Source: Zobellia alginiliquefaciens (GTDB taxonomy: Bacteria > Bacteroidota > Bacteroidia > Flavobacteriales > Flavobacteriaceae). Taken from it: a stretch of DNA of 64,000 nt. The stretch spans positions 1,798,001-1,862,000 of the forward strand of contig NZ_CP119758.1 in NCBI RefSeq assembly GCF_029323795.1. The letters run 5' to 3'. Under the pieces are notes generated by a model. That model made no database searches. It saw only the letters and a list, made by a program, of their open reading frames with translations, and had not been told where the DNA came from. The first letter of the stretch is position 1. Every line of letters begins with the position of its first letter. Of this stretch, positions 1 through 64,000 are shown in pieces. The translations under genes and the position numbers were made by a program.

Positions 1-492
1 GTGGTCATAGGCAACTTGCCTTTTCTGTTGAGTGACACGGTAGGGTTTATCCGAAAACTACCTACACAGTTGGTAGAGAGTTTTAAAAGTACTTTGGATG
101 AAGTTCGTGAAGCAGACTTGTTACTCCACATTGTTGATATTTCACATCCACAATTTGAAGAGCATATTGAATCCGTCAACAAAATTCTTGATGAAATAGA
201 TAGTGCCGATAAGAATACTATAATGGTATTCAATAAAATTGACCAATATAAGCATGCGGAGATAGACGAGGACGATTTAATAACCGAAAGGAACGAAAGG
301 CATTTTACCATTGAAGAGTGGAAAAAAACCTGGATGCAGCGAGTTGGAAATAAGGCTTTGTTTATATCTGCCTTAAATAAAGAGAATCTAGATGAGTTTA
401 GAAAAAGGGTATATGACGAGGTGCGGGATATTCATGTAACCCGTTTTCCGTATAATAACTTTTTATATCCTGAACATTTAGATCAATACTAG
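1..492 (+). CDS. hflX: GTPase HflX, 3' part (partial)
   Basis: This is the C-terminal part of HflX, a GTPase that binds the 50S ribosomal subunit and splits or rescues stalled ribosomes. The visible part has the G3 motif DTVGF (residues 12-16), the HflX-typical [13 protein letters not shown] stretch just after it, the G4 motif NKID (78-81) and a G5-like ISAL (122-125). The N-terminal HflX domain and the P-loop lie before the window, so the GTG at base 1 is an internal valine rather than a start. The gene ends at TAG 490-492 and runs into a repeat-rich gap. The family call is firm. Confidence 0.95.
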
Positions 493-514
493 CACCTATT
501 TCAGGTTCGCTTAC

Positions 515-734
515 CATTCGTCGGGGATACCGAACAACTTATATTTTTCACAACAGAGTTGAGCCAGTTCACAACAATAATTTAGACAGCTGAGCAAACA
601 GACGTAAGTTTACAGTGTAATTAAGTAATAGTATTGATCCCAAATCGAATCTTGAACTTAACCGAAACAAGTAATGAACCCCAAACCCATTGCTTGACAA
701 AAAAATAATACCAAATTGACCAAACCTACTTGAT
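515..734 (+). repeat. Dispersed intergenic repeat, copy A
   Basis: The core at 543-673 matches 839-969 at a constant offset of 296 bases with only a few mismatches and no indels. It carries TTCACAACA at 547-555 and again at 568-576, with starts 21 bp apart, and a TTCGTCG motif 30 bp before the first. It ends in an AAACCTACTT stretch leading into the hairpin at 735-764. It lies between the converging ends of hflX and the DUF3078 gene. I see no coding content in it. Confidence 0.8.
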
Positions 735-764
735 AAAAAAACCCTCTTAAAAGAGGGTTTTTTT
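735..764. terminator. Rho-independent terminator, probably of hflX
   Basis: A perfect inverted repeat with 14-base arms (A7-CCCTCTT / AAGAGGG-T7) forms a GC-centred hairpin with a T run on both strands. It is the first strong hairpin after hflX and sits at the end of repeat copy A. Confidence 0.75.
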
Positions 765-810
765 ATATCTATAGTTTTACCCCATCTGTTTAAAAGCAAG
801 AAGAACATGC

Positions 811-1039
811 CGTTCATCGAGCACACCTAACAGCTTGTATTTTTCACAACAGAGTTGAGCCAGTTCACAACAATAATTTAGACAGCTGAGCAAACAGACG
901 TAAGTTTACAGTGTAATTAAGTGATAGTAATGACCCCAAATCGAATCTTGAACTTAACCTAAACAAGTACGAATCCCAAATCCGGACTTGACCTACGAAA
1001 AGCTTAAAAATTGTGATCCCAAATTGCAATTAAAAGTAT
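811..1039 (+). repeat. Dispersed intergenic repeat, copy B
   Basis: This is the near-identical partner of copy A, 296 bases downstream. It has TTCACAACA at 843-851 and 864-872 (21 bp apart) and TTCATCG at 813-819. The later part contains three CCCAAAT motifs at 935, 975 and 1018, so the unit has its own internal repetition. It runs straight into the long palindrome at 1040-1101. Confidence 0.8.
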
Positions 1040-1101
1040 AAACAAACCTACTTAACAAAAAAGCCCGTCTAGACGGGCTTTTTTGTTAAGTAGGTTTGTT
1101 T
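1040..1101. terminator. 62-bp perfect palindrome with terminator core
   Basis: Bases 1040-1101 are a perfect inverted repeat without mismatch, centred between 1070 and 1071. The core GCCCGTCTAGACGGGC is flanked by A6/T6 tracts, so it can act as a bidirectional terminator. The outer arms carry AACCTACTTAAC, a motif also seen beside the hairpins at 735, 1329 and 20010. No gene ends immediately next to it. Confidence 0.8.
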
Positions 1102-1154
1102 TGAAATCTAGTGTACTTTCTGATGTGCATTTCAACCGAGATATGTTCATTTTA

Positions 1155-1327
1155 ACGGATTTCACCACAAAATAAGATAGGTTCACAACAAAAATTTAGC
1201 GTTCACCACGTTCCCGCATACATTCGTCTTGTATTTGAAATTTTAGTGTACGTCCCGAATAAATTACTTAAATAAAGTTTGATTTATTGACTGTACAACC
1301 AAACTTAACGTATCCTACTTAACTAAA
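1155..1327 (+). repeat. Degenerate copy C of the dispersed repeat
   Basis: TTCACCACA at 1161-1169 and TTCACAACA at 1182-1190 keep the 21-bp spacing of copies A and B and are followed by the same AATTTAG. A third TTCACCAC follows at 1202. A CCTACTTAAC motif comes just before the hairpin at 1329-1359. Most of the middle has diverged, so the copy is recognised by its motifs and their order. Confidence 0.55.
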
Positions 1328-1328
1328 A

Positions 1329-1359
1329 AAAACGCCCCGATATAGTATCGGGGCGTTTT
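1329..1359 (-). terminator. Terminator of the DUF3078 gene and sufSE-side genes
   Basis: A stem with 14-base arms (AAAACGCCCCGATA and its complement) and a 3-base loop lies 26 bases past the stop of the DUF3078 gene. Read on the minus strand it is followed by a run of T. Confidence 0.85.
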
Positions 1360-1384
1360 CATTATATAATCGTTTTCTTTTCTC

Positions 1385-2317
1385 TTAAAAAGCGTAGTTC
1401 AAACCAAAAAGGTAGTAACTCTGCAAGTCGTTATCAATATTATCAAAAGTAGGTGCTGGAGTCGGTACAGGAACAGCCGCCAATGCATTACCCAATGCCT
1501 CTTGCTTGTTGTTTCTCAACCCAAATTCAAAACCTACACCAATACCCTTCCATAGTGTATAACCAAAAGAGTTGATCCATGTCCAGTTGGAAAGGTCACC
1601 ACTCTTGTAGCTCTGAAAAGTAGAGAAGTTAGTCTTAAAATTAATTGCACCTAATTGCTTTGCATAATCCACAACGATTTTAGCACCTGCAGATGATTCA
1701 TAAGCTGCATCGTTATCAGCAAAAACAAAGTTGTAGTTCAATGGGTGAATAACAACTACCATATCAGGAATAGGAGTCCAAGTAGCACCCACACCAAAAT
1801 CTAAATAACCAGGGTCATTAAAATTATTGATAATTGATGTACGATATTCCATCAATGCTGAAACAGCAAAGTTTTTATTCAACTTATAACCGTAAAGCGA
1901 CGTGATATTAAAAACATCTGTTGTTCCGTCAAAACCTTCGTCATCACTTGGGTCATTTTTATCATCTAATTTTACCCATTGCAAATTAACGTTGGCAGAA
2001 TTTCTCCAGAAGAATTTTTCTCTATCTAAATTAGCAATAGCGTTAACCGTAACCCCTATATTTCCGGCGGAGTTATCTGGTGTTCCCTGTGAATACCAGT
2101 TATTAAATTTAGATAGGTTGGCACCAATAGTACCAAATGCTCTTATTTTCCATCCTGGGAAAGCATCAATTTGCCCTTGAAGAGCATCCACCCTACTTTG
2201 AATAGCGCTAATGGAGTCTTTTTTCGTAGCTTGTTCAGCTTTTAATTCATCTAATGTCTGGGCAAAACCTACCGAAAAGGTAAGCATAGCCAAAGATGTT
2301 AGCAGTAATTTTCTCAT
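1385..2317 (-). CDS. DUF3078 domain-containing outer-membrane protein
   Basis: A 310-residue exported protein of the Bacteroidota DUF3078 family, whose function is unknown. Residues 1-20 form a signal peptide ending SVGFAQ. A short helical segment (about 21-40) follows, then alternating aromatic strands that end in YYLFGLNYAF, a typical outer-membrane barrel terminus. I chose the ATG at 2317 because it directly precedes the signal peptide; an ATG 27 bases upstream would add nine residues before it. It is the last gene of the sufE-sufT-DUF2480 run and is followed by a terminator. The neighbourhood does not show that it takes part in iron-sulfur assembly. Confidence 0.85.
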   Translation of the reverse strand: MRKLLLTSLAMLTFSVGFAQTLDELKAEQATKKDSISAIQSRVDALQGQIDAFPGWKIRAFGTIGANLSKFNNWYSQGTPDNSAGNIGVTVNAIANLDREKFFWRNSANVNLQWVKLDDKNDPSDDEGFDGTTDVFNITSLYGYKLNKNFAVSALMEYRTSIINNFNDPGYLDFGVGATWTPIPDMVVVIHPLNYNFVFADNDAAYESSAGAKIVVDYAKQLGAINFKTNFSTFQSYKSGDLSNWTWINSFGYTLWKGIGVGFEFGLRNNKQEALGNALAAVPVPTPAPTFDNIDNDLQSYYLFGLNYAF

Positions 2318-2383
2318 GGTTTTTGTGTTTATTATTATAGACACGCAAAAGTACTAATTGTCACTTATTTTAATAACAAATGT

Positions 2384-2890
2384 CTACTTTCTTTTAAATA
2401 AAGGCACTGAAGAACATGCCTCTCCGTACATGAGGGATTTTACTACGGGTTGTAACTTACCTATAATCAATACGTAAGCATTAGGAGGAACAGGCTTGTT
2501 ACTACAGCCTTTAACAATTACCAATTTATCTTTAAACTCAGTAACATCTAAATTATTTATAACATCAGCGTAAAGAATCGTCTCCAATTCTTCAAGCGAG
2601 CCTTTTATATACCGTTTAGTATATGGCTGAAGTTTTGTAGCCAACAACATATATGCCCAACCTGGAACAATAGCATCCGTTGAGCAGTGCAAAGCCACAT
2701 ACGCATCTTGATATTGCGACCAATCGTGAGCTTCAGCACTAGCCCTAAATTCCTTTTCCTTTAAAATAAAGCCTTCTAGCAACCAATCGGAAATATCAAA
2801 AATCACACGCTTGCCAGGAAGATAATAATCTTCTAGGTTAAATGTAACCAGTTTACTCTCCGCAACTCTATTGATTATTTCGTCAGCCAT
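2384..2890 (-). CDS. DUF2480 family protein
   Basis: A 168-residue cytoplasmic protein of the DUF2480 family, which in Flavobacteriia is typically found within the suf cluster. There is no signal peptide or membrane segment. Two cysteine-containing stretches, LHCSTDA and VKGCSNKPVP, and a late EACSSVP are the only candidate metal or sulfur-handling sites. It follows sufT after 6 bases and is very likely co-transcribed with it. A role in SUF maturation is an inference from position. The family assignment is firm and the molecular function is unknown. Confidence 0.85.
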   Translation of the reverse strand: MADEIINRVAESKLVTFNLEDYYLPGKRVIFDISDWLLEGFILKEKEFRASAEAHDWSQYQDAYVALHCSTDAIVPGWAYMLLATKLQPYTKRYIKGSLEELETILYADVINNLDVTEFKDKLVIVKGCSNKPVPPNAYVLIIGKLQPVVKSLMYGEACSSVPLFKRK

Positions 2891-2896
2891 ATTATT

Positions 2897-3226
2897 TTAT
2901 AACAAGCCCAATTCTAATTTAGCTTCCTCGCTCATCAAATCTTGAGTCCATGGTGGGTCAAAGGTAATTTCCACCTCTGCATCTTTAACTATATCCAAGG
3001 ACTTAACTTTTTCCTCTACCTCGGCAGGAAGAGATTCCGCCACTGGGCAGTTTGGAGATGTAAGGGTCATTAATATTTTAACCTCGTTGTCTTCATTCAC
3101 GAAAACATCATAAATTAAACCTAACTCATATATATCTACCGGAATTTCTGGATCATAGATAGTTTTAAGTACAACTACTATTTTCTCACCTAATTCCTGG
3201 CCATCTATTGTTGTTTCTTCGCTCAT
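2897..3226 (-). CDS. sufT: SufT-like MIP18-family (DUF59) protein
   Basis: A 109-residue protein made almost entirely of a DUF59/MIP18 domain, the family that helps deliver Fe-S clusters to target proteins. Visible hallmarks are the early YDPEIPVDIYELGLIY motif, then LTSPNCPVAESLP with the conserved cysteine, and the late FDPPWTQDLMSEEAK signature. Length and start are normal for SufT. It lies 49 bases after sufE and 6 bases before DUF2480, which supports a role as an auxiliary SUF factor in cluster transfer. Confidence 0.9.
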   Translation of the reverse strand: MSEETTIDGQELGEKIVVVLKTIYDPEIPVDIYELGLIYDVFVNEDNEVKILMTLTSPNCPVAESLPAEVEEKVKSLDIVKDAEVEITFDPPWTQDLMSEEAKLELGLL

Positions 3227-3275
3227 TTTCTTGAGATTATTTTTTAAAAATCTGGTAGCACTAAAAACAGCTACC

Positions 3276-3698
3276 CTAATTTAGTTGTGTTTGGTAAGCT
3301 ACCGCATACAGCTTCAACTGTTTTATCATACTCACCAAACCGTTTGCCCTAGTTGGGGAAAGATGTTCTTTTAGACCTATTTCATCAATAAAATCCGTGT
3401 CTGCATCAATAATATCCTGTGGTTTCTGATTGCTAAAAGCCCGTATTAAAATGGCGATTATACCTTTTGTTATAATAGCATCACTATCAGCAGTAAACAC
3501 CAACTTATCTTCCTCTAACTCCGCGTGTACCCATACCTTACTTTGACAACCTTTAATAATATTATCTTCGGTCTTATAAGTATCATTAATAAGAGGAAGG
3601 CTCTTACCTAAATCAATCATATATTCATAACGCTGCATCCAATCATCGAACATCGAAAATTCGTCTACTATTTCTTCCTGTATTTCCTTTATCTGCAT
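3276..3698 (-). CDS. sufE: Cysteine desulfuration protein SufE
   Basis: SufE takes the persulfide sulfur from SufS and passes it to the SufBCD scaffold. The 140-residue protein has the active cysteine in IIKGCQSKVW (Cys51). I start it at the ATG at 3698. The in-frame TTG at 3716 overlaps a TATTTTTG promoter element (3714-3721) and would lie upstream of the transcript. It is followed by sufT, DUF2480 and DUF3078 in the same direction and lies 74 bases after sufS, so it can be expressed both with sufS and from its own promoter. Confidence 0.95.
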   Translation of the reverse strand: MQIKEIQEEIVDEFSMFDDWMQRYEYMIDLGKSLPLINDTYKTEDNIIKGCQSKVWVHAELEEDKLVFTADSDAIITKGIIAILIRAFSNQKPQDIIDADTDFIDEIGLKEHLSPTRANGLVSMIKQLKLYAVAYQTQLN

Positions 3699-3713
3699 TG
3701 TCGTTATTTTGGG

Positions 3714-3744
3714 CAAAAATACAATAAGTATCTATGGATTTCAA
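3714..3744 (-). promoter_or_regulatory. Promoter of sufE
   Basis: On the minus strand TTG (3742-3744) is followed after 20 bp by TATTTTTG (3714-3721), matching the Bacteroidota sigma-A consensus TTG-N19-TAnnTTTG. The ATG of sufE follows about 15 bases after the -7 box, giving a very short leader. Confidence 0.75.
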
Positions 3745-3772
3745 CTCTTTAAGAGAATGATAACGCTAGTTG

Positions 3773-4987
3773 CTATTCTAGCATGCCTTTGGCCCTAACA
3801 ACGGCAGCGACCAAATCATCTACCTCACTCATAGTATTATAGAAGCTAAAGCTAGCACGAACGGTACCCGGTATTTTATAGAAGTCCATAATTGGTTGTG
3901 CACAATGGTGACCAGTTCGTACGGCAATCCCTAACTTATCTAAAATAGAACCTATATCATAAGGATGCAATCCTTCTATATTAAAGGAGATTACGGAAGT
4001 CTTGTTTTTTGCGGTGCCGTAAATCTTTAGCCCTTCTATTTTTAAAAGTTCTTGCGTTGCGTATTCAAGTAATTGATGTTCATATTCTGCAATAGCATCA
4101 AAACCAATACCATTCATATAATCTAGAGCAGCTCCGAACGCAATACCACCACAAATATTTGGTGTTCCTGCCTCAAATTTATGGGGCAGATCTGCATAGG
4201 TAGTTTTTTCAAAAGTTACCTCTGCAATCATTTCCCCACCTCCTTGATAAGGAGGCAATTTATTCAACCATTCTTCTTTTCCGAACAACATGCCAACTCC
4301 GGTCGGTCCACACATTTTATGAGCGGAAGCGGTGTAAAAGTCAACATCTAGCTTTTGCATATCCGCTTTAACGTGAGGAGCAGCCTGAGCGCCATCAATC
4401 AAAACTGCAGCGCCAGCCTCATGTGCTTTATCTATAATTTGTTCTATTGGATTAATAGTTCCCAACGCGTTTGAAATATGGTTGCAGAAAACCAGCTTTG
4501 TACGGTCAGAAAGTAGCTCTTCATAGACATCTATCTTCAGCTCACCCTCTAGGTTCATTGGAATTACCTTTAAAACAGCACCTGTTTTTTCAGCCAACAT
4601 TTGCCAAGGCACTATGTTAGAGTGATGTTCCATAGCGGAAACCAAAATCTCATCTCCTTTTTCAAGTAGTGTTGTAAATCCGTTGGCAACGATATTTATA
4701 CTGTGGGTCGTTCCTGATGTAAAGATGATTTCATATGAATTTTTAGCATTAAAATGCTCCTGAATCTTTTGTCGTGCTACTTCGTACTTATCCGTTGCTT
4801 CTTGTGAAAGGGCATGTACCCCCCTGTGAATATTGGCATTGTAATTCTGGTAGTAATCTACTATCACATCAATAACCTGCTGTGGCGTTTGAGATGTGGC
4901 AGCATTGTCTAAGTATACCAAAGGCTTCCCGTTCACTTCTCTGTTGAGAATAGGAAAATCTTGTCGAATTTTAGTAACGTCTATCAT
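3773..4987 (-). CDS. sufS: SufS-type cysteine desulfurase
   Basis: A 404-residue PLP enzyme that converts cysteine to alanine and loads sulfur on its own cysteine for SUF assembly. The PLP lysine is K224 in SAHKMCGPTG, and the catalytic cysteine is C362 in RTGHHCAQP, the short-loop arrangement of group II desulfurases (SufS, not IscS). The length is normal. It starts a second suf unit: a beta-barrel gene and a terminator separate it from sufABCD. A TATCTTTG box lies 18 bases before its ATG. Confidence 0.97.
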   Translation of the reverse strand: MIDVTKIRQDFPILNREVNGKPLVYLDNAATSQTPQQVIDVIVDYYQNYNANIHRGVHALSQEATDKYEVARQKIQEHFNAKNSYEIIFTSGTTHSINIVANGFTTLLEKGDEILVSAMEHHSNIVPWQMLAEKTGAVLKVIPMNLEGELKIDVYEELLSDRTKLVFCNHISNALGTINPIEQIIDKAHEAGAAVLIDGAQAAPHVKADMQKLDVDFYTASAHKMCGPTGVGMLFGKEEWLNKLPPYQGGGEMIAEVTFEKTTYADLPHKFEAGTPNICGGIAFGAALDYMNGIGFDAIAEYEHQLLEYATQELLKIEGLKIYGTAKNKTSVISFNIEGLHPYDIGSILDKLGIAVRTGHHCAQPIMDFYKIPGTVRASFSFYNTMSEVDDLVAAVVRAKGMLE

Positions 4988-5004
4988 AACAATTATATTG
5001 AATA

Positions 5005-5012
5005 CAAAGATA
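5005..5012 (-). promoter_or_regulatory. -7 box of the sufS promoter
   Basis: TATCTTTG on the minus strand is an exact TAnnTTTG match 18 bases before the sufS ATG. No good TTG lies at the usual distance, so the -33 box is weak. Confidence 0.5.
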
Positions 5013-5080
5013 CCGACTATGCCTTAAAGTACAGTGTAAATATGCGGGTTTATAAATTTCGGATATTGGTATAAAAGAAA

Positions 5081-5106
5081 AAATCCAAGATAGTTATCTT
5101 GGATTT
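5081..5106 (-). terminator. Terminator after the beta-barrel gene
   Basis: A 12-base perfect stem (AAATCCAAGATA and its complement) lies 22 bases past the stop of the beta-barrel gene. Read on the minus strand it is followed by TTTTTTC. It separates that gene from sufS. Confidence 0.8.
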
Positions 5107-5127
5107 CATTACAGATTGATATTTTAG

Positions 5128-5718
5128 TTAAAACCTAAAACCAGCTCCAAACTTTAAATAACCGAGGTTATAATCTACCCCTACATTGGTACCATCATAT
5201 TCATATGTATCTTTGACGCTTATATAATCATATTGCACTTGTAAAAAGAATCTATCAGTAATGTCGTATGCAAGCCCTAGGTTTACATTTAAGCCCCCTG
5301 ATGAAACTGTGTTTTTATAGGATTCACCAGAAACTAAACCTTCATATTTAGACTCAATAATGGAATACCCTAAACCTATGCTAGGGTGAAGCTTTGTTAA
5401 TGCCGGTATGTTGAACTCTGCGAAAACTTTAGGCTGTATCAACCAATTGGTTTCGTCAAAATCCGTATTGGTAGGGCTGACCTGATCATCTATATTTTTT
5501 TTGAACACTCCTGCATTAATACCTGCTCCAATTTTTACAATACTTAAATCTAAAAATCGATATTTTACGCCGAGGTCTATAATACCAGGAGCATCATTTC
5601 CCAGTTCATCCCCAACAGACAAGGGATAGTTAGCCTCTACACTCCACTTTTGATCTTGGGCCAATACGCTTACACTTAAAAAAAATACTGAAACTGTTAA
5701 AAAGTAAAATTTTCTCAT
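5128..5718 (-). CDS. Small outer-membrane beta-barrel protein
   Basis: A 196-residue exported protein with a signal peptide of about 20 residues (cleavage after SVLAQ) and amphipathic beta-strands ending in LGYLKFGAGFRF, whose last residue is phenylalanine as in many outer-membrane barrels. It resembles OmpW/porin-type 8-stranded proteins, but I cannot name a specific family. It sits between sufD and sufS and has terminators on both sides, so it is a separate transcription unit inserted in the suf region. A metal- or redox-related function would be a guess from position. Confidence 0.75.
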   Translation of the reverse strand: MRKFYFLTVSVFFLSVSVLAQDQKWSVEANYPLSVGDELGNDAPGIIDLGVKYRFLDLSIVKIGAGINAGVFKKNIDDQVSPTNTDFDETNWLIQPKVFAEFNIPALTKLHPSIGLGYSIIESKYEGLVSGESYKNTVSSGGLNVNLGLAYDITDRFFLQVQYDYISVKDTYEYDGTNVGVDYNLGYLKFGAGFRF

Positions 5719-5782
5719 CTGAACGATTAATTAAGGGTTTATAATTCGTTCGTAAATCTATAAGTAATTTCCTTCAAAAAAA

Positions 5783-5807
5783 TAACGGCACTCCTAAAGT
5801 GCCGTTA
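5783..5807 (-). terminator. Terminator of the sufABCD unit
   Basis: A 9-base stem (TAACGGCAC and its complement) with a 7-base loop lies 51 bases past the sufD stop. On the minus strand it is followed by a T-rich run. Confidence 0.8.
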
Positions 5808-5857
5808 AATAATTTCTGTATTTTATGATAATTTTTTGCTAAAAAGCATCTAATATG

Positions 5858-7174
5858 CTATAGATCAAACCCTAGATTAACACCTAATTTTTTAGCAATC
5901 AATTTGTTAATTCGTGTTTTTAGCTCTGGTATACGTACACTTTCCAAAACATTATTGGCAAAAGCGTACATTAATAAAGCACGTGCTTCTTTCTTGGGAA
6001 TACCACGTGATTGAAGATAGAATAAAGCGTCTTCATCTAACTGGCCAATAGTACAACCATGTGAGCATTTTACATCATCCGCAAAAATTTCCAGCTGCGG
6101 CTTAGTGTTAATAGTGGCCTTATCGCTTACCAAAATATTATTGTTCTGTTGAAAAGCGTTCGTTTTCTGGGCAATCTTATCTACTATAATTTTACCATTG
6201 AAAACACCTGTAGAACTATCACCATAAATACCTTTATAATCTTGGTGACTCTCACAGTTCGGTTCTATGTGATGGACCAATGTATGATGATCTACATGCT
6301 GCTTGTCTCCTAAAATTGTTACCCCTTTCATTGTTGAGTCTATATACTCTCCATTTTGAAAGAAGTTCAAGTTATTACGAGTCAACTTTCCACCAAACGA
6401 AAAAGTATGTACCTTAACAACACTCTTACTTTTTTGATCAATATATGTGTTATCTACCAGGGAAGCGGTAGGTGCATCATTCTGAATTTTATAGTAATCG
6501 ACTATTGCATCTTTAGCCGCAAAAATTTCTGTTACCGCATTGGTCAAAACCTCATTTGATGTCAAACTCTGGTGGCGCTCAATTATTTGAACCTCCGCAT
6601 TTTCTTCTACTACCACCAAATTTCTGGGCTGTAATAAAATAGACTCCTCATTACCCGTTGCAAAATGAATAATCTCAATTGGCTTTTTAGGCATTTTGTT
6701 CTTAGGAATGTAAATATACGCTCCCTCTCTACTAAACGCAGTATTCAAGGTCGTTAACGACTCATCTTTAGATGCTATCTTGTTAAAATAAACATCAATA
6801 ACAGGTTTGTACATAGGTTTCGTAAGCGCAGAACTCATTAGACAGACATCTACCACATCATGAGTAGTATCTGACAGATATGAGCTATAAATACCGTCTA
6901 CAAAAACAATTTTATACGAGTCTATTTCATGTAAAAAATACTTTTTTACATCTTTATACTCAAGGGTATTTTCCTGACGCGGAAAAATGCTAAAATCTAT
7001 CTTCTGAAGACTATTCAAAGAGGTATATTTCCACGCCTCCTCTTTCTTGCTAGGAAAACCTTTAAGTTCAAAATTCTTCATGGCCTCCGTTCGAACATCG
7101 TGCACTGAATGCTCAACATCAACGTTGTTCTCAAACGCCATAAATGAAGAAATTAATTTATCTTTTAAATCCAT
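5858..7174 (-). CDS. sufD: Fe-S cluster assembly protein SufD
   Basis: A 438-residue scaffold subunit that pairs with SufB and the ATPase SufC. The beta-helical SufBD core is visible, with the C-terminal signature around HGCTIGQLDEDALFYLQSRG and then a helical tail. The N-terminal part has the usual KKEEAWKYTSL motif. It follows sufC after 71 bases and is closed by a terminator 51 bases downstream. Length and order (sufB-sufC-sufD) are standard. Confidence 0.95.
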   Translation of the reverse strand: MDLKDKLISSFMAFENNVDVEHSVHDVRTEAMKNFELKGFPSKKEEAWKYTSLNSLQKIDFSIFPRQENTLEYKDVKKYFLHEIDSYKIVFVDGIYSSYLSDTTHDVVDVCLMSSALTKPMYKPVIDVYFNKIASKDESLTTLNTAFSREGAYIYIPKNKMPKKPIEIIHFATGNEESILLQPRNLVVVEENAEVQIIERHQSLTSNEVLTNAVTEIFAAKDAIVDYYKIQNDAPTASLVDNTYIDQKSKSVVKVHTFSFGGKLTRNNLNFFQNGEYIDSTMKGVTILGDKQHVDHHTLVHHIEPNCESHQDYKGIYGDSSTGVFNGKIIVDKIAQKTNAFQQNNNILVSDKATINTKPQLEIFADDVKCSHGCTIGQLDEDALFYLQSRGIPKKEARALLMYAFANNVLESVRIPELKTRINKLIAKKLGVNLGFDL

Positions 7175-7245
7175 ATTCTAATAAGTATTAAGTAATGAGT
7201 ATTAAGTAACGAGCCTTTGTACTCATCACTTTTACTTTTTACTTC

Positions 7246-7998
7246 TTAAACTGCAGTTTCCTGCTTTAACCAATCGTATCCTTTTTCCTCTAGCTCTAAA
7301 GCCAATTCTTTTCCACCGGACTTCACAATTTTACCATTGTGCAATACGTGAACAAAATCAGGAACGATATAATCCAATAAGCGTTGGTAATGTGTAATTA
7401 CAATTACTGCATTATCTTTACTCTTTAGTTTGTTAACGCCGTTAGCTACAATACGCAGGGCATCAATATCCAGACCAGAATCGGTTTCATCCAAAATGGC
7501 TAATTTTGGCTCTAACATTGCCATTTGGAAAATTTCGTTTCGCTTCTTTTCACCACCTGAAAAACCTTGGTTTAAAGAACGAGACAAGAACTTACGGTCA
7601 ATCTCTAACAATTCGGATTTCTCGCGAATCAACTTCAACATATCCTTAGCGGGCATATCTTCAAGGCCTCTTGCTTTTCTAGATTCGTTAATGGCAGTTT
7701 TCATAAAGTTCGTTACCGAAACCCCAGGAATCTCAACAGGATATTGAAAAGACAGGAAAACCCCTTTGTGAGCGCGCTCTTCCGGAGATGTCTCCTCCAA
7801 GTCTTCTCCCTCTAAGGAAACACTACCTTCAGTCACTTCAAACTCCTCTTTACCTGCAATTACTGATGCCAAGGTACTTTTCCCAGAACCGTTAGGCCCC
7901 ATTATAGCATGAACCTCACCAGCTTTTACCTCTAAGTTAATACCTCTTAATATTTCTTTGTCCTCTACACTAGCGTGTAAATTTTCTATTTTTAGCAT
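7246..7998 (-). CDS. sufC: Fe-S cluster assembly ATPase SufC
   Basis: A 250-residue ABC-type ATPase that powers the SufBC2D scaffold. It has Walker A GPNGSGKST, the ABC signature in GFSGGEKKRNE and Walker B LAILDETDSGLD, where D replaces the usual catalytic-neighbour residue as is typical for SufC. There is no membrane domain, consistent with a cytosolic machine. It lies between sufB (48-base gap) and sufD. The 71-base gap after it contains a 14-base tandem duplication at 7184-7211 with no evident function. Confidence 0.97.
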   Translation of the reverse strand: MLKIENLHASVEDKEILRGINLEVKAGEVHAIMGPNGSGKSTLASVIAGKEEFEVTEGSVSLEGEDLEETSPEERAHKGVFLSFQYPVEIPGVSVTNFMKTAINESRKARGLEDMPAKDMLKLIREKSELLEIDRKFLSRSLNQGFSGGEKKRNEIFQMAMLEPKLAILDETDSGLDIDALRIVANGVNKLKSKDNAVIVITHYQRLLDYIVPDFVHVLHNGKIVKSGGKELALELEEKGYDWLKQETAV

Positions 7999-8046
7999 TT
8001 TGCGAATCTTATTTATTTATCTAACTATACTGCATTTGGCCAAGTA

Positions 8047-9492
8047 CTATCCTACCGACCCTTCTAAACTAATTTCCAATAATTTTTGAGCCTCCACGGC
8101 AAATTCCATAGGTAATTTGTTCAGAACTTCTTTACTGAATCCGTTTACGATCAAAGCAATGGCTTTTTCAGTATCAATACCTCTTTGGTTACAATAAAAA
8201 ATTTGGTCTTCACCAATTTTACTGGTAGTTGCCTCATGCTCTATTTGAGCACTTTTATTCTTTGCTTCTATATACGGAAATGTATGGGCACCACATTCGT
8301 TACCCATTAAGAGTGAATCACACTGAGAAAAGTTACGCGCATTCTCTGCGCGACTATTTACCTGCACAAGGCCTCTATAACTATTTTGTGATTTTCCTGC
8401 GGAAATACCTTTAGATATAATGGTACTACGCGTGTTTTTACCCAAGTGCACCATTTTGGTGCCGGTATCCGCTTGCTGATAGTTGTTTGTTACCGCAATA
8501 GAATAAAACTCCCCAATAGAATTGTCTCCCTTTAAAATACAGGAAGGATATTTCCAAGTTACAGCAGAACCAGTTTCTACCTGCGTCCAAGAAATTTTAG
8601 CGTTTTTCTCGCACAAACCCCTTTTAGTAACGAAGTTATACACTCCACCTTTACCCTCTTTATTACCAGGGAACCAATTTTGTACCGTTGAGTATTTTAT
8701 CTCGGCATCGTCTAACGCAATCAATTCTACAACCGCAGCATGCAACTGGTTTTCATCTCTGGATGGGGCTGTACAGCCTTCCAAATAGCTTACATAACTA
8801 TCTTCATCTGCAATTACCAGCGTTCTTTCAAACTGACCTGTACCTGCTTGATTGATCCTGAAGTAAGTTGACAACTCCATTGGGCAACGCACCCCTTTTG
8901 GAATGTAGCAGAAACTACCATCTGAAAAGACCGCAGAATTTAAAGCCGCATAAAAGTTGTCTTTCTGTGGAACCACAGATCCTAAATACTTCTTAACCAA
9001 TTCAGGATGTTCTTTTATTGCTTCGGAAATTGAGCAAAAAATGATTCCTTTTTCAGCCAAAGTCTTTTGGAAAGTTGTTGCTACAGAAACCGAATCCATA
9101 ACAATATCAACCGCAACATTTTGCAATTTCTTTTGCTCGTCTACGGAAATACCCAATTTCTTGTACATCTCCAACAGCTCTGGATCTACGTCGTCTAGCG
9201 TTTTATTTGGGTCCGCTTTTACCGGTGCGGAATAATAACTGATCGCTTGAAAATCCGGCTTGGTGTAATGTACATTTGCCCATTCCGGTTCCTCCATCTC
9301 TTTCCAAATTTTGAAGGCTTCCAAGCGCCAAAGGGTCATCCATTCAGGCTCTTCCTTCTTTTTGGAAATGGCGATGACGATTTCCTCATTTAACCCATTC
9401 GGGAAAGTATCAGACTTAATATCCGTATAGAAACCGTACTCGTACTCCTTAGTTTCGAGTTCCTTTTTTAGTTCTTCTTCTGTATATGCCAT
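8047..9492 (-). CDS. sufB: Fe-S cluster assembly protein SufB
   Basis: The 481-residue core scaffold on which the SUF cluster is built. Family signatures include [12 protein letters not shown] near the N-terminus, the [10 protein letters not shown] region in the middle and [20 protein letters not shown] near the C-terminus. Length is normal for SufB. It is 62 bases after sufA and 48 bases before sufC in one minus-strand unit. Confidence 0.97.
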
Positions 9493-9554
9493 TTTTTCCT
9501 TTTATACCAATTACACTAAGGCAATTGAATAATTAGTTTCTTAATTGTTCCCGT

Positions 9555-9884
9555 TTACAACGAGAAACTCTCTCCACACCCACAGGTGCGTTGTGCATTT
9601 GGGTTGTTAAAAACAAAACCCTTTCCGTTCAGTCCGCCAGAATATTCTAAAGTTGTCCCTACCAAATAGAGAAAACTTTTTTTATCTACAATAATGCGCA
9701 CATCGTTATCTTCAAAAACCTTATCGGTTTCATCCATTTTTTTGTCAAAATCGAGTTCATACGATAGGCCGCTACACCCACCACTCTTGACACCTACGCG
9801 AACAAAGTCCTTAGAGGCATCAAATCCTCCCTCGGTCATTAAGTCAATCACTTTCTTTTTCGCAGTCTCAGATACTTGAATCAT
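9555..9884 (-). CDS. sufA: A-type Fe-S carrier (HesB/IscA family), SufA-like
   Basis: A 109-residue A-type carrier that accepts and hands on Fe-S clusters. The three conserved cysteines are present: one in SGGCSGLSYEL and two in the C-terminal CGCGESF. I prefer the ATG at 9884 (MIQVSETAKK); an ATG two codons upstream is the alternative. As the first gene of sufABCD it follows a TATATTTG promoter box. sufA, erpA and iscA cannot be told apart by sequence alone; the operon context supports SufA. Confidence 0.9.
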   Translation of the reverse strand: MIQVSETAKKKVIDLMTEGGFDASKDFVRVGVKSGGCSGLSYELDFDKKMDETDKVFEDNDVRIIVDKKSFLYLVGTTLEYSGGLNGKGFVFNNPNAQRTCGCGESFSL

Positions 9885-9913
9885 AAGCATTTGGATTTAA
9901 TCTAAATAGTTCA

Positions 9914-9921
9914 CAAATATA
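9914..9921 (-). promoter_or_regulatory. -7 box of the sufABCD promoter
   Basis: TATATTTG on the minus strand is an exact TAnnTTTG match about 29 bases before the sufA ATG. No clear TTG is seen at the ideal spacing. I recognise no IscR- or Fur-like operator. Confidence 0.5.
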
Positions 9922-10221
9922 CGGCATTAGTAGGGTTTTACCATAAGAACTAACATTATTATAACGTATATTCAAATAAGGTTTTTCTATCTTAATTTGA
10001 AACAGCTCGTTTAACTCAGTGCAAACCATTAGCAGTCAGTTTTTCGTTAACAATATTGCGACCACTGCACTCACATTTTGCAAACCAAATATCTCATCAC
10101 AACTATTGCTACCCTTTCACCAAAATGAAAAGAGAATACTATCGTTGTAACACAAATAAAAATTTAAAAAAACAATGTTAAAGTATTTTAATATTTTTAG
10201 AAAAATTTACATCAATTTCCA
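9922..10221. other. Gene-free AT-rich gap between sufA and a glycosyltransferase
   Basis: These 300 bases separate divergent genes. Apart from the sufA promoter at the left edge I find no ORF with support, no hairpin and no repeat copy. The right third is very AT-rich and no TAnnTTTG box was found before the glycosyltransferase. Confidence 0.5.
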
Positions 10222-11100
10222 ATGAAAATATCAGGGGTTTCTTTCGTTAAAAATGCCGTTCGTTTTGAATATCCGGTAATAGAATCTATAAAATCCATTT
10301 TACCGCTATGTGACGAATTTATAATAGCTATTGGCAAATGTGATGATGGCACATTAGAATTGATTCAGAGTATCAACGATGAAAAAATAAAAATCGTTGA
10401 AACGGAATGGGATGATAGCTTAAGAGAGGGAGGCAAAGTTTTAGCGGCTGAAACGAATAAAGCATTAAAACACATTTCAACAGATTCAGATTGGGCATTT
10501 TATATTCAAGCTGATGAAGTTATTCATGAGAACTGCTTGACCCCAATTAAGAGAGCAATGTTGGAATCTAAAGATAATAAAAACGTAGACGGCCTACTCT
10601 TTAAATATCTTCATTTTTATGGTTCGTTCGATTACATTGGAGCTTCTTCCAATTGGTATTCACATGAAATAAGAGTCATTAAAAATAACGCTAATATCTA
10701 TTCCTATAAAGATGCACAAGGATTTAGAAAAAATGACAACGAAAAGCTTAACGTAAAATCTATAGATGCTTTTGTATACCATTATGGCTGGGTAAGAGAA
10801 CCTGAGGCCATGCAAAGAAAACAATCAAATTTTGGTTCGCTCTACAGAGGTAAAAAAGAACTAGAAAAAGCGAAAACAGCCCCCAAAAAATATATCTACG
10901 AAAATAGTATACATAAAATAGCTCCTTTCAAAGGCAGTCATCCTAAAATTATCATACCACGGATAGAAATGAAAAACTGGACATTTGACTACGAAATTTC
11001 CATGAGCCGCATAAGCCTTAAGGATCGTTCTAAAAAAATATTAAAAAAATACTTTGGCATAGATACCTATTACAAAAACTACAAAATAGTTAAAAGGTAA
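10222..11100 (+). CDS. Family 2-like glycosyltransferase
   Basis: A 292-residue cytoplasmic protein resembling GT2 glycosyltransferases, which move a sugar from a nucleotide donor to a glycan or lipid. The N-terminus (ISGVSFVKNAVRFEYPV) and the ESIKSILPLCDEFIIAIGKCDDGT segment fit a nucleotide-binding fold. QADEVIHE (96-103) takes the place of the DxD metal site. There is no transmembrane segment. It stands alone with no other glycan genes and is AT-rich, with lysine-rich C-terminal codons, so acquisition by transfer is possible. The sugar and acceptor cannot be predicted. Confidence 0.8.
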   Translation: MKISGVSFVKNAVRFEYPVIESIKSILPLCDEFIIAIGKCDDGTLELIQSINDEKIKIVETEWDDSLREGGKVLAAETNKALKHISTDSDWAFYIQADEVIHENCLTPIKRAMLESKDNKNVDGLLFKYLHFYGSFDYIGASSNWYSHEIRVIKNNANIYSYKDAQGFRKNDNEKLNVKSIDAFVYHYGWVREPEAMQRKQSNFGSLYRGKKELEKAKTAPKKYIYENSIHKIAPFKGSHPKIIIPRIEMKNWTFDYEISMSRISLKDRSKKILKKYFGIDTYYKNYKIVKR

Positions 11101-11161
11101 CTGTATTCCCTTAATGAAAGGTTTAATAATATTAACTGCTATTTTCCACTCCTTAAACGAT

Positions 11162-11190
11162 TTGATATAAATTTATACTTCTTACTTTTG
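11162..11190 (+). promoter_or_regulatory. Promoter of thiL, nearly leaderless
   Basis: TTG at 11162-11164 and TACTTTTG at 11183-11190 are 18 bp apart, an exact match to TTG-N19-TAnnTTTG. The thiL ATG begins only 4 bases after the box, so transcription should start at or within a few bases of the ATG. Confidence 0.75.
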
Positions 11191-11194
11191 CAAA

Positions 11195-12244
11195 ATGCTA
11201 GAAGATAAAAATCAAGAACGTACATCTTTGGAAAAATTAGGTGAGTTTGGACTCATTGACCATTTGACCAAAAATTTTGAAATAAAACAGAAGTCGACCT
11301 TTAGAAGTATCGGTGACGATGCTGCTGTATTTGACCATAAGGAAAAAACGGTTTTAACAACAGACCTACTTATAGAAGGCGTACATTTTGACCTCAGCTA
11401 CATGCCCTTAAAACATTTGGGCTATAAAGCGGTAATGGTCAACCTATCCGATGTGTACGCCATGAACGCCACGGCTACTCAAATCACGGTGTCATTAGCC
11501 GTTTCTAACCGTTTTCCACTTGAAGCGCTAGAAGAACTCTATGCAGGTATTGCCCTTGCGGCAAAGGTTTTTAATGTAGATTTAATTGGAGGAGATACTA
11601 CTTCATCCACCTCGGGAATGCTTATTAGCATTACTGCAATTGGAGAGGCAAAAGAAGAAAAAATCACGTATCGTGATGGAGCCAAACCAAACGACCTTTT
11701 GGTGGTTAGTGGCGACTTGGGTGCCGCCTATATGGGGTTGCAAGTCCTAGACCGCGAAAAAGAGGTTTTTAAGGTAAACCCAAATAACCAACCGGACCTT
11801 TCACCGTACTCCTATATTGTAGAACGACAATTAAAGCCAGAGGCGCGCAAAGATATTGTTCAACTTTTGAAAGACCTAGAAGTGCAGCCTACCGCCATGA
11901 TCGATATTAGTGATGGACTTTCATCTGAAATTCTTCATATCTGCAAAAATAGCAAGGTTGGGTGCAACCTCTTTGAAGACAAAATTCCGTTAGACCCCAC
12001 TGTAATTTCTGCATGCGAGGAATTTAATATTGATAGCACTATGGTAGCCTTAAGCGGTGGGGAAGACTATGAACTTCTCTTTACTGTTTCTCAAGACGAT
12101 TTTGACAAAATTAAAGGTAATCCTAGCCTAACCGTTATTGGCCATATGACGGATGAAAGTGAAGGAGCCCATCTTGTAACCCGTGCAAACACCAAAATAG
12201 AATTAACCGCTCAAGGTTGGAATTCTTTTAAGTCCAACGACTAA
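11195..12244 (+). CDS. thiL: Thiamine-monophosphate kinase
   Basis: This 349-residue enzyme phosphorylates thiamine monophosphate to the coenzyme thiamine diphosphate with ATP. Its ThiL motifs appear in order: IGDDAAVFD, TTDLLIEGVHFD, NLSDVYAMNA (the metal-binding aspartates), GGDTTSS, DISDGLSSE and LSGGEDYELLF. Length and start are normal. A lipoprotein hydrolase gene follows after 11 bases and may be co-transcribed. No other thiamine genes lie nearby and no TPP riboswitch precedes it, in line with the almost absent leader. Confidence 0.96.
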   Translation: MLEDKNQERTSLEKLGEFGLIDHLTKNFEIKQKSTFRSIGDDAAVFDHKEKTVLTTDLLIEGVHFDLSYMPLKHLGYKAVMVNLSDVYAMNATATQITVSLAVSNRFPLEALEELYAGIALAAKVFNVDLIGGDTTSSTSGMLISITAIGEAKEEKITYRDGAKPNDLLVVSGDLGAAYMGLQVLDREKEVFKVNPNNQPDLSPYSYIVERQLKPEARKDIVQLLKDLEVQPTAMIDISDGLSSEILHICKNSKVGCNLFEDKIPLDPTVISACEEFNIDSTMVALSGGEDYELLFTVSQDDFDKIKGNPSLTVIGHMTDESEGAHLVTRANTKIELTAQGWNSFKSND

Positions 12245-12255
12245 GCTTTCTTTTT

Positions 12256-13281
12256 ATGAAACAGCATACGAGAGTTAGGAAACTAATTTCGCAATTTTCC
12301 GTACTTGCAATAGTATTCTTTCTCTTCTATGCATGCGCCTCCGTTCCCAAGCTCTCCAGTGAAACAGAAAGTATGATTACCGAGGTTATGCATGAACCCA
12401 TACCTGAGATTGTAACGGGCAAAACTGGTTATGCTATTTCTGACGGCTGGAAGCTTTGGTACGAAAGCATTCCGGCAAAAAAAAACAAAAAAGGCACCGT
12501 AATTTTGGTGATGGGCGCTGCAAATGATGCCTTGAGCTGGCCGCCTAGTTTCATTACTAATTTTACTGATTCCGGTTACGAAGTTGTGCGATTTGACCAT
12601 AGAGGCACGGGGCTGACGGAGCGCTTAAAAAAGACAGATAAAGACTATACTTTAGCACAGATGGCCAACGACCACATTACAATTCTTGATACTCTTAAAG
12701 TAGAGAAAGCACATATTGTTGGAGTTTCAATGGGAGGGATGATCGCACAAATAAGCGCCATAGAAAATGAGGACAGGTTTAGCAGCCTTACGTCTATTAT
12801 GTCTTCTGCCGATCTTTTTGATTCAACCTTGCCAATGCCGTCGCCTGATGTTTTATCTCAAATGATAAGCGCGGTAATCAAATACGGTATTTTTGGCGGT
12901 AAAAAAAGCCAGGTAAAGCTTCAATTTGTGCATAAAAAGATTTTAATGGGCGATGCAACAGGCGATATTTCCATAAAACCACTTGCAGAGGCAGCTCTTT
13001 ATAACCTAACGAAGCGTGATGGATATCATTATACCGCTGGCCGGCAGCATCAAAAAGCTATAGAAGCAGCAAAACCTAGATATGGTGCCCTTTCAAAATT
13101 AAAATTACCTGTACTTGTAATTCATGGAAAACAAGATCCCGTTATTCCCATTGAACATGGAAAAAAAATGGCTTCTATTATTCCAGAGGTAGATAGCTTA
13201 TGGATTGACAATATGGGCCATGATTTACCCGATGCAAAAATAGACCTCATCAGTACTAAAATTTTGAAAACGATAGAATAA
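12256..13281 (+). CDS. Lipoprotein alpha/beta-hydrolase
   Basis: A 341-residue alpha/beta-hydrolase with a lipoprotein signal: a hydrophobic stretch then FFLFYAC, with Cys27 as the probable lipidated residue. The catalytic triad can be placed as Ser158 (GVSMGG), Asp294 (HGKQDP) and His322 (NMGHDLP). The oxyanion region is near VMGAANDALSW. It is therefore likely an esterase or lipase-like enzyme facing the periplasm or held at the outer membrane. The substrate is unknown. It lies 11 bases after thiL, which looks like a convenience pairing. Confidence 0.88.
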   Translation: MKQHTRVRKLISQFSVLAIVFFLFYACASVPKLSSETESMITEVMHEPIPEIVTGKTGYAISDGWKLWYESIPAKKNKKGTVILVMGAANDALSWPPSFITNFTDSGYEVVRFDHRGTGLTERLKKTDKDYTLAQMANDHITILDTLKVEKAHIVGVSMGGMIAQISAIENEDRFSSLTSIMSSADLFDSTLPMPSPDVLSQMISAVIKYGIFGGKKSQVKLQFVHKKILMGDATGDISIKPLAEAALYNLTKRDGYHYTAGRQHQKAIEAAKPRYGALSKLKLPVLVIHGKQDPVIPIEHGKKMASIIPEVDSLWIDNMGHDLPDAKIDLISTKILKTIE

Positions 13282-13490
13282 AAAAAACATCCCAACAACC
13301 TAAAAATAAGATATTTACTACCGTTTTTACCAAGTTTTTAAACAAAAAATTCCCGAAAATAAAGGACATACCTAACTTATACTGTTGTGGGGCGAACGAC
13401 AGTGGAGAACGAGGCTGTTTCCTAAATTTCCGGAAATAAGTTTAAAATTCCGAGGGTTTTACGGCTCAGAATTTCGGTGCCAAAGCATAG
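13282..13490. other. Convergent gap without clear features
   Basis: Between the hydrolase and zinc-ribbon genes I see no terminator, ORF or clear repeat. TGTTGTGGG at 13383 resembles one TTCACAACA motif on the other strand, but no partner lies 21 bp away. Confidence 0.3.
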
Positions 13491-13709
13491 TTAGGCGGCA
13501 TGCTCTGCTGCCCTATGTCTTTTCTGAAATATATTTTCTAAGGTTTTATTGATATCCTGCAGTTCTGGGGTAAGTGTTGAAAGATTTCCACTTACGTCTG
13601 TTGTCACTTGTTTTCCACAATGGATACATTTGTACTCTTTAATGTGGAGGGTCACTTTTTTTGACACCGTGTAGTGATGCCCGAATAAACTGCAAAAAAA
13701 CTTCTTCAT
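13491..13709 (-). CDS. Small zinc-ribbon-like protein
   Basis: A 72-residue protein with Cys6, His11/His12, Cys28 and Cys31 (the last two as CIHC), a plausible single zinc site. The C-terminal half is helical. Similar short proteins of the form MKKFxCxLFGHxY are common in Flavobacteriaceae, and I know of no function. It has no partner genes. The upstream gap holds repeated TTCGATGAA motifs. I accept it as real because of the cysteine pattern and its good fit to the gap between converging neighbours. Confidence 0.7.
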   Translation of the reverse strand: MKKFFCSLFGHHYTVSKKVTLHIKEYKCIHCGKQVTTDVSGNLSTLTPELQDINKTLENIFQKRHRAAEHAA

Positions 13710-13861
13710 GGTTGTAGGTTTAAAAACGCATCATCGGTCCTTGGGAAACCGCTTCTGCAAAAATTTGGGTCTGATCGTTTAAGTGTTTTTTAAGGCACTC
13801 TTTTACTTGAACGCCATCATATCTTTTTTTATTGGATGCCATTCTCTCAATGTGCCGTTTT

Positions 13862-14035
13862 TTCGATGAAATACATTTTATTCGATGAACAACACTTTAT
13901 AATCGGCCTTTTCTACATTTGTTATCAGGTGAATTTACGGTATCTTACGGCGATTTTAGTAGTTTCCAAAAAACATGAAGGTTTAATTTTGTAGTTCATC
14001 GATATCGATGAATAACCTCCCATTTTTTCGATGAA
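13862..14035. repeat. Cluster of TTCGATGAA motifs with an 18-bp palindrome
   Basis: TTCGATGAA occurs at 13862-13870, 13881-13889 and 14027-14035. Bases 13995-14012 form the perfect palindrome TTCATCGATATCGATGAA. The motifs lie in the 378-base divergent gap between the zinc-ribbon gene and brnQ, just before the brnQ start at 14088. A related palindrome TTTCATCGATGAAA occurs at 20267-20280 beside a dispersed repeat copy. The rest of the gap (13710-13861) shows nothing I can name. A regulator-binding role is an inference. Confidence 0.5.
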
Positions 14036-14087
14036 GCGTAAACCTTAATAAAATCTACAGAAATGATCTTCAATATAACTCATATCA

Positions 14088-15374
14088 ATGTTTGTCATAA
14101 ATAAGGAAACCAAAGAGGTCCTAGTTACTGCATTTGCACTGTTCTCATTATTCTTTGGTGCCGGCAATCTTATATTACCTCCACTGCTGGGTAATAAGTC
14201 CGGTGAATTGTGGTGGCTCGTTGCTTTGGGTTTTTGTGCTTCCGCTGTACTTATTCCTATAATGGGTATTATGGCACACGCCAAACTGCAGGGCACCATA
14301 TTCGACTTTGGCAAGAAAGTCTCTCCTACTTTTGGACTTATTTATTCTTTACTCATTTACATTATTTCTATTAGTCTGCCCTCTCCAAGAACGGCTGCTG
14401 TAACGCACGAAATGGCTATCCAACCGTTTTTTGACTCGCCGCCCCTTCTAACCAGTATTATATATTTCTCGCTGGTTTTTGTATTTGTTATCAATCGGTC
14501 AAAAATTTTGGATATTCTTGGCAAGCTTCTGACCCCTGCCATTATTCTTATTTTATTCCTTATTATAGGTACAGCTATTTTTTCGTATGATTTTGTTTTC
14601 AACGAGACGGTATTTCCAAATCCATTTTCTGATGGTATCCTTGAAGGGTATCAGACCTTTGACGCCATTGGAGCCGTAGTTGTAGGCGGTGTAATTATTG
14701 TATCCATCAATCTAAAGAAAAAGAATGCTTCTTACGATGAAAAGAAAAGGTTGATCAGGCGTTCAGGTAGGTTGGCCGGTCTAAGCCTGTTTCTTATCTA
14801 CGCCGGACTTATTGTTACCGGGGCACTTATGCAAGGTGAATTTAGTGCAGACGTTTCACGAACAGCTTTATTGAGTGGAATCAGCTTAAAGACTTTGGGT
14901 GGTACCGCCAATCTGTTTCTGAGTATTTTGGTAAGTCTTGCCTGTTTTACCACTGCCGTGGGAATAGTTACAGGAACTGCAGATTTTATAAAATATAGAT
15001 TTCATGATTCACAGCCCGTATATCTAGCAACAGCTATATTGGGTTGTGTTTTAGGAATTTTGATGGGACAATTTAATGTAGGATATATTATTGCCGTGGC
15101 CTTACCGGCACTTATGTTTATCTACCCCATTACTATTGTACTTATTCTTTTAAATATAGTGCCGAATAAATTCGCTTCCGAAAAAGTATTCAGAGCAGTG
15201 GTGATAACCACCATTATTTTTAGCGTTCCTGATTTTCTGGGAAGTATTGGACTTACAGAAACTATTTCCAAAGTCCAGTTTTTTATTCCATTAAGTCCTT
15301 ATAGTCTAGGATGGGTATTACCAGCAGGGGTCGTTTTTGTTGCAGCAAATCTCTTGCAAAAAAAGCAATCATAA
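14088..15374 (+). CDS. brnQ: Branched-chain amino acid cation symporter BrnQ
   Basis: A 428-residue inner-membrane protein of the LIVCS family that imports leucine, isoleucine and valine with a cation. The signature LFFGAGNLILPPLLG is near the N-terminus and about twelve hydrophobic segments follow. Length is normal for the family. It stands alone, with converging pepP 50 bases downstream. The promoter region contains the TTCGATGAA cluster, which may carry its control, although neither a TAnnTTTG box nor a known operator is clear. Confidence 0.95.
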   Translation: MFVINKETKEVLVTAFALFSLFFGAGNLILPPLLGNKSGELWWLVALGFCASAVLIPIMGIMAHAKLQGTIFDFGKKVSPTFGLIYSLLIYIISISLPSPRTAAVTHEMAIQPFFDSPPLLTSIIYFSLVFVFVINRSKILDILGKLLTPAIILILFLIIGTAIFSYDFVFNETVFPNPFSDGILEGYQTFDAIGAVVVGGVIIVSINLKKKNASYDEKKRLIRRSGRLAGLSLFLIYAGLIVTGALMQGEFSADVSRTALLSGISLKTLGGTANLFLSILVSLACFTTAVGIVTGTADFIKYRFHDSQPVYLATAILGCVLGILMGQFNVGYIIAVALPALMFIYPITIVLILLNIVPNKFASEKVFRAVVITTIIFSVPDFLGSIGLTETISKVQFFIPLSPYSLGWVLPAGVVFVAANLLQKKQS

Positions 15375-15424
15375 ACGACCCCGACGGGTATTACTTTAAT
15401 ATAAAAAATGAAAGCTTGATCAAT

Positions 15425-16717
15425 TTACTTATTCATCAACTCTTCAATCTCATCAACTTCAATAGGAATATTGGCCATTAAATTAAAGGGCTCTCCTTTT
15501 TCTTGGATGACCACATCATCTTCTATACGGATACCCATTTTTTCTTCAGGGATATAAATACCAGGTTCAACTGTGAAAACCATATTCGCTTCCATTGGTT
15601 TTTTCAGTTCCCCGTAGTCGTGGGTGTTCAATCCTATATGGTGACTAGTTCCGTGCATGAAATACTTTTTGTACGCTGGCCAGTCTTTGTTTTCATTCCG
15701 AACGTCAACCTTATCCAATAGACCTAAACCTAAAAGCTCTGAAGTCATAAGTTTACCACATTCTACATGATAATCTGCCCAAATTGTACCAGGCACCAAC
15801 ATTTTTGTTGCTTCATTTTTTACTCTAAGAACGGCTTCATAAACCTCTTTCTGTCGTGGTGTAAATTTTCCGTTTACAGGAATGGTTCGCGTTAAATCAG
15901 ATGAGTAGTTGGCATATTCAGCGGCAGTATCCATCAAAATTAAATCCCCACTTTTACACTGTTGATTGTTTTCAACATAATGTAATACGTTGGCATTGTT
16001 TCCGGAAGCAATGATAGGCGTATATGCGAACCCTTTAGAACGGTTGCGAATGAACTCATGCAAAAGTTCTGCTTCGATCTCATACTCCCAAACTCCCGGT
16101 TTGGTAAAATCAAGAACACGTCTAAAACCTTTATCCGTAATATTACAGGCCGTCTGCATCAAATCGATTTCTTCTGGCTCTTTCACTCCACGGATCTTTT
16201 GTAGTATAGGGTTGCTCTTTGCAACTCGGTGCGCAGGAAATTTTTGTTTGCAATCTATTATAAAACGATCTTCCCTCGTTTGGGTCTCTACCGCCTGTCT
16301 ATAATGCTCATTTGTGTTGAAATATACGGTTTCGGCCTCCGTCATCAAATCAAAAAATACCTTATCAAAATCCTGTAACCAATAAATGGTTTCAATACCC
16401 GACACTTCGGTTGCTTTCTCTTTGGTCAATTTCTCACCTTCCCAAACGGCTATATGTGCATTTGTTTCTCTTACGAATAAGATTTCACGATGTTTTTCAG
16501 CTACGGCATCAGGAAATAAAATCAGCATAGTTTCTTCCTGGTCCGCGCCGCTTAAATAAAAAAGGTCTCTATGCTGTTCAAAAGGCAAAGTGCTATCCGC
16601 ACCAATAGGGTAAATATCGTTGGAATTGAAGACGGCTATGCTATTTGGCAGCATTTCCGCCATAAATTTCTTTCTATTTTTTATAAATAGACTACTCTTT
16701 ATTTGCTCGTACTTCAT
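15425..16717 (-). CDS. pepP: Xaa-Pro aminopeptidase (M24B family)
   Basis: A 430-residue cytosolic metallopeptidase that removes N-terminal residues before proline. The five M24 metal ligands can be placed: the two aspartates in MDTAAEYANYSSDLTRT, the histidine in HGTSHHIGL, and the glutamates in VEPGIYIP and IRIEDDV. An N-terminal creatinase-like domain precedes them. I start at the ATG at 16717 because the in-frame TTG at 16738 overlaps the TAATTTTG promoter box. Confidence 0.93.
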   Translation of the reverse strand: MKYEQIKSSLFIKNRKKFMAEMLPNSIAVFNSNDIYPIGADSTLPFEQHRDLFYLSGADQEETMLILFPDAVAEKHREILFVRETNAHIAVWEGEKLTKEKATEVSGIETIYWLQDFDKVFFDLMTEAETVYFNTNEHYRQAVETQTREDRFIIDCKQKFPAHRVAKSNPILQKIRGVKEPEEIDLMQTACNITDKGFRRVLDFTKPGVWEYEIEAELLHEFIRNRSKGFAYTPIIASGNNANVLHYVENNQQCKSGDLILMDTAAEYANYSSDLTRTIPVNGKFTPRQKEVYEAVLRVKNEATKMLVPGTIWADYHVECGKLMTSELLGLGLLDKVDVRNENKDWPAYKKYFMHGTSHHIGLNTHDYGELKKPMEANMVFTVEPGIYIPEEKMGIRIEDDVVIQEKGEPFNLMANIPIEVDEIEELMNK

Positions 16718-16735
16718 ATCAATTTTGAATTTTAT

Positions 16736-16764
16736 CAAAATTAATGATTTACAACTACCCGCAA
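16736..16764 (-). promoter_or_regulatory. Promoter of pepP
   Basis: On the minus strand TTG (16762-16764), an 18-bp spacer and TAATTTTG (16736-16743) match the Bacteroidota consensus. The ATG of pepP lies 18 bases after the box. Confidence 0.7.
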
Positions 16765-16771
16765 ATGGTAA

Positions 16772-16803
16772 GACCCCAAAGGTTTGTTAAAACCTTTGGG
16801 GTC
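16772..16803. other. Strong hairpin in a divergent promoter gap
   Basis: A perfect 14-base stem (GACCCCAAAGGTTT and its complement) with a GTTA loop lies between the divergent starts of pepP and the BNR gene. Neither strand has a T run after it, so it is not a typical terminator. The rest of the 379-base gap, 16804-17096, contains no supported ORF or promoter match. Confidence 0.6.
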
Positions 16804-17096
16804 CATAATTAAAGTTGGTTATGTTACTTGTTCAATTGTCCGAACCTGTTTAAACTGAGAACGAACCTTATATTATATAGAGTAGCACAGGATAAATCTT
16901 ATACTTTGAACTTTAACACTTGAATAAATTAACAAAATTTTAAGCTAGGACACAATAGAAACTACGATTTTTAACTGTTTTCTCGTTAACTGTTAGTATA
17001 TCAGGGTTTACTTGTAAGTATAATCTGTACTTTACGGTTGTAAGACTGCATTTTAATCCAGTTTTGTCTACTTTCATCTTAAAGAAAATCTATTTT

Positions 17097-19982
17097 ATGA
17101 AATTTTCCATCGCTGCCTTATTCCTCTTTTTGGGCTCACAAATGTTTGCACAAATTACGCCTACATCCGCAGAAAAGATTTCAAAAGCTCTTCTTCTAAA
17201 GGAACAGATGACGTCCACATCCTTGGTAAAAAATATACCATTACAGAATATTGGACCCACCGTTATGAGCGGAAGAGTTGTGGACCTAGATGTCAACCCA
17301 GATAATCCCATAGAATTCTATGCTGCTTATGCCAGTGGTGGACTATGGTACACCAATAATAATGGAACATCTTTTACCCCGGTAATGGACAATTCTGAAA
17401 CGCAAAACATTGGTGATATTGCCGTGCATTGGAAAACGCATACAATTTGGGTAGGGACAGGCGAAAACAATGCCTCAAGGTCTTCTTATGCGGGTATCGG
17501 AATTTTAAAATCTACGGACCGCGGTAAAACGTGGCAGCATATGGGTTTGAACGATTCGCATCACATTGGTCGCATTCTTATTAACAATAAAAATCCAAAT
17601 GAAGTTGTAATTGGGGTTACCGGACATCTATATTCCGCAAATACTGAACGAGGGATTTACAAAACCTCAGATGGTGGCAAAACATGGAAAAAAACACTGT
17701 TTGTGAGCAATACAGCGGGAATAATCGATATAGCTAAAACTCCAAATAACTTCAATATTTTATACGCTTCTGCTTGGGAAAAGGATAGAAAAGCATGGGA
17801 TTTTCTTGGGAATGGAAATGATTCAAATATTTATAAAAGTACGGATGGAGGAACTTCATGGGAGAAAATTTCTACGGATGCCAGTGGCTTTCCTACTGAT
17901 TACGGTGTTGGTCGTATAGGGCTAGCGGTTTACGATGAAAATACGGTTTATGCCCTTCTTGACAATCAGAACCACCGTGAGAAAACCGAAGATTCAGATA
18001 AAAAAAGTGAGGAATTATCTAAAGAAGATTTTAAATCAATGTCCGAGTCGGAGTTTCTAAAACTAGATGACAAGAAGCTTAATGCCTTTCTTAAAACCAA
18101 TAATTTTCAGGAAAAATACCGTGCGGAAAATGTGAAGCAAATGATTCGCAGCGGTGTAGCAAAACCCGCAGATATTACTACGTATTTGGAGAATGCGAAC
18201 ACTTCTCTTTTTGATACGCCAGTAATTGGCGCCGAAGTGTATCGTAGCGATGATGGTGGCAAAACCTGGAAAAAACAAAATGAGGATTATATTGACGGAT
18301 TACTATATAGCTACGGCTACTATTTTGGAGAAATACGGGTAGACCCTAATTATATAAATAAAATATATTTGGGAGGTGTGCCCATTATAAAATCCGTTGA
18401 TGGGGGTAAAACCTACACCTCTATCAATGGAAAGAACGTACATGCCGATCACCATGCGCTATGGGTGAACCCTCAAAAGCCTGGCCACTTAATTAACGGT
18501 AATGATGGCGGAGTGAACATTTCTTATGACGATGGTGCAAATTGGATTAAAAACAACTCACCCTCCGTTGGGCAGTTTTATGCAATAAACGTGGACAACC
18601 AAGAGCCCTATCATGTGTACGGAGGCCTTCAGGACAATGGTGTTTGGGAAGGTCCACATAATGCGAAAGAAGATTCACAATGGCATCAAACCGGAGAATA
18701 TCCTTGGAAATCCCTTATGGGAGGTGACGGCATGCAGATAGCGACTGATAGTCGCAACCATACTACTGTATATACCGGATATCAATTTGGCAATTACTAT
18801 CGTATTAACAAAAATAACGGCAAGCGATACTACATTCAGCCAAAACATGAATTAGGGGAAGTGCCTTACCGCTTTAACTGGCAAACCCCAATTCTCTTAT
18901 CACCCCATAACCAAGATATTCTTTATTTAGGGGGAAACAAACTACACCGATCCATGAACCAAGGTGATGATTGGGAAACTATTTCACCAGATCTGACCCA
19001 TGGTGGCAAAAAAGGTAACGTAGCATACGGTACGCTCACAACCCTTTCGGAATCACCTTTTTCCTTTGGATTGCTTTATGCAGGTAGTGATGACGGACTC
19101 ATACACATCTCAAAAGATAGTGGAACCAATTGGGACAACATTTCAAAAAATATAGATTTATCTCAGTTTTCGAACCTTAAGAACTCACAGAACGGCCCTA
19201 ATCTTTGGGTGAGCCGTATTGTAGCTTCCAAACACAAAAGAGAAAGGGTATACGTTAGCTTAAACGGATACCGCTGGGATGATTTTACGCCTTATATTTT
19301 TAAAAGCGAAGATTATGGAAAGACATGGACGACCATTTCTTCTGGAATTCCTGATTCGCCCGTAAATGTAATTATCGAAGATCCCGAGAACGAAAACCTC
19401 CTCTTCGTCGGCACCGATAACGGACTCTACACTTCTTTTGATCAAGGCAATTCTTGGGAAGTTTTCCAAAATGGAATGCCCAATGTTGCCGTTCATGATT
19501 TAGTAATTCAACCGGAAGCCAAACACCTGTTAATTGGCACTCACGGACGAAGTATTTATAAGGCTGATATTTCGACCTTACAAAAAATGACATCGGAACT
19601 ACTTGCTAAAGATGTACATGTTTTTAAACTAGATGACATAAAACACTCCGATAACTGGGGAAACGCTACCAACACTTGGTCTAAACCGAATACACCTGGG
19701 CTTGACATCACTTTCTATAGTTCTAAAGAGCAGAAATTTACGGCGGAAATTCGTACCTCCGAAGGTATTATAGTAAGTGAAACATCGGTTAATGCTGATA
19801 AAGGACTAAATATTCTTTCTTATGATCTAGCTTTTACGAAAGAGGGGAAAGCATCGTATTTAAAAAAGAATAAACAGAAACTTGACGTTGCAAAAGACGA
19901 GAAAACCTATTTGCCGAAAGGTGAATATACAGTACAGCTGAAGGTCAATAAAAACCATTCAGAAGCTACCTTCATCATTGAT
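17097..19982 (+). CDS. Secreted BNR/VPS10-like beta-propeller protein
   Basis: A large exported protein of about 962 residues. The signal peptide is about residues 1-19 and ends MFAQ, so I start at the ATG at 17097; an in-frame ATG 33 bases earlier would put eleven extra residues before it. The body carries Asp-box (BNR) repeats such as SDGGKTWK, STDGGTSWE, SDDGGKTWK and SEDYGKTWT, which build sortilin/VPS10-type propellers. No catalytic residues are obvious and no type IX secretion C-terminal domain is seen, so it is probably periplasmic or surface-bound. Substrate and function are unknown. The TAG stop is at 19983-19985. Confidence 0.85.
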
Positions 19983-20009
19983 TAGGCATTGACAACTTGG
20001 GTATAAAAC

Positions 20010-20041
20010 AAAATAGAGCCCCGAAATCGGGGCTCTATTTT
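20010..20041 (+). terminator. Terminator of the BNR-repeat gene
   Basis: A near-perfect 32-base inverted repeat (core AGAGCCCCGA and complement) lies 25 bases after the stop and is followed by T-rich sequence. The AAGTAGGTTT motif that accompanies other hairpins of the dispersed repeat follows it. Confidence 0.85.
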
Positions 20042-20044
20042 TAA

Positions 20045-20290
20045 GTAGGTTTTTTTGATTTTCCCAGTGGGGACCGGTATTTTTTATAAGCTCTGTAGGT
20101 TAAGTAGCGGACTTGGGATTCGTTACTTGTTTCGGTTAAGTTCTAGAGTTGATTTGGGGTCATTGCTATCACTTAATTACACTGTAAACTTACGGCGGTT
20201 TTCCTGCTCTCCTAAATTATTGTTGTGAACTAAGGCAAGTCTGTTGTGAAAAATACAAACGGTTCATTTCATCGATGAAAGACACTGTTT
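20045..20290 (-). repeat. Dispersed intergenic repeat, copy D (reverse orientation)
   Basis: The reverse complement aligns with copies A and B over the region from GTATTTTTCACAACAG to AACAAGTA and on to the CCCAAATCC motif. The two motifs, seen as TGTTGTGAA at 20221-20229 and 20242-20250, have starts 21 bp apart. A TTCATCGATGAA palindrome lies 29 bp upstream of the pair at 20268-20279. The copy again lies between converging gene ends (BNR protein and DJ-1). Confidence 0.8.
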
Positions 20291-20298
20291 CACAACAA

Positions 20299-20324
20299 AA
20301 AGCCCTTGTAAAAACAAGGGCTTT
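20299..20324 (-). terminator. Terminator of the DJ-1/PfpI gene
   Basis: An 11-base stem (AAAGCCCTTGT and complement) with a 4-base loop lies 27 bases past the stop of the DJ-1 gene. On the minus strand it is followed by a T run. One TTCACAACA motif overlaps its left edge at 20289. Confidence 0.8.
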
Positions 20325-20350
20325 CAAATTAAATATTAGGCATTATATTC

Positions 20351-20896
20351 TTAAGCGTGCTGTTCTTCATGCTTACCTTCTTTAATTTCTTCAACTAACT
20401 TAGAGTTAAAGGCCGGTAAATCATTAGGATTTCTACTGGTTACAAAACCTTGGTCTACTACAACCTCTTCATCTACCCACTGCGCTCCGGCATTGACTAC
20501 ATCGTCTTTAATAGAGTTAAAGCTTGTCATTTTACGCCCTTTTACAACGTCAGCGCTAATTAGTGTCCATGCCGCATGACATATGGCCGCTACTGGCTTT
20601 TCTTGCTTAAAGAAATCTCTAACAAAGGTCAATACCTTTTCTTCTCTTCTTAGCTTATCAGGATTGATTACCCCACCTGGTAACATCAATGCATTATAAT
20701 CATCGGCAGTTACCTCATTAATGGTCTTATCTACTTTATAGGAATTGGACCAATTGCCATCTGCCCATCCTTTAATTTCTCCTGATTCTAAACTTACTAT
20801 ATCTACCTGAAAGCCTTCCTTTTCCATAGCTTCCTTAGGAGATTTTAATTCACTTTCTTCAAATCCATTTGTAGCTAAAATTGCTATCCTCTTCAT
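20351..20896 (-). CDS. DJ-1/PfpI family protein
   Basis: A 181-residue DJ-1/PfpI protein. The reactive Cys106-His107 pair lies in the elbow VAAICHAAW, and acidic residues near the N-terminus (FEESEL) supply the usual glutamate. Members act as general stress proteins, deglycases or chaperones. This one is closest in layout to the YhbO/PfpI subgroup. It is a single-gene unit closed by a terminator and lies just downstream of vsr on the same strand. Confidence 0.9.
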   Translation of the reverse strand: MKRIAILATNGFEESELKSPKEAMEKEGFQVDIVSLESGEIKGWADGNWSNSYKVDKTINEVTADDYNALMLPGGVINPDKLRREEKVLTFVRDFFKQEKPVAAICHAAWTLISADVVKGRKMTSFNSIKDDVVNAGAQWVDEEVVVDQGFVTSRNPNDLPAFNSKLVEEIKEGKHEEQHA

Positions 20897-20990
20897 ATAT
20901 GTTGTATTTTAAATGATTATTAATTTATTTCACTTGCAATATAACCTCAACATACAGAACTCCTTGACGGTAAACCTGATGATTTTTGCT

Positions 20991-21461
20991 CTATCCATAA
21001 GCTTCTAAATGTTCAATTACTTCTGCCAAACATCTATCTAATTCTTTCTTCACTTCGGTCTCCCAAAAACGAAATACCTTATACCCTAAACGTTCTAATT
21101 CGGCATTGACTTCTTCATCGCGCTGCATGTTCCTTTCTATTTTAGCAATCCAGAATTCGCGGTTAGTCTTCACCTTGGGTTTTCTTTCTTCCCAATTGTG
21201 GCCGTGCCAATATTCGCCATCTATAAATATGACTGTCTTGTACTTTTTTAATGCGATATCAGGCTTACCGATCAGTTTTTTATAATCAATGCGATACCTA
21301 TAACCTGCGGCATAGAGTGCTTTTCTAAAAGCCAGTTCAGGCTTGGTGTTCTTTCCCCTTATTTTGCTCATGATTTTAGAACGCTTTGGGGTCGTGTAGA
21401 AACCCGATTCTTCATTGAACCGAGGGACTTTAATTCGTTCTTTGGAATATGCTTTGGACAT
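20991..21461 (-). CDS. vsr: Very short patch repair endonuclease (Vsr-like), zinc site missing
   Basis: A 156-residue Vsr-family endonuclease, which nicks DNA at T:G mismatches left by deamination of 5-methylcytosine. The TPKRSKIMSKIRGKNTKPE opening, GKPDIAL with the catalytic Asp68, IDGEYWHGH and REFWIAKIERNMQRD all match the family. Compared with the E. coli enzyme as I recall it, the three zinc-binding cysteines are replaced by Glu83, Trp90 and a Thr in FRFWETEV. No Dcm-type methyltransferase or restriction enzyme is in the window. The start is a reasonable guess; an ATG at codon 31 would lose conserved sequence. Confidence 0.88.
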   Translation of the reverse strand: MSKAYSKERIKVPRFNEESGFYTTPKRSKIMSKIRGKNTKPELAFRKALYAAGYRYRIDYKKLIGKPDIALKKYKTVIFIDGEYWHGHNWEERKPKVKTNREFWIAKIERNMQRDEEVNAELERLGYKVFRFWETEVKKELDRCLAEVIEHLEAYG

Positions 21462-21477
21462 ACTTTAAAATAACAAA

Positions 21478-21512
21478 AAATCCCAAACTCCATAAATAGG
21501 AGTTTGGGATTT
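21478..21512 (-). terminator. Terminator of the sdhCAB operon
   Basis: A 14-base perfect stem (AAATCCCAAACTCC and complement) with a 7-base loop lies 38 bases past the sdhB stop. On the minus strand it is followed by TTTTTTG. Confidence 0.88.
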
Positions 21513-21550
21513 TCTATATCTAAAAGAGTGCGGTAAACACTCGTACTGTC

Positions 21551-22297
21551 TTATCCTTTGGTAGTCGCACTTAAATATTCACGATTCATTCGGGCAATGT
21601 TCTCCAAAGAAATTCCTTTAGGACATTCTATCTCACATGCACCGGTATTGGTACAGTTTCCGAATCCTTCCAAATCCATCTGACGCACCATGTTCTGTAC
21701 TCTATCTACTGCTTCTACCTGCCCCTGTGGCAACAAAGCAAACTGAGATACTTTAGCAGAAGTGAACAACATAGCACTTGCGTTCTTACAAGCTGCTACA
21801 CAAGCACCACAACCAATACAAGTAGCGGCATCCATAGCTTCGTCTGCTGCATGTTTATTGATAGGCGTAGCATTAGCATCAACTGTATTACCAGATGTGT
21901 TTACAGAGATGTAACCACCAGCTTGCTGAATTCTATCAAAAGAACTTCTATCTACTATTAGATCGTTTATTACTGGAAATGCAGTTGCACGGAAAGGCTC
22001 AATAACAATAGTATCACCATCATTAAACTTACGCATGTGCAATTGACACGTGGTCACCAAACGGTCAGGCCCATGAGGCTCACCGTTTATCTGCAATGAA
22101 CATGCACCACAGATTCCTTCACGACAGTCATGATCAAATTGTACGGGCTCATCTCCTTTGTTAATCAATTCTTCATTAAGAACATCTAACATTTCAAGGA
22201 AAGACATATCGCCTTCTATACCTTTTATGGGGTAGGTAACCAATTCACCTTTGGCGTTGGCATCTTTTTGACGCCATATTTTTAAATTAAGCTTCAT
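21551..22297 (-). CDS. sdhB: Succinate dehydrogenase/fumarate reductase iron-sulfur subunit
   Basis: A 248-residue electron-transfer subunit. The 2Fe-2S ligands are in [16 protein letters not shown]. The cluster-binding cysteines of the C-terminal ferredoxin domain are in [11 protein letters not shown] and [12 protein letters not shown]. It links the flavin of SdhA to the haem subunit SdhC. It is the last gene of sdhC-sdhA-sdhB, 6 bases after sdhA. Length is typical of the Bacteroidota type B enzyme. Confidence 0.96.
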
Positions 22298-22303
22298 AGT
22301 TAT

Positions 22304-24307
22304 CTATTTATAACTTCTTGTCTTTAATTCGATATTCTCGTAGTTCAACTCTTCCTTATGCAAAACTGCATCTTTAGGCTCTCCTTTGTATTCCCAAGCG
22401 GAAACAAATTTAAAGTTCTCATCATCACGCAATGCTTCTCCTTCCGCAGTTTGGTACTCTTCTCTAAAGTGGCCACCACAAGATTCATTTCTTGTTAATG
22501 CATCTTTAGCGAACAGTTCACCCAACTCAAGAAAATCTGCCACACGGCCTGCTTTCTCCAATTCTTGGTTCATTCCGTCTGCTTTTCCAGGGATTTTTAC
22601 ATTCGCCCAGAAATCAGCACGGAGGGCAGAAATCTCATCTATGGCCTCTTGCAAGTGCTCTGCATTTCTAGCCATACCACACTTGTCCCACATGATTTTA
22701 CCCAATTTCTTGTGATAAAAATCAACTGAATGCTGACCGCTACCCGCCATCAACTTGTCCAATCGATCTTGAACAGCCTTTTCAGCCGCATCAAATTCTG
22801 GGGAATCCGTTGGGATAGCTCCTGTTCTAATATCTTTGGAAAGGTAGTCTCCAATAGTATAAGGAAGCACAAAATAACCATCTGCAAGTCCTTGCATTAA
22901 TGCGGATGCCCCCAAACGGTTGGCTCCGTGATCACTAAAGTTAGCCTCACCGGCACAGTAACATCCTTCTATAGTTGTCTGTAAGTTGTAATCTACCCAA
23001 AGACCTCCCATTGTATAATGAACCGCAGGGTATATCATCATAGGCGTCTCATACGGATTCTCATCTACGATTTTCTCGTACATCTGAAAAAGGTTACCGT
23101 ATTTCGCTTCGATAACTTTTTTACCCAAACGCGTTATTTCTTTATCATCGGCATTTTTAATACCGTGAGTCAATGCCTCTTCTTCTCCATAACGTTGAAT
23201 TGCAGAAGCAAAATCCAAATAAACGGCCTCACCTGTTTTATTTACACCAAAACCGGCATCACAACGTTCTTTAGCGGCACGTGATGCAACATCACGAGGC
23301 ACCAAGTTACCAAACGCAGGATATCTTCTTTCTAAATAGTAGTCACGATCTTCTTCTTTAAGCTGAATAGGCTTCAACTTACCTTCTCTAATGGCAATGG
23401 CATCATCTTTACGTTTTGGAACCCAAATACGCCCGTCATTACGAAGCGACTCTGACATTAAGGTCAGCTTAGATTGGTGATCTCCGGAAACCGGAATACA
23501 AGTTGGGTGAATCTGTGTAAAACAAGGATTAGCAAAGAAAGCCCCTCTACGGTGTGCTCTCCAGGCCGCCATTACGTTACTACCCATTGCATTGGTAGAC
23601 AAGAAGAATACGTTTCCGTAACCTCCAGTTGCCAAAACCACAGCGTGAGCAGAGTGACGTTCAATTTTACCCGTAACCAAGTCACGTGCAATGATTCCTC
23701 TTGCTTTTCCATCAACAAGAACCATATCCATCATTTCATGACGGTTAAACGATTGTATCTTACCACGGTTGATCTGTCTGTTCATGGCAGAATAAGCACC
23801 TAATAAAAGCTGCTGCCCTGTTTGCCCTTTCGCATAAAACGTACGAGAAACCAAAACCCCACCAAAAGAACGGTTATCTAACAATCCGCCATATTCTCTT
23901 GCAAAAGGAACCCCTTGCGCAACACACTGGTCAATAATGTTAGCCGACTCTTCTGCCAAACGATATACGTTAGCTTCTCTAGAGCGGTAATCACCACCCT
24001 TTATGGTATCGTAGAAAAGACGATAGGCACTATCCCCATCACCTTGATAATTTTTTGCTGCGTTAATACCACCTTGAGCTGCAATAGAGTGTGCCCTACG
24101 TGGTGAATCTTGGTAACAAAATGTTTTTACGTTATAGCCCAATTCCGCTAAAGTAGCAGCGGCAGAACCACCTGCAAGCCCGGTACCTACAACTATAATA
24201 TCTATATTACGTTTGTTAGCTGGGTTTACGAGATTAATATCGTTTTTATGTTGGGTCCATTTAGCGGCCAATGGCCCTTTTGGAACTTTTGAATCCAATA
24301 TGCCCAT
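22304..24307 (-). CDS. sdhA: Succinate dehydrogenase/fumarate reductase flavoprotein subunit
   Basis: A 667-residue catalytic subunit oxidising succinate to fumarate (or the reverse), with covalently bound FAD. The dinucleotide-binding motif [18 protein letters not shown] is near residues 40-57, and the flavin-linking histidine region [18 protein letters not shown] follows. The active-site region is around HPTCIP and [12 protein letters not shown]. Two bases separate it from sdhC. The length exceeds enterobacterial SdhA, as is normal for this phylum. Confidence 0.96.
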
Positions 24308-24309
24308 AA

Positions 24310-24978
24310 TTAATGTGTTATTGGGTTAAAATGATGGTAAAGAGCGATGAAAATAAATCCTAATGGAATCGCTATTGAATATATTTTTGTAAAAGTCTGG
24401 ATACCTGCAGAGTACTTATTGTTCACCCCTACGGTCTGGAAAGACGAAGCAAAACCATGCCATAAGTGCAAGGCCAACAACACAAATGAGATAACATAAA
24501 TGATGGTACGCCAGAAAGGCTGGAATTTATGTACAGTTTCCTCTAAGTAACGTGTGGGGTCCTCTGGGTTAGCAGCTATGTATTTATAGGATATCTCTTG
24601 TACCCAAAAGTCGTACAGGTGAAGGCCTAGAAAAGCAAGAACTACCAAACCGGTAATTATCATGTTCCTGGACATCCAAGAAGCATTGGCACTGCCTTTA
24701 TACTGCTTATACTTTATTGCTCTTGCTTTATTGTTCTTTAATTCTAGTGCAATACCCATTGCAAAGTGAACGATTACACCAGTAATAAGGATAGGCTGCA
24801 AGAGATATTGCACCAATCCGTTGTAACCCATAAAATGCGACCACTCATTAAAAGTATCGGGGGCAATTACAGAGGTAATGTTAATGACAAAGTGTTGTGC
24901 TAGAAAAAAGACCAAAAAAAGACCCGATAGGGCCATGACCACTTTTCGGGCTATCGAAGATTGTATCAATCCGCTCAT
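24310..24978 (-). CDS. sdhC: Succinate dehydrogenase cytochrome b subunit
   Basis: A 222-residue membrane anchor with five predicted helices and several helix-borne histidines (for example [29 protein letters not shown]) that can bind two haems. One subunit replaces SdhC plus SdhD, as in the type B enzymes of Bacteroidota. It is the first gene of the operon and has a good promoter 38 bases upstream. Confidence 0.95.
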
Positions 24979-25015
24979 TTTATATTACGTTGGAGTTAGT
25001 TTAAAAGACTGCATA

Positions 25016-25046
25016 CAAAATTAGGTCATAAGCTTGGCTTTAACAA
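25016..25046 (-). promoter_or_regulatory. Promoter of sdhCAB
   Basis: On the minus strand TTG (25044-25046), a 20-bp spacer and TAATTTTG (25016-25023) match the consensus. The sdhC ATG follows 37 bases later. Confidence 0.75.
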
Positions 25047-25118
25047 ACTTTATGGATGTTTAGCAAAGTATTTAGAAACGTTTTAAGTAAAAGATTTAAA
25101 CCCAGAAGCTAATAGTGA

Positions 25119-25150
25119 TTGGCTTTGGAAATTTTCTATGTGTACATTTG
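25119..25150 (+). promoter_or_regulatory. Candidate promoter of rimK
   Basis: TTG at 25119-25121 is followed after 21 bp by TACATTTG at 25143-25150. This would give a leader of roughly 80 bases before the rimK ATG at 25235. Confidence 0.5.
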
Positions 25151-25234
25151 TCCATCAATTTACACTTCTTGTTTACGGTATATACATTTTTTGACCGATA
25201 TTAAGGGTGAAAACGTACTCAGAGCTACACTACT

Positions 25235-26125
25235 ATGGATATTGGTCTTCTTTCCGTAAGCATGAATGTCTATTCTACCCAAAGAATAGCAAACGAAGCC
25301 AAAAATTTAGGGCATTATATTGAATGGGTAGACCATACCAAGTGTTCCGTAAAAATAGGTAATGGCCAACCTCAAGTATTCTTTAGGGAAGAAAATATAA
25401 TTGATGCTTTTGATGCCATTATTCCGCGTATAGGCACTAAAGTCACGCGCCATGGAGCGGCCGTTGTAAAACAATTTGAGATGAACGAGGTTTTTAGCTC
25501 GGCACATTCACAAGGAATTTCCAAAGCCAGAAACAAGGTAAAGGCACTTCAGTTTATGGCAAATAAAGGAATTCCTATTCCGGACACCTTGTTTTCCATA
25601 GACCCTGACAATATTGAGCAACAGATTGAATTATTGGGAGGTACTCCTCTCATAATAAAACTACAGGAAGGCACACACGGGCTAGGCGTTGTTTTGGCAG
25701 AAACTAAAAAATCTGCTAAATCTATTATTGATACTTTTTATAAAATGGATACCAGTATTCTCTTGCAGGAGTTTATTGAAGAAAGTAATGGCGAAGACAT
25801 TCGTGTTTTTGTGGTTGGGAATAAAGTTATTGCGAGTATGAAGCGTAGAAGCGGAAATGATGAATTTAGATCTAATGTTCATCGTGGTGGAAGCACCGAA
25901 GCTGTGCAACTCACCAAAAAAGAAGAAACCATGGCACTAAATGCGGCCAAATATATAGGACTTGGTGTAGCCGGCGTGGATCTCATCCGTTCAAAAAAAG
26001 GGCCATTGTTAATTGAAGTGAACGCCTCACCCGGTCTTCAGGGGATAGAAGCAGCTACCGGTGTTAATATTGCTAAAGAAATTGTGCGGTTCGTAGAACG
26101 AAACTGTAGAAAAAAGAGAAAGTAA
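25235..26125 (+). CDS. rimK: RimK-type ATP-grasp ligase
   Basis: A 296-residue ATP-grasp ligase of the RimK family. The best-known members add glutamate residues to the C-terminus of ribosomal protein S6. Visible features are PRIGTKVTRHG, the ATP-grasp loop QEGTHGLGVVLAET, the RVFVVGNKVIASMKRR strand and the metal-binding end LIEVNASPGLQGIE. Length is normal. It lies 30 bases before an aspartoacylase-family gene. The amino acid and target here could differ from S6/glutamate. Confidence 0.9.
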   Translation: MDIGLLSVSMNVYSTQRIANEAKNLGHYIEWVDHTKCSVKIGNGQPQVFFREENIIDAFDAIIPRIGTKVTRHGAAVVKQFEMNEVFSSAHSQGISKARNKVKALQFMANKGIPIPDTLFSIDPDNIEQQIELLGGTPLIIKLQEGTHGLGVVLAETKKSAKSIIDTFYKMDTSILLQEFIEESNGEDIRVFVVGNKVIASMKRRSGNDEFRSNVHRGGSTEAVQLTKKEETMALNAAKYIGLGVAGVDLIRSKKGPLLIEVNASPGLQGIEAATGVNIAKEIVRFVERNCRKKRK

Positions 26126-26155
26126 ACATAGAAAAAAGGAACATCGGGAGCATAT

Positions 26156-27145
26156 ATGGAAACCAATAAAACAATTACCATTGAGGGCGAAAGCGTAAAG
26201 CCTGGAGAGACAAAACTGTTGAATATTAGTATTGACAGGCTTCCTACTGGAACCTTAATAGACATACCAGTTTACGTTTTCAATGCCAAAAAACCAGGCC
26301 CAACTCTTTTGGTACAAGCGGGTCTGCATGGGGATGAAATCAATGGTATTGAAATTGTACGCCGTATGTTATCTGAAAAACGGTTCAATATCACTAGAGG
26401 CGCAGTAATTGCCGTTCCCATTCTGAATATCTTCGGATTTATACATTATTCAAGAGATGTTCCTGATGGCAAAGATGTAAACCGTAGCTTTCCTGGGTCA
26501 AGAACAGGCTCAATGGCCGGTAGAATTGCTTATCACTATACCTCAGCTATTCTTTCTCAAATAGATTATGGAATAGATTTGCATACGGGCGGAGGTCAAC
26601 GGCATAACTTTCCTCAAATTAGATACACCCACAATGATGAGCAAAGTGAAAAACTGGCCAAGGTATTCAATGCCCCAATTTCATTTGCATCCAAACTTAT
26701 AAAAGGCTCGTTTAGAAATGCGGCTTTTTTATTGAAAAAACCTACGGTGGTTTTCGAAGCAGGTGAAAGTATGCGTTTTGATGAGTATTCCATTATTGAA
26801 GGCATGCAAGGAATTCTCAACGTCATGAAGCACCTTGATATGGTTACGACCCTAGACCCCAAATATATTGAACGGAACAATACCGTTCATCTTGGCGAAA
26901 GAAAATGGTTGCGTGCACCAACTGCGGGTATGTTTGTTCCCAGTATATCCAACGGAAGTGAAATTCAAAAAGGACAAGTTTTAGGCATTGTATCCGACCC
27001 TTACGCCAAAAGAAAGAAAACCGTAAAAGCGCCTTTTGATGGTCTAGTTTTTTGCATCAATCATCAAGCTGTAGTCAATCAAGGGGAAGCTTTATTTCAT
27101 ATTGGGAAACCTACCAATGAAGGTGTCATACAAGCGGATAGATAA
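26156..27145 (+). CDS. Succinylglutamate desuccinylase/aspartoacylase family protein
   Basis: A 329-residue zinc hydrolase of the AstE/AspA family (M14-like fold), which splits amide bonds next to acidic amino acids. The zinc ligands are His58 and Glu61 (LHGDEINGIE) and His143 (DLHTGG); Glu201 (FEAGES) is the likely catalytic base. The C-terminal beta domain (LGERKWLRAPTAGMF) is typical. Its position directly after rimK suggests it acts on products of the ligase, for example by trimming added glutamates, but this is an inference. Confidence 0.88.
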   Translation: METNKTITIEGESVKPGETKLLNISIDRLPTGTLIDIPVYVFNAKKPGPTLLVQAGLHGDEINGIEIVRRMLSEKRFNITRGAVIAVPILNIFGFIHYSRDVPDGKDVNRSFPGSRTGSMAGRIAYHYTSAILSQIDYGIDLHTGGGQRHNFPQIRYTHNDEQSEKLAKVFNAPISFASKLIKGSFRNAAFLLKKPTVVFEAGESMRFDEYSIIEGMQGILNVMKHLDMVTTLDPKYIERNNTVHLGERKWLRAPTAGMFVPSISNGSEIQKGQVLGIVSDPYAKRKKTVKAPFDGLVFCINHQAVVNQGEALFHIGKPTNEGVIQADR

Positions 27146-27407
27146 CAGACATTCGTCCGATATCCTCGAAGTTTAGTCGAGTTGGCAAAGAGTAGGTGAT
27201 TCATCAACATTAAAAGCGCATTAAAAAAAACCGACCAACAGGTTTGTTTGGAATTCCTTTTACCGATAGACATCAAGAAATACGGTCGTTCATCGACCAA
27301 TAACAAGCGAAAAACGAGGCTTTGCCCAAGAGCAGGTCACTTTAGCAATGTATAAATTAGACTATGCAGTCGGTTTTGTGAAATAACTCTTTTCAAACCA
27401 AAAAAGC
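27146..27407. other. Convergent gap with TTCATCG-type motifs
   Basis: This gap between the aspartoacylase-family and DUF2721 genes contains no supported ORF. GGTCGTTCATCGACC at 27285-27299 is a small hairpin with the TTCATCG motif found in the dispersed repeat. TTCATCAAC occurs at 27200. No TTCACAACA pair is present, so it is not counted as a repeat copy. Confidence 0.4.
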
Positions 27408-27797
27408 CTATTTTTCCATATCCTCTAGCTGAATTTCCAGTGCCTTAGTAGACAACTGAACTTCAATTAAAGAGAGCATCAACGACACCATAAGAGCCAA
27501 AAGACTGATGCCAAAAACGAGGTTGGCCCAAAAGCCGAATTCCAGATAAATTAAACTCATGGTAATCACTGCCAATAAAAAACTGAATATTGCAGTCGCC
27601 TGCATATTCTTGATTATGGACAAACGCTTTCGCAACTTTTTTACCTGTAGGGCAATCGCAGGAGAAGAAGTTTCTTCATACTTCTGATGCAATTGCCTGA
27701 TCAAGGCAGCAATGGCTAAATATCGTGCATTATACGCCAACATAGTTAGTGAGATTGCCGGAAAGAGCAAAGCAGGAATGCTTAATGTAAGCTCCAT
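27408..27797 (-). CDS. DUF2721 family membrane protein
   Basis: A 129-residue protein with three hydrophobic segments (about 4-22, 66-88 and 92-113) and a basic loop (LRKRLSIIKN) between them. The first segment, SIPALLFPAISLTMLAYNAR, is characteristic of DUF2721. The function is unknown. Its ATG starts one base past the stop of the ThuA gene, so the two are translated from one message. Confidence 0.82.
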   Translation of the reverse strand: MELTLSIPALLFPAISLTMLAYNARYLAIAALIRQLHQKYEETSSPAIALQVKKLRKRLSIIKNMQATAIFSFLLAVITMSLIYLEFGFWANLVFGISLLALMVSLMLSLIEVQLSTKALEIQLEDMEK

Positions 27798-27798
27798 A

Positions 27799-28773
27799 TT
27801 ATTTATTGATCTTTCTTGAACTTGTTTTGTCGGCAGTTGGGAAATCCTCTGGAATCGCTTGTGTTACCTTTCCTGTAGCGGCCCATTCAGCGCCTCTAAG
27901 CATACTGGTTAAAAAGCCAACACATTCCACCGAGTAATCCACATGCCCCATAATATTATGGAATATGCGCCCTTTACCATACTCTAAAGACATTAAAGCA
28001 GGTTCATGCCTATCAGTGCCTTTATTTTCCGGATCGGAATATGCCGTTGCTAAAACCTTCATATTCTCTGCGGGTCCTCGAAGGCTATTGTACAATTCAT
28101 CTTTGGTATGTAACCACACAGGGGGCATTCCCTTTGTAATTGGGTGCTCTTCTCTTATCTGAATTTGATATTCGCTCTGTGGGCCATGTGCACCGGCACT
28201 CCCAGGACTATCATCACGAATAAGTTTGCCGTCATTATTGTAATACACATACGGACCATCTTTTTCGGTTCGGTCTCCCCAACCTCCTAAACCAATCATT
28301 TCGTTATAAGCTTCCCATTTAGGGAAGGAATTATCGGCCGCGTGAAAAACAACTAGTCCACCTCCTTTTTTGATGTATTTCTCAAATTTCTTTTGTGTTT
28401 CCTCAGGCCATGGAGCAGCATTCCATCCAAAATTACAGATGACCACATCGTACTTTGAAAACTTGGGACTATAATTGGGGTCATGTTCCGGCTTTTCTTT
28501 TGCCTCCGTTTCCTGAACACCGGCTATTGGAAATTCTGAAATGTATTTATCTCCCTTCCATGTATATTCCGAACGAGCCACCTCAACCGTAAATAGACCG
28601 GTATTCTCCATTTCGGTTTTTAACATATATGTGATTTTAGGCCATTGCTCGTGATTGTTCTGGCCGTCCACAATAAGCGCTTTCATTTTTTTTGATGGAG
28701 ATGATTGAGAAATAGCCGTATTAGAAACAAAAACTACGGAAAGTATAAAAACTAAGGTTCGAAAATTACACAT
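27799..28773 (-). CDS. ThuA-like domain protein, exported
   Basis: A 324-residue exported protein with a signal peptide of about 23 residues (ending NTAISQ) and a ThuA-like, glutamine-amidotransferase-type fold. The marks are ALIVDGQNNH, VVICNFGWNAAPWPEE, GGLVVFHAADNSFP and GHVDYSVECVGF. ThuA proteins are linked to sugar (trehalose-type) metabolism and often lie near oxidoreductases. Here the only partner is the following DUF2721 gene. No catalytic cysteine is at the usual elbow, so a hydrolase role is uncertain. Confidence 0.85.
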   Translation of the reverse strand: MCNFRTLVFILSVVFVSNTAISQSSPSKKMKALIVDGQNNHEQWPKITYMLKTEMENTGLFTVEVARSEYTWKGDKYISEFPIAGVQETEAKEKPEHDPNYSPKFSKYDVVICNFGWNAAPWPEETQKKFEKYIKKGGGLVVFHAADNSFPKWEAYNEMIGLGGWGDRTEKDGPYVYYNNDGKLIRDDSPGSAGAHGPQSEYQIQIREEHPITKGMPPVWLHTKDELYNSLRGPAENMKVLATAYSDPENKGTDRHEPALMSLEYGKGRIFHNIMGHVDYSVECVGFLTSMLRGAEWAATGKVTQAIPEDFPTADKTSSRKINK

Positions 28774-28885
28774 ATTACATATTTTGGATGCATAAATATA
28801 AGAGATTGTAGCTAAGTTTATTTAAAAAAGAAAAAGTATATGCCTATTAATGTTGTAAATTGAAATCTTAACCGAATCACGTAAA

Positions 28886-30043
28886 ATGGCTTCTTCTCAC
28901 CTGAAATTTGCATCAAAACTTCCGAATGCGAAGACTACAATTTTTACTACTGTTGGCAATTTGGCCCGCCAGCATAACGCCATAGATTTATCTCAGGGTT
29001 TTCCAAATTTTGAGATAGACCGTAAATTAAGGAATCTGGTTACAAACGCCATGCAAAACGGTCATAACCAATATGCTCCAATGCAAGGATATTACCGCCT
29101 CAGGGAAATTATTTCACAAAAAATTGAAATACTTCATAATAGAATCTATAACCCCGAAACTGAAATTACTGTCACCGTCGGGGCAACACAGGCTATTTTT
29201 ACAGCTATTACCGCGTTTGTAAACAAAGGTGACGAGGTGATCGTATTCAAACCTGCCTATGATTGCTACGAGCCCGCAATTGAACTCAATGGCGGAATTC
29301 CCATTTATGTACAATTGGACGCTGATGGTTACAAACCCGATTGGCAAGCGTTCAAGACTAAAATTTCAGAGAAAACCCGAATGGTAATCGTTAATACGCC
29401 CCATAACCCAAGCGGGCGGATTTTCTCTAAAGAGGATATGCTGCAGCTTCAGGAAATTCTAAAGCCTACCAACTGCATTGTGGTTAGCGACGAGGTATAT
29501 GAGCATATTATTTTTGATGGAAATGCACATCAAAGTGCTTCTAGGTTTGATGATTTAGCACAGCGTAGCTTTGTTTGTGCCTCTTTTGGAAAAACTTTTC
29601 ACGTAACCGGATGGAAAATAGGTTATTGTGCCGCTCCCGAAGTTTTGATGCGTGAATTTAGAAAAACACATCAGTTTGCTGTGTTTTGTGTTGACCACCC
29701 TATGCAACGCGCCATGACGGACTATTTATGGAAAGAGGAAAACTATCTAAGCCTACCTTCTTTCTATCAAGAAAAAAGAGATTTATTTTTAGAAGGATTA
29801 AAAGGCTCCAAGTTTAAATTTAAACCCTCTGAGGGAACTTATTTTCAGCTGTTGGACTATAGTAAAATTACAGAGGAGAGTGATGAAGATTTAGCAAAGC
29901 GATTGATTACAGAGTACAAATTGGCAAGCATACCCATATCTTCTTTTAATGTGAATAACCGCCAAGACGGAGTTTTACGATTTTGTTTTGCAAAGAAAAA
30001 TGAAACATTGAAACAAGCTATTGACATTCTTCAGTCGTTTTAA
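28886..30043 (+). CDS. PLP-dependent aminotransferase, methionine aminotransferase type
   Basis: A 385-residue class I/II aminotransferase close to YbdL/kynurenine-type enzymes with a preference for methionine. The PLP lysine is Lys236 in SFGKTFHVTGWKIGY, Asp202 and Tyr205 are in VSDEVYEH, and Asn174 is in NTPHNPSG. The LSQGFPNFEID opening is typical of this group. It is a single gene whose end converges with the CoA-transferase operon. Substrate is inferred from family likeness. Confidence 0.9.
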   Translation: MASSHLKFASKLPNAKTTIFTTVGNLARQHNAIDLSQGFPNFEIDRKLRNLVTNAMQNGHNQYAPMQGYYRLREIISQKIEILHNRIYNPETEITVTVGATQAIFTAITAFVNKGDEVIVFKPAYDCYEPAIELNGGIPIYVQLDADGYKPDWQAFKTKISEKTRMVIVNTPHNPSGRIFSKEDMLQLQEILKPTNCIVVSDEVYEHIIFDGNAHQSASRFDDLAQRSFVCASFGKTFHVTGWKIGYCAAPEVLMREFRKTHQFAVFCVDHPMQRAMTDYLWKEENYLSLPSFYQEKRDLFLEGLKGSKFKFKPSEGTYFQLLDYSKITEESDEDLAKRLITEYKLASIPISSFNVNNRQDGVLRFCFAKKNETLKQAIDILQSF

Positions 30044-30072
30044 ATCTGATGCAAAACCTTAAAAAAAGGCAT

Positions 30073-30108
30073 AAAAAAAAGCGGCCTTTGGGTGAGCCAC
30101 TTTTTTTT
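30073..30108 (-). terminator. Terminator between the aminotransferase and CoA-transferase genes
   Basis: A8-GCGGC and GCCAC-T8 form a stem with a 10-base loop. One pair is mismatched (C-A) on the plus strand but is a U-G wobble on the minus strand, so it should work better for the minus-strand operon. A run of A/T flanks both sides. Confidence 0.65.
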
Positions 30109-30224
30109 AATTTTTTTCAAAATGCTTTACAGCATAAATAATTTTCTGGTCAGCATGACAATTCCGCTGAAAAAATCATTTTTGTACACTTGAATCTCTT
30201 CTGGTGTTTGGTTAATTTGGGCTT

Positions 30225-30355
30225 CCATAGGTCGTAAGTTTAGGTAAAATCGGATTTGGGATGCGACTTTCGATTAATAACACCATAAAAATACGGCCTA
30301 AGGTCCTAGCTAAAAAAAACTTGTTGTGAAGTAGTATGTTTTTGTTGTGAAATAA
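30225..30355 (-). repeat. Degenerate copy E of the dispersed repeat (reverse orientation)
   Basis: TGTTGTGAA occurs at 30322-30330 and 30343-30351, again with starts 21 bp apart. ATTTGGGAT at 30254 corresponds to the CCCAAAT motif of the other copies, and GTAAGTTTA is found near 30234. The remaining sequence has diverged. As with the other copies, it lies between converging genes. Confidence 0.5.
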
Positions 30356-30407
30356 CAAATCGGTAGAATTCCGGGTACATCCCGATTAAATCGAGAGGTA
30401 ATTTTAC

Positions 30408-31061
30408 TTACAAATTCATTTCAGGAATCTCACCTTCAATGATTAGCGTACCCTCTGTTGCTTTTTCAATTTCTTCAACCGAAACATCTGGAGCGCGCTC
30501 CAGCAATTTAAAACCTTTTGAAGTTACCTCAATTACAGCAAGATTAGTTACAATCTTCGTTACGCAGCCGACCCCCGTAAGCGGTAAGCTACATTTCTTT
30601 AAAAGTTTAGATTCTCCTGCACGATTGGTATGCATCATGGCTACGATAATATTTTCGGCAGAAGCCACCAAATCCATGGCGCCACCCATACCTTTGACCA
30701 TTTTTCCCGGAATTTTCCAGTTGGCGATATCACCATTTTCAGCAACTTCCATAGCACCCAAAATAGTAAGGTCCACATGTTGACCTCGAATCATTCCGAA
30801 ACTGGTAGCCGAGTCAAAGAAAGAAGCACCATTAAGGGTCGTAATGGTTTGCTTTCCAGCATTTATAATGTCTGCATCCTCCTCCCCTTCAAAAGGAAAA
30901 GGCCCCATGCCCAAAACGCCGTTTTCACTCTGAAACTCTACATTTATATCATCTCTCACAAAGTTGGCCACCAAAGTAGGAATACCGATTCCTAGATTAA
31001 CATAATAACCGTCTCTAACCTCTTTTGCAATTCGCTTTGCGATTCCGTTTTTATCTAACAT
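30408..31061 (-). CDS. scoB: 3-oxoacid CoA-transferase subunit B
   Basis: A 217-residue beta subunit of a succinyl-CoA:3-ketoacid or acetoacetate CoA-transferase. The catalytic glutamate is Glu46 in the signature SENGVLGMGPFP. It works with the alpha subunit encoded at 31509-32210 to move CoA between acyl groups in ketone-body or short-chain fatty acid use. Unusually, a four-helix-bundle gene lies between the subunits. Confidence 0.93.
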   Translation of the reverse strand: MLDKNGIAKRIAKEVRDGYYVNLGIGIPTLVANFVRDDINVEFQSENGVLGMGPFPFEGEEDADIINAGKQTITTLNGASFFDSATSFGMIRGQHVDLTILGAMEVAENGDIANWKIPGKMVKGMGGAMDLVASAENIIVAMMHTNRAGESKLLKKCSLPLTGVGCVTKIVTNLAVIEVTSKGFKLLERAPDVSVEEIEKATEGTLIIEGEIPEMNL

Positions 31062-31065
31062 AATT

Positions 31066-31490
31066 AATCTATCAATTAAAAAATGAGAAAATTTACCAAT
31101 GTCGCTTTTATTTATTCTTTTTGCTCGTACTCACAATTTTGTACATAATTAAAGCTAGTTCATTTATATCAGTTTTTAAATCCTGTTTAAAAGGATATGT
31201 GGTAGCTCTTTCACATAATATCAACCAATATTTGGTTTCCTCTAGTTCCTTAAGAGCTATTTTCATTTTATGTATAAAATCCGCCCTACTCTCAGCATTT
31301 TGCGCTTCATGGATATTTGCTCCAATACTAGTTCCCGCCTTTAAAAGTTGATTGGCAATAATATACTTTCCCTTTTCTTTCAATAATTCACAAAAACTTA
31401 TAATTTTCAAGGCAAAATCAATAGATTTCACAACAACTGGGTTTTCTTTTTTTACCATATTATAGCTTTAAAACACCCAATTGTTAGATT
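31066..31490. repeat. 12-bp imperfect inverted repeat flanking the four-helix-bundle gene
   Basis: AATCTATCAATT at 31066-31077 and AATTGTTAGATT at 31479-31490 are inverted copies that match at 11 of 12 positions. They bracket the small gene inserted between scoA and scoB. In such AT-rich gaps a chance match is possible. Confidence 0.35.
31108..31458 (-). CDS. Four-helix-bundle protein (23S rRNA intervening-sequence protein type)
   Basis: A 116-residue all-helical protein of the S23/IVP four-helix-bundle family. Family marks are SIDFALKIISFCELL, KGKYIIANQLLKAGTSIGANIHEAQNAES, DFIHKMKIALKELEETKYWL and the final ELALIMYKIVSTSKK. The group was first noticed within intervening sequences of 23S rRNA genes but also occurs as isolated genes, and its function is not established. 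It is inserted between the two CoA-transferase subunit genes in the same direction, with 46- and 50-base gaps. Confidence 0.9.
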   Translation of the reverse strand: MVKKENPVVVKSIDFALKIISFCELLKEKGKYIIANQLLKAGTSIGANIHEAQNAESRADFIHKMKIALKELEETKYWLILCERATTYPFKQDLKTDINELALIMYKIVSTSKKNK

Positions 31491-31508
31491 GACACATTGA
31501 ATCATTTA

Positions 31509-32210
31509 TTAATTGTGCGACCGCACAGTTCGTTGTTCAATCCGTTTTTCATAGTTTTTCCCTTGAAAAATACGCTGCACGAATATTCCGGGAATATGAA
31601 TTTGGTTGGGATCCAATTCACCTGCAGGAACAAGCTCTTCAACTTCGGCAACGGTAATTTTGGCCGCTCCACACATACAGGGGTTAAAGTTTCTGGCGGT
31701 ACCCTTAAAAATCAGATTTCCGGCTTCATCTCCCTTCCATGCTTTTACAAATGCAAAATCCGCATTAAACGCTTCCTCCAGCACATACATTTTTCCGTTA
31801 AACTCCCGGGTTTCCTTACCTGCAGCAACTTCGGTACCATAACCCGCCGGCGTATAGAAAGCAGGAAAACCTGCTTGTGCCGCACGGCATTTTTCGGCTA
31901 ATGTACCTTGCGGAGTCAATTCCACTTCCAATTCGCCACTTAACATTTGCCGTTCAAACTCTTCGTTCTCTCCTACATAAGAAGATATCATTTTTTTAAT
32001 CTGGTGCTTGTGCAATAGCAATCCTAGCCCAAAATCATCTACCCCGGCATTATTGGAAATACAAGTAATATCCTTGATGTTGGATTCTACAAGTGCGGTA
32101 ATCGCGTTTTCCGGAATTCCACACAGCCCGAAACCACCTAACATAAAGGTCATTCCGTCTTGAATACCCTGCAAGGCTTCTTTTACATCAGTTACTTTTT
32201 TAGAGATCAT
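31509..32210 (-). CDS. scoA: 3-oxoacid CoA-transferase subunit A
   Basis: A 233-residue alpha subunit of the CoA-transferase. Family features are [15 protein letters not shown] near the start, [13 protein letters not shown] and the C-terminal [13 protein letters not shown] start at the ATG at 32210 (MISKKVTDV); the ATG eleven codons upstream would add a hydrophobic tail foreign to the family. It is the first gene of the operon, next to the terminator of pbp1A. Confidence 0.92.
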
Positions 32211-32260
32211 ACTAAAGGAATAAAAGATTTCTATTGCAGTCAAGTTACAATTTTAAAACG

Positions 32261-32299
32261 AAATTGCCCGTGACTTTCGGTGAAAGTCACGGGCAATTT
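32261..32299 (-). terminator. Terminator of the ricT-gldH-pbp1A operon
   Basis: An 18-base perfect stem (core GCCCGTGACTTTC and complement) with a GGT loop lies 27 bases past the stop of pbp1A. On the minus strand it is followed by a T-rich stretch. Confidence 0.88.
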
Positions 32300-32325
32300 A
32301 TCAAGCATTTATCTGCTTCTATTCT

Positions 32326-34674
32326 TTAAAAATCCAAGTCGTCTAAATCATCATCCAAACCTTCATTTTCATCATTATCCTCTTCAACTTTACTACAATC
32401 TATATTTATGGACATGTTTTCAGGTTTATCAAATTCCCCATCGGAAATGCCTAAATCCTTATTCTCATAGTTCTTTTTCATGTACAGCCCCCAAATAGGT
32501 AGCGCCATAGAAGCCCCTTGACCATACGTTATGGATTTAAAGTGAACCGATCTTTCTTCACCACCTACCCAAACACCGGTTACCAGGTTAGGCACCATAC
32601 CCATAAACCAACCATCACTCTGATTTTGTGTCGTACCGGTCTTACCCGCTATTGGGTTCGTAAATCCGTAAGGATACCCTGTTATAACCTCTTTATATGC
32701 CGTAGTGTTTTTCTGGTAAGAATGCCTTAATCTCGTACCCGAACCACCTTCGGTAACACCTTGCATTAGATCTACCATGGCATAGGCAACATCTTTACTC
32801 AATACATCTTTGGTTTCTGGAACATATTCATACAGAACCGTACCATTTTTATCTTCTATGCGGGTTACCATAACGGGCTTTACATAGACTCCTTGATTGG
32901 CAAATGCGCCATACGCCCCAACCATCTCGTACACATTTATTTCAGGGGTACCCAATGCTATGGAAGGTACCTCTAGAATTTCCCGGTTCAGACCTAGGTT
33001 GTTTACAATGGAAACCACGGACCTTGGACCTACACGGTCTATTAATTGTGCCGTTACAGTATTAACCGAATTTGCCAGTGCCGCTTTTAACGTATAATTT
33101 TTACCAGAGTATTTTCCATCGGCATTTTTTGGACACCAAGGCTCCATATTACCATGTTTTCCGGCTTCTATACAATATTGCGTATCCGGTAGTTCATCAC
33201 AAGGCGATAATCGTAATTGATCTATAGCCGCAGCATAAACGAAAGGCTTGAAAGTAGACCCTGCTTGACGCGATCCTTGAATAACATTATCATACTGAAA
33301 GTGTCTATAATCAATACCACCTACCCAAGCTTTTACATGACCTGTCTGCGGTTCCATAGACATCATTGCCGCTCTTAGGAATGTTTTATAGTATCTAATA
33401 GAATCTAAAGGCGTCATAATTGTATCACGCTCACGACCGTCACTATTCCAATCAAAAACGGTCATCTCTGTCTTTTTCTTGAAAGATTCTCGGATTACCT
33501 CTTCAGATTTACCCTCAGATTTCATTTGTCGCCAACGATGAGAGTTTTTCATTGCACGCTCCAAAATTCGATTTATATCAGACTTCTCTAAATCCAAAAA
33601 TGGTGCCGTTGGGTTTCTGTCCGGTGTATTTTGATGAAAGAATTCATCTTGAAGGTTAGACATATGACTACGAACCGCGTCTTCAGCATTGGTCTGCATC
33701 CGTGAATCTATAGTCGTATATATTTTAAGGCCATCTAGATACAAATTCCATTTGTCCCTGCCTCCTTCTAAAGCAGGTTTAGGGTTTTTGGAAATCCAAT
33801 CGTTCATAAAACCTTGCAAATACATTCTAAAATAGGTAGCCAAACCTTCTTTATGCGATTCTGGATTAAAGTTGATATCCATCTTCGTGGCCTGCAATGA
33901 GTCTTTCTCGTGTTCCGTGATATAATCGTACTTCGCCATTTGACCCAACACCGTATTTCTACGATTCGTGACCAACTCTTCTCTTCTTATAGGGTTGAAA
34001 TAGGACGAATTTTTAAGCATTCCCACCAATACGGCAGACTCCTCGGTTTTCAATTCCTGCGGCTCTTTTCCAAAATAGATTTTTGCTGCAGAACGTATGC
34101 CATCTGCATTATTAAGAAAATCATATTGATTAAGGTACATGGCAATAATCTCTTCTTTGGTATACTGCCTTTCCAAACGGGTAGCTAATACCCATTCCAT
34201 TATTTTTTGTCGGATAGCCTCAACCTTGTTTTTAGAGCGTACACCCACAAAAAGTTGACGTGCCAACTGCTGTGTAATGGTACTGGCACCTCCTTTTTTA
34301 CCAAGATACGCCAGTGCTCTCATAAACCCGAAAGCATCAATACCGGAATGGTCGTAAAAACGAGCATCTTCTGTGGCGATAAGTGCGTTTACCAAATTTT
34401 GAGGGAGACTATCATAAGGCACTGGTGTACGGTTATCATCCAAATAAAACTTACCCAATGTTTTGGCATCCGAAGAAATAATTTCGGTAGCCAAATTGGT
34501 CTGTGGGTTTTCTAAATATTCATATTCAGGCATATCTATGCCCAAAAGACCTTCAGAAGCCAATAAAAATATTAATGCCACTAATAGAATACCTGAAGTG
34601 AACAGGATCCAGAACCATTTGATGTATTTAAAATACCCATTGGTTTTTTTCTTTTTAACCACCTTCTTGGCCAT
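32326..34674 (-). CDS. Bifunctional penicillin-binding protein 1A
   Basis: A 782-residue class A PBP that polymerises and cross-links peptidoglycan. After a lysine-rich cytoplasmic start there is one membrane helix (about 17-39). The GT51 transglycosylase has the catalytic glutamate in EDARFYDHSG and GGASTITQQLARQLF. The transpeptidase has SxxK in GSTFKPF, an SVN motif and KTGTTQNQSDGW. An acidic C-terminal tail (DENEGLDDDLDDLDF) is common in this phylum. It lies 6 bases after gldH, in the ricT-gldH-pbp1A order seen in related bacteria. Confidence 0.95.
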   Translation of the reverse strand: MAKKVVKKKKTNGYFKYIKWFWILFTSGILLVALIFLLASEGLLGIDMPEYEYLENPQTNLATEIISSDAKTLGKFYLDDNRTPVPYDSLPQNLVNALIATEDARFYDHSGIDAFGFMRALAYLGKKGGASTITQQLARQLFVGVRSKNKVEAIRQKIMEWVLATRLERQYTKEEIIAMYLNQYDFLNNADGIRSAAKIYFGKEPQELKTEESAVLVGMLKNSSYFNPIRREELVTNRRNTVLGQMAKYDYITEHEKDSLQATKMDINFNPESHKEGLATYFRMYLQGFMNDWISKNPKPALEGGRDKWNLYLDGLKIYTTIDSRMQTNAEDAVRSHMSNLQDEFFHQNTPDRNPTAPFLDLEKSDINRILERAMKNSHRWRQMKSEGKSEEVIRESFKKKTEMTVFDWNSDGRERDTIMTPLDSIRYYKTFLRAAMMSMEPQTGHVKAWVGGIDYRHFQYDNVIQGSRQAGSTFKPFVYAAAIDQLRLSPCDELPDTQYCIEAGKHGNMEPWCPKNADGKYSGKNYTLKAALANSVNTVTAQLIDRVGPRSVVSIVNNLGLNREILEVPSIALGTPEINVYEMVGAYGAFANQGVYVKPVMVTRIEDKNGTVLYEYVPETKDVLSKDVAYAMVDLMQGVTEGGSGTRLRHSYQKNTTAYKEVITGYPYGFTNPIAGKTGTTQNQSDGWFMGMVPNLVTGVWVGGEERSVHFKSITYGQGASMALPIWGLYMKKNYENKDLGISDGEFDKPENMSINIDCSKVEEDNDENEGLDDDLDDLDF

Positions 34675-34680
34675 AATACG

Positions 34681-35166
34681 TTACTCGTTACTTTTTTCTA
34701 TTTCAAACCCGACGTCTGTAACGCCTTTTAAATTTTCAACCCCGTTAACACTACCATTTTTTCGCATGGCATGCCAGATACGTAAATTATATACGCCAGA
34801 GGAAGGAAAAACGATGTTTTCCTTGTACCATAATTTATTTTCTTTAATGCTACCATATCCTTTTCCCAACCAAGTACCATCTGGTAAAGCCATCTCGTAC
34901 TCCAACGTATCTTTCACCGTTTCTCCCGATGGAAATTCCAGTTCTGCAATTAAAAACAGGTTGTTGTACGGGAAGGTAGCGTCATTGCGCACGGTAATAA
35001 ACATGTTATGTCTTTGTGTAGTATCTATTTCAGAAAACGAAAAAACAATGTTATCCGCTTTGCCCCATGAACCGCCTTTAGTAGCCTGAAATTCAGATTT
35101 AACCAAATTATCATTACATGCAAAACATAAGGCTACAACAGCAAAAACCAGTAAAAACCTAGCCAT
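34681..35166 (-). CDS. gldH: Gliding motility lipoprotein GldH
   Basis: A 161-residue lipoprotein needed for gliding in Flavobacterium. The lipobox is VVALCFAC with lipidation at Cys17. The body matches GldH through FSEIDTTQRHNMFITVRND and YNLRIWHAMR. I start at the ATG at 35166; a longer in-frame reading that begins at 35373 overlaps ricT and lacks a signal sequence. The start overlaps the ricT stop by 8 bases, implying coupled translation. Confidence 0.93.
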   Translation of the reverse strand: MARFLLVFAVVALCFACNDNLVKSEFQATKGGSWGKADNIVFSFSEIDTTQRHNMFITVRNDATFPYNNLFLIAELEFPSGETVKDTLEYEMALPDGTWLGKGYGSIKENKLWYKENIVFPSSGVYNLRIWHAMRKNGSVNGVENLKGVTDVGFEIEKSNE

Positions 35167-36424
35167 TTTTTTGCTGCCGTTTAGGGTTATTATTTCTCCT
35201 TCTTTTGTTCTTTGTAGCATTTGTTGCACTGGCAGGTTTATTGCCTCTATTCTTATTGTTGTTATTGTGGTTTCCGCCACTATTTGCTTTGGCTTTATTT
35301 TTCTTACGATTTCTATTTCTTGAAGATCGCTTAGGTCTATCAAAACGGGTAAGGCTATCTTGCCCAACCACATTCTCGAACACCTTTTCTTCCTTAACGA
35401 AATTATCTACCGTATATTCCTCTAGGCTGGCAACTTTTTCTTTCTTTTTATTTTTGGTAAGAATTTCCTGAACCTGCTCCTTGGTCAACGTATGCCAATT
35501 TGCCGGGTCATCTTTATAGGAAAACCAGAGCATTCCTTTGAAAATATCTGTTTTTTGGCAGAATGCGAGTCCTTTTTCAGTAAATAACCTAGTGTCTTGT
35601 GCAGGGAAATCTTTAAGCGCATCCAAATACATATCTAACTCATAGTTTAAACAACACTTGAGTTTTCCACACTGGCCAGCCAATTTTTGTGGATTTAATG
35701 ATAACTGTTGGTAACGGGCTGCAGAGGTACTTACGGATCTAAAATCGGTCAACCAAGTAGAGCAACATAATTCTCTACCGCAAGAACCTATACCACCTAA
35801 ACGTTGGGCTTCTTGCCGATACCCGATTTGGCGCATCTCGATTCTAATACCGAAAGCCTTGGCCATATCTTTGATTAACTGCCTAAAATCAACACGATCC
35901 TCTGCCGTATAATAAAACGTGGCCTTGGAACCATCACCTTGAAATTCAACATCTGAAATCTTCATTTGAAGCTTCAGAATAATCGCTATCTCTCTTGCAC
36001 GCTTCTTTATTCCTTCCTCTCTGTCACGGCACTTTTGCCATTTATCAATATCGTTCTGCGATGCTTTTCTATGAATTTTCGGAAGGTTTTCATCTTTGAA
36101 ATTCACCTTCTTTCGTTTCATTTGCACTTTTACCAATTCACCAACAAGGGTAACCATACCCACATCGTGACCCGATTGTGCCTGCGTCGCCACAATATCG
36201 CCTATTGATAATGATAAATTTTCGCTATTTCTAAAGAATTCTTTTCTACTGTTCTTAAATCGAACTTCTACGCAATCAAACGGCTTTTCACCATTAGGAA
36301 GCGACATGTTGGAAAGCCAATCAAAGACGGTTAATTTATTACAACCATCGGTACCACAAGTTCCATTATTCTTGCAACCAGAAGGTTGTCCGTCCTTACC
36401 GGTCGAACAACTGCTACAGCCCAT
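35159..36424 (-). CDS. ricT: PSP1 domain protein, RicT type
   Basis: A 421-residue cytosolic protein with a PSP1 domain. In Bacillus the homologue RicT forms the Y-complex that binds a Fe-S cluster and aids RNA maturation. The N-terminus is cysteine-rich (C3, C6, C17, C23, C28). CGRELCCSTWL and CGKLKCCLNYEL lie in the central domain. The C-terminal 80 residues are a basic low-complexity tail rich in Asn, Lys and Arg, suggesting RNA contact. It opens the gldH-pbp1A operon; its own promoter box is not clear. Confidence 0.9.
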   Translation of the reverse strand: MGCSSCSTGKDGQPSGCKNNGTCGTDGCNKLTVFDWLSNMSLPNGEKPFDCVEVRFKNSRKEFFRNSENLSLSIGDIVATQAQSGHDVGMVTLVGELVKVQMKRKKVNFKDENLPKIHRKASQNDIDKWQKCRDREEGIKKRAREIAIILKLQMKISDVEFQGDGSKATFYYTAEDRVDFRQLIKDMAKAFGIRIEMRQIGYRQEAQRLGGIGSCGRELCCSTWLTDFRSVSTSAARYQQLSLNPQKLAGQCGKLKCCLNYELDMYLDALKDFPAQDTRLFTEKGLAFCQKTDIFKGMLWFSYKDDPANWHTLTKEQVQEILTKNKKKEKVASLEEYTVDNFVKEEKVFENVVGQDSLTRFDRPKRSSRNRNRKKNKAKANSGGNHNNNNKNRGNKPASATNATKNKRRRNNNPKRQQKNG

Positions 36425-36598
36425 ATTTTATATGTTGGTTTGGTCTAAACGGGGGTTTTTGACCAAATAAGGTTCGTACTAATTTTATATGTAAAGGTAC
36501 TAAATTTTTAATGTGATAGAAAGTTATCTCACTTAGGCGGGTTCTTCGTTCCTTTGTGCTCGTAAGCTCTATGTTCAAAAAAATAGATGCTCAGATTT

Positions 36599-37768
36599 AT
36601 GGAAAAACAAAAATACCTAAGCAATACCGTTCTCTATCTCATGAGCCTATCGGCTGGCTTAATTGTGGCAAACCTCTATTACAACCAACCTTTGCTGCAC
36701 ATGATTTCAGTAAGTCTGGGGGTTACGGAATCTGCAGTGAGCAATATTGCACTGGCCTCTCAGTTGGGCTATGCATTTGGGTTACTTTTTGTAGTCCCTT
36801 TGGGTGATATGATATCCAATCAAAAAATATTGAAAATCGATTTTGTCCTCATGCTGTTATCCCTATTGGCTGCAGGATTCTCTACTTCATTATGGCTCCT
36901 TGTTATTGCCAGTTTCTTTATTGGGTGTACCTCTGCCCTGCCTCAATTGTTCGTTCCTATGGCAGCACAATTATCCAATGAGCAAAATAGGGGGCGCGCC
37001 ATTGGCATAGTTATGAGCGGATTGTTAATAGGTATTTTAGCAAGCCGTGTCATTAGCGGTTTTGTAGGGGAGCAATTCGGTTGGCGCACCATGTATTTTG
37101 TAGCCACGGCAATGATGCTCATTCTCTTTATTGTTTTAAAATTAAAATTGCCACAGATCAAACCTGTTTATGAGGGCAGTTATAAAGACTTGATGAAATC
37201 ATTAATTCATTTCTTTAAAACCGAACCTCCATTGCGACTTGCAGCAGTAAGAGGCGGACTTTCATTTGCAGGGCTGAGTGCTTTTTGGACGACTTTAGTT
37301 TTTCTAATGGAGGATAATTTTGGCTATGGAAGTGGTATTACCGGTATGTTTGGCCTTATTGGAGTGGTAGGTGCATTAGCAGCCACAGTAGTAGGAAAAC
37401 TAAGCGACCGTATGAGCAAAAACCGAATTGTTATTATATCTACCTTAGTTTTAATTCTCTCTTGGGCGGTATTTTTGTTTTCCCATCACTCCATCATAGG
37501 CATTATAATTGGTGTTATCCTGGTAGACCTTGGCCAACAATCACTTCATATTGCCAATCAGAACATTATATTCTCCCGAAATGAGAACGCCCGTAACCGT
37601 GTAAATACAGTTTATATGGTTATCTTTTTCTTAGGAGGTGCCCTTGGAACCGTGTTAGGCGCTTACGCGTGGCAGCACTACCAATGGATGGGTGTATCCA
37701 CTCTTGGTCTAATCCTTTCAATTGTATCACTAATAGTCCATCTGGGTTTTGGGGATAAGAAAATTTAA
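36599..37768 (+). CDS. Major facilitator superfamily transporter
   Basis: A 389-residue inner-membrane transporter with about twelve hydrophobic segments. The first-half signature IALASQLGYAFGLLFVVPLGD and the RGRAIGIVMSGLLIGILASR loop indicate a drug- or metabolite-efflux-type MFS protein close to YgaY/Bcr-like exporters. I prefer the ATG at 36599; an ATG four codons upstream is possible. It converges with trhO, with only three bases between stop codons. The substrate is unknown. Confidence 0.87.
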   Translation: MEKQKYLSNTVLYLMSLSAGLIVANLYYNQPLLHMISVSLGVTESAVSNIALASQLGYAFGLLFVVPLGDMISNQKILKIDFVLMLLSLLAAGFSTSLWLLVIASFFIGCTSALPQLFVPMAAQLSNEQNRGRAIGIVMSGLLIGILASRVISGFVGEQFGWRTMYFVATAMMLILFIVLKLKLPQIKPVYEGSYKDLMKSLIHFFKTEPPLRLAAVRGGLSFAGLSAFWTTLVFLMEDNFGYGSGITGMFGLIGVVGALAATVVGKLSDRMSKNRIVIISTLVLILSWAVFLFSHHSIIGIIIGVILVDLGQQSLHIANQNIIFSRNENARNRVNTVYMVIFFLGGALGTVLGAYAWQHYQWMGVSTLGLILSIVSLIVHLGFGDKKI

Positions 37769-37771
37769 ATC

Positions 37772-38803
37772 TTACTTTTTAAACTTTAAGACTTCTGACC
37801 TTCCCTTTTTGAAAATCTTGTTGCTAGCCCCTTTTCCTCTTCTCAGTTCTTTCTGTTCCTCAAAAGGCAAGGCATTTATTTCTTGACAACTGTCCGAACA
37901 GCAATTGTCCATCTTTTGGGCGCACTCATCACATTGAATAAACAAAAGGTGACAAGCTTCGTTAGCACAATTTACATGGTTGTCACATGGTTTACCACAC
38001 TGGTGACAGCTTGCGATCACATCATCGGAAATCCGTTCACTGCGCCGGTGATCAAAAACAAAGTTTTTACCTAAAAATTTATTTTCAAGATTTTTACTTT
38101 TTACCTGGCGGGTATAATCTATAATGCCACCCTCTAATTGGTAAACCTGTTTAAAACCTTTGTGTTTATAGTAGGCACTGGCCTTTTCGCACCGTATACC
38201 CCCTGTGCAGTACATGACCAGCTTTTTATCCTCTTTATGGTCCGCAAGGTCTTTTTCAATAATATCCAATGAATCCCTGAACGTATCAACATCTGGGGTA
38301 ATAGCATTTTTAAAATGACCAATTTCGCTCTCATAGTGATTACGCATATCCACCAATACCGTATCCGGGTCTTCTATAAGTTCATTGAATTTTTCAGCAC
38401 CAACATGTATTCCTTTATTGGTAACATCAAAAGTAGTATCAACAAGACCATCTGCCACAATCTTTTTTCTCACTTTTACCTTTAGTTTTAAGAAAGAGAG
38501 ATTGTCTTGCTCTATGGCGATGTTAAGTCGAACATTTTCCAAAAAAGAAATACTGTCCAAATGGGTTTTAAATTCTTCAAAATTTTCGGCAGGTACGGAT
38601 AATTGGGCATTTATCCCTTCGTGAGCTACGTAAATTCGCCCAAGAACGTCCAATTCGTTCCAGCTGATGAAAAGATGATTTCTAAATATTTCCGGATTAC
38701 CGATCTGTGCATATTTGTAGAAAGAGATAGTCAAACGTTCTTGACCGGCTTCTTCAATAAGTGCCGCTCTTTCTTTTGCACTTAAGTTATTGTACAGTTG
38801 CAT
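37772..38803 (-). CDS. trhO: tRNA uridine(34) hydroxylase TrhO, rhodanese family
   Basis: A 343-residue enzyme of the YceA/TrhO family, which hydroxylates U34 in the tRNA anticodon to give ho5U. The N-terminal acylphosphatase-like part is followed by a rhodanese domain with the active Cys199 in MYCTGGIRCEKAS. The C-terminal cysteine cluster CHQCGKPCDN...CDECAQKMDNCCSDSC is typical of the longer family members and may bind zinc. I start at the ATG at 38803 (MQLYNNLSA), since the 34 upstream codons lack family likeness. Confidence 0.92.
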   Translation of the reverse strand: MQLYNNLSAKERAALIEEAGQERLTISFYKYAQIGNPEIFRNHLFISWNELDVLGRIYVAHEGINAQLSVPAENFEEFKTHLDSISFLENVRLNIAIEQDNLSFLKLKVKVRKKIVADGLVDTTFDVTNKGIHVGAEKFNELIEDPDTVLVDMRNHYESEIGHFKNAITPDVDTFRDSLDIIEKDLADHKEDKKLVMYCTGGIRCEKASAYYKHKGFKQVYQLEGGIIDYTRQVKSKNLENKFLGKNFVFDHRRSERISDDVIASCHQCGKPCDNHVNCANEACHLLFIQCDECAQKMDNCCSDSCQEINALPFEEQKELRRGKGASNKIFKKGRSEVLKFKK

Positions 38804-39338
38804 GCTATACCAATGTTTTAAGTTTGTAAAGAATAATTTAAGTGGGCAAAGATAAGAAATATTGAGGATTTTTTTAATAACGGTAGAACGGAAGCAAAAA
38901 GACACACATCAACCGTAAACTACCTTGGGTAGATCCAAGAAACAATAAAATAGAATACACTTAGATTTCAAGTAAAGCATTGGAATATTCAACTTGATTA
39001 TCGAGTAAAAAATAAAAAAGAGCCCTGACAAAATCAAGGCTCTTTATTGACCGTTCCAATTTTTCTTCTTCATAGCATCTTTAAAGAACATTAAAAAAGG
39101 AAACGATCACCATTGTCCCCTAAAACTAAAAAGGGGGCACTTATTTGAGTTAGTTTCCGATTAATTACCGGAACAATATTTTCAATAAGATACTACACCG
39201 CCTTCAAGGTTGCGTAATAGGAACAACTTTTTTAATAAACACTTATGTTTTAGACGTGTAACAAACAGATTCCTTACCAACCTTTATATTATTTATATAA
39301 ATTTTAACGCATTGCGAACACACAAAAAACTAGCTGCC
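38804..39338. other. Gene-free region between trhO and recA with an orphan hairpin
   Basis: No supported ORF or tRNA is found here. A terminator-like hairpin at 39017-39045 has a stem AAAGAGCC/GGCTCTTT, with A/T runs on both sides, but no gene ends at it on either strand. A weak CCCC/GGGG hairpin lies near 39117-39138. A short RNA ending at the hairpin is possible but no promoter match was seen. Confidence 0.45.
39017..39045. terminator. Orphan terminator-like hairpin
   Basis: The stem AAAGAGCC/GGCTCTTT extends with TGA/TCA around a C-A mismatch (a U-G wobble on the minus strand). T runs flank it on both strands. It lies about 210 bases upstream of trhO and 370 upstream of recA, with no gene to end. 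Confidence 0.5.
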
Positions 39339-39346
39339 TATTTTTA
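39312..39346 (+). promoter_or_regulatory. Candidate recA promoter
   Basis: TTG at 39312-39314 and TATTTTTA at 39339-39346 (one mismatch to TAnnTTTG) are 24 bp apart, slightly longer than ideal. Transcription would start near 39351, leaving a leader of about 67 bases. Confidence 0.4.
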
Positions 39347-39383
39347 GAAAATGAATGGCAGAACTGGCATTATGATAAAAGAA

Positions 39384-39398
39384 ATGCTAATTTAGCAT
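39384..39398. promoter_or_regulatory. Palindrome in the recA leader, candidate operator
   Basis: ATGCTAA-T-TTAGCAT is a perfect 15-base inverted repeat that ends 19 bases before the recA ATG. Its position fits repressor binding or a small RNA hairpin. No SOS box is defined for this phylum in my knowledge, so the link to damage control is an inference. Confidence 0.45.
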
Positions 39399-39417
39399 CC
39401 CTTAAAAAAAAGAAAAT

Positions 39418-40425
39418 ATGAGCTCGGAAAAAGATGCAAAACTAAAAGCCCTTAAGTTAACCTTAGATAAATTAGATAAGACTTACGGAAAAGGTGCCGT
39501 AATGAAAATGGGCGATAGAGTGGTGGAAGATGTTGAAATCATCCCTTCCGGTTCATTAGGCCTAGATATAGCCTTAGGCGTAGGTGGTTACCCACGTGGT
39601 AGAGTCATTGAAATTTACGGTCCGGAATCATCGGGTAAAACCACTTTGACCTTACACGCTATTGCCGAAGCTCAAAAAAACGGAGGAATTGCAGCTTTTA
39701 TTGATGCAGAGCACGCTTTTGACCGTTTTTATGCGCAAAAGCTAGGTGTTGATATTGACAACCTGATTATTTCTCAACCGGATAATGGTGAGCAAGCATT
39801 GGAAATTGCCGATAACTTGATTCGTTCGGGTGCTATTGATATTGTTATTATTGACTCCGTTGCTGCGTTGACCCCTAAAAGTGAGATTGAAGGTGAAATG
39901 GGAGACTCTAAAATGGGGCTTCACGCAAGGTTAATGTCACAAGCACTTCGGAAGCTTACCGGTTCTATCAGTAAAACCAATTGTACCGTAATCTTCATTA
40001 ACCAGTTACGTGAGAAAATTGGCGTAATGTTCGGTAACCCTGAAACAACTACTGGTGGTAACGCATTAAAATTCTACGCTTCGGTTCGACTTGACATTCG
40101 TAGATCTACACAAATTAAGGATACTGATGGTAATGTTCAAGGGAACAAAACCCGTGTAAAAGTTGTGAAGAACAAAGTTGCACCACCATTTAGAACTACT
40201 GAGTTTGATATTATGTATGGCGAAGGAATCTCTAAAGTCGGAGAGATAATCGACCTTGGCGTGGAGTATGAAATCGTTAAGAAAAGCGGTTCTTGGTTCA
40301 GTTATGGAGACACAAAACTAGGACAAGGCCGTGATGCCGTAAAGTCCTTGTTATTAGACAACCCAGAACTTTTTGAAGAATTGGACGGAAAAATCAGAGC
40401 TGCTATTAAAGCTCTAAAAGAATAA
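39418..40425 (+). CDS. recA: Recombinase RecA
   Basis: The 335-residue RecA strand-exchange protein used in homologous recombination and DNA repair. Walker A is GPESSGKT (68-75), Walker B is in [12 protein letters not shown], and the L2 region is [26 protein letters not shown]. Length is normal and the C-terminal tail is short. It is a single gene with a palindrome just upstream and a 19-base-pair hairpin after its stop. Confidence 0.98.
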
Positions 40426-40452
40426 TTAGGAACATCTTCTTTTAAGAGTACC

Positions 40453-40500
40453 TTGCGCCGTTATTATACGACTATTGATAATCGTATAATAACGGCGCAA
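40453..40500. other. Large perfect hairpin after recA
   Basis: Two perfect 19-base arms (TTGCGCCGTTATTATACGA and complement) with a 10-base loop begin 28 bases after the recA stop. There is no T run on the plus strand, so it may protect the mRNA end or act as a different structural element rather than a simple terminator. Confidence 0.7.
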
Positions 40501-40577
40501 CGCTTTAACCTAAGCTTAAGAATACTTCACGCAACCCTTGTAACAATTTTCCATCTATTATAAAAAATTTGAATACT

Positions 40578-41006
40578 ATGGGTAAATTGTACCTTAAGCT
40601 TTTAACAATTGCATGTGCGCTAACTACAGTATCTTGTAGTTTAAATGATGACGATATAAACTTTAAGTATACGCCTTTAGAAATTACAGGAGCCACCTTG
40701 CCCGATACCTTTGAACTCGGAGAAGTATATGACGTAAACGTTAACATTCTAAGAACTAACGATTGTAATTTATTTGATCGGTTTGATGTGACCCGTTCTT
40801 TTACGGACACTAGTCAAATTAGGACCGTTTCTGCCATTGGTATTGCTTTAGAGAAAGATTCTTGCGCCGAGGCTAATGATGAAATTGAAGATTTATTTCA
40901 GTTTGAAGTTCTTTATACCGAACCTTATATTTTTAGATTTTATACGGGCGATGATGTTGAGGGAGAAGCTGAATTTATAGAAATTGAAGTGCCAGTGAAA
41001 GAATAA
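40578..41006 (+). CDS. Hypothetical lipoprotein
   Basis: A 142-residue protein with a lipoprotein signal: hydrophobic LLTIACALTTVS followed by Cys20. The mature part is acidic and appears beta-rich (EITGATLPDTFELGEVYDVNVNILRTNDC...). Two cysteines, in NDCNLF and KDSCAE, could form a disulfide. I start at the ATG at 40578 rather than the TTG nine bases before. No family is recognised. It lies between recA and an ECF sigma gene, oriented with both. Confidence 0.75.
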   Translation: MGKLYLKLLTIACALTTVSCSLNDDDINFKYTPLEITGATLPDTFELGEVYDVNVNILRTNDCNLFDRFDVTRSFTDTSQIRTVSAIGIALEKDSCAEANDEIEDLFQFEVLYTEPYIFRFYTGDDVEGEAEFIEIEVPVKE

Positions 41007-41099
41007 TTATCTTTAACCTAAATCGTAAGTACTTCACAAGAACTTTTTTAAGCAAGTATATAACGATTAACCAAATGTTTTAAAAAACACGCCGTCACT

Positions 41100-41672
41100 T
41101 TGGGTCTAGAAGAACTCATTATTAATTGCAAGAAAGGAAACCGCAAGGCACAAGAACAATTGTATCGCGATTATTCTCGCACCTTGTTCGGTATCTGCTT
41201 AAAGTATTCGCGTAACCGCACGGAAGCCGAAGACAATTTGCATGACAGTTTTTTGGTCATTTATGAAAAAGTGGGGCAGTTTAAGCACAAGGGCTCTTTT
41301 GAAGGGTGGCTAAAGCGTATTACCGTCAATACCGTACTTCAAAAATACCGTAAAGATGAGCCTTTAAGCTTAGTAAGCGATGCAATTGAAGATACAGAAA
41401 CGGTATTGGATAGCAGCTATGAAAATTTAAGTTTAGACGTATTACTAAAACACATTCAAGAATTACCGGATAAATACCGCCTTACATTCAACCTATATGT
41501 TTTAGACGGGTATACCCACAAAGAAATCAGCGAGCTTTTAGGTACCACCCAGGGCACTTCAAAAAGTAATCTGGCCAGAGCACGCAAGTTGTTAAAAGAA
41601 AAAATAGAGATTACAAAGAATAAAGCCATCATTGGCCTACTCATCTTCCTTTTGATAGGATTTTGCGTTTGA
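41100..41672 (+). CDS. ECF-type RNA polymerase sigma factor with hydrophobic C-terminal tail
   Basis: A 190-residue ECF sigma factor that redirects RNA polymerase to a special set of promoters. Region 2 is LYRDYSRTLFGICLKYSRNRTEAEDNLHDSF... (about 21-55) and region 4 is ELPDKYRLTFNLYVLDGYTHKEISELLGTT (about 121-150). After the DNA-binding helix the protein ends in a hydrophobic stretch at about 176-190 (AIIGLLIFLLIGFCV), an unusual tail that could hold it at the membrane. TTG is the only reasonable start codon. The gene at 41729 is very likely its regulator. Confidence 0.88.
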   Translation: MGLEELIINCKKGNRKAQEQLYRDYSRTLFGICLKYSRNRTEAEDNLHDSFLVIYEKVGQFKHKGSFEGWLKRITVNTVLQKYRKDEPLSLVSDAIEDTETVLDSSYENLSLDVLLKHIQELPDKYRLTFNLYVLDGYTHKEISELLGTTQGTSKSNLARARKLLKEKIEITKNKAIIGLLIFLLIGFCV

Positions 41673-41728
41673 CCTGTGAAAAAGAGTACATCAAAAAAAC
41701 AAAATACCAAGTACCTAAGCATTGAATA

Positions 41729-43324
41729 ATGAGTAAAAAAAATATACAAAACCTGTTTCAGGAGAAGTTTCGCGACTTTGAGGAGGTGCCGGACCCAAGG
41801 GTCTGGACATCCATTGAAGCCTCTCTGAACAAGAAGAAAAAGAAAAGGGCCTTTCCTATCTGGTGGACCCTGGGCGGAGCTGCGGCGGCATTGGTTATTG
41901 GATTAGTTGCTTTCTATCCCTTTGAGACTAAAAACGAAGCTCCTAGTAGTTTCACAGATGTTGACCAAAAGGAAAATACAATTGAAAACACCCTTGAAAA
42001 TACCAATGAGTTTATTTTAGACAACACAGACGAAGTTGCTGAAGGTGAGTCTAGTATATCCACAAATTCTGAAATAACCCCAGAGTCCTCAAATAAGGAA
42101 ACAGAGCACAAAACTACGACTACTTTGAATGCTGATGAGATTCAAACTAATTCTCAAAAAAGTACGTACGAAAAGTCCGGTTTGAAATCAAATATAACTT
42201 CAGAAGTTGCTCAAACAGAAAAAAAACCAAATGGTACCCAAAATGCTAGAACCATTACGAGTACCTCTAACAAAGCTGACTATGCTTCGAACCTGGAGAA
42301 AGACAATCAACCTATAACAGCATCAAACCATTCTCCATCAAACGAAGAGCATATAGAAACATCAAAAACTAATGTTAGTGATGCAATCGGCATAGCTTCA
42401 AACATAAACAATGGAGATAGCCCAGCAACAAAACTGCGAAAAGAAGATGGTCCAGCTTCAGTCTCCGAAACAGAAATAGCAGAAAATATCACGTCCGTTC
42501 AAAAAGAGAAAGAGGAAAACGAAAAGAAATCCATTTTTGATGAAATTGAAGCTGAGGAAAAAATTGTAAGCACTGAAAAAACCGGTCGTTGGTCTGCAGG
42601 ACCTAATGTTGCTCCCGTTTATTACAATGCAATTGGTGACGGTTCGCCAGTAAATTCCATTTTTAATGAAAATTCTAAATCCGGGAATACTAACCTTAGC
42701 TACGGTCTAACCGTCGCCTATGCTTTAAATGATAAATTAAGCATACGTTCCGGGGTAAATAAAGTAGACTATGGGTATGACACCAACGATGTTGGGTTTA
42801 CCTCTACCTTACAAGAAGCCTCCTCAGAAAAAATACAGAATCTTAACTATGCCAGTACTGCAAAAAACATAGTGGTCACCGGCCAAAATAGTAATTTTAA
42901 TAGTCTGGCAAATGCCGATGCTATGTTTGCTTTTGAAGTCACAGACGCTAATCCTAACCAAAGAAACGGCACCATGGCACAGCAATTTGGATATTTAGAA
43001 GTGCCTTTAGAGCTTGACTATGCATTGATAGATCGCAAATTTGGCTTGAATATACTAGGCGGTGTAAGCTCATTGTTTCTAATAGACAACTCCGTAACCC
43101 TTACATCGGGGGAGTTAACAACCGAAATAGGTGAAGCGAACAATGTGAACTCCGTTAACTTTAGTACCAACATTGGGTTTGGTGTTAATTACAAATTCAC
43201 TCCTAAAATACGTTTTAACGTAGAACCAGTTTTTAAATATCAATTGAATACCTTCTCAGATGTATCCGGAGATTTCAATCCGTTTACCATTGGGGTTTAC
43301 AGTGGACTTAATTTTAAATTCTAA
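41729..43324 (+). CDS. Putative trans-envelope protein: cytoplasmic segment, one helix, long linker, beta-barrel
   Basis: A 531-residue protein of unusual layout. Residues 1-41 are cytoplasmic and carry FEEVPDPRVWTSIEASL, a motif of the kind found at the start of anti-sigma-like membrane proteins in Bacteroidota, followed by a basic KKKKKR. One helix spans about 44-65. Residues 66-285 are a low-complexity linker rich in Glu, Asn, Ser and Thr. From 286 (GRWSAGPNVAPVYY) to the end the sequence looks like an outer-membrane barrel closing with YSGLNFKF. It follows the ECF sigma gene by 56 bases. I infer that it controls the sigma factor; no target or signal can be named. Confidence 0.75.
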   Translation: MSKKNIQNLFQEKFRDFEEVPDPRVWTSIEASLNKKKKKRAFPIWWTLGGAAAALVIGLVAFYPFETKNEAPSSFTDVDQKENTIENTLENTNEFILDNTDEVAEGESSISTNSEITPESSNKETEHKTTTTLNADEIQTNSQKSTYEKSGLKSNITSEVAQTEKKPNGTQNARTITSTSNKADYASNLEKDNQPITASNHSPSNEEHIETSKTNVSDAIGIASNINNGDSPATKLRKEDGPASVSETEIAENITSVQKEKEENEKKSIFDEIEAEEKIVSTEKTGRWSAGPNVAPVYYNAIGDGSPVNSIFNENSKSGNTNLSYGLTVAYALNDKLSIRSGVNKVDYGYDTNDVGFTSTLQEASSEKIQNLNYASTAKNIVVTGQNSNFNSLANADAMFAFEVTDANPNQRNGTMAQQFGYLEVPLELDYALIDRKFGLNILGGVSSLFLIDNSVTLTSGELTTEIGEANNVNSVNFSTNIGFGVNYKFTPKIRFNVEPVFKYQLNTFSDVSGDFNPFTIGVYSGLNFKF

Positions 43325-43381
43325 ATTTATTCTCAGCCCTTCTTTATTTTTAGGTAGTTTGCACACTGTAAAAACTAATTG

Positions 43382-44266
43382 ATGAAACAGAAGCTTCAAA
43401 TTTTTAAGGCGGTGGCATTTCACTCTAGTTTCACAAAAGCGGCAGAGCAACTTTTTATATCACAGCCAGCCGTATCCAAAGCCATCCGTACTATTGAAGA
43501 TGAATACAAAACCACTTTCTTTCTTAGAAAACGGAATTCAATTGAACTTACAGAAGACGGAAAAGCTTTTCTAGTCTATGCCAATAGAATACTAGATATA
43601 CATTCCGAAATAGAAAATCAGTTTCTGCATCAGAAAGAACATATTCCCGATTCCATTCACTTTGGAGCAAGTACCACCTTAATCAACCATATAGTTCCAA
43701 AGATTATTGCGAAATTTAGAACGCAGCATCCACATACCCATTTTGATATAAAAAGTGGCAATTCAGAAGAAATAGAAGAATCCATTCTAAACCAACAATT
43801 AAATTTTGGCATCACGGAAGGCAGCAACACCAACCGCAAACTGCACTATAAAAAATTTATAAAAGACGAAATTGTACTGGTTACCAGCGTCAAAAATTCG
43901 GCTTTCAAACAAAATACGATACCCACAGAGACCCTTCAGAAACTACCTATGATCGAGCGGGAAATGGGTTCCGGTACCAGAGAAATTATCTATGATTTTC
44001 TAAAAGAGCATCAGATTAAAAAACTGAACAACATTGTTACCCTAAATAGCACCGAAGCTATTAAACATTATCTCTACCACTCGGATACTTTTGCCCTACT
44101 ATCCATTCATGCTATAAATGAAGACCTCATTGCCAATAAATTGAAAATTATAGACATTAAGAATATTACCATTGAACGTTGGTTTTACTTTGTTTCTAGA
44201 ACAGGCTATCAATCTAACGTAATGGACTACTTTGAAAAATTCGCCAGAAACAACTATAACTTTTAG
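43382..44266 (+). CDS. LysR-type transcriptional regulator
   Basis: A 294-residue LysR regulator. The N-terminal winged helix-turn-helix is LQIFKAVAFHSSFTKAAEQLFISQPAVSKAIRTIE, followed by a linker helix and a two-lobed substrate-binding domain. It is close in layout to CysL/YeiE types, which respond to sulfur compounds. The TTG just before the ATG at 43382 is ignored. The yeiH gene lies 75 bases downstream in the same direction and is the probable target. Confidence 0.92.
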   Translation: MKQKLQIFKAVAFHSSFTKAAEQLFISQPAVSKAIRTIEDEYKTTFFLRKRNSIELTEDGKAFLVYANRILDIHSEIENQFLHQKEHIPDSIHFGASTTLINHIVPKIIAKFRTQHPHTHFDIKSGNSEEIEESILNQQLNFGITEGSNTNRKLHYKKFIKDEIVLVTSVKNSAFKQNTIPTETLQKLPMIEREMGSGTREIIYDFLKEHQIKKLNNIVTLNSTEAIKHYLYHSDTFALLSIHAINEDLIANKLKIIDIKNITIERWFYFVSRTGYQSNVMDYFEKFARNNYNF

Positions 44267-44288
44267 TTATTTCATATAGCATATTAAA

Positions 44289-44321
44289 TTGCTTAAAAGT
44301 AATTTAACGCCCCTATTTTTG
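44289..44321 (+). promoter_or_regulatory. Promoter of yeiH
   Basis: TTG (44289-44291), a 22-bp spacer and TATTTTTG (44314-44321) precede the yeiH ATG at 44342. It would allow expression separate from the LysR gene. Confidence 0.6.
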
Positions 44322-44341
44322 TATCAGTAAATGAAGTTGAT

Positions 44342-45262
44342 ATGAAAGATAGAATGACAAAAGCAATATTTATAGGATTAGCATTATTAGTAGTTAGCGG
44401 ATGGGTAAATAGCCCTACGGCACTACTTCTTGGTTTTGGTTTTACCTTATTTTTTAATAACCCGTTTAAGGCATATTGCCATAAGGCCATTCATTCCTTT
44501 CTTAAGATATCTGTAGTAGGTTTAGGGTTTGGTATGTTCATAAAAGAAACCTTGGAGACCAGTAAAGAAGGTTTTACCTTAACTTTCTTATCCATTCTTT
44601 TAACCGTAAGCCTAGGCTTTCTCCTCACAAAACTTCTAAAATTAGACACCAAACTAGGACATTTGATTACCTCTGGAACTTCAGTTTGTGGTGGTAGTGC
44701 CATTGCGGCCATTTCTCCCGTAATCAACGCAAAAAGTAAAAGCATAAGTATTGCCTTAGGCGTCGTGTTCCTGTTAAACTCTGTAGCTTTATTTGTTTTT
44801 CCGGCTGTTGGGCATTACCTGCACCTCACTCAACACCAATTTGGACTCTGGTGTGCTGTGGCAATACATGATACAAGTTCTGTGGTTGGTGCCGCTTTAG
44901 GCTATGGTGATGAAGCATTAAGAATTGCTACTACCGTGAAGTTATCGCGTATGCTCTGGATTATTCCACTATCCCTTCTCTCTATGTTTGTTTTTAAAAC
45001 CAAAGGCGAAAAAGTGAAGTGGCCGTATTTCATCCTTCTATTTATTGGAGCGATACTCGTAAACAGTTACCACCTTATCCCTGCACCGGCAACTAGTCTT
45101 CTAGTATCAGGCTCTAAACATCTTTTGGTATTGACCTTGTTTCTAGTGGGTTCGACTATTTCTATAAACGACTTGAAGAAAACAGGTATCCGTCCCATGG
45201 TTTTGGCCGTTCTTCTTTGGATATTTATTTCAGTACTATCCCTAGTCTATATATTATACTAG
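44342..45262 (+). CDS. yeiH: YeiH family putative sulfate exporter
   Basis: A 306-residue inner-membrane protein with about ten helices, of the YeiH/PSE (UPF0324) family. The signature TSGTSVCGGSAIAAISPVI and the AIHDTSSVVGAALGYG segment are clear. Members are annotated as putative sulfate or sulfite exporters, but direct evidence is limited. Linkage to a LysR regulator is the usual arrangement. Its last four bases overlap the end of the converging plsC-like gene. Confidence 0.92.
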   Translation: MKDRMTKAIFIGLALLVVSGWVNSPTALLLGFGFTLFFNNPFKAYCHKAIHSFLKISVVGLGFGMFIKETLETSKEGFTLTFLSILLTVSLGFLLTKLLKLDTKLGHLITSGTSVCGGSAIAAISPVINAKSKSISIALGVVFLLNSVALFVFPAVGHYLHLTQHQFGLWCAVAIHDTSSVVGAALGYGDEALRIATTVKLSRMLWIIPLSLLSMFVFKTKGEKVKWPYFILLFIGAILVNSYHLIPAPATSLLVSGSKHLLVLTLFLVGSTISINDLKKTGIRPMVLAVLLWIFISVLSLVYILY

Positions 45263-46020
45263 TCTTGGTTATGCAGCGGTTGTTTTATTTGAAGCTCATT
45301 CAAAATGACCGCTCTCACCTCTTCGCGTAGTCCCGCCTTATTCTCTTCGGAAAGTTTTTTAGTTTCAAAAAACCGATGCACTTTAGCACGAACCAGCCCA
45401 GGACCTCCACTAAAAAATGAAAATGAGAATCGCTTTTTGTTATCATAGAACGTCATGGGAACGACCGGTATTTTATGGGCAATAGCCATTCTGAAGGCTC
45501 CGTCTTTAAAATCATCCAAAAGAATGCTTTCATCATCCGGAACTCCACCTTCGGGAAAAATGCAGATACTCAATCCTTGGCTCAATCGTTTTTGTGCACG
45601 CCTGTAAACCGCTGTTCTACTCTTAGCGTCGCTTCGGTCTACCATAATACACACCCGTTTAAAGAAAAATCCAAAAAGGGGTATCTTCTGTAATTCCTTT
45701 TTACCCACAAAAACAAAAGGATTTTTGCTGATATAAAGCATAAGCATTATATCTAACATGCTGGTATGGTTTGCAACGAGCATATAACTTTTTCCCATCG
45801 TGATTTTTTGCTCCCAAGATATTTTTGGCGGACACCCCATTCCATACAAAATAGGCATGGCCCAAAGGTTTCTGGCCATCCAAAAAAACTGCGGATACCA
45901 TTTCTCGGACAACGTACTCAATAATAAAAAAGGAAAAAACAAAAGGATGGGCAAGGCAACCAGAATATAGAACCAAATGCGGTACAAAGTATAGCCTATT
46001 TTTTTAAGTGGTTTGGGCAT
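45259..46020 (-). CDS. plsC: 1-acyl-sn-glycerol-3-phosphate acyltransferase
   Basis: A 253-residue membrane-bound acyltransferase that adds the second acyl chain to form phosphatidic acid. The catalytic HX4D is NHTSMLD (His85-Asp90) and the substrate site is FPEGGVPDDES. One N-terminal hydrophobic anchor covers about 16-35. Length is normal. It is diverged from trpS, whose ATG is 73 bases away. Confidence 0.9.
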   Translation of the reverse strand: MPKPLKKIGYTLYRIWFYILVALPILLFFPFLLLSTLSEKWYPQFFWMARNLWAMPILYGMGCPPKISWEQKITMGKSYMLVANHTSMLDIMLMLYISKNPFVFVGKKELQKIPLFGFFFKRVCIMVDRSDAKSRTAVYRRAQKRLSQGLSICIFPEGGVPDDESILLDDFKDGAFRMAIAHKIPVVPMTFYDNKKRFSFSFFSGGPGLVRAKVHRFFETKKLSEENKAGLREEVRAVILNELQIKQPLHNQD

Positions 46021-46063
46021 AAAATCAAAAGTAACAATTTTATGAGGTATAACCCATTTCTTT

Positions 46064-46071
46064 TATCTTTG
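46064..46071 (+). promoter_or_regulatory. -7 box of the trpS promoter
   Basis: TATCTTTG is an exact TAnnTTTG match 21 bases before the trpS ATG at 46093. It lies downstream of an alternative in-frame ATG at 46042, which argues against that start. Confidence 0.6.
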
Positions 46072-46092
46072 GGCTTCTTTGAAAATAAGCAA

Positions 46093-47061
46093 ATGGCAAG
46101 AATTTTAACAGGAATACAAAGTACGGGCACCCCACATTTAGGAAATATCTTAGGTGCTATCATACCCGCGATAGAAATGGCTCAAGACCCAAAGAACGAA
46201 TCGTTCTTGTTTATAGCGGATATGCATTCGCTCACCCAGATTAAAAATGCGGAAGAATTACGCAGAAATACCTATGCTATAGCTTCTACTTGGCTTGCTT
46301 TTGGACTGGATATTGATCAAACTGTTTTTTATAGACAGAGCGACGTACCGCAGACTACGGAGCTTTCCTGGTACCTAAGTTGTTTTTTTCCGTTTCAGAG
46401 GCTCACCTTGGCGCATTCGTTCAAGGACAAAGCAGACCGCTTAGAAGATGTTAACGCTGGATTGTTTACCTACCCTATGTTAATGGCCGCGGATATTCTT
46501 TTATACGATGCCAATATTGTACCCGTTGGAAAAGACCAGATGCAGCATCTTGAGATTACTCGTGATGTAGCTTCTCGTTTTCATGCACAACTGGGAGAAA
46601 CCTTTGTTCTACCCGAAGGTAAGGTTCAAGAAAGTACCATGTACATTCCCGGTACGGATGGAGAGAAAATGAGCAAGAGTAGGGGCAACCTGATCAATCT
46701 TTTTCAGACCGATAAAAAACTAAGGAAACAGATCATGGGTATACAGACGGACAGTACGCCTATGGAGGAACCAAAGGACCCGACTAACGACAACGTTTTT
46801 GCCTTATATAAAATATTAGCCGCTCAAGAACAGATTGAAGAAATGAGTGCCAGCTACCTTGCAGGAAACTATGGTTATGGCCATGCCAAACAAGCGCTTT
46901 ACGAAGTTATTGTAGATAAGTTTGGTGATGCCCGTGAGAAGTATGAATACTATATGAACAACCTTCAAGAAGTGGACGAAGCCTTGGCCATTGGTGCTGA
47001 AAAAGCACGTAAAGTTGCCGATGGTGTTCTTGAAAGAGTACGCGAAAAATTGGGTTATTAA
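46093..47061 (+). CDS. trpS: Tryptophan--tRNA ligase
   Basis: A 322-residue class I synthetase charging tRNA-Trp. The HIGH-like motif is PHLGN near residue 14, and the KMSKS motif is EKMSKSRGN near residue 196. I start at the ATG at 46093, giving MARILTGIQ, because the promoter box lies between it and the upstream ATG. It is monocistronic, with a 26-base palindromic terminator 8 bases after the stop. Confidence 0.97.
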   Translation: MARILTGIQSTGTPHLGNILGAIIPAIEMAQDPKNESFLFIADMHSLTQIKNAEELRRNTYAIASTWLAFGLDIDQTVFYRQSDVPQTTELSWYLSCFFPFQRLTLAHSFKDKADRLEDVNAGLFTYPMLMAADILLYDANIVPVGKDQMQHLEITRDVASRFHAQLGETFVLPEGKVQESTMYIPGTDGEKMSKSRGNLINLFQTDKKLRKQIMGIQTDSTPMEEPKDPTNDNVFALYKILAAQEQIEEMSASYLAGNYGYGHAKQALYEVIVDKFGDAREKYEYYMNNLQEVDEALAIGAEKARKVADGVLERVREKLGY

Positions 47062-47068
47062 ATTTTAA

Positions 47069-47094
47069 CAGAACCGACTCATGAGTCGGTTCTG
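47069..47094 (+). terminator. Terminator of trpS
   Basis: A perfect 26-base palindrome (half-site CAGAACCGACTCA) directly after the trpS stop is followed by CTTTT. It may also end dprA transcription from the other side. Confidence 0.8.
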
Positions 47095-47243
47095 CTTTTA
47101 GAAGGTGATTTTACACTTTACTTTTTAGCCGATTTTTAGAAGTTTTTTATCGATAAAGGTCTATAGTACCAACCTTTCATGCTTTAAGTATAAATGTACA
47201 GACTAGCTGGTCGGTAGTTTTCTATTAGAAATTTATGTTTTTG

Positions 47244-48347
47244 TTAAATAGCTTCATACAGTTTTCCCGGTAAGGGACGAATGACTCCTTTCATTTCCAT
47301 ATTTAACAATGTTGATGAAACTTTAAAAATAGGCAACTGGCATTCAAGGGCAATACTATCCAACAACTGCTTCCCATCTTTTTGCAAATAATCATAAATA
47401 GATTGCTCCGTTGGCTCCAGTTCTATAAAGAGTTGTTTTTGAATTGTTGGTGTGGCTTTTTTGGCAACGTCCCATCCTAACAAATAAATCAAATCCGCTG
47501 CCGAAGTTAACATGTGAGCCTTTTGCTGTTTAATGAGATTATTGCATCCAGAACTGTACTTATCTTTTGCTCTTCCCGGTACGGCAAAAACGTCTCGGTT
47601 ATAACTATTGGCAATATCCGCAGTTACCAAACTACCTCCTTTTTCTGCCGATTCTATAACTACCGTGGCTTCGCTCATCCCGGCAATAACGCGATTTCGT
47701 TTTAAAAAATTTTCTCTATCCGGATTGCTTGAGCTTCTAAATTCGGTGTAGAAACCACCATTCTTTTCTACATCCAGAAGGTACTTACTATGTACTTTGG
47801 GGTAGATTTGATTGAGCCCGTGCGCCAAGCAGCCAATAGTCTGTAAACCATGTTTCACAGCTGCTTTTTGAGCTGTAATATCAACTCCATACGCAAAACC
47901 ACTAACTATAACAGGGTCCAACGGGGCAATGTCTTCTATGAACTTCTCGCAAAATGTAGTTCCATAACTGGTTATGTTACGCGTACCAACTATACTTATC
48001 AATTTGCGCCCCTCCAAATTAATGTTTCCCCTCTTATAGAGTAAAACTGGGCTATCAATACAATGTTTCAAGTATGACGGATAATCCGCATCCATGAAAT
48101 AGGAGAATCCTATTTCATTTCGTTTAATATATTCATACTCATCAACTGCAGATTCTTCATGCTCCCCATCATATAAACCTTTTAAAGCATGCGTGCCTAT
48201 ACCGTCAATTTTTAAAAGATTCTGTCTTTTCTCTTCAAAAACAGCTTGCGCACTTCCGCAGTGTGCAATTAATTTTTTCAACGTTACATCACCAATTTTT
48301 GGGGCACCTTGCAGGCGTAAAACTGCAAGCAATTCATCTGTAGTCAT
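47244..48347 (-). CDS. dprA: DNA-processing protein DprA
   Basis: A 367-residue DprA/Smf protein that protects incoming single-stranded DNA and loads RecA on it during natural transformation. An N-terminal helix-hairpin-helix-like part is followed by the Rossmann-like domain with SIVGTRNITSYG, VSGFAYGVDITAQKAA and GGSLVTADIANSYNRDVFAVPG. A C-terminal winged helix completes it. Only this competence gene is present here. Confidence 0.95.
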   Translation of the reverse strand: MTTDELLAVLRLQGAPKIGDVTLKKLIAHCGSAQAVFEEKRQNLLKIDGIGTHALKGLYDGEHEESAVDEYEYIKRNEIGFSYFMDADYPSYLKHCIDSPVLLYKRGNINLEGRKLISIVGTRNITSYGTTFCEKFIEDIAPLDPVIVSGFAYGVDITAQKAAVKHGLQTIGCLAHGLNQIYPKVHSKYLLDVEKNGGFYTEFRSSSNPDRENFLKRNRVIAGMSEATVVIESAEKGGSLVTADIANSYNRDVFAVPGRAKDKYSSGCNNLIKQQKAHMLTSAADLIYLLGWDVAKKATPTIQKQLFIELEPTEQSIYDYLQKDGKQLLDSIALECQLPIFKVSSTLLNMEMKGVIRPLPGKLYEAI

Positions 48348-48359
48348 TTATAAGGGCGT

Positions 48360-48367
48360 CAAAGTTA
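48360..48367 (-). promoter_or_regulatory. -7 box of the dprA promoter
   Basis: TAACTTTG on the minus strand is an exact TAnnTTTG match 12 bases before the dprA ATG. No ideal TTG is seen at the usual distance. Confidence 0.5.
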
Positions 48368-48438
48368 TCCACAAAATACACAAATTATAATGTTAATAAA
48401 AAGTTATGTGGGCTCTGGTATGACCCTTTATTTTTTTT

Positions 48439-48446
48439 CATATTTG
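48439..48446 (+). promoter_or_regulatory. Candidate -7 box of the HU-like/SPOR gene
   Basis: CATATTTG differs from TAnnTTTG only at its first base and ends 6 bases before the ATG at 48453, giving a near-leaderless transcript. Confidence 0.35.
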
Positions 48447-48452
48447 CGTTAA

Positions 48453-49412
48453 ATGGGACTAGAACGCTATATATCTGAATTAATGTATCGCTACAATTGT
48501 GTAGTCGTGCCCGGTTTCGGAGCTTTTTTAACAGAGCAGAAATCGGCCGTAATACATGAGAGTACAAATACTTTTTACCCACCTGTAAAGACGGTTTCTT
48601 TTAACCAACAACTGCTGTCAAACGACGGACTATTGGTTTCTTATGCCGCTGAAACAGAAAATGTTTCTTTTGAGGAAATGCTTACACAAGTTGGCGAAAT
48701 CGTTAGCGAATGGAAAGCGGACCTTAAAAAAGGCAATCAACTAAGATTAGCAGATATTGGAACACTTTGGTACAGTGTAGAAGATAAAATTCAGTTTCAA
48801 CCCTCAGGAAATGTCAATTATTTGACGTCTTCTTTCGGAATGTCTTCTTTTGTTACGGCTCCGGTAACCCGCGAAGTTTTAAAAGAAGAAGTCGTACAAT
48901 TAGAAGAAAAGATTCCATTTGCTTTTACACCGGAGAAACGTGAAACCCTAACCCTGCGTCCTTATTTAAAATATGCTGCAGTTGCATTAATTGCATTAAC
49001 ATTGGGAGTTACGGGATTTCAATTTTATAAATCTAACGAGAACAATCAGCAATTAGCTCGTCAGGAAGCTGAACAACAGGTTTCAAAACGCATTCAAGAA
49101 GCTACTTTTTTTGATGCACAGCCCTTAGAATTGCCAACGATTACACTTAAAACCTCTAAAAAAGAATCAGCAGAGAAAGCTGTGGAACGCATGCACCATA
49201 TTATTGCCGGAGCATTCCGTTATCGCACAAATGCAGATAGGAAAATAGAGGAACTTAAGCAAGAAGGCTATAACCCTTCTTATATAGGCACAAACCCTTT
49301 TGGCCTGTATTTGGTTGCTTACGATAGTTTTACCGATTCTAACAAAGCTTTGGATGCGCTTCGTGAAATTAAGCTGACCCAAAAAGATGCTTGGTTAAAG
49401 TCCGGTCACTAA
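48453..49412 (+). CDS. HU-like domain and SPOR domain membrane protein
   Basis: A 319-residue protein joining two functions. Residues 1-150 hold the paired CCDC81-like prokaryotic HU domains (LERYISELMYRYNCVVVPGFGAFL, then a second unit). One membrane helix spans about 171-193. A C-terminal SPOR domain (about 245-319, HHIIAGAFRYRTNADRKIEELK) should bind denuded peptidoglycan in the periplasm. It could tie the chromosome or another cytosolic partner to the division site. This architecture is known in Bacteroidota but is not well studied. Confidence 0.88.
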   Translation: MGLERYISELMYRYNCVVVPGFGAFLTEQKSAVIHESTNTFYPPVKTVSFNQQLLSNDGLLVSYAAETENVSFEEMLTQVGEIVSEWKADLKKGNQLRLADIGTLWYSVEDKIQFQPSGNVNYLTSSFGMSSFVTAPVTREVLKEEVVQLEEKIPFAFTPEKRETLTLRPYLKYAAVALIALTLGVTGFQFYKSNENNQQLARQEAEQQVSKRIQEATFFDAQPLELPTITLKTSKKESAEKAVERMHHIIAGAFRYRTNADRKIEELKQEGYNPSYIGTNPFGLYLVAYDSFTDSNKALDALREIKLTQKDAWLKSGH

Positions 49413-49522
49413 CCCCAGTCCTCACATTTAATCATTTACAAAGAAAAGACGCATTTTACGTTTTTTTAATATCAGCATTTGCTTAGCGCAAAAGCTTATG
49501 ATATGATGCCCGCTAAAAAAGG

Positions 49523-49530
49523 TATCTTTG
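49523..49530 (+). promoter_or_regulatory. -7 box of the thioesterase promoter
   Basis: TATCTTTG is an exact TAnnTTTG match 15 bases before the ATG at 49546. Confidence 0.5.
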
Positions 49531-49545
49531 CCCAAAAATTGAAGT

Positions 49546-50058
49546 ATGCAGGCTAAAAATCCCCGTGATTCTAGAACCGTAATGACCGATATGGTACTCC
49601 CAAGCGAGACCAACCCCCTCAATAATTTATTTGGAGGAGAGCTTTTAGCTCGTATGGACCGTGCTGCCAGTATTGCTGCACGCCGCCATAGCCGCCGTAT
49701 TACCGTTACCGCATCTGTAAACCACGTGGCGTTCAATCAATCTGTTCCTGTAGGAAGCGTCCTTACCGTAGAAGCAGCGGTTTCGCGTGCTTTTAGAACC
49801 TCTATGGAGGTTTATATTGATGTTTGGATGGAAGACCGTTTCACGGGCGAACGCTCCAAGGCCAACGAGGCTATTTACACCTTTGTGGCAGTAGATGATA
49901 CCGGAAGACCCACTATAGTCCCCCCTTTACAACCAGAAAACGAGCTAGAGCAAGAACGCTTTGAAGGCGCCTTGCGTAGAAAACAGCTCAGTCTAGTATT
50001 GGCCGGTAAAATGAAACCTAACGAGGCCACAGAATTAAAGGCCTTATTTACAGAATAA
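49546..50058 (+). CDS. Hotdog-fold acyl-CoA thioesterase
   Basis: A 170-residue acyl-CoA thioesterase of the YciA/BACH type. Typical stretches are MVLPSETNPLNNLFGGELLARMDRAASIAA, TASVNHVAFNQSVPVGSVL and SMEVYIDVWMED. It hydrolyses acyl-CoA to free acid and CoA; chain-length preference cannot be read. A single gene whose end lies 7 bases from the converging aldo/keto reductase gene. Confidence 0.93.
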   Translation: MQAKNPRDSRTVMTDMVLPSETNPLNNLFGGELLARMDRAASIAARRHSRRITVTASVNHVAFNQSVPVGSVLTVEAAVSRAFRTSMEVYIDVWMEDRFTGERSKANEAIYTFVAVDDTGRPTIVPPLQPENELEQERFEGALRRKQLSLVLAGKMKPNEATELKALFTE

Positions 50059-50065
50059 CCACTCC

Positions 50066-50908
50066 TTAGAAATCAAAATTATCTGGGTCAGGTCCGCTGC
50101 GCTCTCCTTTATCTAGGCCATCTAGATATGCCACATCGGCTTCCGAAAGTTCAAAGTCGAAAATATCGGCATTGGACTTGATCCTATTTTCATGTACCGA
50201 TTTTGGAATGGCTACAATACCTTTCTGCAAATTGTACCGTAAGATTATTTGTGCGGTAGATTTTTGATACTTCCCGGTGAGTTGTTTAAATTCCTCAGAT
50301 TTGGAGTCAAAAACTTCCCCCTGCATAAAAGGAGACCAAGATTCATATTGAATACCTTTAGCGTTACAGAAATCAATAAGTGTCTGTTGCACTAAAAACG
50401 GATGAAACTCCATCTGGTTCACCATGGGAACAATCTCGGCAGTCTCCAATAAATCTTCTAAATGATGCTGCAAAAAATTACTCACTCCTATAGCCTTAAT
50501 TTTCTTGTCTTGATAAAGCTTCTCCATGGCTCGCCACGTATCCTTGTATTTTCCGGCAACAGGCCAATGAATTAAATATAAGTCGAGGTAATCCACCCCC
50601 AAACGCTCTAAAGTCTCTTCAAAAGCTTTTAAAGTACTTTCATAGCCTTGGTCTGCATTCCAAAGTTTTGATACCAAGAAAATCTCCTCTCTTGCCACAT
50701 TGCTTTCAACAATACCCTTGCCTACTCCTTCTTCATTTTTGTAAGCCGAAGCCGTATCTATGTGCCTATAACCGGCATTCAACGCATTCCTTACCGCATC
50801 GATCACCTCTTGGTCATTATCTGCTTGGTACGTACCTAAACCTAGGTACGGCATTGCTACATTGTTACTTAATTTAAAAGTGCCTTGTAAATCTGTTATC
50901 TTCTTCAT
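50066..50908 (-). CDS. Aldo/keto reductase
   Basis: A 280-residue NADPH-dependent reductase of the AKR5-like group. The catalytic tetrad can be assigned from DTASAYKNEEGVG (Asp, Tyr), LVSKLWN (Lys) and YLIHWPVAGK (His). The nucleotide-binding end is AIPKSVHENRIKSN. Such enzymes reduce aldehydes and 2,5-diketogluconate-type substrates. It is 7 bases after the envC-like gene as last gene of the flippase-dut run and may simply be co-transcribed. Confidence 0.92.
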   Translation of the reverse strand: MKKITDLQGTFKLSNNVAMPYLGLGTYQADNDQEVIDAVRNALNAGYRHIDTASAYKNEEGVGKGIVESNVAREEIFLVSKLWNADQGYESTLKAFEETLERLGVDYLDLYLIHWPVAGKYKDTWRAMEKLYQDKKIKAIGVSNFLQHHLEDLLETAEIVPMVNQMEFHPFLVQQTLIDFCNAKGIQYESWSPFMQGEVFDSKSEEFKQLTGKYQKSTAQIILRYNLQKGIVAIPKSVHENRIKSNADIFDFELSEADVAYLDGLDKGERSGPDPDNFDF

Positions 50909-50915
50909 AAAGTTC

Positions 50916-52145
50916 TTATAATTGGTACACCCACTCTTCCGGATTTAACTTTGAAGTGTTTTGGTGTAAGTAAAATTTTAATTTTGTCTGTCCGTTAGAC
51001 CGATTGGTATAAATTTCTCCCAACTCGGTTTTAGCCTCAACTCTATCCCCTTTTTTAACGTATAAATTAGAAAGGTTATAATAGGTGCTGATAAAGTTAC
51101 CATGCTTCAGCTGTACGGCCTTGTTTCCGCCCGGAATAGAAAGAATAGCTATTACCTCTCCCCTAAAAATAGCTCGGGCTTTTGCGCCTTGATCGGTAGT
51201 TATTACCACGCCATTGCTTTGGTGTTTTATACCAGGGTAAATAGCATCTGCATACACTCCAAAACCTTGACTTTTGAAACCCTTCTCCACCGGCCATATT
51301 AATCTGCCCTTGTTTGCCGTAAAGCTATTTGCAACGATTGCTGCCTCAGGGGTTAACAAAAACTTGCTAGGGTCATCGCTCTTTTTATCGGCATCTCTAT
51401 TTGCTGATGCAATGGCTTCACGAATCAATCGCTCAATCTGACGGTCAATTTCTTTTGCTTGATTCTGCTTATCACGAATTTGAGCTGCAAATTTTGTTTC
51501 ACTTTTACGAATAGTTCCTAATAACGCCTGATGATCCTCTTTTTCTTGAGTCATGGCCCGCTTGGCTTTGAGGTTCTCAGCAACCAAACGGTCTTTTTCC
51601 TTTCGTTGTGCCGTAAGGCCGATATTCAACTTACTCAGTTCTTCGGTCTTCACGACAATGGTCTCGCCTTGCTTTCTCCTAAACTCGGTGTATTGTTTAA
51701 TATATTGAATACGCTTAAATGCCTGATAAAAATCGTCTGAAGCCAAAAGAAACATCAACTTACTTTGTTGAATTTTACTTTGATATCCCTTTTGAATCAT
51801 CATTGCATAATCATCTTTGAGCTTATCCAACTCATCCCTTAAATCTGAAATAACCTTAATATTGGCATTAATTTTTCTATTGAGGAGATTTGATTGCCTA
51901 TTGGTAACATTAATCAGCTCTTGGCGAACCTTTATTTTATTATCCAAGGCTTCCATCTGATCAATGACATTCCCTTTTTTCTTCTTTTGATCAAACAGTA
52001 AATAATTGATTTGCTCTATCTCTTTCTGCAATTTTTCCCGTTTAGCCTCTAGTTCCTCCTGCTCTTCGGTCTGAGCATAAGCAGGGCTCCATCCGGACAA
52101 GCAGAATAAAAGAAAAACAACGATGTAACGCTTTTTACTTAGCAT
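50916..52145 (-). CDS. envC: EnvC-like murein hydrolase activator (degenerate LytM)
   Basis: A 409-residue periplasmic protein. A signal peptide (about 1-24, ending PAYAQ) is followed by long coiled coils (about 26-250) and a C-terminal M23/LytM domain. The usual zinc-binding motifs are not intact: GIKHQSNGVVIT, STYYNLS and LKFYLHQN replace HxxxD, the YxHL-type loop and the HxH strand. It is therefore expected to activate amidases for cell separation, as EnvC does, and not to cut peptidoglycan itself. It overlaps the DUF4292 gene by 11 bases. Confidence 0.88.
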   Translation of the reverse strand: MLSKKRYIVVFLLFCLSGWSPAYAQTEEQEELEAKREKLQKEIEQINYLLFDQKKKKGNVIDQMEALDNKIKVRQELINVTNRQSNLLNRKINANIKVISDLRDELDKLKDDYAMMIQKGYQSKIQQSKLMFLLASDDFYQAFKRIQYIKQYTEFRRKQGETIVVKTEELSKLNIGLTAQRKEKDRLVAENLKAKRAMTQEKEDHQALLGTIRKSETKFAAQIRDKQNQAKEIDRQIERLIREAIASANRDADKKSDDPSKFLLTPEAAIVANSFTANKGRLIWPVEKGFKSQGFGVYADAIYPGIKHQSNGVVITTDQGAKARAIFRGEVIAILSIPGGNKAVQLKHGNFISTYYNLSNLYVKKGDRVEAKTELGEIYTNRSNGQTKLKFYLHQNTSKLNPEEWVYQL

Positions 52146-52929
52146 CGTCCGTTAATGTGATTTCTTTAAAACCTTTCGGTATTTTATATGGAAAGTTCAT
52201 CGGCTGGTCAAATTCAATACTCTTATATTCAATATCGACCGTATTTCTGTCATCACCTTCAATAGCAGCAACAGCAATACGTTGTGGAAGAATGTACTTA
52301 CCAATCTGTTGATAGTCCGTATAGTTCACCTGCAACAATCGTTTCTTTAAAGGTTGGGATAATTGTTGCGAAGCCATCTTGAAGTTTTTGGGCTCTACTT
52401 GAAACATCACCTTAAACAAATCCATTGCTTTTTTCGGTTTCAACTGATAATCACCGTTCACAACGGAAGCGTCATACTTGGCTTCTTTCAGGTCAAAAAG
52501 TGCCTGCCCCATTAACAAGTTCTGAACCTGCTCAAAATCTAGCTCAGTGCCCAAAAACTTACTCAGGTAGGCAAAATTACCATCAAAATATTCATTCTGG
52601 AGTTTGTTATAAAAAGTAACCCTACCCGGAGTAATATACGCTTTTACCATGCCAAGGGGAGCGCTCATCCAAATAGCTTTATCCTTTTCCATCCTGAGAC
52701 TTACAGAAACTCCTTGTGAGGATTCGCCATCTGAATAATCAATACGCATTTTACCGCTCAACGTATTGAAATTGGTAGTATTGGCATAATGATTTTTGAC
52801 AATTGCTTTCGCCGAAAGACTGCCATCTACCTTTCCATCAGCCAGCACTTTGTTTGATTTACAGGAAAGAAAAAAGGATATTGAAACGAGCGCCATAAAG
52901 CGCAAAGCAATTCGTAAGGGTAACGCCAT
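52135..52929 (-). CDS. DUF4292 lipoprotein
   Basis: A 264-residue lipoprotein with lipobox FFLSC and lipidation at Cys23. The body is a DUF4292 domain with a LolA/LolB-like pattern of beta-strands (MRIDYSDGESSQGVSVSLRMEKDKAIWMSAPLGMVKAYI). A role in lipoprotein or lipid transport to the outer membrane is possible from that likeness, but no function is proven. It lies between the TPR and envC genes and overlaps the latter. Confidence 0.83.
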   Translation of the reverse strand: MALPLRIALRFMALVSISFFLSCKSNKVLADGKVDGSLSAKAIVKNHYANTTNFNTLSGKMRIDYSDGESSQGVSVSLRMEKDKAIWMSAPLGMVKAYITPGRVTFYNKLQNEYFDGNFAYLSKFLGTELDFEQVQNLLMGQALFDLKEAKYDASVVNGDYQLKPKKAMDLFKVMFQVEPKNFKMASQQLSQPLKKRLLQVNYTDYQQIGKYILPQRIAVAAIEGDDRNTVDIEYKSIEFDQPMNFPYKIPKGFKEITLTDDAK

Positions 52930-52943
52930 AATCTTTGTTAAGT

Positions 52944-53885
52944 TTAAAACCCAGGTTTTATCTTACGAAGATACATATTTGCCTTGACTGAATTGTTAAT
53001 GGAATTATAAGCATCTGCCAGCTCCTTATAAAATTTGTTGGCTAGTGCTATGTCACCCACCAAATAGTCCAAACCCGTTTCTAACGACTCAATAGCATCA
53101 CGCGGTTTTGATTTTTTATTGAAGGCGTAGCCCTGAGCATAGTAAAAATAAGGTTGGGACGGATAACTTTCCAATGCCTCTTCCGCCACTTGGTCCAAAG
53201 CCAAATAATTATTGCTCCTTAGCATACCTTGAATGCGGGCCTTAAACTGCTCAAAAGAACCTGATGCCTCCCTATTCTCATTTGTAACGGAGAAAGAGCT
53301 TCTAGTAATTGCGGCTTCTTGGGTCTCTATTAAATCCTCAACTTTTACGGAGAGTTGTTGGGTAAACCCAGATTTTGGGGTTTCTTTTAAAATTGCCTGT
53401 GCCGCCTTTGCCCTTCCTTTTCTATAATATACCAATGCCAAGTTCTCTTTAAACTTGGAATTGTCAAAAGGCAATTGTGCCCTTAAAGCTTCTATTGGTT
53501 TTTGTTGCTTCTGTAATATTTCTACATACGTATTTGTATACCAAAGATTGTCCGGTTCCGCTAAAACGGCGGTTAAAGCATAACCTTCGGCAACGGGATA
53601 TTGTTTTTCTTTTAAGTACAATTGGGCAAGTTCATGGTCTACTACATAATTGTCCGCATCCAACTGTTTGCAGGCCAACATGAGGTTAATGGCCCTATCA
53701 TAATTTTCAATTCCTTTCTGCTTTAAAGCTTCAAAGAATTTCTCTTGAAAATCATCCGAATAATCGTCTAAAAAGATTTCTGAACTTTGATTTTCATCAA
53801 TCACAGGTGTTTCTTGGGCACGCATTGAGAGAGAGGTAAATAAAATTCCTCCGAAAAAAGCCGATATGATAGGACTTGTTTTCAT
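52944..53885 (-). CDS. Exported tetratricopeptide-repeat protein
   Basis: A 313-residue protein with a signal peptide (about 1-23) and several TPR-like helical pairs, for example NYDRAINLMLACKQLDADNYVVDHELAQLYLKEKQ and QPYFYYAQGYAFNKKSKPRDAIESLETGLDYL. It probably serves as a periplasmic or outer-membrane scaffold. It lies between dut and the DUF4292/envC genes, an order I regard as common in Flavobacteriaceae, hinting at a role in cell-envelope assembly. Confidence 0.85.
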   Translation of the reverse strand: MKTSPIISAFFGGILFTSLSMRAQETPVIDENQSSEIFLDDYSDDFQEKFFEALKQKGIENYDRAINLMLACKQLDADNYVVDHELAQLYLKEKQYPVAEGYALTAVLAEPDNLWYTNTYVEILQKQQKPIEALRAQLPFDNSKFKENLALVYYRKGRAKAAQAILKETPKSGFTQQLSVKVEDLIETQEAAITRSSFSVTNENREASGSFEQFKARIQGMLRSNNYLALDQVAEEALESYPSQPYFYYAQGYAFNKKSKPRDAIESLETGLDYLVGDIALANKFYKELADAYNSINNSVKANMYLRKIKPGF

Positions 53886-53929
53886 TCTACACGTAAGTCT
53901 ACACCTATAAAACCCTTAATTTGATTTTT

Positions 53930-54364
53930 TTATTTTACTCCCGTACTACCAAACCCACCTTCTCCTCTTGTGGTTTCAGACAATGTTTCAACCGCAATCC
54001 ACTCCGCCCGTTCATGCTTGGCTATGACCAGTTGAGCAATACGCTCCCCATTTTCTATAGCAAAACTCTCGTTGGACAAATTGACTAAAATCACACCAAT
54101 TTCTCCACGATAATCAGCATCTACAGTACCGGGCGCGTTAAGAACCGTGATTCCTTTTTTAGCTGCCAGACCACTTCTTGGTCTTACTTGGGCTTCAAAC
54201 CCCACAGGAAGCTCAATAAACAAGCCCGTTTTAATAATAGCTCTTTCCAAGGGCTGTAAAGTTACGGTTTCAGTAATATTGGCTCTTAAGTCCATTCCTG
54301 CAGAAGCTCCAGTTTCGTAATGCGGAAGGTTATGTTGCGACTTGTTGATTATTCTTATTTGCAT
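53930..54364 (-). CDS. dut: dUTP diphosphatase
   Basis: A 144-residue trimeric dUTPase that turns dUTP into dUMP and keeps uracil out of DNA. The five motifs are visible in order: [49 protein letters not shown] and [11 protein letters not shown]. Length is normal. It follows the flippase gene by 46 bases. Confidence 0.97.
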
Positions 54365-54410
54365 ACTATTTGTTTAAACGTAAAAAATATAGATTTGATT
54401 CTGTTGAATG

Positions 54411-55877
54411 TTAACTTTTCCGTTTTAGAAAGATTTCCTTCAGTTTATCATTTTCTAATTTGTACACCAAACCTAAGAACAACAAAAGTAAAATACTTCC
54501 TATAATTAAATTCCTATTGAAAACATAAAACGAAAGCGCAGAGAAAAGAATTGAAAAACCTAGATAGAATAAAATTTTTCTGAAGTTATACGGAACCGGA
54601 TATCTTGATTTACCCAAATAATACGAAAGTACCATCATGTTGCCATACGCCATAACCGTAGCGATAGCACTGGCCATATAGCCAATATACGGAATGAATA
54701 CGTAATTTATAACGATTGTTATAATTGCTCCAAAGACCGATATAAAAGCACCATAGCGCGTCTTGTCCGTAACTTTATACCATACCGACAGATTGTGGTA
54801 AATGCCTAAAAAGAAACTTGCCAACAAAATAATCGGCACCACGGACATGGCCTCCCAATAGGCAGGATTTTTAACGAACAATACTTTTAGAACATCGGCA
54901 AAAACAACAACTCCCAATAAAATAACACTTCCCAGAACCACAAAATAATTGGTTATCTGGGCATATGCCTTTTGCGGATTCTCCGTGCCGGCATGGCTAA
55001 AAAAGAAAGGCTCAATACCCATACGGAACGCAGTGGAGAACAAAGTCATAAACAATGCCAGCTTTACACAGGCATTGTACATTCCCACTTCTTTGTTGGC
55101 AATATCCTCAGGAAGCAAAGCCTCTAGCATTACCCTATCAAAAACTTCGTTAATGGTAAATGCTACCCCAGCAACTAATACGGGAATCGCATATTTCATC
55201 ATTTGCTCCCAAAGCTTTTTATCAAAAGTATAGCGACTGATCAAATACGGCTTCAACATTAATAAGAGCGTTACACCACTTGCTACAAGGTTGGCTATGA
55301 TAATATATGAAATTTGAAAATTAGGCCTGTACAATGCAGCCAATAACCCATCAGGATTATCTGCTGCCACACCGGGCAATATCAAAAGGAAGAAAATATT
55401 CAGTCCAAAATTGATTACAACGTTCAAAATCTTGACCACTGCATACTTAAGCGGTCTTTCATTGGCACGCAACCATGCAAATGGTATAATGACAAGGGCA
55501 TCTAACGAAAGAATGAAAATGACGTATTTAATATACTTAGGGTCAATGTTCAGAAGGCTTGCCATTCCATCCTGAAATAACAATGAGAACACCATAAAAA
55601 CCATAGTAGACCCCAAAATGGACATCAAGGAAGTAGATATTACAGTTTCCTTGTCTTCTGACTTACTATAAAATCTAAAAAATGCAGTTTCCATACCATA
55701 GGCCAAAACCACGTTGAACATAGCAAAATAGGCAAATATAACTGCCAACTCACCATAAATTTCCGGAGGCATAGCATCTGTATGCACCCGCACCAAGAAG
55801 AAAGAAATCATTCTAGGCAATACAGTGGCAAGACCGTAGATAGCCGTTTGTTTGAACAATTTTTTAAGCGGATTCAA
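54411..55877 (-). CDS. MATE/Wzx-type polysaccharide flippase
   Basis: A 488-residue inner-membrane protein with about 14 helices, of the MOP flippase group that moves lipid-linked glycans. The opening KKLFKQTAIYGLATVLPRMISFFLV is typical of flavobacterial members. I start at the TTG at 55877, giving MNPLKKLFKQ. The longer in-frame reading from 55925 contains a whole promoter, its first codon being the TTG of the -33 box. It heads the run with dut, TPR, DUF4292, envC and aldo/keto reductase genes. Confidence 0.85.
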   Translation of the reverse strand: MNPLKKLFKQTAIYGLATVLPRMISFFLVRVHTDAMPPEIYGELAVIFAYFAMFNVVLAYGMETAFFRFYSKSEDKETVISTSLMSILGSTMVFMVFSLLFQDGMASLLNIDPKYIKYVIFILSLDALVIIPFAWLRANERPLKYAVVKILNVVINFGLNIFFLLILPGVAADNPDGLLAALYRPNFQISYIIIANLVASGVTLLLMLKPYLISRYTFDKKLWEQMMKYAIPVLVAGVAFTINEVFDRVMLEALLPEDIANKEVGMYNACVKLALFMTLFSTAFRMGIEPFFFSHAGTENPQKAYAQITNYFVVLGSVILLGVVVFADVLKVLFVKNPAYWEAMSVVPIILLASFFLGIYHNLSVWYKVTDKTRYGAFISVFGAIITIVINYVFIPYIGYMASAIATVMAYGNMMVLSYYLGKSRYPVPYNFRKILFYLGFSILFSALSFYVFNRNLIIGSILLLLFLGLVYKLENDKLKEIFLKRKS

Positions 55878-55895
55878 TAGCGAAGTATTTAAATC

Positions 55896-55925
55896 CAAAA
55901 GTACCCATTTAAAGGGATGTAGCAA
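55896..55925 (-). promoter_or_regulatory. Promoter of the flippase-dut-envC run
   Basis: TTG (55923-55925), a 19-bp spacer and TACTTTTG (55896-55903) on the minus strand are a perfect Bacteroidota promoter. The TTG start codon at 55877 follows 18 bases later. Confidence 0.8.
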
Positions 55926-55957
55926 AGGGAAGTTAAACCCCGAAGACTTTCTTTTTT

Positions 55958-56401
55958 CTAGCGGCTATTTTTTTCGTCTAAATTGGCGTAGGAAATAGGA
56001 AGATTCTGTTGAATACCATTAATTTGGTAGTATTTTACTTTATCCTTTTGCATATAACTTATAACCGCTTGGGTTTCGGTCAGCTCAAAAGGAAACTCTT
56101 CAGAACTTTGGACTTTTCCAAACTCGGATATCCCAATGATGCCCTTATCGGTAACTTCAATAGAAATAGGTGCCATTTTTCCGTTGTAGTAGATATTCTT
56201 TAAATCGGCATTATCATTATCTAAACTTAGCACGGTAATTACCAACTCATAACCGTCCTCCTCTAATGGTTCTCCAACGGACCATTTTTGAGCATAGGCT
56301 TCTCCTAAACTAAAAGGCGCCATAGTTTCCAGTTTCTTTGTTGACCCACAACCCGTAAGGAAAAATAAGCTTAACCCTAAAATATAGATATATTTTTTCA
56401 T
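55958..56401 (-). CDS. Hypothetical lipoprotein
   Basis: A 147-residue lipoprotein with lipobox FLTGC and lipidation at Cys18. The mature part is a compact, beta-rich domain of about 125 residues (AYAQKWSVGEPLEEDGYELVITVLSL). I do not recognise the family. It lies between atpG and the flippase on the same strand. A terminator after atpG separates it from the ATP synthase genes. No promoter match was found. Confidence 0.8.
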   Translation of the reverse strand: MKKYIYILGLSLFFLTGCGSTKKLETMAPFSLGEAYAQKWSVGEPLEEDGYELVITVLSLDNDNADLKNIYYNGKMAPISIEVTDKGIIGISEFGKVQSSEEFPFELTETQAVISYMQKDKVKYYQINGIQQNLPISYANLDEKNSR

Positions 56402-56469
56402 GATAGTTTTCGTATTGTATTTGGCAATACATACGCATAAAGCGTGCGCAAAGACTATCCTAAAAAAAG

Positions 56470-56493
56470 AAACCCCACATAAATGTGGGGTTT
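56470..56493 (-). terminator. Terminator of the atp operon
   Basis: An 11-base stem (AAACCCCACAT and complement) with a short loop lies about 50 bases past the atpG stop. On the minus strand it is followed by a run of T. Confidence 0.88.
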
Positions 56494-56542
56494 GTTAACC
56501 TATATGTATCTACGATGACTAGGTCAAAGCTGATATATTGTA

Positions 56543-57403
56543 TTAATTATTTAATGCTTCCGCACCACCAACAATCTCCAAGATTTCGTTGGTAATTGCA
56601 GCTTGTCTTGCCTGGTTATAAGACAACTTCAATTGATCTCTTAAATCTGTTGCGTTATCCGTTGCTTTATGCATAGCGGTCATACGTGCACCGTGCTCAC
56701 TGGCAAAAGAATCACGGATACCTTTGTACAACTGTGTTTTCAAAGACTTAGGAATCAGTTGCTCAATGATTTCTATTTTTGAAGGTTCAAAAACGTAATC
56801 ATTACTCAAATTGTCTGCCCCTTCAACCGGAACAATTGGTAAAAACTGCTCGGTCATTATAATCTGCGTTGCCGCATTCTTGAACTTGTTATACACAATA
56901 TCAATACGATCATAGTTCCCTAAGGTGAATTGCTCCATTAAATCTTCGGCTATAGCAGATACGCTATCAAAATTTAAATCGTCATAAATATCACTATGAT
57001 TGGCAATCACATTTGACCTTTTTACCAAGAAGTCATTGGCTTTCTTACCTATTGCAACAAAATCTACCTGCTTACCAGCATACTTCTCATTAATTAAAAC
57101 AGTACACTGTTTTAAGATATTAGAGTTAAAAGCACCTGCCAAACCTCTGTTTGAAGTTATGGCAACCACCAAGACTTTATTTACCTCTCTTTTCTCAGCA
57201 TATACACTACCAGAATCCGAATCCAAGCTTGCACTTAGCCCCTGTAACAACTCAGTAAGCTTATCGGCATAAGGTCGCATTGCAGTAATGGCATCTTGTG
57301 CTTTCTTCAACTTTGCAGCAGACACCATTTTCATGGCACTGGTAATCTGCATGGTTGATGATACCGATGCTATTCTGTTTCGTATTTCCTTTAAGTTCGC
57401 CAT
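56543..57403 (-). CDS. atpG: ATP synthase gamma subunit
   Basis: The 286-residue rotor shaft of the F1 sector. Conserved ends are present: NLKEIRNRIASVSSTMQITSAMKMVSAAKLKKAQ at the N-terminus and SYNQARQAAITNEILEIVGGAEAL at the C-terminus. It is the last gene in atpB-E-F-H-A-G; atpD and atpC do not follow. Confidence 0.97.
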   Translation of the reverse strand: MANLKEIRNRIASVSSTMQITSAMKMVSAAKLKKAQDAITAMRPYADKLTELLQGLSASLDSDSGSVYAEKREVNKVLVVAITSNRGLAGAFNSNILKQCTVLINEKYAGKQVDFVAIGKKANDFLVKRSNVIANHSDIYDDLNFDSVSAIAEDLMEQFTLGNYDRIDIVYNKFKNAATQIIMTEQFLPIVPVEGADNLSNDYVFEPSKIEIIEQLIPKSLKTQLYKGIRDSFASEHGARMTAMHKATDNATDLRDQLKLSYNQARQAAITNEILEIVGGAEALNN

Positions 57404-57507
57404 TCTTTAAATAGTATTTAGCATTTAGCAGTTTGTAGTTCGTACCCTCGGCTTTACACCTGTACCAATTACTTTGTAATTAATACTCGGGTACTTAATA
57501 CTCCTTA

Positions 57508-59088
57508 CTAGTTTCTATATTTACCTGAAAGGTCTTTTGCTACAGCAGTCAAAACATCCGTTACCTCATCGGTAAGTTTACCAGACTTTAATGTATCCAA
57601 TACATCTCTGTGCTTCGCATTCAAGAACTCTAAGTAATCTCTTTCGAATTCCTTTATCTTCTCTACTGGTACGTCACGTAACAAGTTCTTAGAACCTGCG
57701 TAGATAATCGCAACCTGATCTTCTACAGTATAAGGATCGTTTTGCGCTTGCTTTAGAATCTCTACGTTACGACGTCCTTTTTCAATAACGTTCAATGTAG
57801 CAGCATCCAAATCAGAACCGAACTTGGCAAAAGCTTCCAATTCACGGAACTGCGCTTGATCCAATTTTAAAGTACCAGATACTTTTTTCATGGATTTAAT
57901 CTGAGCGTTACCACCTACACGAGATACTGAAATACCCACGTTAATAGCCGGTCTTACACCTTGGTTGAATAAATCCTGCTCCAAGAAAATCTGTCCGTCC
58001 GTAATAGAAATTACGTTCGTAGGAATATATGCAGAAACGTCACCCGCTTGAGTCTCAATAATAGGAAGTGCAGTTAAAGAACCACCACCTTTTACCATTG
58101 GCTTCAATACATCTGGTAAATCGTTCATGTTCTTTGCAATATTATCATCATTGATAACCTTTGCCGCACGCTCTAACAATCTAGAGTGCAAGAAGAAAAC
58201 ATCCCCTGGGTATGCCTCACGTCCCGGTGGTCTTCTCAAAAGAAGAGATACCTCACGATATGCAACCGCTTGTTTTGACAAATCATCATAGATAATCAAA
58301 GCTGGACGACCCGTATCACGGAAATACTCACCGATAGATGCACCTGTAAAAGGAGCATACACCTGCATTGCTGCAGGATCGGAAGCATTTGCAGCAACAA
58401 TAGTAGTATATGCCATTGCACCTTTATCTTCTAAAGTCTGCGCAATTGCAGCAACAGTAGAAGCCTTCTGACCAATAGCAACATATATACAATATACTGG
58501 CTCACCAGCATCGTAAAATTCTTTTTGATTCAAGATGGTATCGATGCAAACGGTAGTCTTACCTGTTTGACGGTCACCAATTACAAGCTCCCTTTGACCA
58601 CGGCCAACAGGAATCATAGCATCAATTGCCTTAATACCAGATTGCATTGGTTCGGTTACCGGCTCTCTAAAGATAACACCTGGCGCTTTACGCTCTAATG
58701 GCATCTCATATGTATCACCAGAAATAGGTCCTTTACCGTCGATTGGGTTACCTAAGGTATCCACAACACGACCAACAATACCTTCACCAACTTTTACAGA
58801 AGCAATACGTTGCGTACGTTTAACCGTATCTCCTTCACCCACAGATTTAGAAGGTCCTAAAAGAACCACACCAACGTTATCTTCTTCCAGGTTAAGAACG
58901 ATACCTTCTAAGCCTCCTTCGAATTCTACCAATTCTCCATATTGGACATTTGATAAACCGTAGACCCTGGCGATACCATCACCAACCTGCAGTACTGTTC
59001 CCACCTCGTCTAATGAAGCGGTGGCTTCAAATCCTGATAATTGCTCCTTTAAAATTGCTGATACCTCAGCGGCTTTTACTCCTGCCAT
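57508..59088 (-). CDS. atpA: ATP synthase alpha subunit
   Basis: The 526-residue F1 alpha subunit, which forms the hexamer with beta and carries non-catalytic nucleotide sites. The P-loop is GDRQTGKTT and the family signature [14 protein letters not shown] is intact. It follows atpH after 62 bases. The 104-base gap before atpG contains no hairpin. Confidence 0.98.
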
Positions 59089-59150
59089 TGTTTTAGATAT
59101 AAAGACGAAAAGATGAAAGACAAAAGGCTTTTATCGACTCGTTATTGATA

Positions 59151-59690
59151 TTATAAACTACTTGTAAATTCTCTTTTAATTGTATTCAATTTGCTTGAAA
59201 TGCTAGCATCATATTGTAAATCACCAACACGTAAAACAAATCCTCCAATAATGCTTTCATCTATTTTATTCTGAATAGTTATCGCATTACCGGTTATCTG
59301 AGCTAATTGCTTCAGCACTTTTTTCTCAAGGTCTGCACTCAATGGCACAGCGGTAGTAACATAAGCTACGCCCTCACCTTTTAAATCTTCATTAAGAATG
59401 ATATATTTTAAAGCTACTTCGTTTAAAATAGATATCCTTTTATTTGAAACAAGTGTGTTGATCAAACCTAAAGTAACCTCATTGCTCCCTTTAAAAACAG
59501 CAGCTAAAGCTTTCTTTTTGGTTTCCCCATTAACTACAGGGCTAGCCAACATGGCCCTCAACTCCTTACTATCGGCAATAGTTGCCACAACCGAACGCAT
59601 GTCTTTTTCAACTGCGCTCGTAGCTTTGTTCTGTACCGCTAGGTCCAAAACCGCTTTTGCGTAACGTATTGCTGCTCTAGAATCGCTCAT
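59151..59690 (-). CDS. atpH: ATP synthase delta subunit
   Basis: The 179-residue F1 delta subunit linking the alpha/beta hexamer to the peripheral stalk. The N-terminal helical domain (SRAAIRYAKAVLDLAVQN) and the C-terminal signature DESIIGGFVLRVGDLQYDASISSKLNTIKREF are typical. It lies between atpF and atpA. Confidence 0.96.
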   Translation of the reverse strand: MSDSRAAIRYAKAVLDLAVQNKATSAVEKDMRSVVATIADSKELRAMLASPVVNGETKKKALAAVFKGSNEVTLGLINTLVSNKRISILNEVALKYIILNEDLKGEGVAYVTTAVPLSADLEKKVLKQLAQITGNAITIQNKIDESIIGGFVLRVGDLQYDASISSKLNTIKREFTSSL

Positions 59691-59756
59691 TTTTTATTTT
59701 GTTTTATTGTCTTGCTACCCGAAATTCATCGGTCTAACAAAAAGCAATATAGCTAC

Positions 59757-60257
59757 TTAATTCAATTTAACATCACCCAACATACTTTCAACCAATTTTA
59801 ATTGTTGGTCTTTGTTGGATAGTTGTTCTTTTAAAACCTTCTCGGCAATCTCCACAGAAAGTTCGGCTACTTGGTTTTTGATATCCGCCACAGCAGCTTT
59901 CTTTTCGCTTTCGATAGCAGCTTGAGCTTGCTTTAGCATTTTATCACCTTCAACTTTAGCTTGTTCTTTAGAATCTGTGATCATCTTATCCTTGATCTCA
60001 CGAGCTTCTTTTAACATAGCTTCACGCTCGGCACGAGCTTCTTTTAACAACTTATCGTTATCAGCTTGCAAGTTTTGCATTTCTGCACGCGCTTTTTCAG
60101 CAGCTTCCAATGCACCATGAATACCTTCCTCACGTTCGTTCAAAGAAGTTAAGATTGGTTTCCATGCAAATTTCACCAATAGGAAAATCAAACCTAACAA
60201 TAGTATTGTCTGAACTACGAAAAGACCTGGTGAAAAATCGTTTAATAAAGTTTCCAT
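59757..60257 (-). CDS. atpF: ATP synthase b subunit
   Basis: The 166-residue peripheral stalk subunit: one N-terminal membrane helix (about 9-30, GLFVVQTILLLGLIFLLVKF) and a long charged coiled coil (KAWKPI onward, rich in Glu, Lys and Ala). Only one b-type gene is present, so it is expected to form a homodimer. Confidence 0.95.
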   Translation of the reverse strand: METLLNDFSPGLFVVQTILLLGLIFLLVKFAWKPILTSLNEREEGIHGALEAAEKARAEMQNLQADNDKLLKEARAEREAMLKEAREIKDKMITDSKEQAKVEGDKMLKQAQAAIESEKKAAVADIKNQVAELSVEIAEKVLKEQLSNKDQQLKLVESMLGDVKLN

Positions 60258-60347
60258 ATATAATATTACTTTAAAATTCTAAACTTGATTAAAAACATTT
60301 CCTGCAACCAACCGTTACAGGAAAATGTTTTTTTGGTTTTTAAACCC

Positions 60348-60557
<210 letters not shown>

Positions 60558-60577
60558 TTAAATTAAAAAACTCTCTT

Positions 60578-61756
60578 TTAGATGAAATCCCCCCTAACGT
60601 CTTCTGCGTCCGGAACTTCATGTCCATTTGCATCGTGCTCATGACCATGATCGTGCTCTGCAACGGCCATACCAATAAACAATGCTGATAACATAGTGAA
60701 AATATAGGCCTGTAAAAAGGCTACCAACACCTCAATAAGCGTAATGAAAAATGATAGTACCAATGACAGTCCTGTTGCACCAACCACACCTAAGCTTTTC
60801 TTAAGTGTAAACATAATGGCAATCAAACTCATAACTACAATGTGACCTGCGGATATGTTCGCGAACAAACGTACCAACAATGAAAAAGGCTTGATCACAA
60901 AAGCTCCGGCCAATTCTATAATAGCAAGAATCGGTCTAATCAAAACAGGAACTCCTGGCATCCAAACCATGTGCATCCAGTAGTCCTTGTTTCCGCTAAA
61001 TGTATAGATGATCAAAGTAAAAATTGCCAAAGCAGCGGTAACGGCCAACTGACCTGTTACGTTAAAACCAAATGGCGTTAAACCTAGAAGGTTCAAAATC
61101 CATATAAAGAAAAACACGGTCAACAAATACCCCGTGAACTTGCGATATTTTTTCTCGCCGATGTTTGGCTTAGCAATCTCGTCTCTAACATAGATTACTA
61201 AAGGCTCCAATACTCTACCAAAACCGGTAGGCACTTTTTTCTTAGCGTATTGTTTTGCCAATGAAGAGAAAGCCCAAAGCATAAAAAGACCCACCAATAA
61301 TATTCCAAAAACACTCTTAGTGATTGAAAAGTCTAAAACTTTAGCTGCATTTTCCGCATGGTGATGTTCATCAAATTGAACTTCAGTGGCACCTGCGTTC
61401 AATTCGTATATTTTTCCGTGAAGCTTTACGAACTTAGATCCGCCTTTCTCTACAATAACTTTTCCGGCATCATCATGATGAAATTCAGAAGACATGAAAG
61501 TCACCAACCCATTACTGGTCCAAAGAATAACCGGCAATGGAAAACCTACATGTTTACGCTCTCCATTATCACCTGTATAAGAAAACAAATGAAAATCATG
61601 CGCATCTTTAATGTGATGCTGAATGTATGCGTCCACCTCTGCTTTTGTGTCCACAGCTCCTTCATCGCCTCCCTCGGAGAGGGCAAAACCTTGAAAAGAA
61701 ATGCAGAGTGTACAAAGTAATACTAGTGTTCTGACCAATTTTGAAACTTCCTTCAT
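60578..61756 (-). CDS. atpB: ATP synthase a subunit with signal peptide and extended N-terminus
   Basis: A 392-residue proton-channel subunit. The essential arginine is in LLVRLFANISAGHIV. An N-terminal signal peptide (about 1-25, ending FQGFA) and a periplasmic extension of over 100 residues, rich in His and acidic residues (YIQHHIKDAHDFH, FDEHHHAEN), precede the channel. The C-terminus is also His/Asp-rich. Such an extension occurs in Bacteroidota but not in E. coli. Its own promoter precedes it. Confidence 0.96.
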   Translation of the reverse strand: MKEVSKLVRTLVLLCTLCISFQGFALSEGGDEGAVDTKAEVDAYIQHHIKDAHDFHLFSYTGDNGERKHVGFPLPVILWTSNGLVTFMSSEFHHDDAGKVIVEKGGSKFVKLHGKIYELNAGATEVQFDEHHHAENAAKVLDFSITKSVFGILLVGLFMLWAFSSLAKQYAKKKVPTGFGRVLEPLVIYVRDEIAKPNIGEKKYRKFTGYLLTVFFFIWILNLLGLTPFGFNVTGQLAVTAALAIFTLIIYTFSGNKDYWMHMVWMPGVPVLIRPILAIIELAGAFVIKPFSLLVRLFANISAGHIVVMSLIAIMFTLKKSLGVVGATGLSLVLSFFITLIEVLVAFLQAYIFTMLSALFIGMAVAEHDHGHEHDANGHEVPDAEDVRGDFI

Positions 61757-61794
61757 TATTTTCTATCAAAAAATTATGCTCCTGAAATTTTGCG

Positions 61795-61823
61795 CAAAAG
61801 TAGGTAATCTTACTGTAATACAA
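61795..61823 (-). promoter_or_regulatory. Promoter of atpBEFHAG
   Basis: TTG (61821-61823), an 18-bp spacer and TACTTTTG (61795-61802) on the minus strand match the consensus. The atpB ATG lies 38 bases after the box. It separates the ATP synthase genes from the sprE-bactofilin-atpZ-DUF6168 run upstream. Confidence 0.75.
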
Positions 61824-61851
61824 AGCATTTTTATTCCATAAAATTTTGAAA

Positions 61852-62238
61852 CTATCTGCGTTGCATAATTTTTGAAACAAAAAAGACTTCTAGGACTAAA
61901 AAAACAAACACAGGAATTAAGAGAGAAGCTCTATAGAATCTCGGTAAATACTGATCTCCCATAAGTTGCGGGTAGCACATGGCAGTATAAGCTGCTATTT
62001 TAAAAACCAAAAGTCCCATATAAATGAAACCTAATTGGACAAAAACTTTTTCACTTTTTGAGAGAAGTTGAAAAGCAATTATTACCGATAAAGAGAAAAC
62101 AAAATGAAAAATATAGGCTTTTTGAAGTAGTTCATTAAAGTCTAAATTATCATCTGTCAATAAAAATTGATGAAGAAAAAAAGAAGTCGCGCCCACCAAA
62201 ATGAACACGACTATGTATTGTACTATTTGTTTGATCAA
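61852..62238 (-). CDS. DUF6168 family membrane protein
   Basis: A 128-residue protein with four hydrophobic segments (about 5-25, 42-60, 67-87 and 104-122). It occupies the place that the AtpI assembly factor has in many atp operons and is classed with DUF6168. It lies 2 bases after atpZ. A chaperone-like role in building the c ring is plausible from position, without direct evidence. Confidence 0.75.
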   Translation of the reverse strand: MIKQIVQYIVVFILVGATSFFLHQFLLTDDNLDFNELLQKAYIFHFVFSLSVIIAFQLLSKSEKVFVQLGFIYMGLLVFKIAAYTAMCYPQLMGDQYLPRFYRASLLIPVFVFLVLEVFFVSKIMQRR

Positions 62239-62240
62239 TG

Positions 62241-62465
62241 CTATTTATTTAGTGTCATCACTTTTTTGATGACGATATACATCGACAAAAATACGGCAAG
62301 TAAGGTAAATGTATCCTCAAGAAACGTTTTTTCAAACTTTACATCTAGCCAGGCCCCCAAAAGATTGCCCAAATAGATGGTAACACCCATTTGTATGGCA
62401 ATGCCCGAAAAACTGGCCGCAGTACGTATTAAATTTGAATTATCACGAGGCTTTTGCTGGCTCAT
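62241..62465 (-). CDS. atpZ: AtpZ/AtpI family protein
   Basis: A 74-residue protein with two hydrophobic helices (about 16-38 and 50-70) and the family motif GVTIYLGNLLGAWLDVKF. AtpZ/AtpI proteins help assemble the c ring or transport Mg2+/Ca2+ for the ATP synthase. Its 5' end overlaps the end of the bactofilin gene by 23 bases, so the two are probably co-translated. Confidence 0.88.
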   Translation of the reverse strand: MSQQKPRDNSNLIRTAASFSGIAIQMGVTIYLGNLLGAWLDVKFEKTFLEDTFTLLAVFLSMYIVIKKVMTLNK

Positions 62466-62892
62466 TGCTTGTACTAGAACTATTGCTTAAAGAAGACTTA
62501 AAACTGCTAGAACCGCTGTTTAAAGATCCGCCTTTACCTTTCATGGTACATGAAGCGTTAAAAGTAGCTCCTGGCTCAACGGCCAATTTAGTTACGGATA
62601 CAGTGCCCTCAATTACGGCAGAGGATTTAAGGGAAAGCAAATCGGATACTAAAAGCTCTCCGTTGAAGCTTCCTTCAATATCAGCATTTACACATTCTAC
62701 TTTACCATGAATGTAGCCATCTTTACCAATAACTACTTTACCGGTAGTCTTTACGTTACCATCTAATTTTCCATCAATTCTGAAGTCTGCTTCAGATTCG
62801 ATATCACCTTTAATTTTTGTGTGCTTGGAAATTCTGTTAGGTTGTGCGCCAATTTCGTTCATAGTTCTAGGTTTTTTGTTGTCAGAAAACAT
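62443..62892 (-). CDS. Bactofilin
   Basis: A 149-residue polymer-forming cytoskeletal protein. The central beta-helix region (about 20-115) is shown by the repeating pattern IKGDIESEADFRIDGKLDGNVKTTGKVVIGKDGYIHGKVECVNADIEG. A Ser/Ala-rich tail of about 25 residues follows. Bactofilins form filaments and recruit cell-wall or motility factors. It lies three bases after the probable sprE gene, with which it should be co-transcribed. Confidence 0.92.
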   Translation of the reverse strand: MFSDNKKPRTMNEIGAQPNRISKHTKIKGDIESEADFRIDGKLDGNVKTTGKVVIGKDGYIHGKVECVNADIEGSFNGELLVSDLLSLKSSAVIEGTVSVTKLAVEPGATFNASCTMKGKGGSLNSGSSSFKSSLSNSSSTSNEPAKAS

Positions 62893-62895
62893 TTG

Positions 62896-64000
62896 TTAAG
62901 GTTTTGGGGTTAAAATTTGATTTTTATAAGATTGTAGGTTTTTATGTACCTGTATAATTTTATAGTTGGTAGATAAAATTACAAAATTCTCATTCTCAAT
63001 AAGGTAATCCTTGTTAAATTTTATAAGCTCTGCAAAGCCCAAGGCATAATCTTTAGACTTAAAGCCATGTACGACCACAAATTGGTCTTCTAAGGTATAG
63101 ATATCTTTTGAAACAACATTCTTGTACCTCAAATCTATAATTGCATCTTCTAATGCCTTCTTTACCCTTTTGGCAATTTCATCATTACTTCTTCTAAACG
63201 GGAAAACCACTTTCCAATTTCCGGTGCCGGATGAACCGAGTTCCGTAGAAAAATCTTTAACCGCCAATTTAGGAAGTTGTTCGGCCACCATTTGCTCTGC
63301 TTTTTTACCTTCCGGATTGTTAGGATAGGTCAGAGCCACATAATTGAGGGCTTCCTCAAATGGCTTAAAACCGTTCAATCTACCAATAGCATTTGTCTTC
63401 AACATTTCAAATTTAGGCACTATGGGGTCTCCCGTAAACTTTTCTATATTCTCTTCCGCTCCCGTAATCGTCCTTAAAAACTCTTGTTTTTGGTACATGC
63501 GGTATAAGGCTGCGTAGCGCGCATCCGGGCTATCGGCATCATCTTCTAACACCGCTCTTGGATTTAGTATAATCTCTGCATAGCGCGAGTCTGCATGATT
63601 ACTTAATATATCATTTTTCATTGAAGCCAACAATGGGCTACCCTCTTCCTCATAAATCTTATACAAATTATATTTTGATGGAAGAATCAATCGTTCTTCG
63701 GGCTCTGAATCCAAAACATTTTCCAATTTTTCAGCCGCCAAAAGGTTCTCTTTAAACTTTTCCTTATAAATCAATCCCAATTGATAATTGGCAAAGTTCC
63801 TTTCTCCCTTTAAACTATCAATTACAGTAACATCTGTTGGTATTCTATCTAAATAATAATCGACCGAAAATTTTTCTTCCTCTCCCACATCGGCATAAAT
63901 ACTATCATTTGAAGCAAGGGCTTCATTATTTTCTTGCGATAACGTTCTTTTTTTGTTGCTCCATCTCCAATCATCTTCTAACACTCTTTTACCCCATCTT
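62896..64000 (-). CDS. sprE: Probable gliding motility protein SprE/PorW, C-terminal part (partial)
   Basis: The C-terminal 368 or so residues of a longer protein. The frame stays open to base 64000; an apparent GTG start at 63984 is internal, since RWGKR precedes it without a stop. The visible part has TPR-like helices (NFANYQLGLIYKEKFKENLLAAEKLENVL, SKYNLYKIYEEEGS) and a compact end. This fits SprE/PorW, a lipoprotein of the gliding and type IX secretion system. Position next to bactofilin and atp genes fits other Flavobacteriia as I recall. Another TPR protein cannot be excluded. Confidence 0.65.
   Translation of the reverse strand, partial: RWGKRVLEDDWRWSNKKRTLSQENNEALASNDSIYADVGEEEKFSVDYYLDRIPTDVTVIDSLKGERNFANYQLGLIYKEKFKENLLAAEKLENVLDSEPEERLILPSKYNLYKIYEEEGSPLLASMKNDILSNHADSRYAEIILNPRAVLEDDADSPDARYAALYRMYQKQEFLRTITGAEENIEKFTGDPIVPKFEMLKTNAIGRLNGFKPFEEALNYVALTYPNNPEGKKAEQMVAEQLPKLAVKDFSTELGSSGTGNWKVVFPFRRSNDEIAKRVKKALEDAIIDLRYKNVVSKDIYTLEDQFVVVHGFKSKDYALGFAELIKFNKDYLIENENFVILSTNYKIIQVHKNLQSYKNQILTPKP

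Follow-up and report, generated by a model that had tools for sequence, protein, structure and literature searches.

An ECF sigma factor and a predicted two-membrane anti-sigma protein of the Reo/Dma kind in Zobellia and other Flavobacteriaceae

Within a 64,000-nucleotide stretch of the Zobellia alginiliquefaciens genome (contig NZ_CP119758.1, positions 1,798,001 to 1,862,000; referred to as the window), an ECF sigma factor gene is followed by a gene for an anti-sigma protein that appears to connect the cytoplasmic sigma factor, across the periplasm, with a barrel in the outer membrane, a reading that is well supported by the evidence given below. This arrangement is not new, because it has been published for Reo (PMC9308784, PMC13114119) and for Dma1-3 (PMC13088901), and the Zobellia pair is a new member of this known class in a new branch. 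New in the flavobacterial system are a conserved lipoprotein gene, a sharp ECF promoter, two unlinked lipoprotein sites and an RNA. As judged from sequence and models, we consider it likely that these elements together form a Reo/Dma-type envelope-stress circuit that resembles that of sigma-E, with one arm of lipoproteins and another formed by a small RNA. The sensor class, so far known from work on a few Bacteroidales of the gut, is thereby extended to marine Flavobacteriaceae, among which it is widespread.

A conserved operon, its promoter and a candidate small RNA

The coordinates and reading frames first assigned to the sigma and anti-sigma genes were correct (Table 1), and the two genes are 56 nt apart. 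The sigma factor matched Sigma70_r2 and r4_2 of Pfam well over cut-off, and its orthologues were 80–100% identical within the genus and about 50–75% identical across the family. Protein searches of the Z. alginiliquefaciens genome yielded 33 ECF sigma matches and a single copy of the sigma/anti-sigma pair. A survey of the gene pair, which had been suggested alongside the initial annotation, found it conserved across Flavobacteriaceae, the sigma and barrel anti-sigma genes being adjacent in 117 of the 120 loci fetched from the family and the order. Two of the three remaining loci contained the sigma gene followed by a short, barrel-less anti-sigma-like gene, and the third was a contig ending before the sigma gene.

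Table 1. Features of the sigma/anti-sigma locus (window coordinates)
Feature	Coordinates	Strand	Remarks
Predicted small RNA	39014..39187	-	about 174 nt; between UPF0176 and recA
Divergent ECF-promoter-like site, ACGCAACCTTGAAGGCGGTGTAGTATCT	39188..39215	-	one -10 mismatch; in front of the RNA
Predicted ECF promoter of operon, ACGCAACCCTTGTAACAATTTTCCATCT	40529..40556	+	motif conserved at same position in orthologous loci
Small lipoprotein gene, first of three-gene operon	40569..41006	+	SCSLNDDD lipobox; likely true start ATG 40578
ECF sigma factor gene, Das/EcfO-like	41100..41672	+	190 aa; TTG start; Pfam, orthologues and tail analysis
Anti-sigma/barrel protein gene	41729..43324	+	531 aa; Pfam, conservation, AlphaFold2, Foldseek, fusion model and profile match

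A homologue of the lipoprotein was found in 109 of the 117 loci, nearly always directly 5′ of the pair, and the gene order in the named genomes was recA-lipoprotein-sigma-anti-sigma; in the clade around Zobellia the system is syntenic with recA. The lipoprotein had no Pfam match, and its assignment to NigD was rejected after a profile comparison with NigD_N/NigD_C aligned 22 columns only.

The lipoprotein gene was preceded in 86 of 93 loci by the promoter ACGCAACC-N-TT-N12-CATCT or a close form of it, usually 10–25 nt from the start codon, while shuffled sequences shared at most 4 word pairs. The 27-nt core of this promoter occurred three times as an exact match in the 5.07-Mb genome. Besides the operon site, these matches were located at 2850816–2850842 (-) and 3678124–3678150 (-) (loci L242 and L243), where they precede lipoprotein genes of 155 and 174 aa whose starts lie 16 and 32 nt away. 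Of 60 genomes across the family, 47 contained exact matches to the pattern, about 120 in all, and the reversed pattern had none. Among 15 sampled sites that were followed by a readable gene, the product scored as a lipoprotein in 12 cases (four of these being the operon's own lipoprotein), compared to 6% of background ORFs. The sharpness of this promoter offers a testable regulon for the sensor class outside the gut.

On the far side of recA, a second site of this kind faces a predicted small RNA. Using a relaxed pattern, a similar promoter pointing away from recA was found before this RNA in about 59 of 80 named loci, while the relaxed-pattern site of locus L124 was judged false; in some Zobellia species, this promoter is weaker still than the window copy with its -10 mismatch. 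The RNA has three conserved helices, the last of which is an intrinsic terminator that was present in 59 of 60 sequences, 110–178 nt past the promoter. Compensatory changes were seen in 22 of the 26 predicted pairs across 32 sequences, which exceeded all 500 shuffles and every slid control, and the fold z of the window copy was -4.84. No Rfam family matched the candidate, and strong matches to its model were confined to the clade around Zobellia, where all nine of those checked adjoin recA. It might be the counterpart of an RNA described from F. psychrophilum, such as Rfp11 or Rfp18 (PMC9723704). A conserved micro-ORF was considered as well, as many copies begin with MKKK; its frame is not conserved, and the element was consequently taken as an RNA. 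Its sequence makes it a good candidate for a small RNA, probably one that the sigma/anti-sigma system controls, and the conserved promoter class thus points to a conserved small RNA.

Assigning the promoter to the pair's own sigma factor, and not to another ECF sigma, follows the logic of autoregulation. Many ECF sigmas share a -35 box containing AAC, and the promoter and RNA might instead belong to a different ECF sigma, having come to lie around the operon by chance. In F. psychrophilum, the composite ECF motif SM6 is indeed thought to serve several sigmas (PMC9723704). However, the -10 box of SM6 is CGT and not CATCT, and the flavobacterial site stands directly before the first gene in those 86 of 93 orthologous operons, as autoregulation expects, making the involvement of a different sigma unlikely.

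Anatomy of the anti-sigma protein

The anti-sigma protein begins with a cytoplasmic helical domain (residues 1–40), and AlphaFold2 modelling with 38 homologues placed helices at residues 4–15, 23–38 and 44–62. The last of these is the single hydrophobic membrane helix and is preceded by KKKKKR. It is followed by a linker of 223 residues, rich in E, T, S and N and with a net charge of -23, of which residues 64–265 received a pLDDT of about 30 and are disordered. The C-terminal part was modelled as a barrel of eight long strands within residues 288–530, mostly at a pLDDT of about 90. Pfam likewise returned an OMP_b-brl_2 match over cut-off (residues 286–497), and the best PDB matches to the barrel in Foldseek were OmpA, NspA, OmpW and Ail. 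The single membrane helix, the linker of some 220 residues and the barrel of about 245 residues noted in the initial annotation were thereby borne out. The same annotation had noted an anti-sigma-like motif in the cytoplasmic segment, and this is not a chance resemblance: around VPDPRVWTSIEASL, W26 and L33 do not vary among the 38 homologues and P21 hardly does, and the conserved helices carry a P-x4-W-x2-I motif.

How the N-terminal helices might contact the sigma factor was approached through a relative (locus L040) in which the stop codon of the sigma gene is in frame with the start of the anti-sigma gene, so that a read-through product could be modelled. The AlphaFold2 model comprised the L040 sigma factor, 19 junction residues and the first 75 anti-sigma residues (92 homologue rows); it is an artificial chain of a relative, joining two genes through a stop, and was judged by pLDDT, pTM and fold matches. 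The anti-sigma helices, which scored a pLDDT of 64–73 without the sigma factor, reached 91–97 in this fusion, with a pTM of 0.76. Comparison with the inhibited complexes SigW-RsiW, RpoE-NepR, SigK-RskA and CnrH-CnrY gave TM scores of 0.53–0.63, whereas polymerase-bound ECF sigmas gave 0.32–0.42, and AlgU-MucA and sigma-E/RseA fell in between (0.44–0.47). The predicted fold of the L040 pair thus resembles inhibited complexes more than polymerase-bound sigmas.

Averaged over the orthologues, identity to the window protein was 54% for the N-terminal domain and helix, 53% for the barrel and 16% for the linker, the length of which ranged from 106 to 300 residues. A disordered linker of 223 residues and such low identity could in principle be cut as a matter of course, leaving the anti-sigma in the inner membrane and the barrel in the outer membrane as separate proteins with unrelated jobs, and barrel-less relatives of 206–263 aa behind sigma genes indicate that the N-terminal part can occur on its own. 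However, barrel and N-terminal domain were fused in 117 of 120 loci and also in Bacteroidaceae, and a span across both membranes is the published view in Bacteroides, so that we regard routine separation of the two parts as improbable. Cleavage as an activating event, on the other hand, would fit the preferred Reo/Dma-kind circuit too.

The initial annotation had further proposed that the chain might report the width of the envelope. Although anchorage in both membranes might in principle allow one chain to sense their distance, a role of the linker as a ruler is very unlikely because its length varies from 106 to 300 residues; it is moreover disordered and unconserved (16% mean identity, against 53–54% at both ends), which suits a loose tether.

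The proposal that a single chain across both membranes replaces the relay of Fec-type systems agreed with the predictions, which combine a sigma-binding domain, a single helix and a barrel in one protein, in the absence of a FecR domain or receptor. FecI-FecR-FecA likewise couples an ECF sigma to an outer-membrane barrel, but it does so with three proteins, including a FecR domain and a TonB-dependent receptor, none of which was seen at the Zobellia pair. Control of the sigma factor by such a receptor and a FecR-like protein, with the barrel protein being incidental, can practically be set aside: the sigma factor does score on Bacteroidetes ECF models such as TIGR02985, but weakly, under cut-off and as on many others, while the second protein lacks a FecR domain in Pfam, no receptor gene was present among the neighbours listed or searched around the pair, and across the family the sigma factor tracks with the barrel protein and not with a receptor.

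Comparison with known systems

The closest parallels are the Reo and Dma systems of Bacteroidaceae. The Das-Dma pairs of Bacteroides thetaiotaomicron, which reportedly are the subject of Pardue 2024 PNAS, are reported to have a role in vesicle formation. Das1-Dma1 and Das2-Dma2 share both architecture and gene order with the Zobellia pair (PMC13088901). The Bacteroidaceae loci fetched included about 14 pairs with separate sigma and anti-sigma-barrel genes, and in about 11 cases sigma factor, membrane helix and barrel were fused in a single ORF. In hhalign, the flavobacterial barrel matched a set of 12 Bacteroidaceae Dma-like proteins, not including Dma1 and Dma2 themselves, at 99.5% (E 1e-22, 200 columns), and the anti-sigma N-terminal domain was also detected in Bacteroidaceae relatives by HMM. 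In five Bacteroidaceae loci (L232, L234, L237, L238 and L239), a divergent gene for a NigD-family lipoprotein adjoins the sigma/anti-sigma pair.

According to PMC13114119, Reo of Phocaeicola vulgatus spans five compartments and represses EcfO, which in turn is required for NigD surface lipoproteins; Evans 2022 (PMC9308784) links the Reo/EcfO response to envelope damage. EcfO-Reo of Bacteroides fragilis and P. vulgatus resembles the Zobellia system in having a sigma gene followed by a two-membrane barrel anti-sigma, in the prominence of surface lipoproteins (NigD) in the regulon, and in self-activation of the sigma gene (PMC9308784, PMC13114119). The regulatory logic therefore appears to be the same, although the flavobacterial lipoprotein, a 140-aa family without demonstrable relation to NigD, is not recognisably NigD. 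Zobellia differs further in the hydrophobic tail of its sigma factor, in its small-RNA arm and in the synteny with recA, the latter two not being reported for EcfO-Reo in the accessible portions of PMC9308784 and PMC13114119.

A more remote parallel lies in Escherichia coli. There, sigma-E is an autoregulated envelope-stress ECF sigma with a small-RNA arm (MicA, RybB and MicL), and its anti-sigma RseA is confined to the inner membrane, where a signal from a separate outer-membrane protein leads to its cleavage. Autoregulation and a small-RNA arm are likewise predicted for Zobellia, but there the anti-sigma itself includes the barrel.

In the loci inspected from distant Bacteroidota, the anti-sigma N-terminal domain was nearly always encoded directly 3′ of a sigma gene, followed by C-terminal parts that vary from a barrel to none or to other long regions. 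Four barrel-less relatives of 182–263 aa lie behind sigma genes (L069, L071, L187 and L236), and a NigD gene adjoins that of L236. Five loci (L188-L192) encode proteins of 750–1100 aa behind sigma genes, sharing the N-terminal domain and helix and ending in a long C-terminus without barrel match; in L189, this part was judged by eye to contain a von Willebrand-type domain.

The sigma tail and the proposed circuit

As first noted, the sigma factor ends in 15 hydrophobic residues without charge (AIIGLLIFLLIGFCV), and this end proved to be a real conserved protein motif: [AS]IIG followed by hydrophobics was kept while the codons varied among 43 loci (near-duplicates included). On a tree of 112 sequences, the presence of the tail required two changes compared to a mean of 32 after shuffling, which we interpret as a single gain in the Maribacter-Zobellia clade with a single loss in a Cellulophaga. 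The apolar run spans 15 residues in most Zobellia and 7–12 residues in many relatives, where charges often follow. With an apolar run of only 7–15 residues, the tail might be a membrane anchor, but it could equally well serve as a docking peptide or as a degradation tag. In the fused sigma-helix proteins of Bacteroidaceae, a hydrophobic helix directly follows region 4, at the same point as the Zobellia tail, and these sigma-helix-barrel fusions indicate that membrane-tethered sigma factors exist in the same wider family. Dma3 shares this position of the hydrophobic segment, as seen in Dma3-like fusions, but is one polypeptide in which the sigma factor is fused to the membrane-spanning chain, as opposed to two genes in Zobellia (PMC13088901). 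Such Dma3-like single-ORF sigma-helix-linker-barrel proteins were found at L203, L209, L214, L216, L219-L223, L228 and L229, and the N-terminal anti-sigma domain was not detected in them.

From the anatomy, conservation, promoter motif and RNA covariation read in the sequences, we infer the topology in cells, the repression of the sigma factor, the signal, its release and the function of the RNA as follows. The anti-sigma protein is predicted to start in the cytoplasm, to pass the inner membrane by its helix and the periplasm by its linker, and to end as an eight-stranded barrel in the outer membrane. The helices near its N-terminus would grip the ECF sigma between regions 2 and 4, thus keeping it off RNA polymerase. 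Failure of barrel assembly or a disturbance of the outer membrane would remove or alter the anti-sigma, proteolysis being the simplest route, and thereby free the sigma factor. Free sigma would then read promoters of the conserved class and raise expression of its own operon, a few unlinked lipoproteins and the small RNA. By analogy with the sigma-E small RNAs of E. coli, we would guess that this RNA adjusts envelope mRNAs. The circuit touches on the open question of how a protein held in both membranes still signals outer-membrane damage.

More tentatively, the two-membrane anti-sigma of Flavobacteriaceae may control a sigma-E-like regulon with a conserved RNA arm, while in the Maribacter-Zobellia clade the tail would dock the sigma factor next to the anti-sigma helix at the inner membrane, half-way to the fused Dma3. 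This joint proposal takes the RNA as a new family whose ECF promoter is of the same class as that of the operon.

Directly 3′ of the anti-sigma gene, the window encodes a LysR regulator and a PF03601 membrane protein (43379–45262, +); among the named loci, these genes occurred in the neighbourhood of the pair only in Zobellia and Euzebyella.
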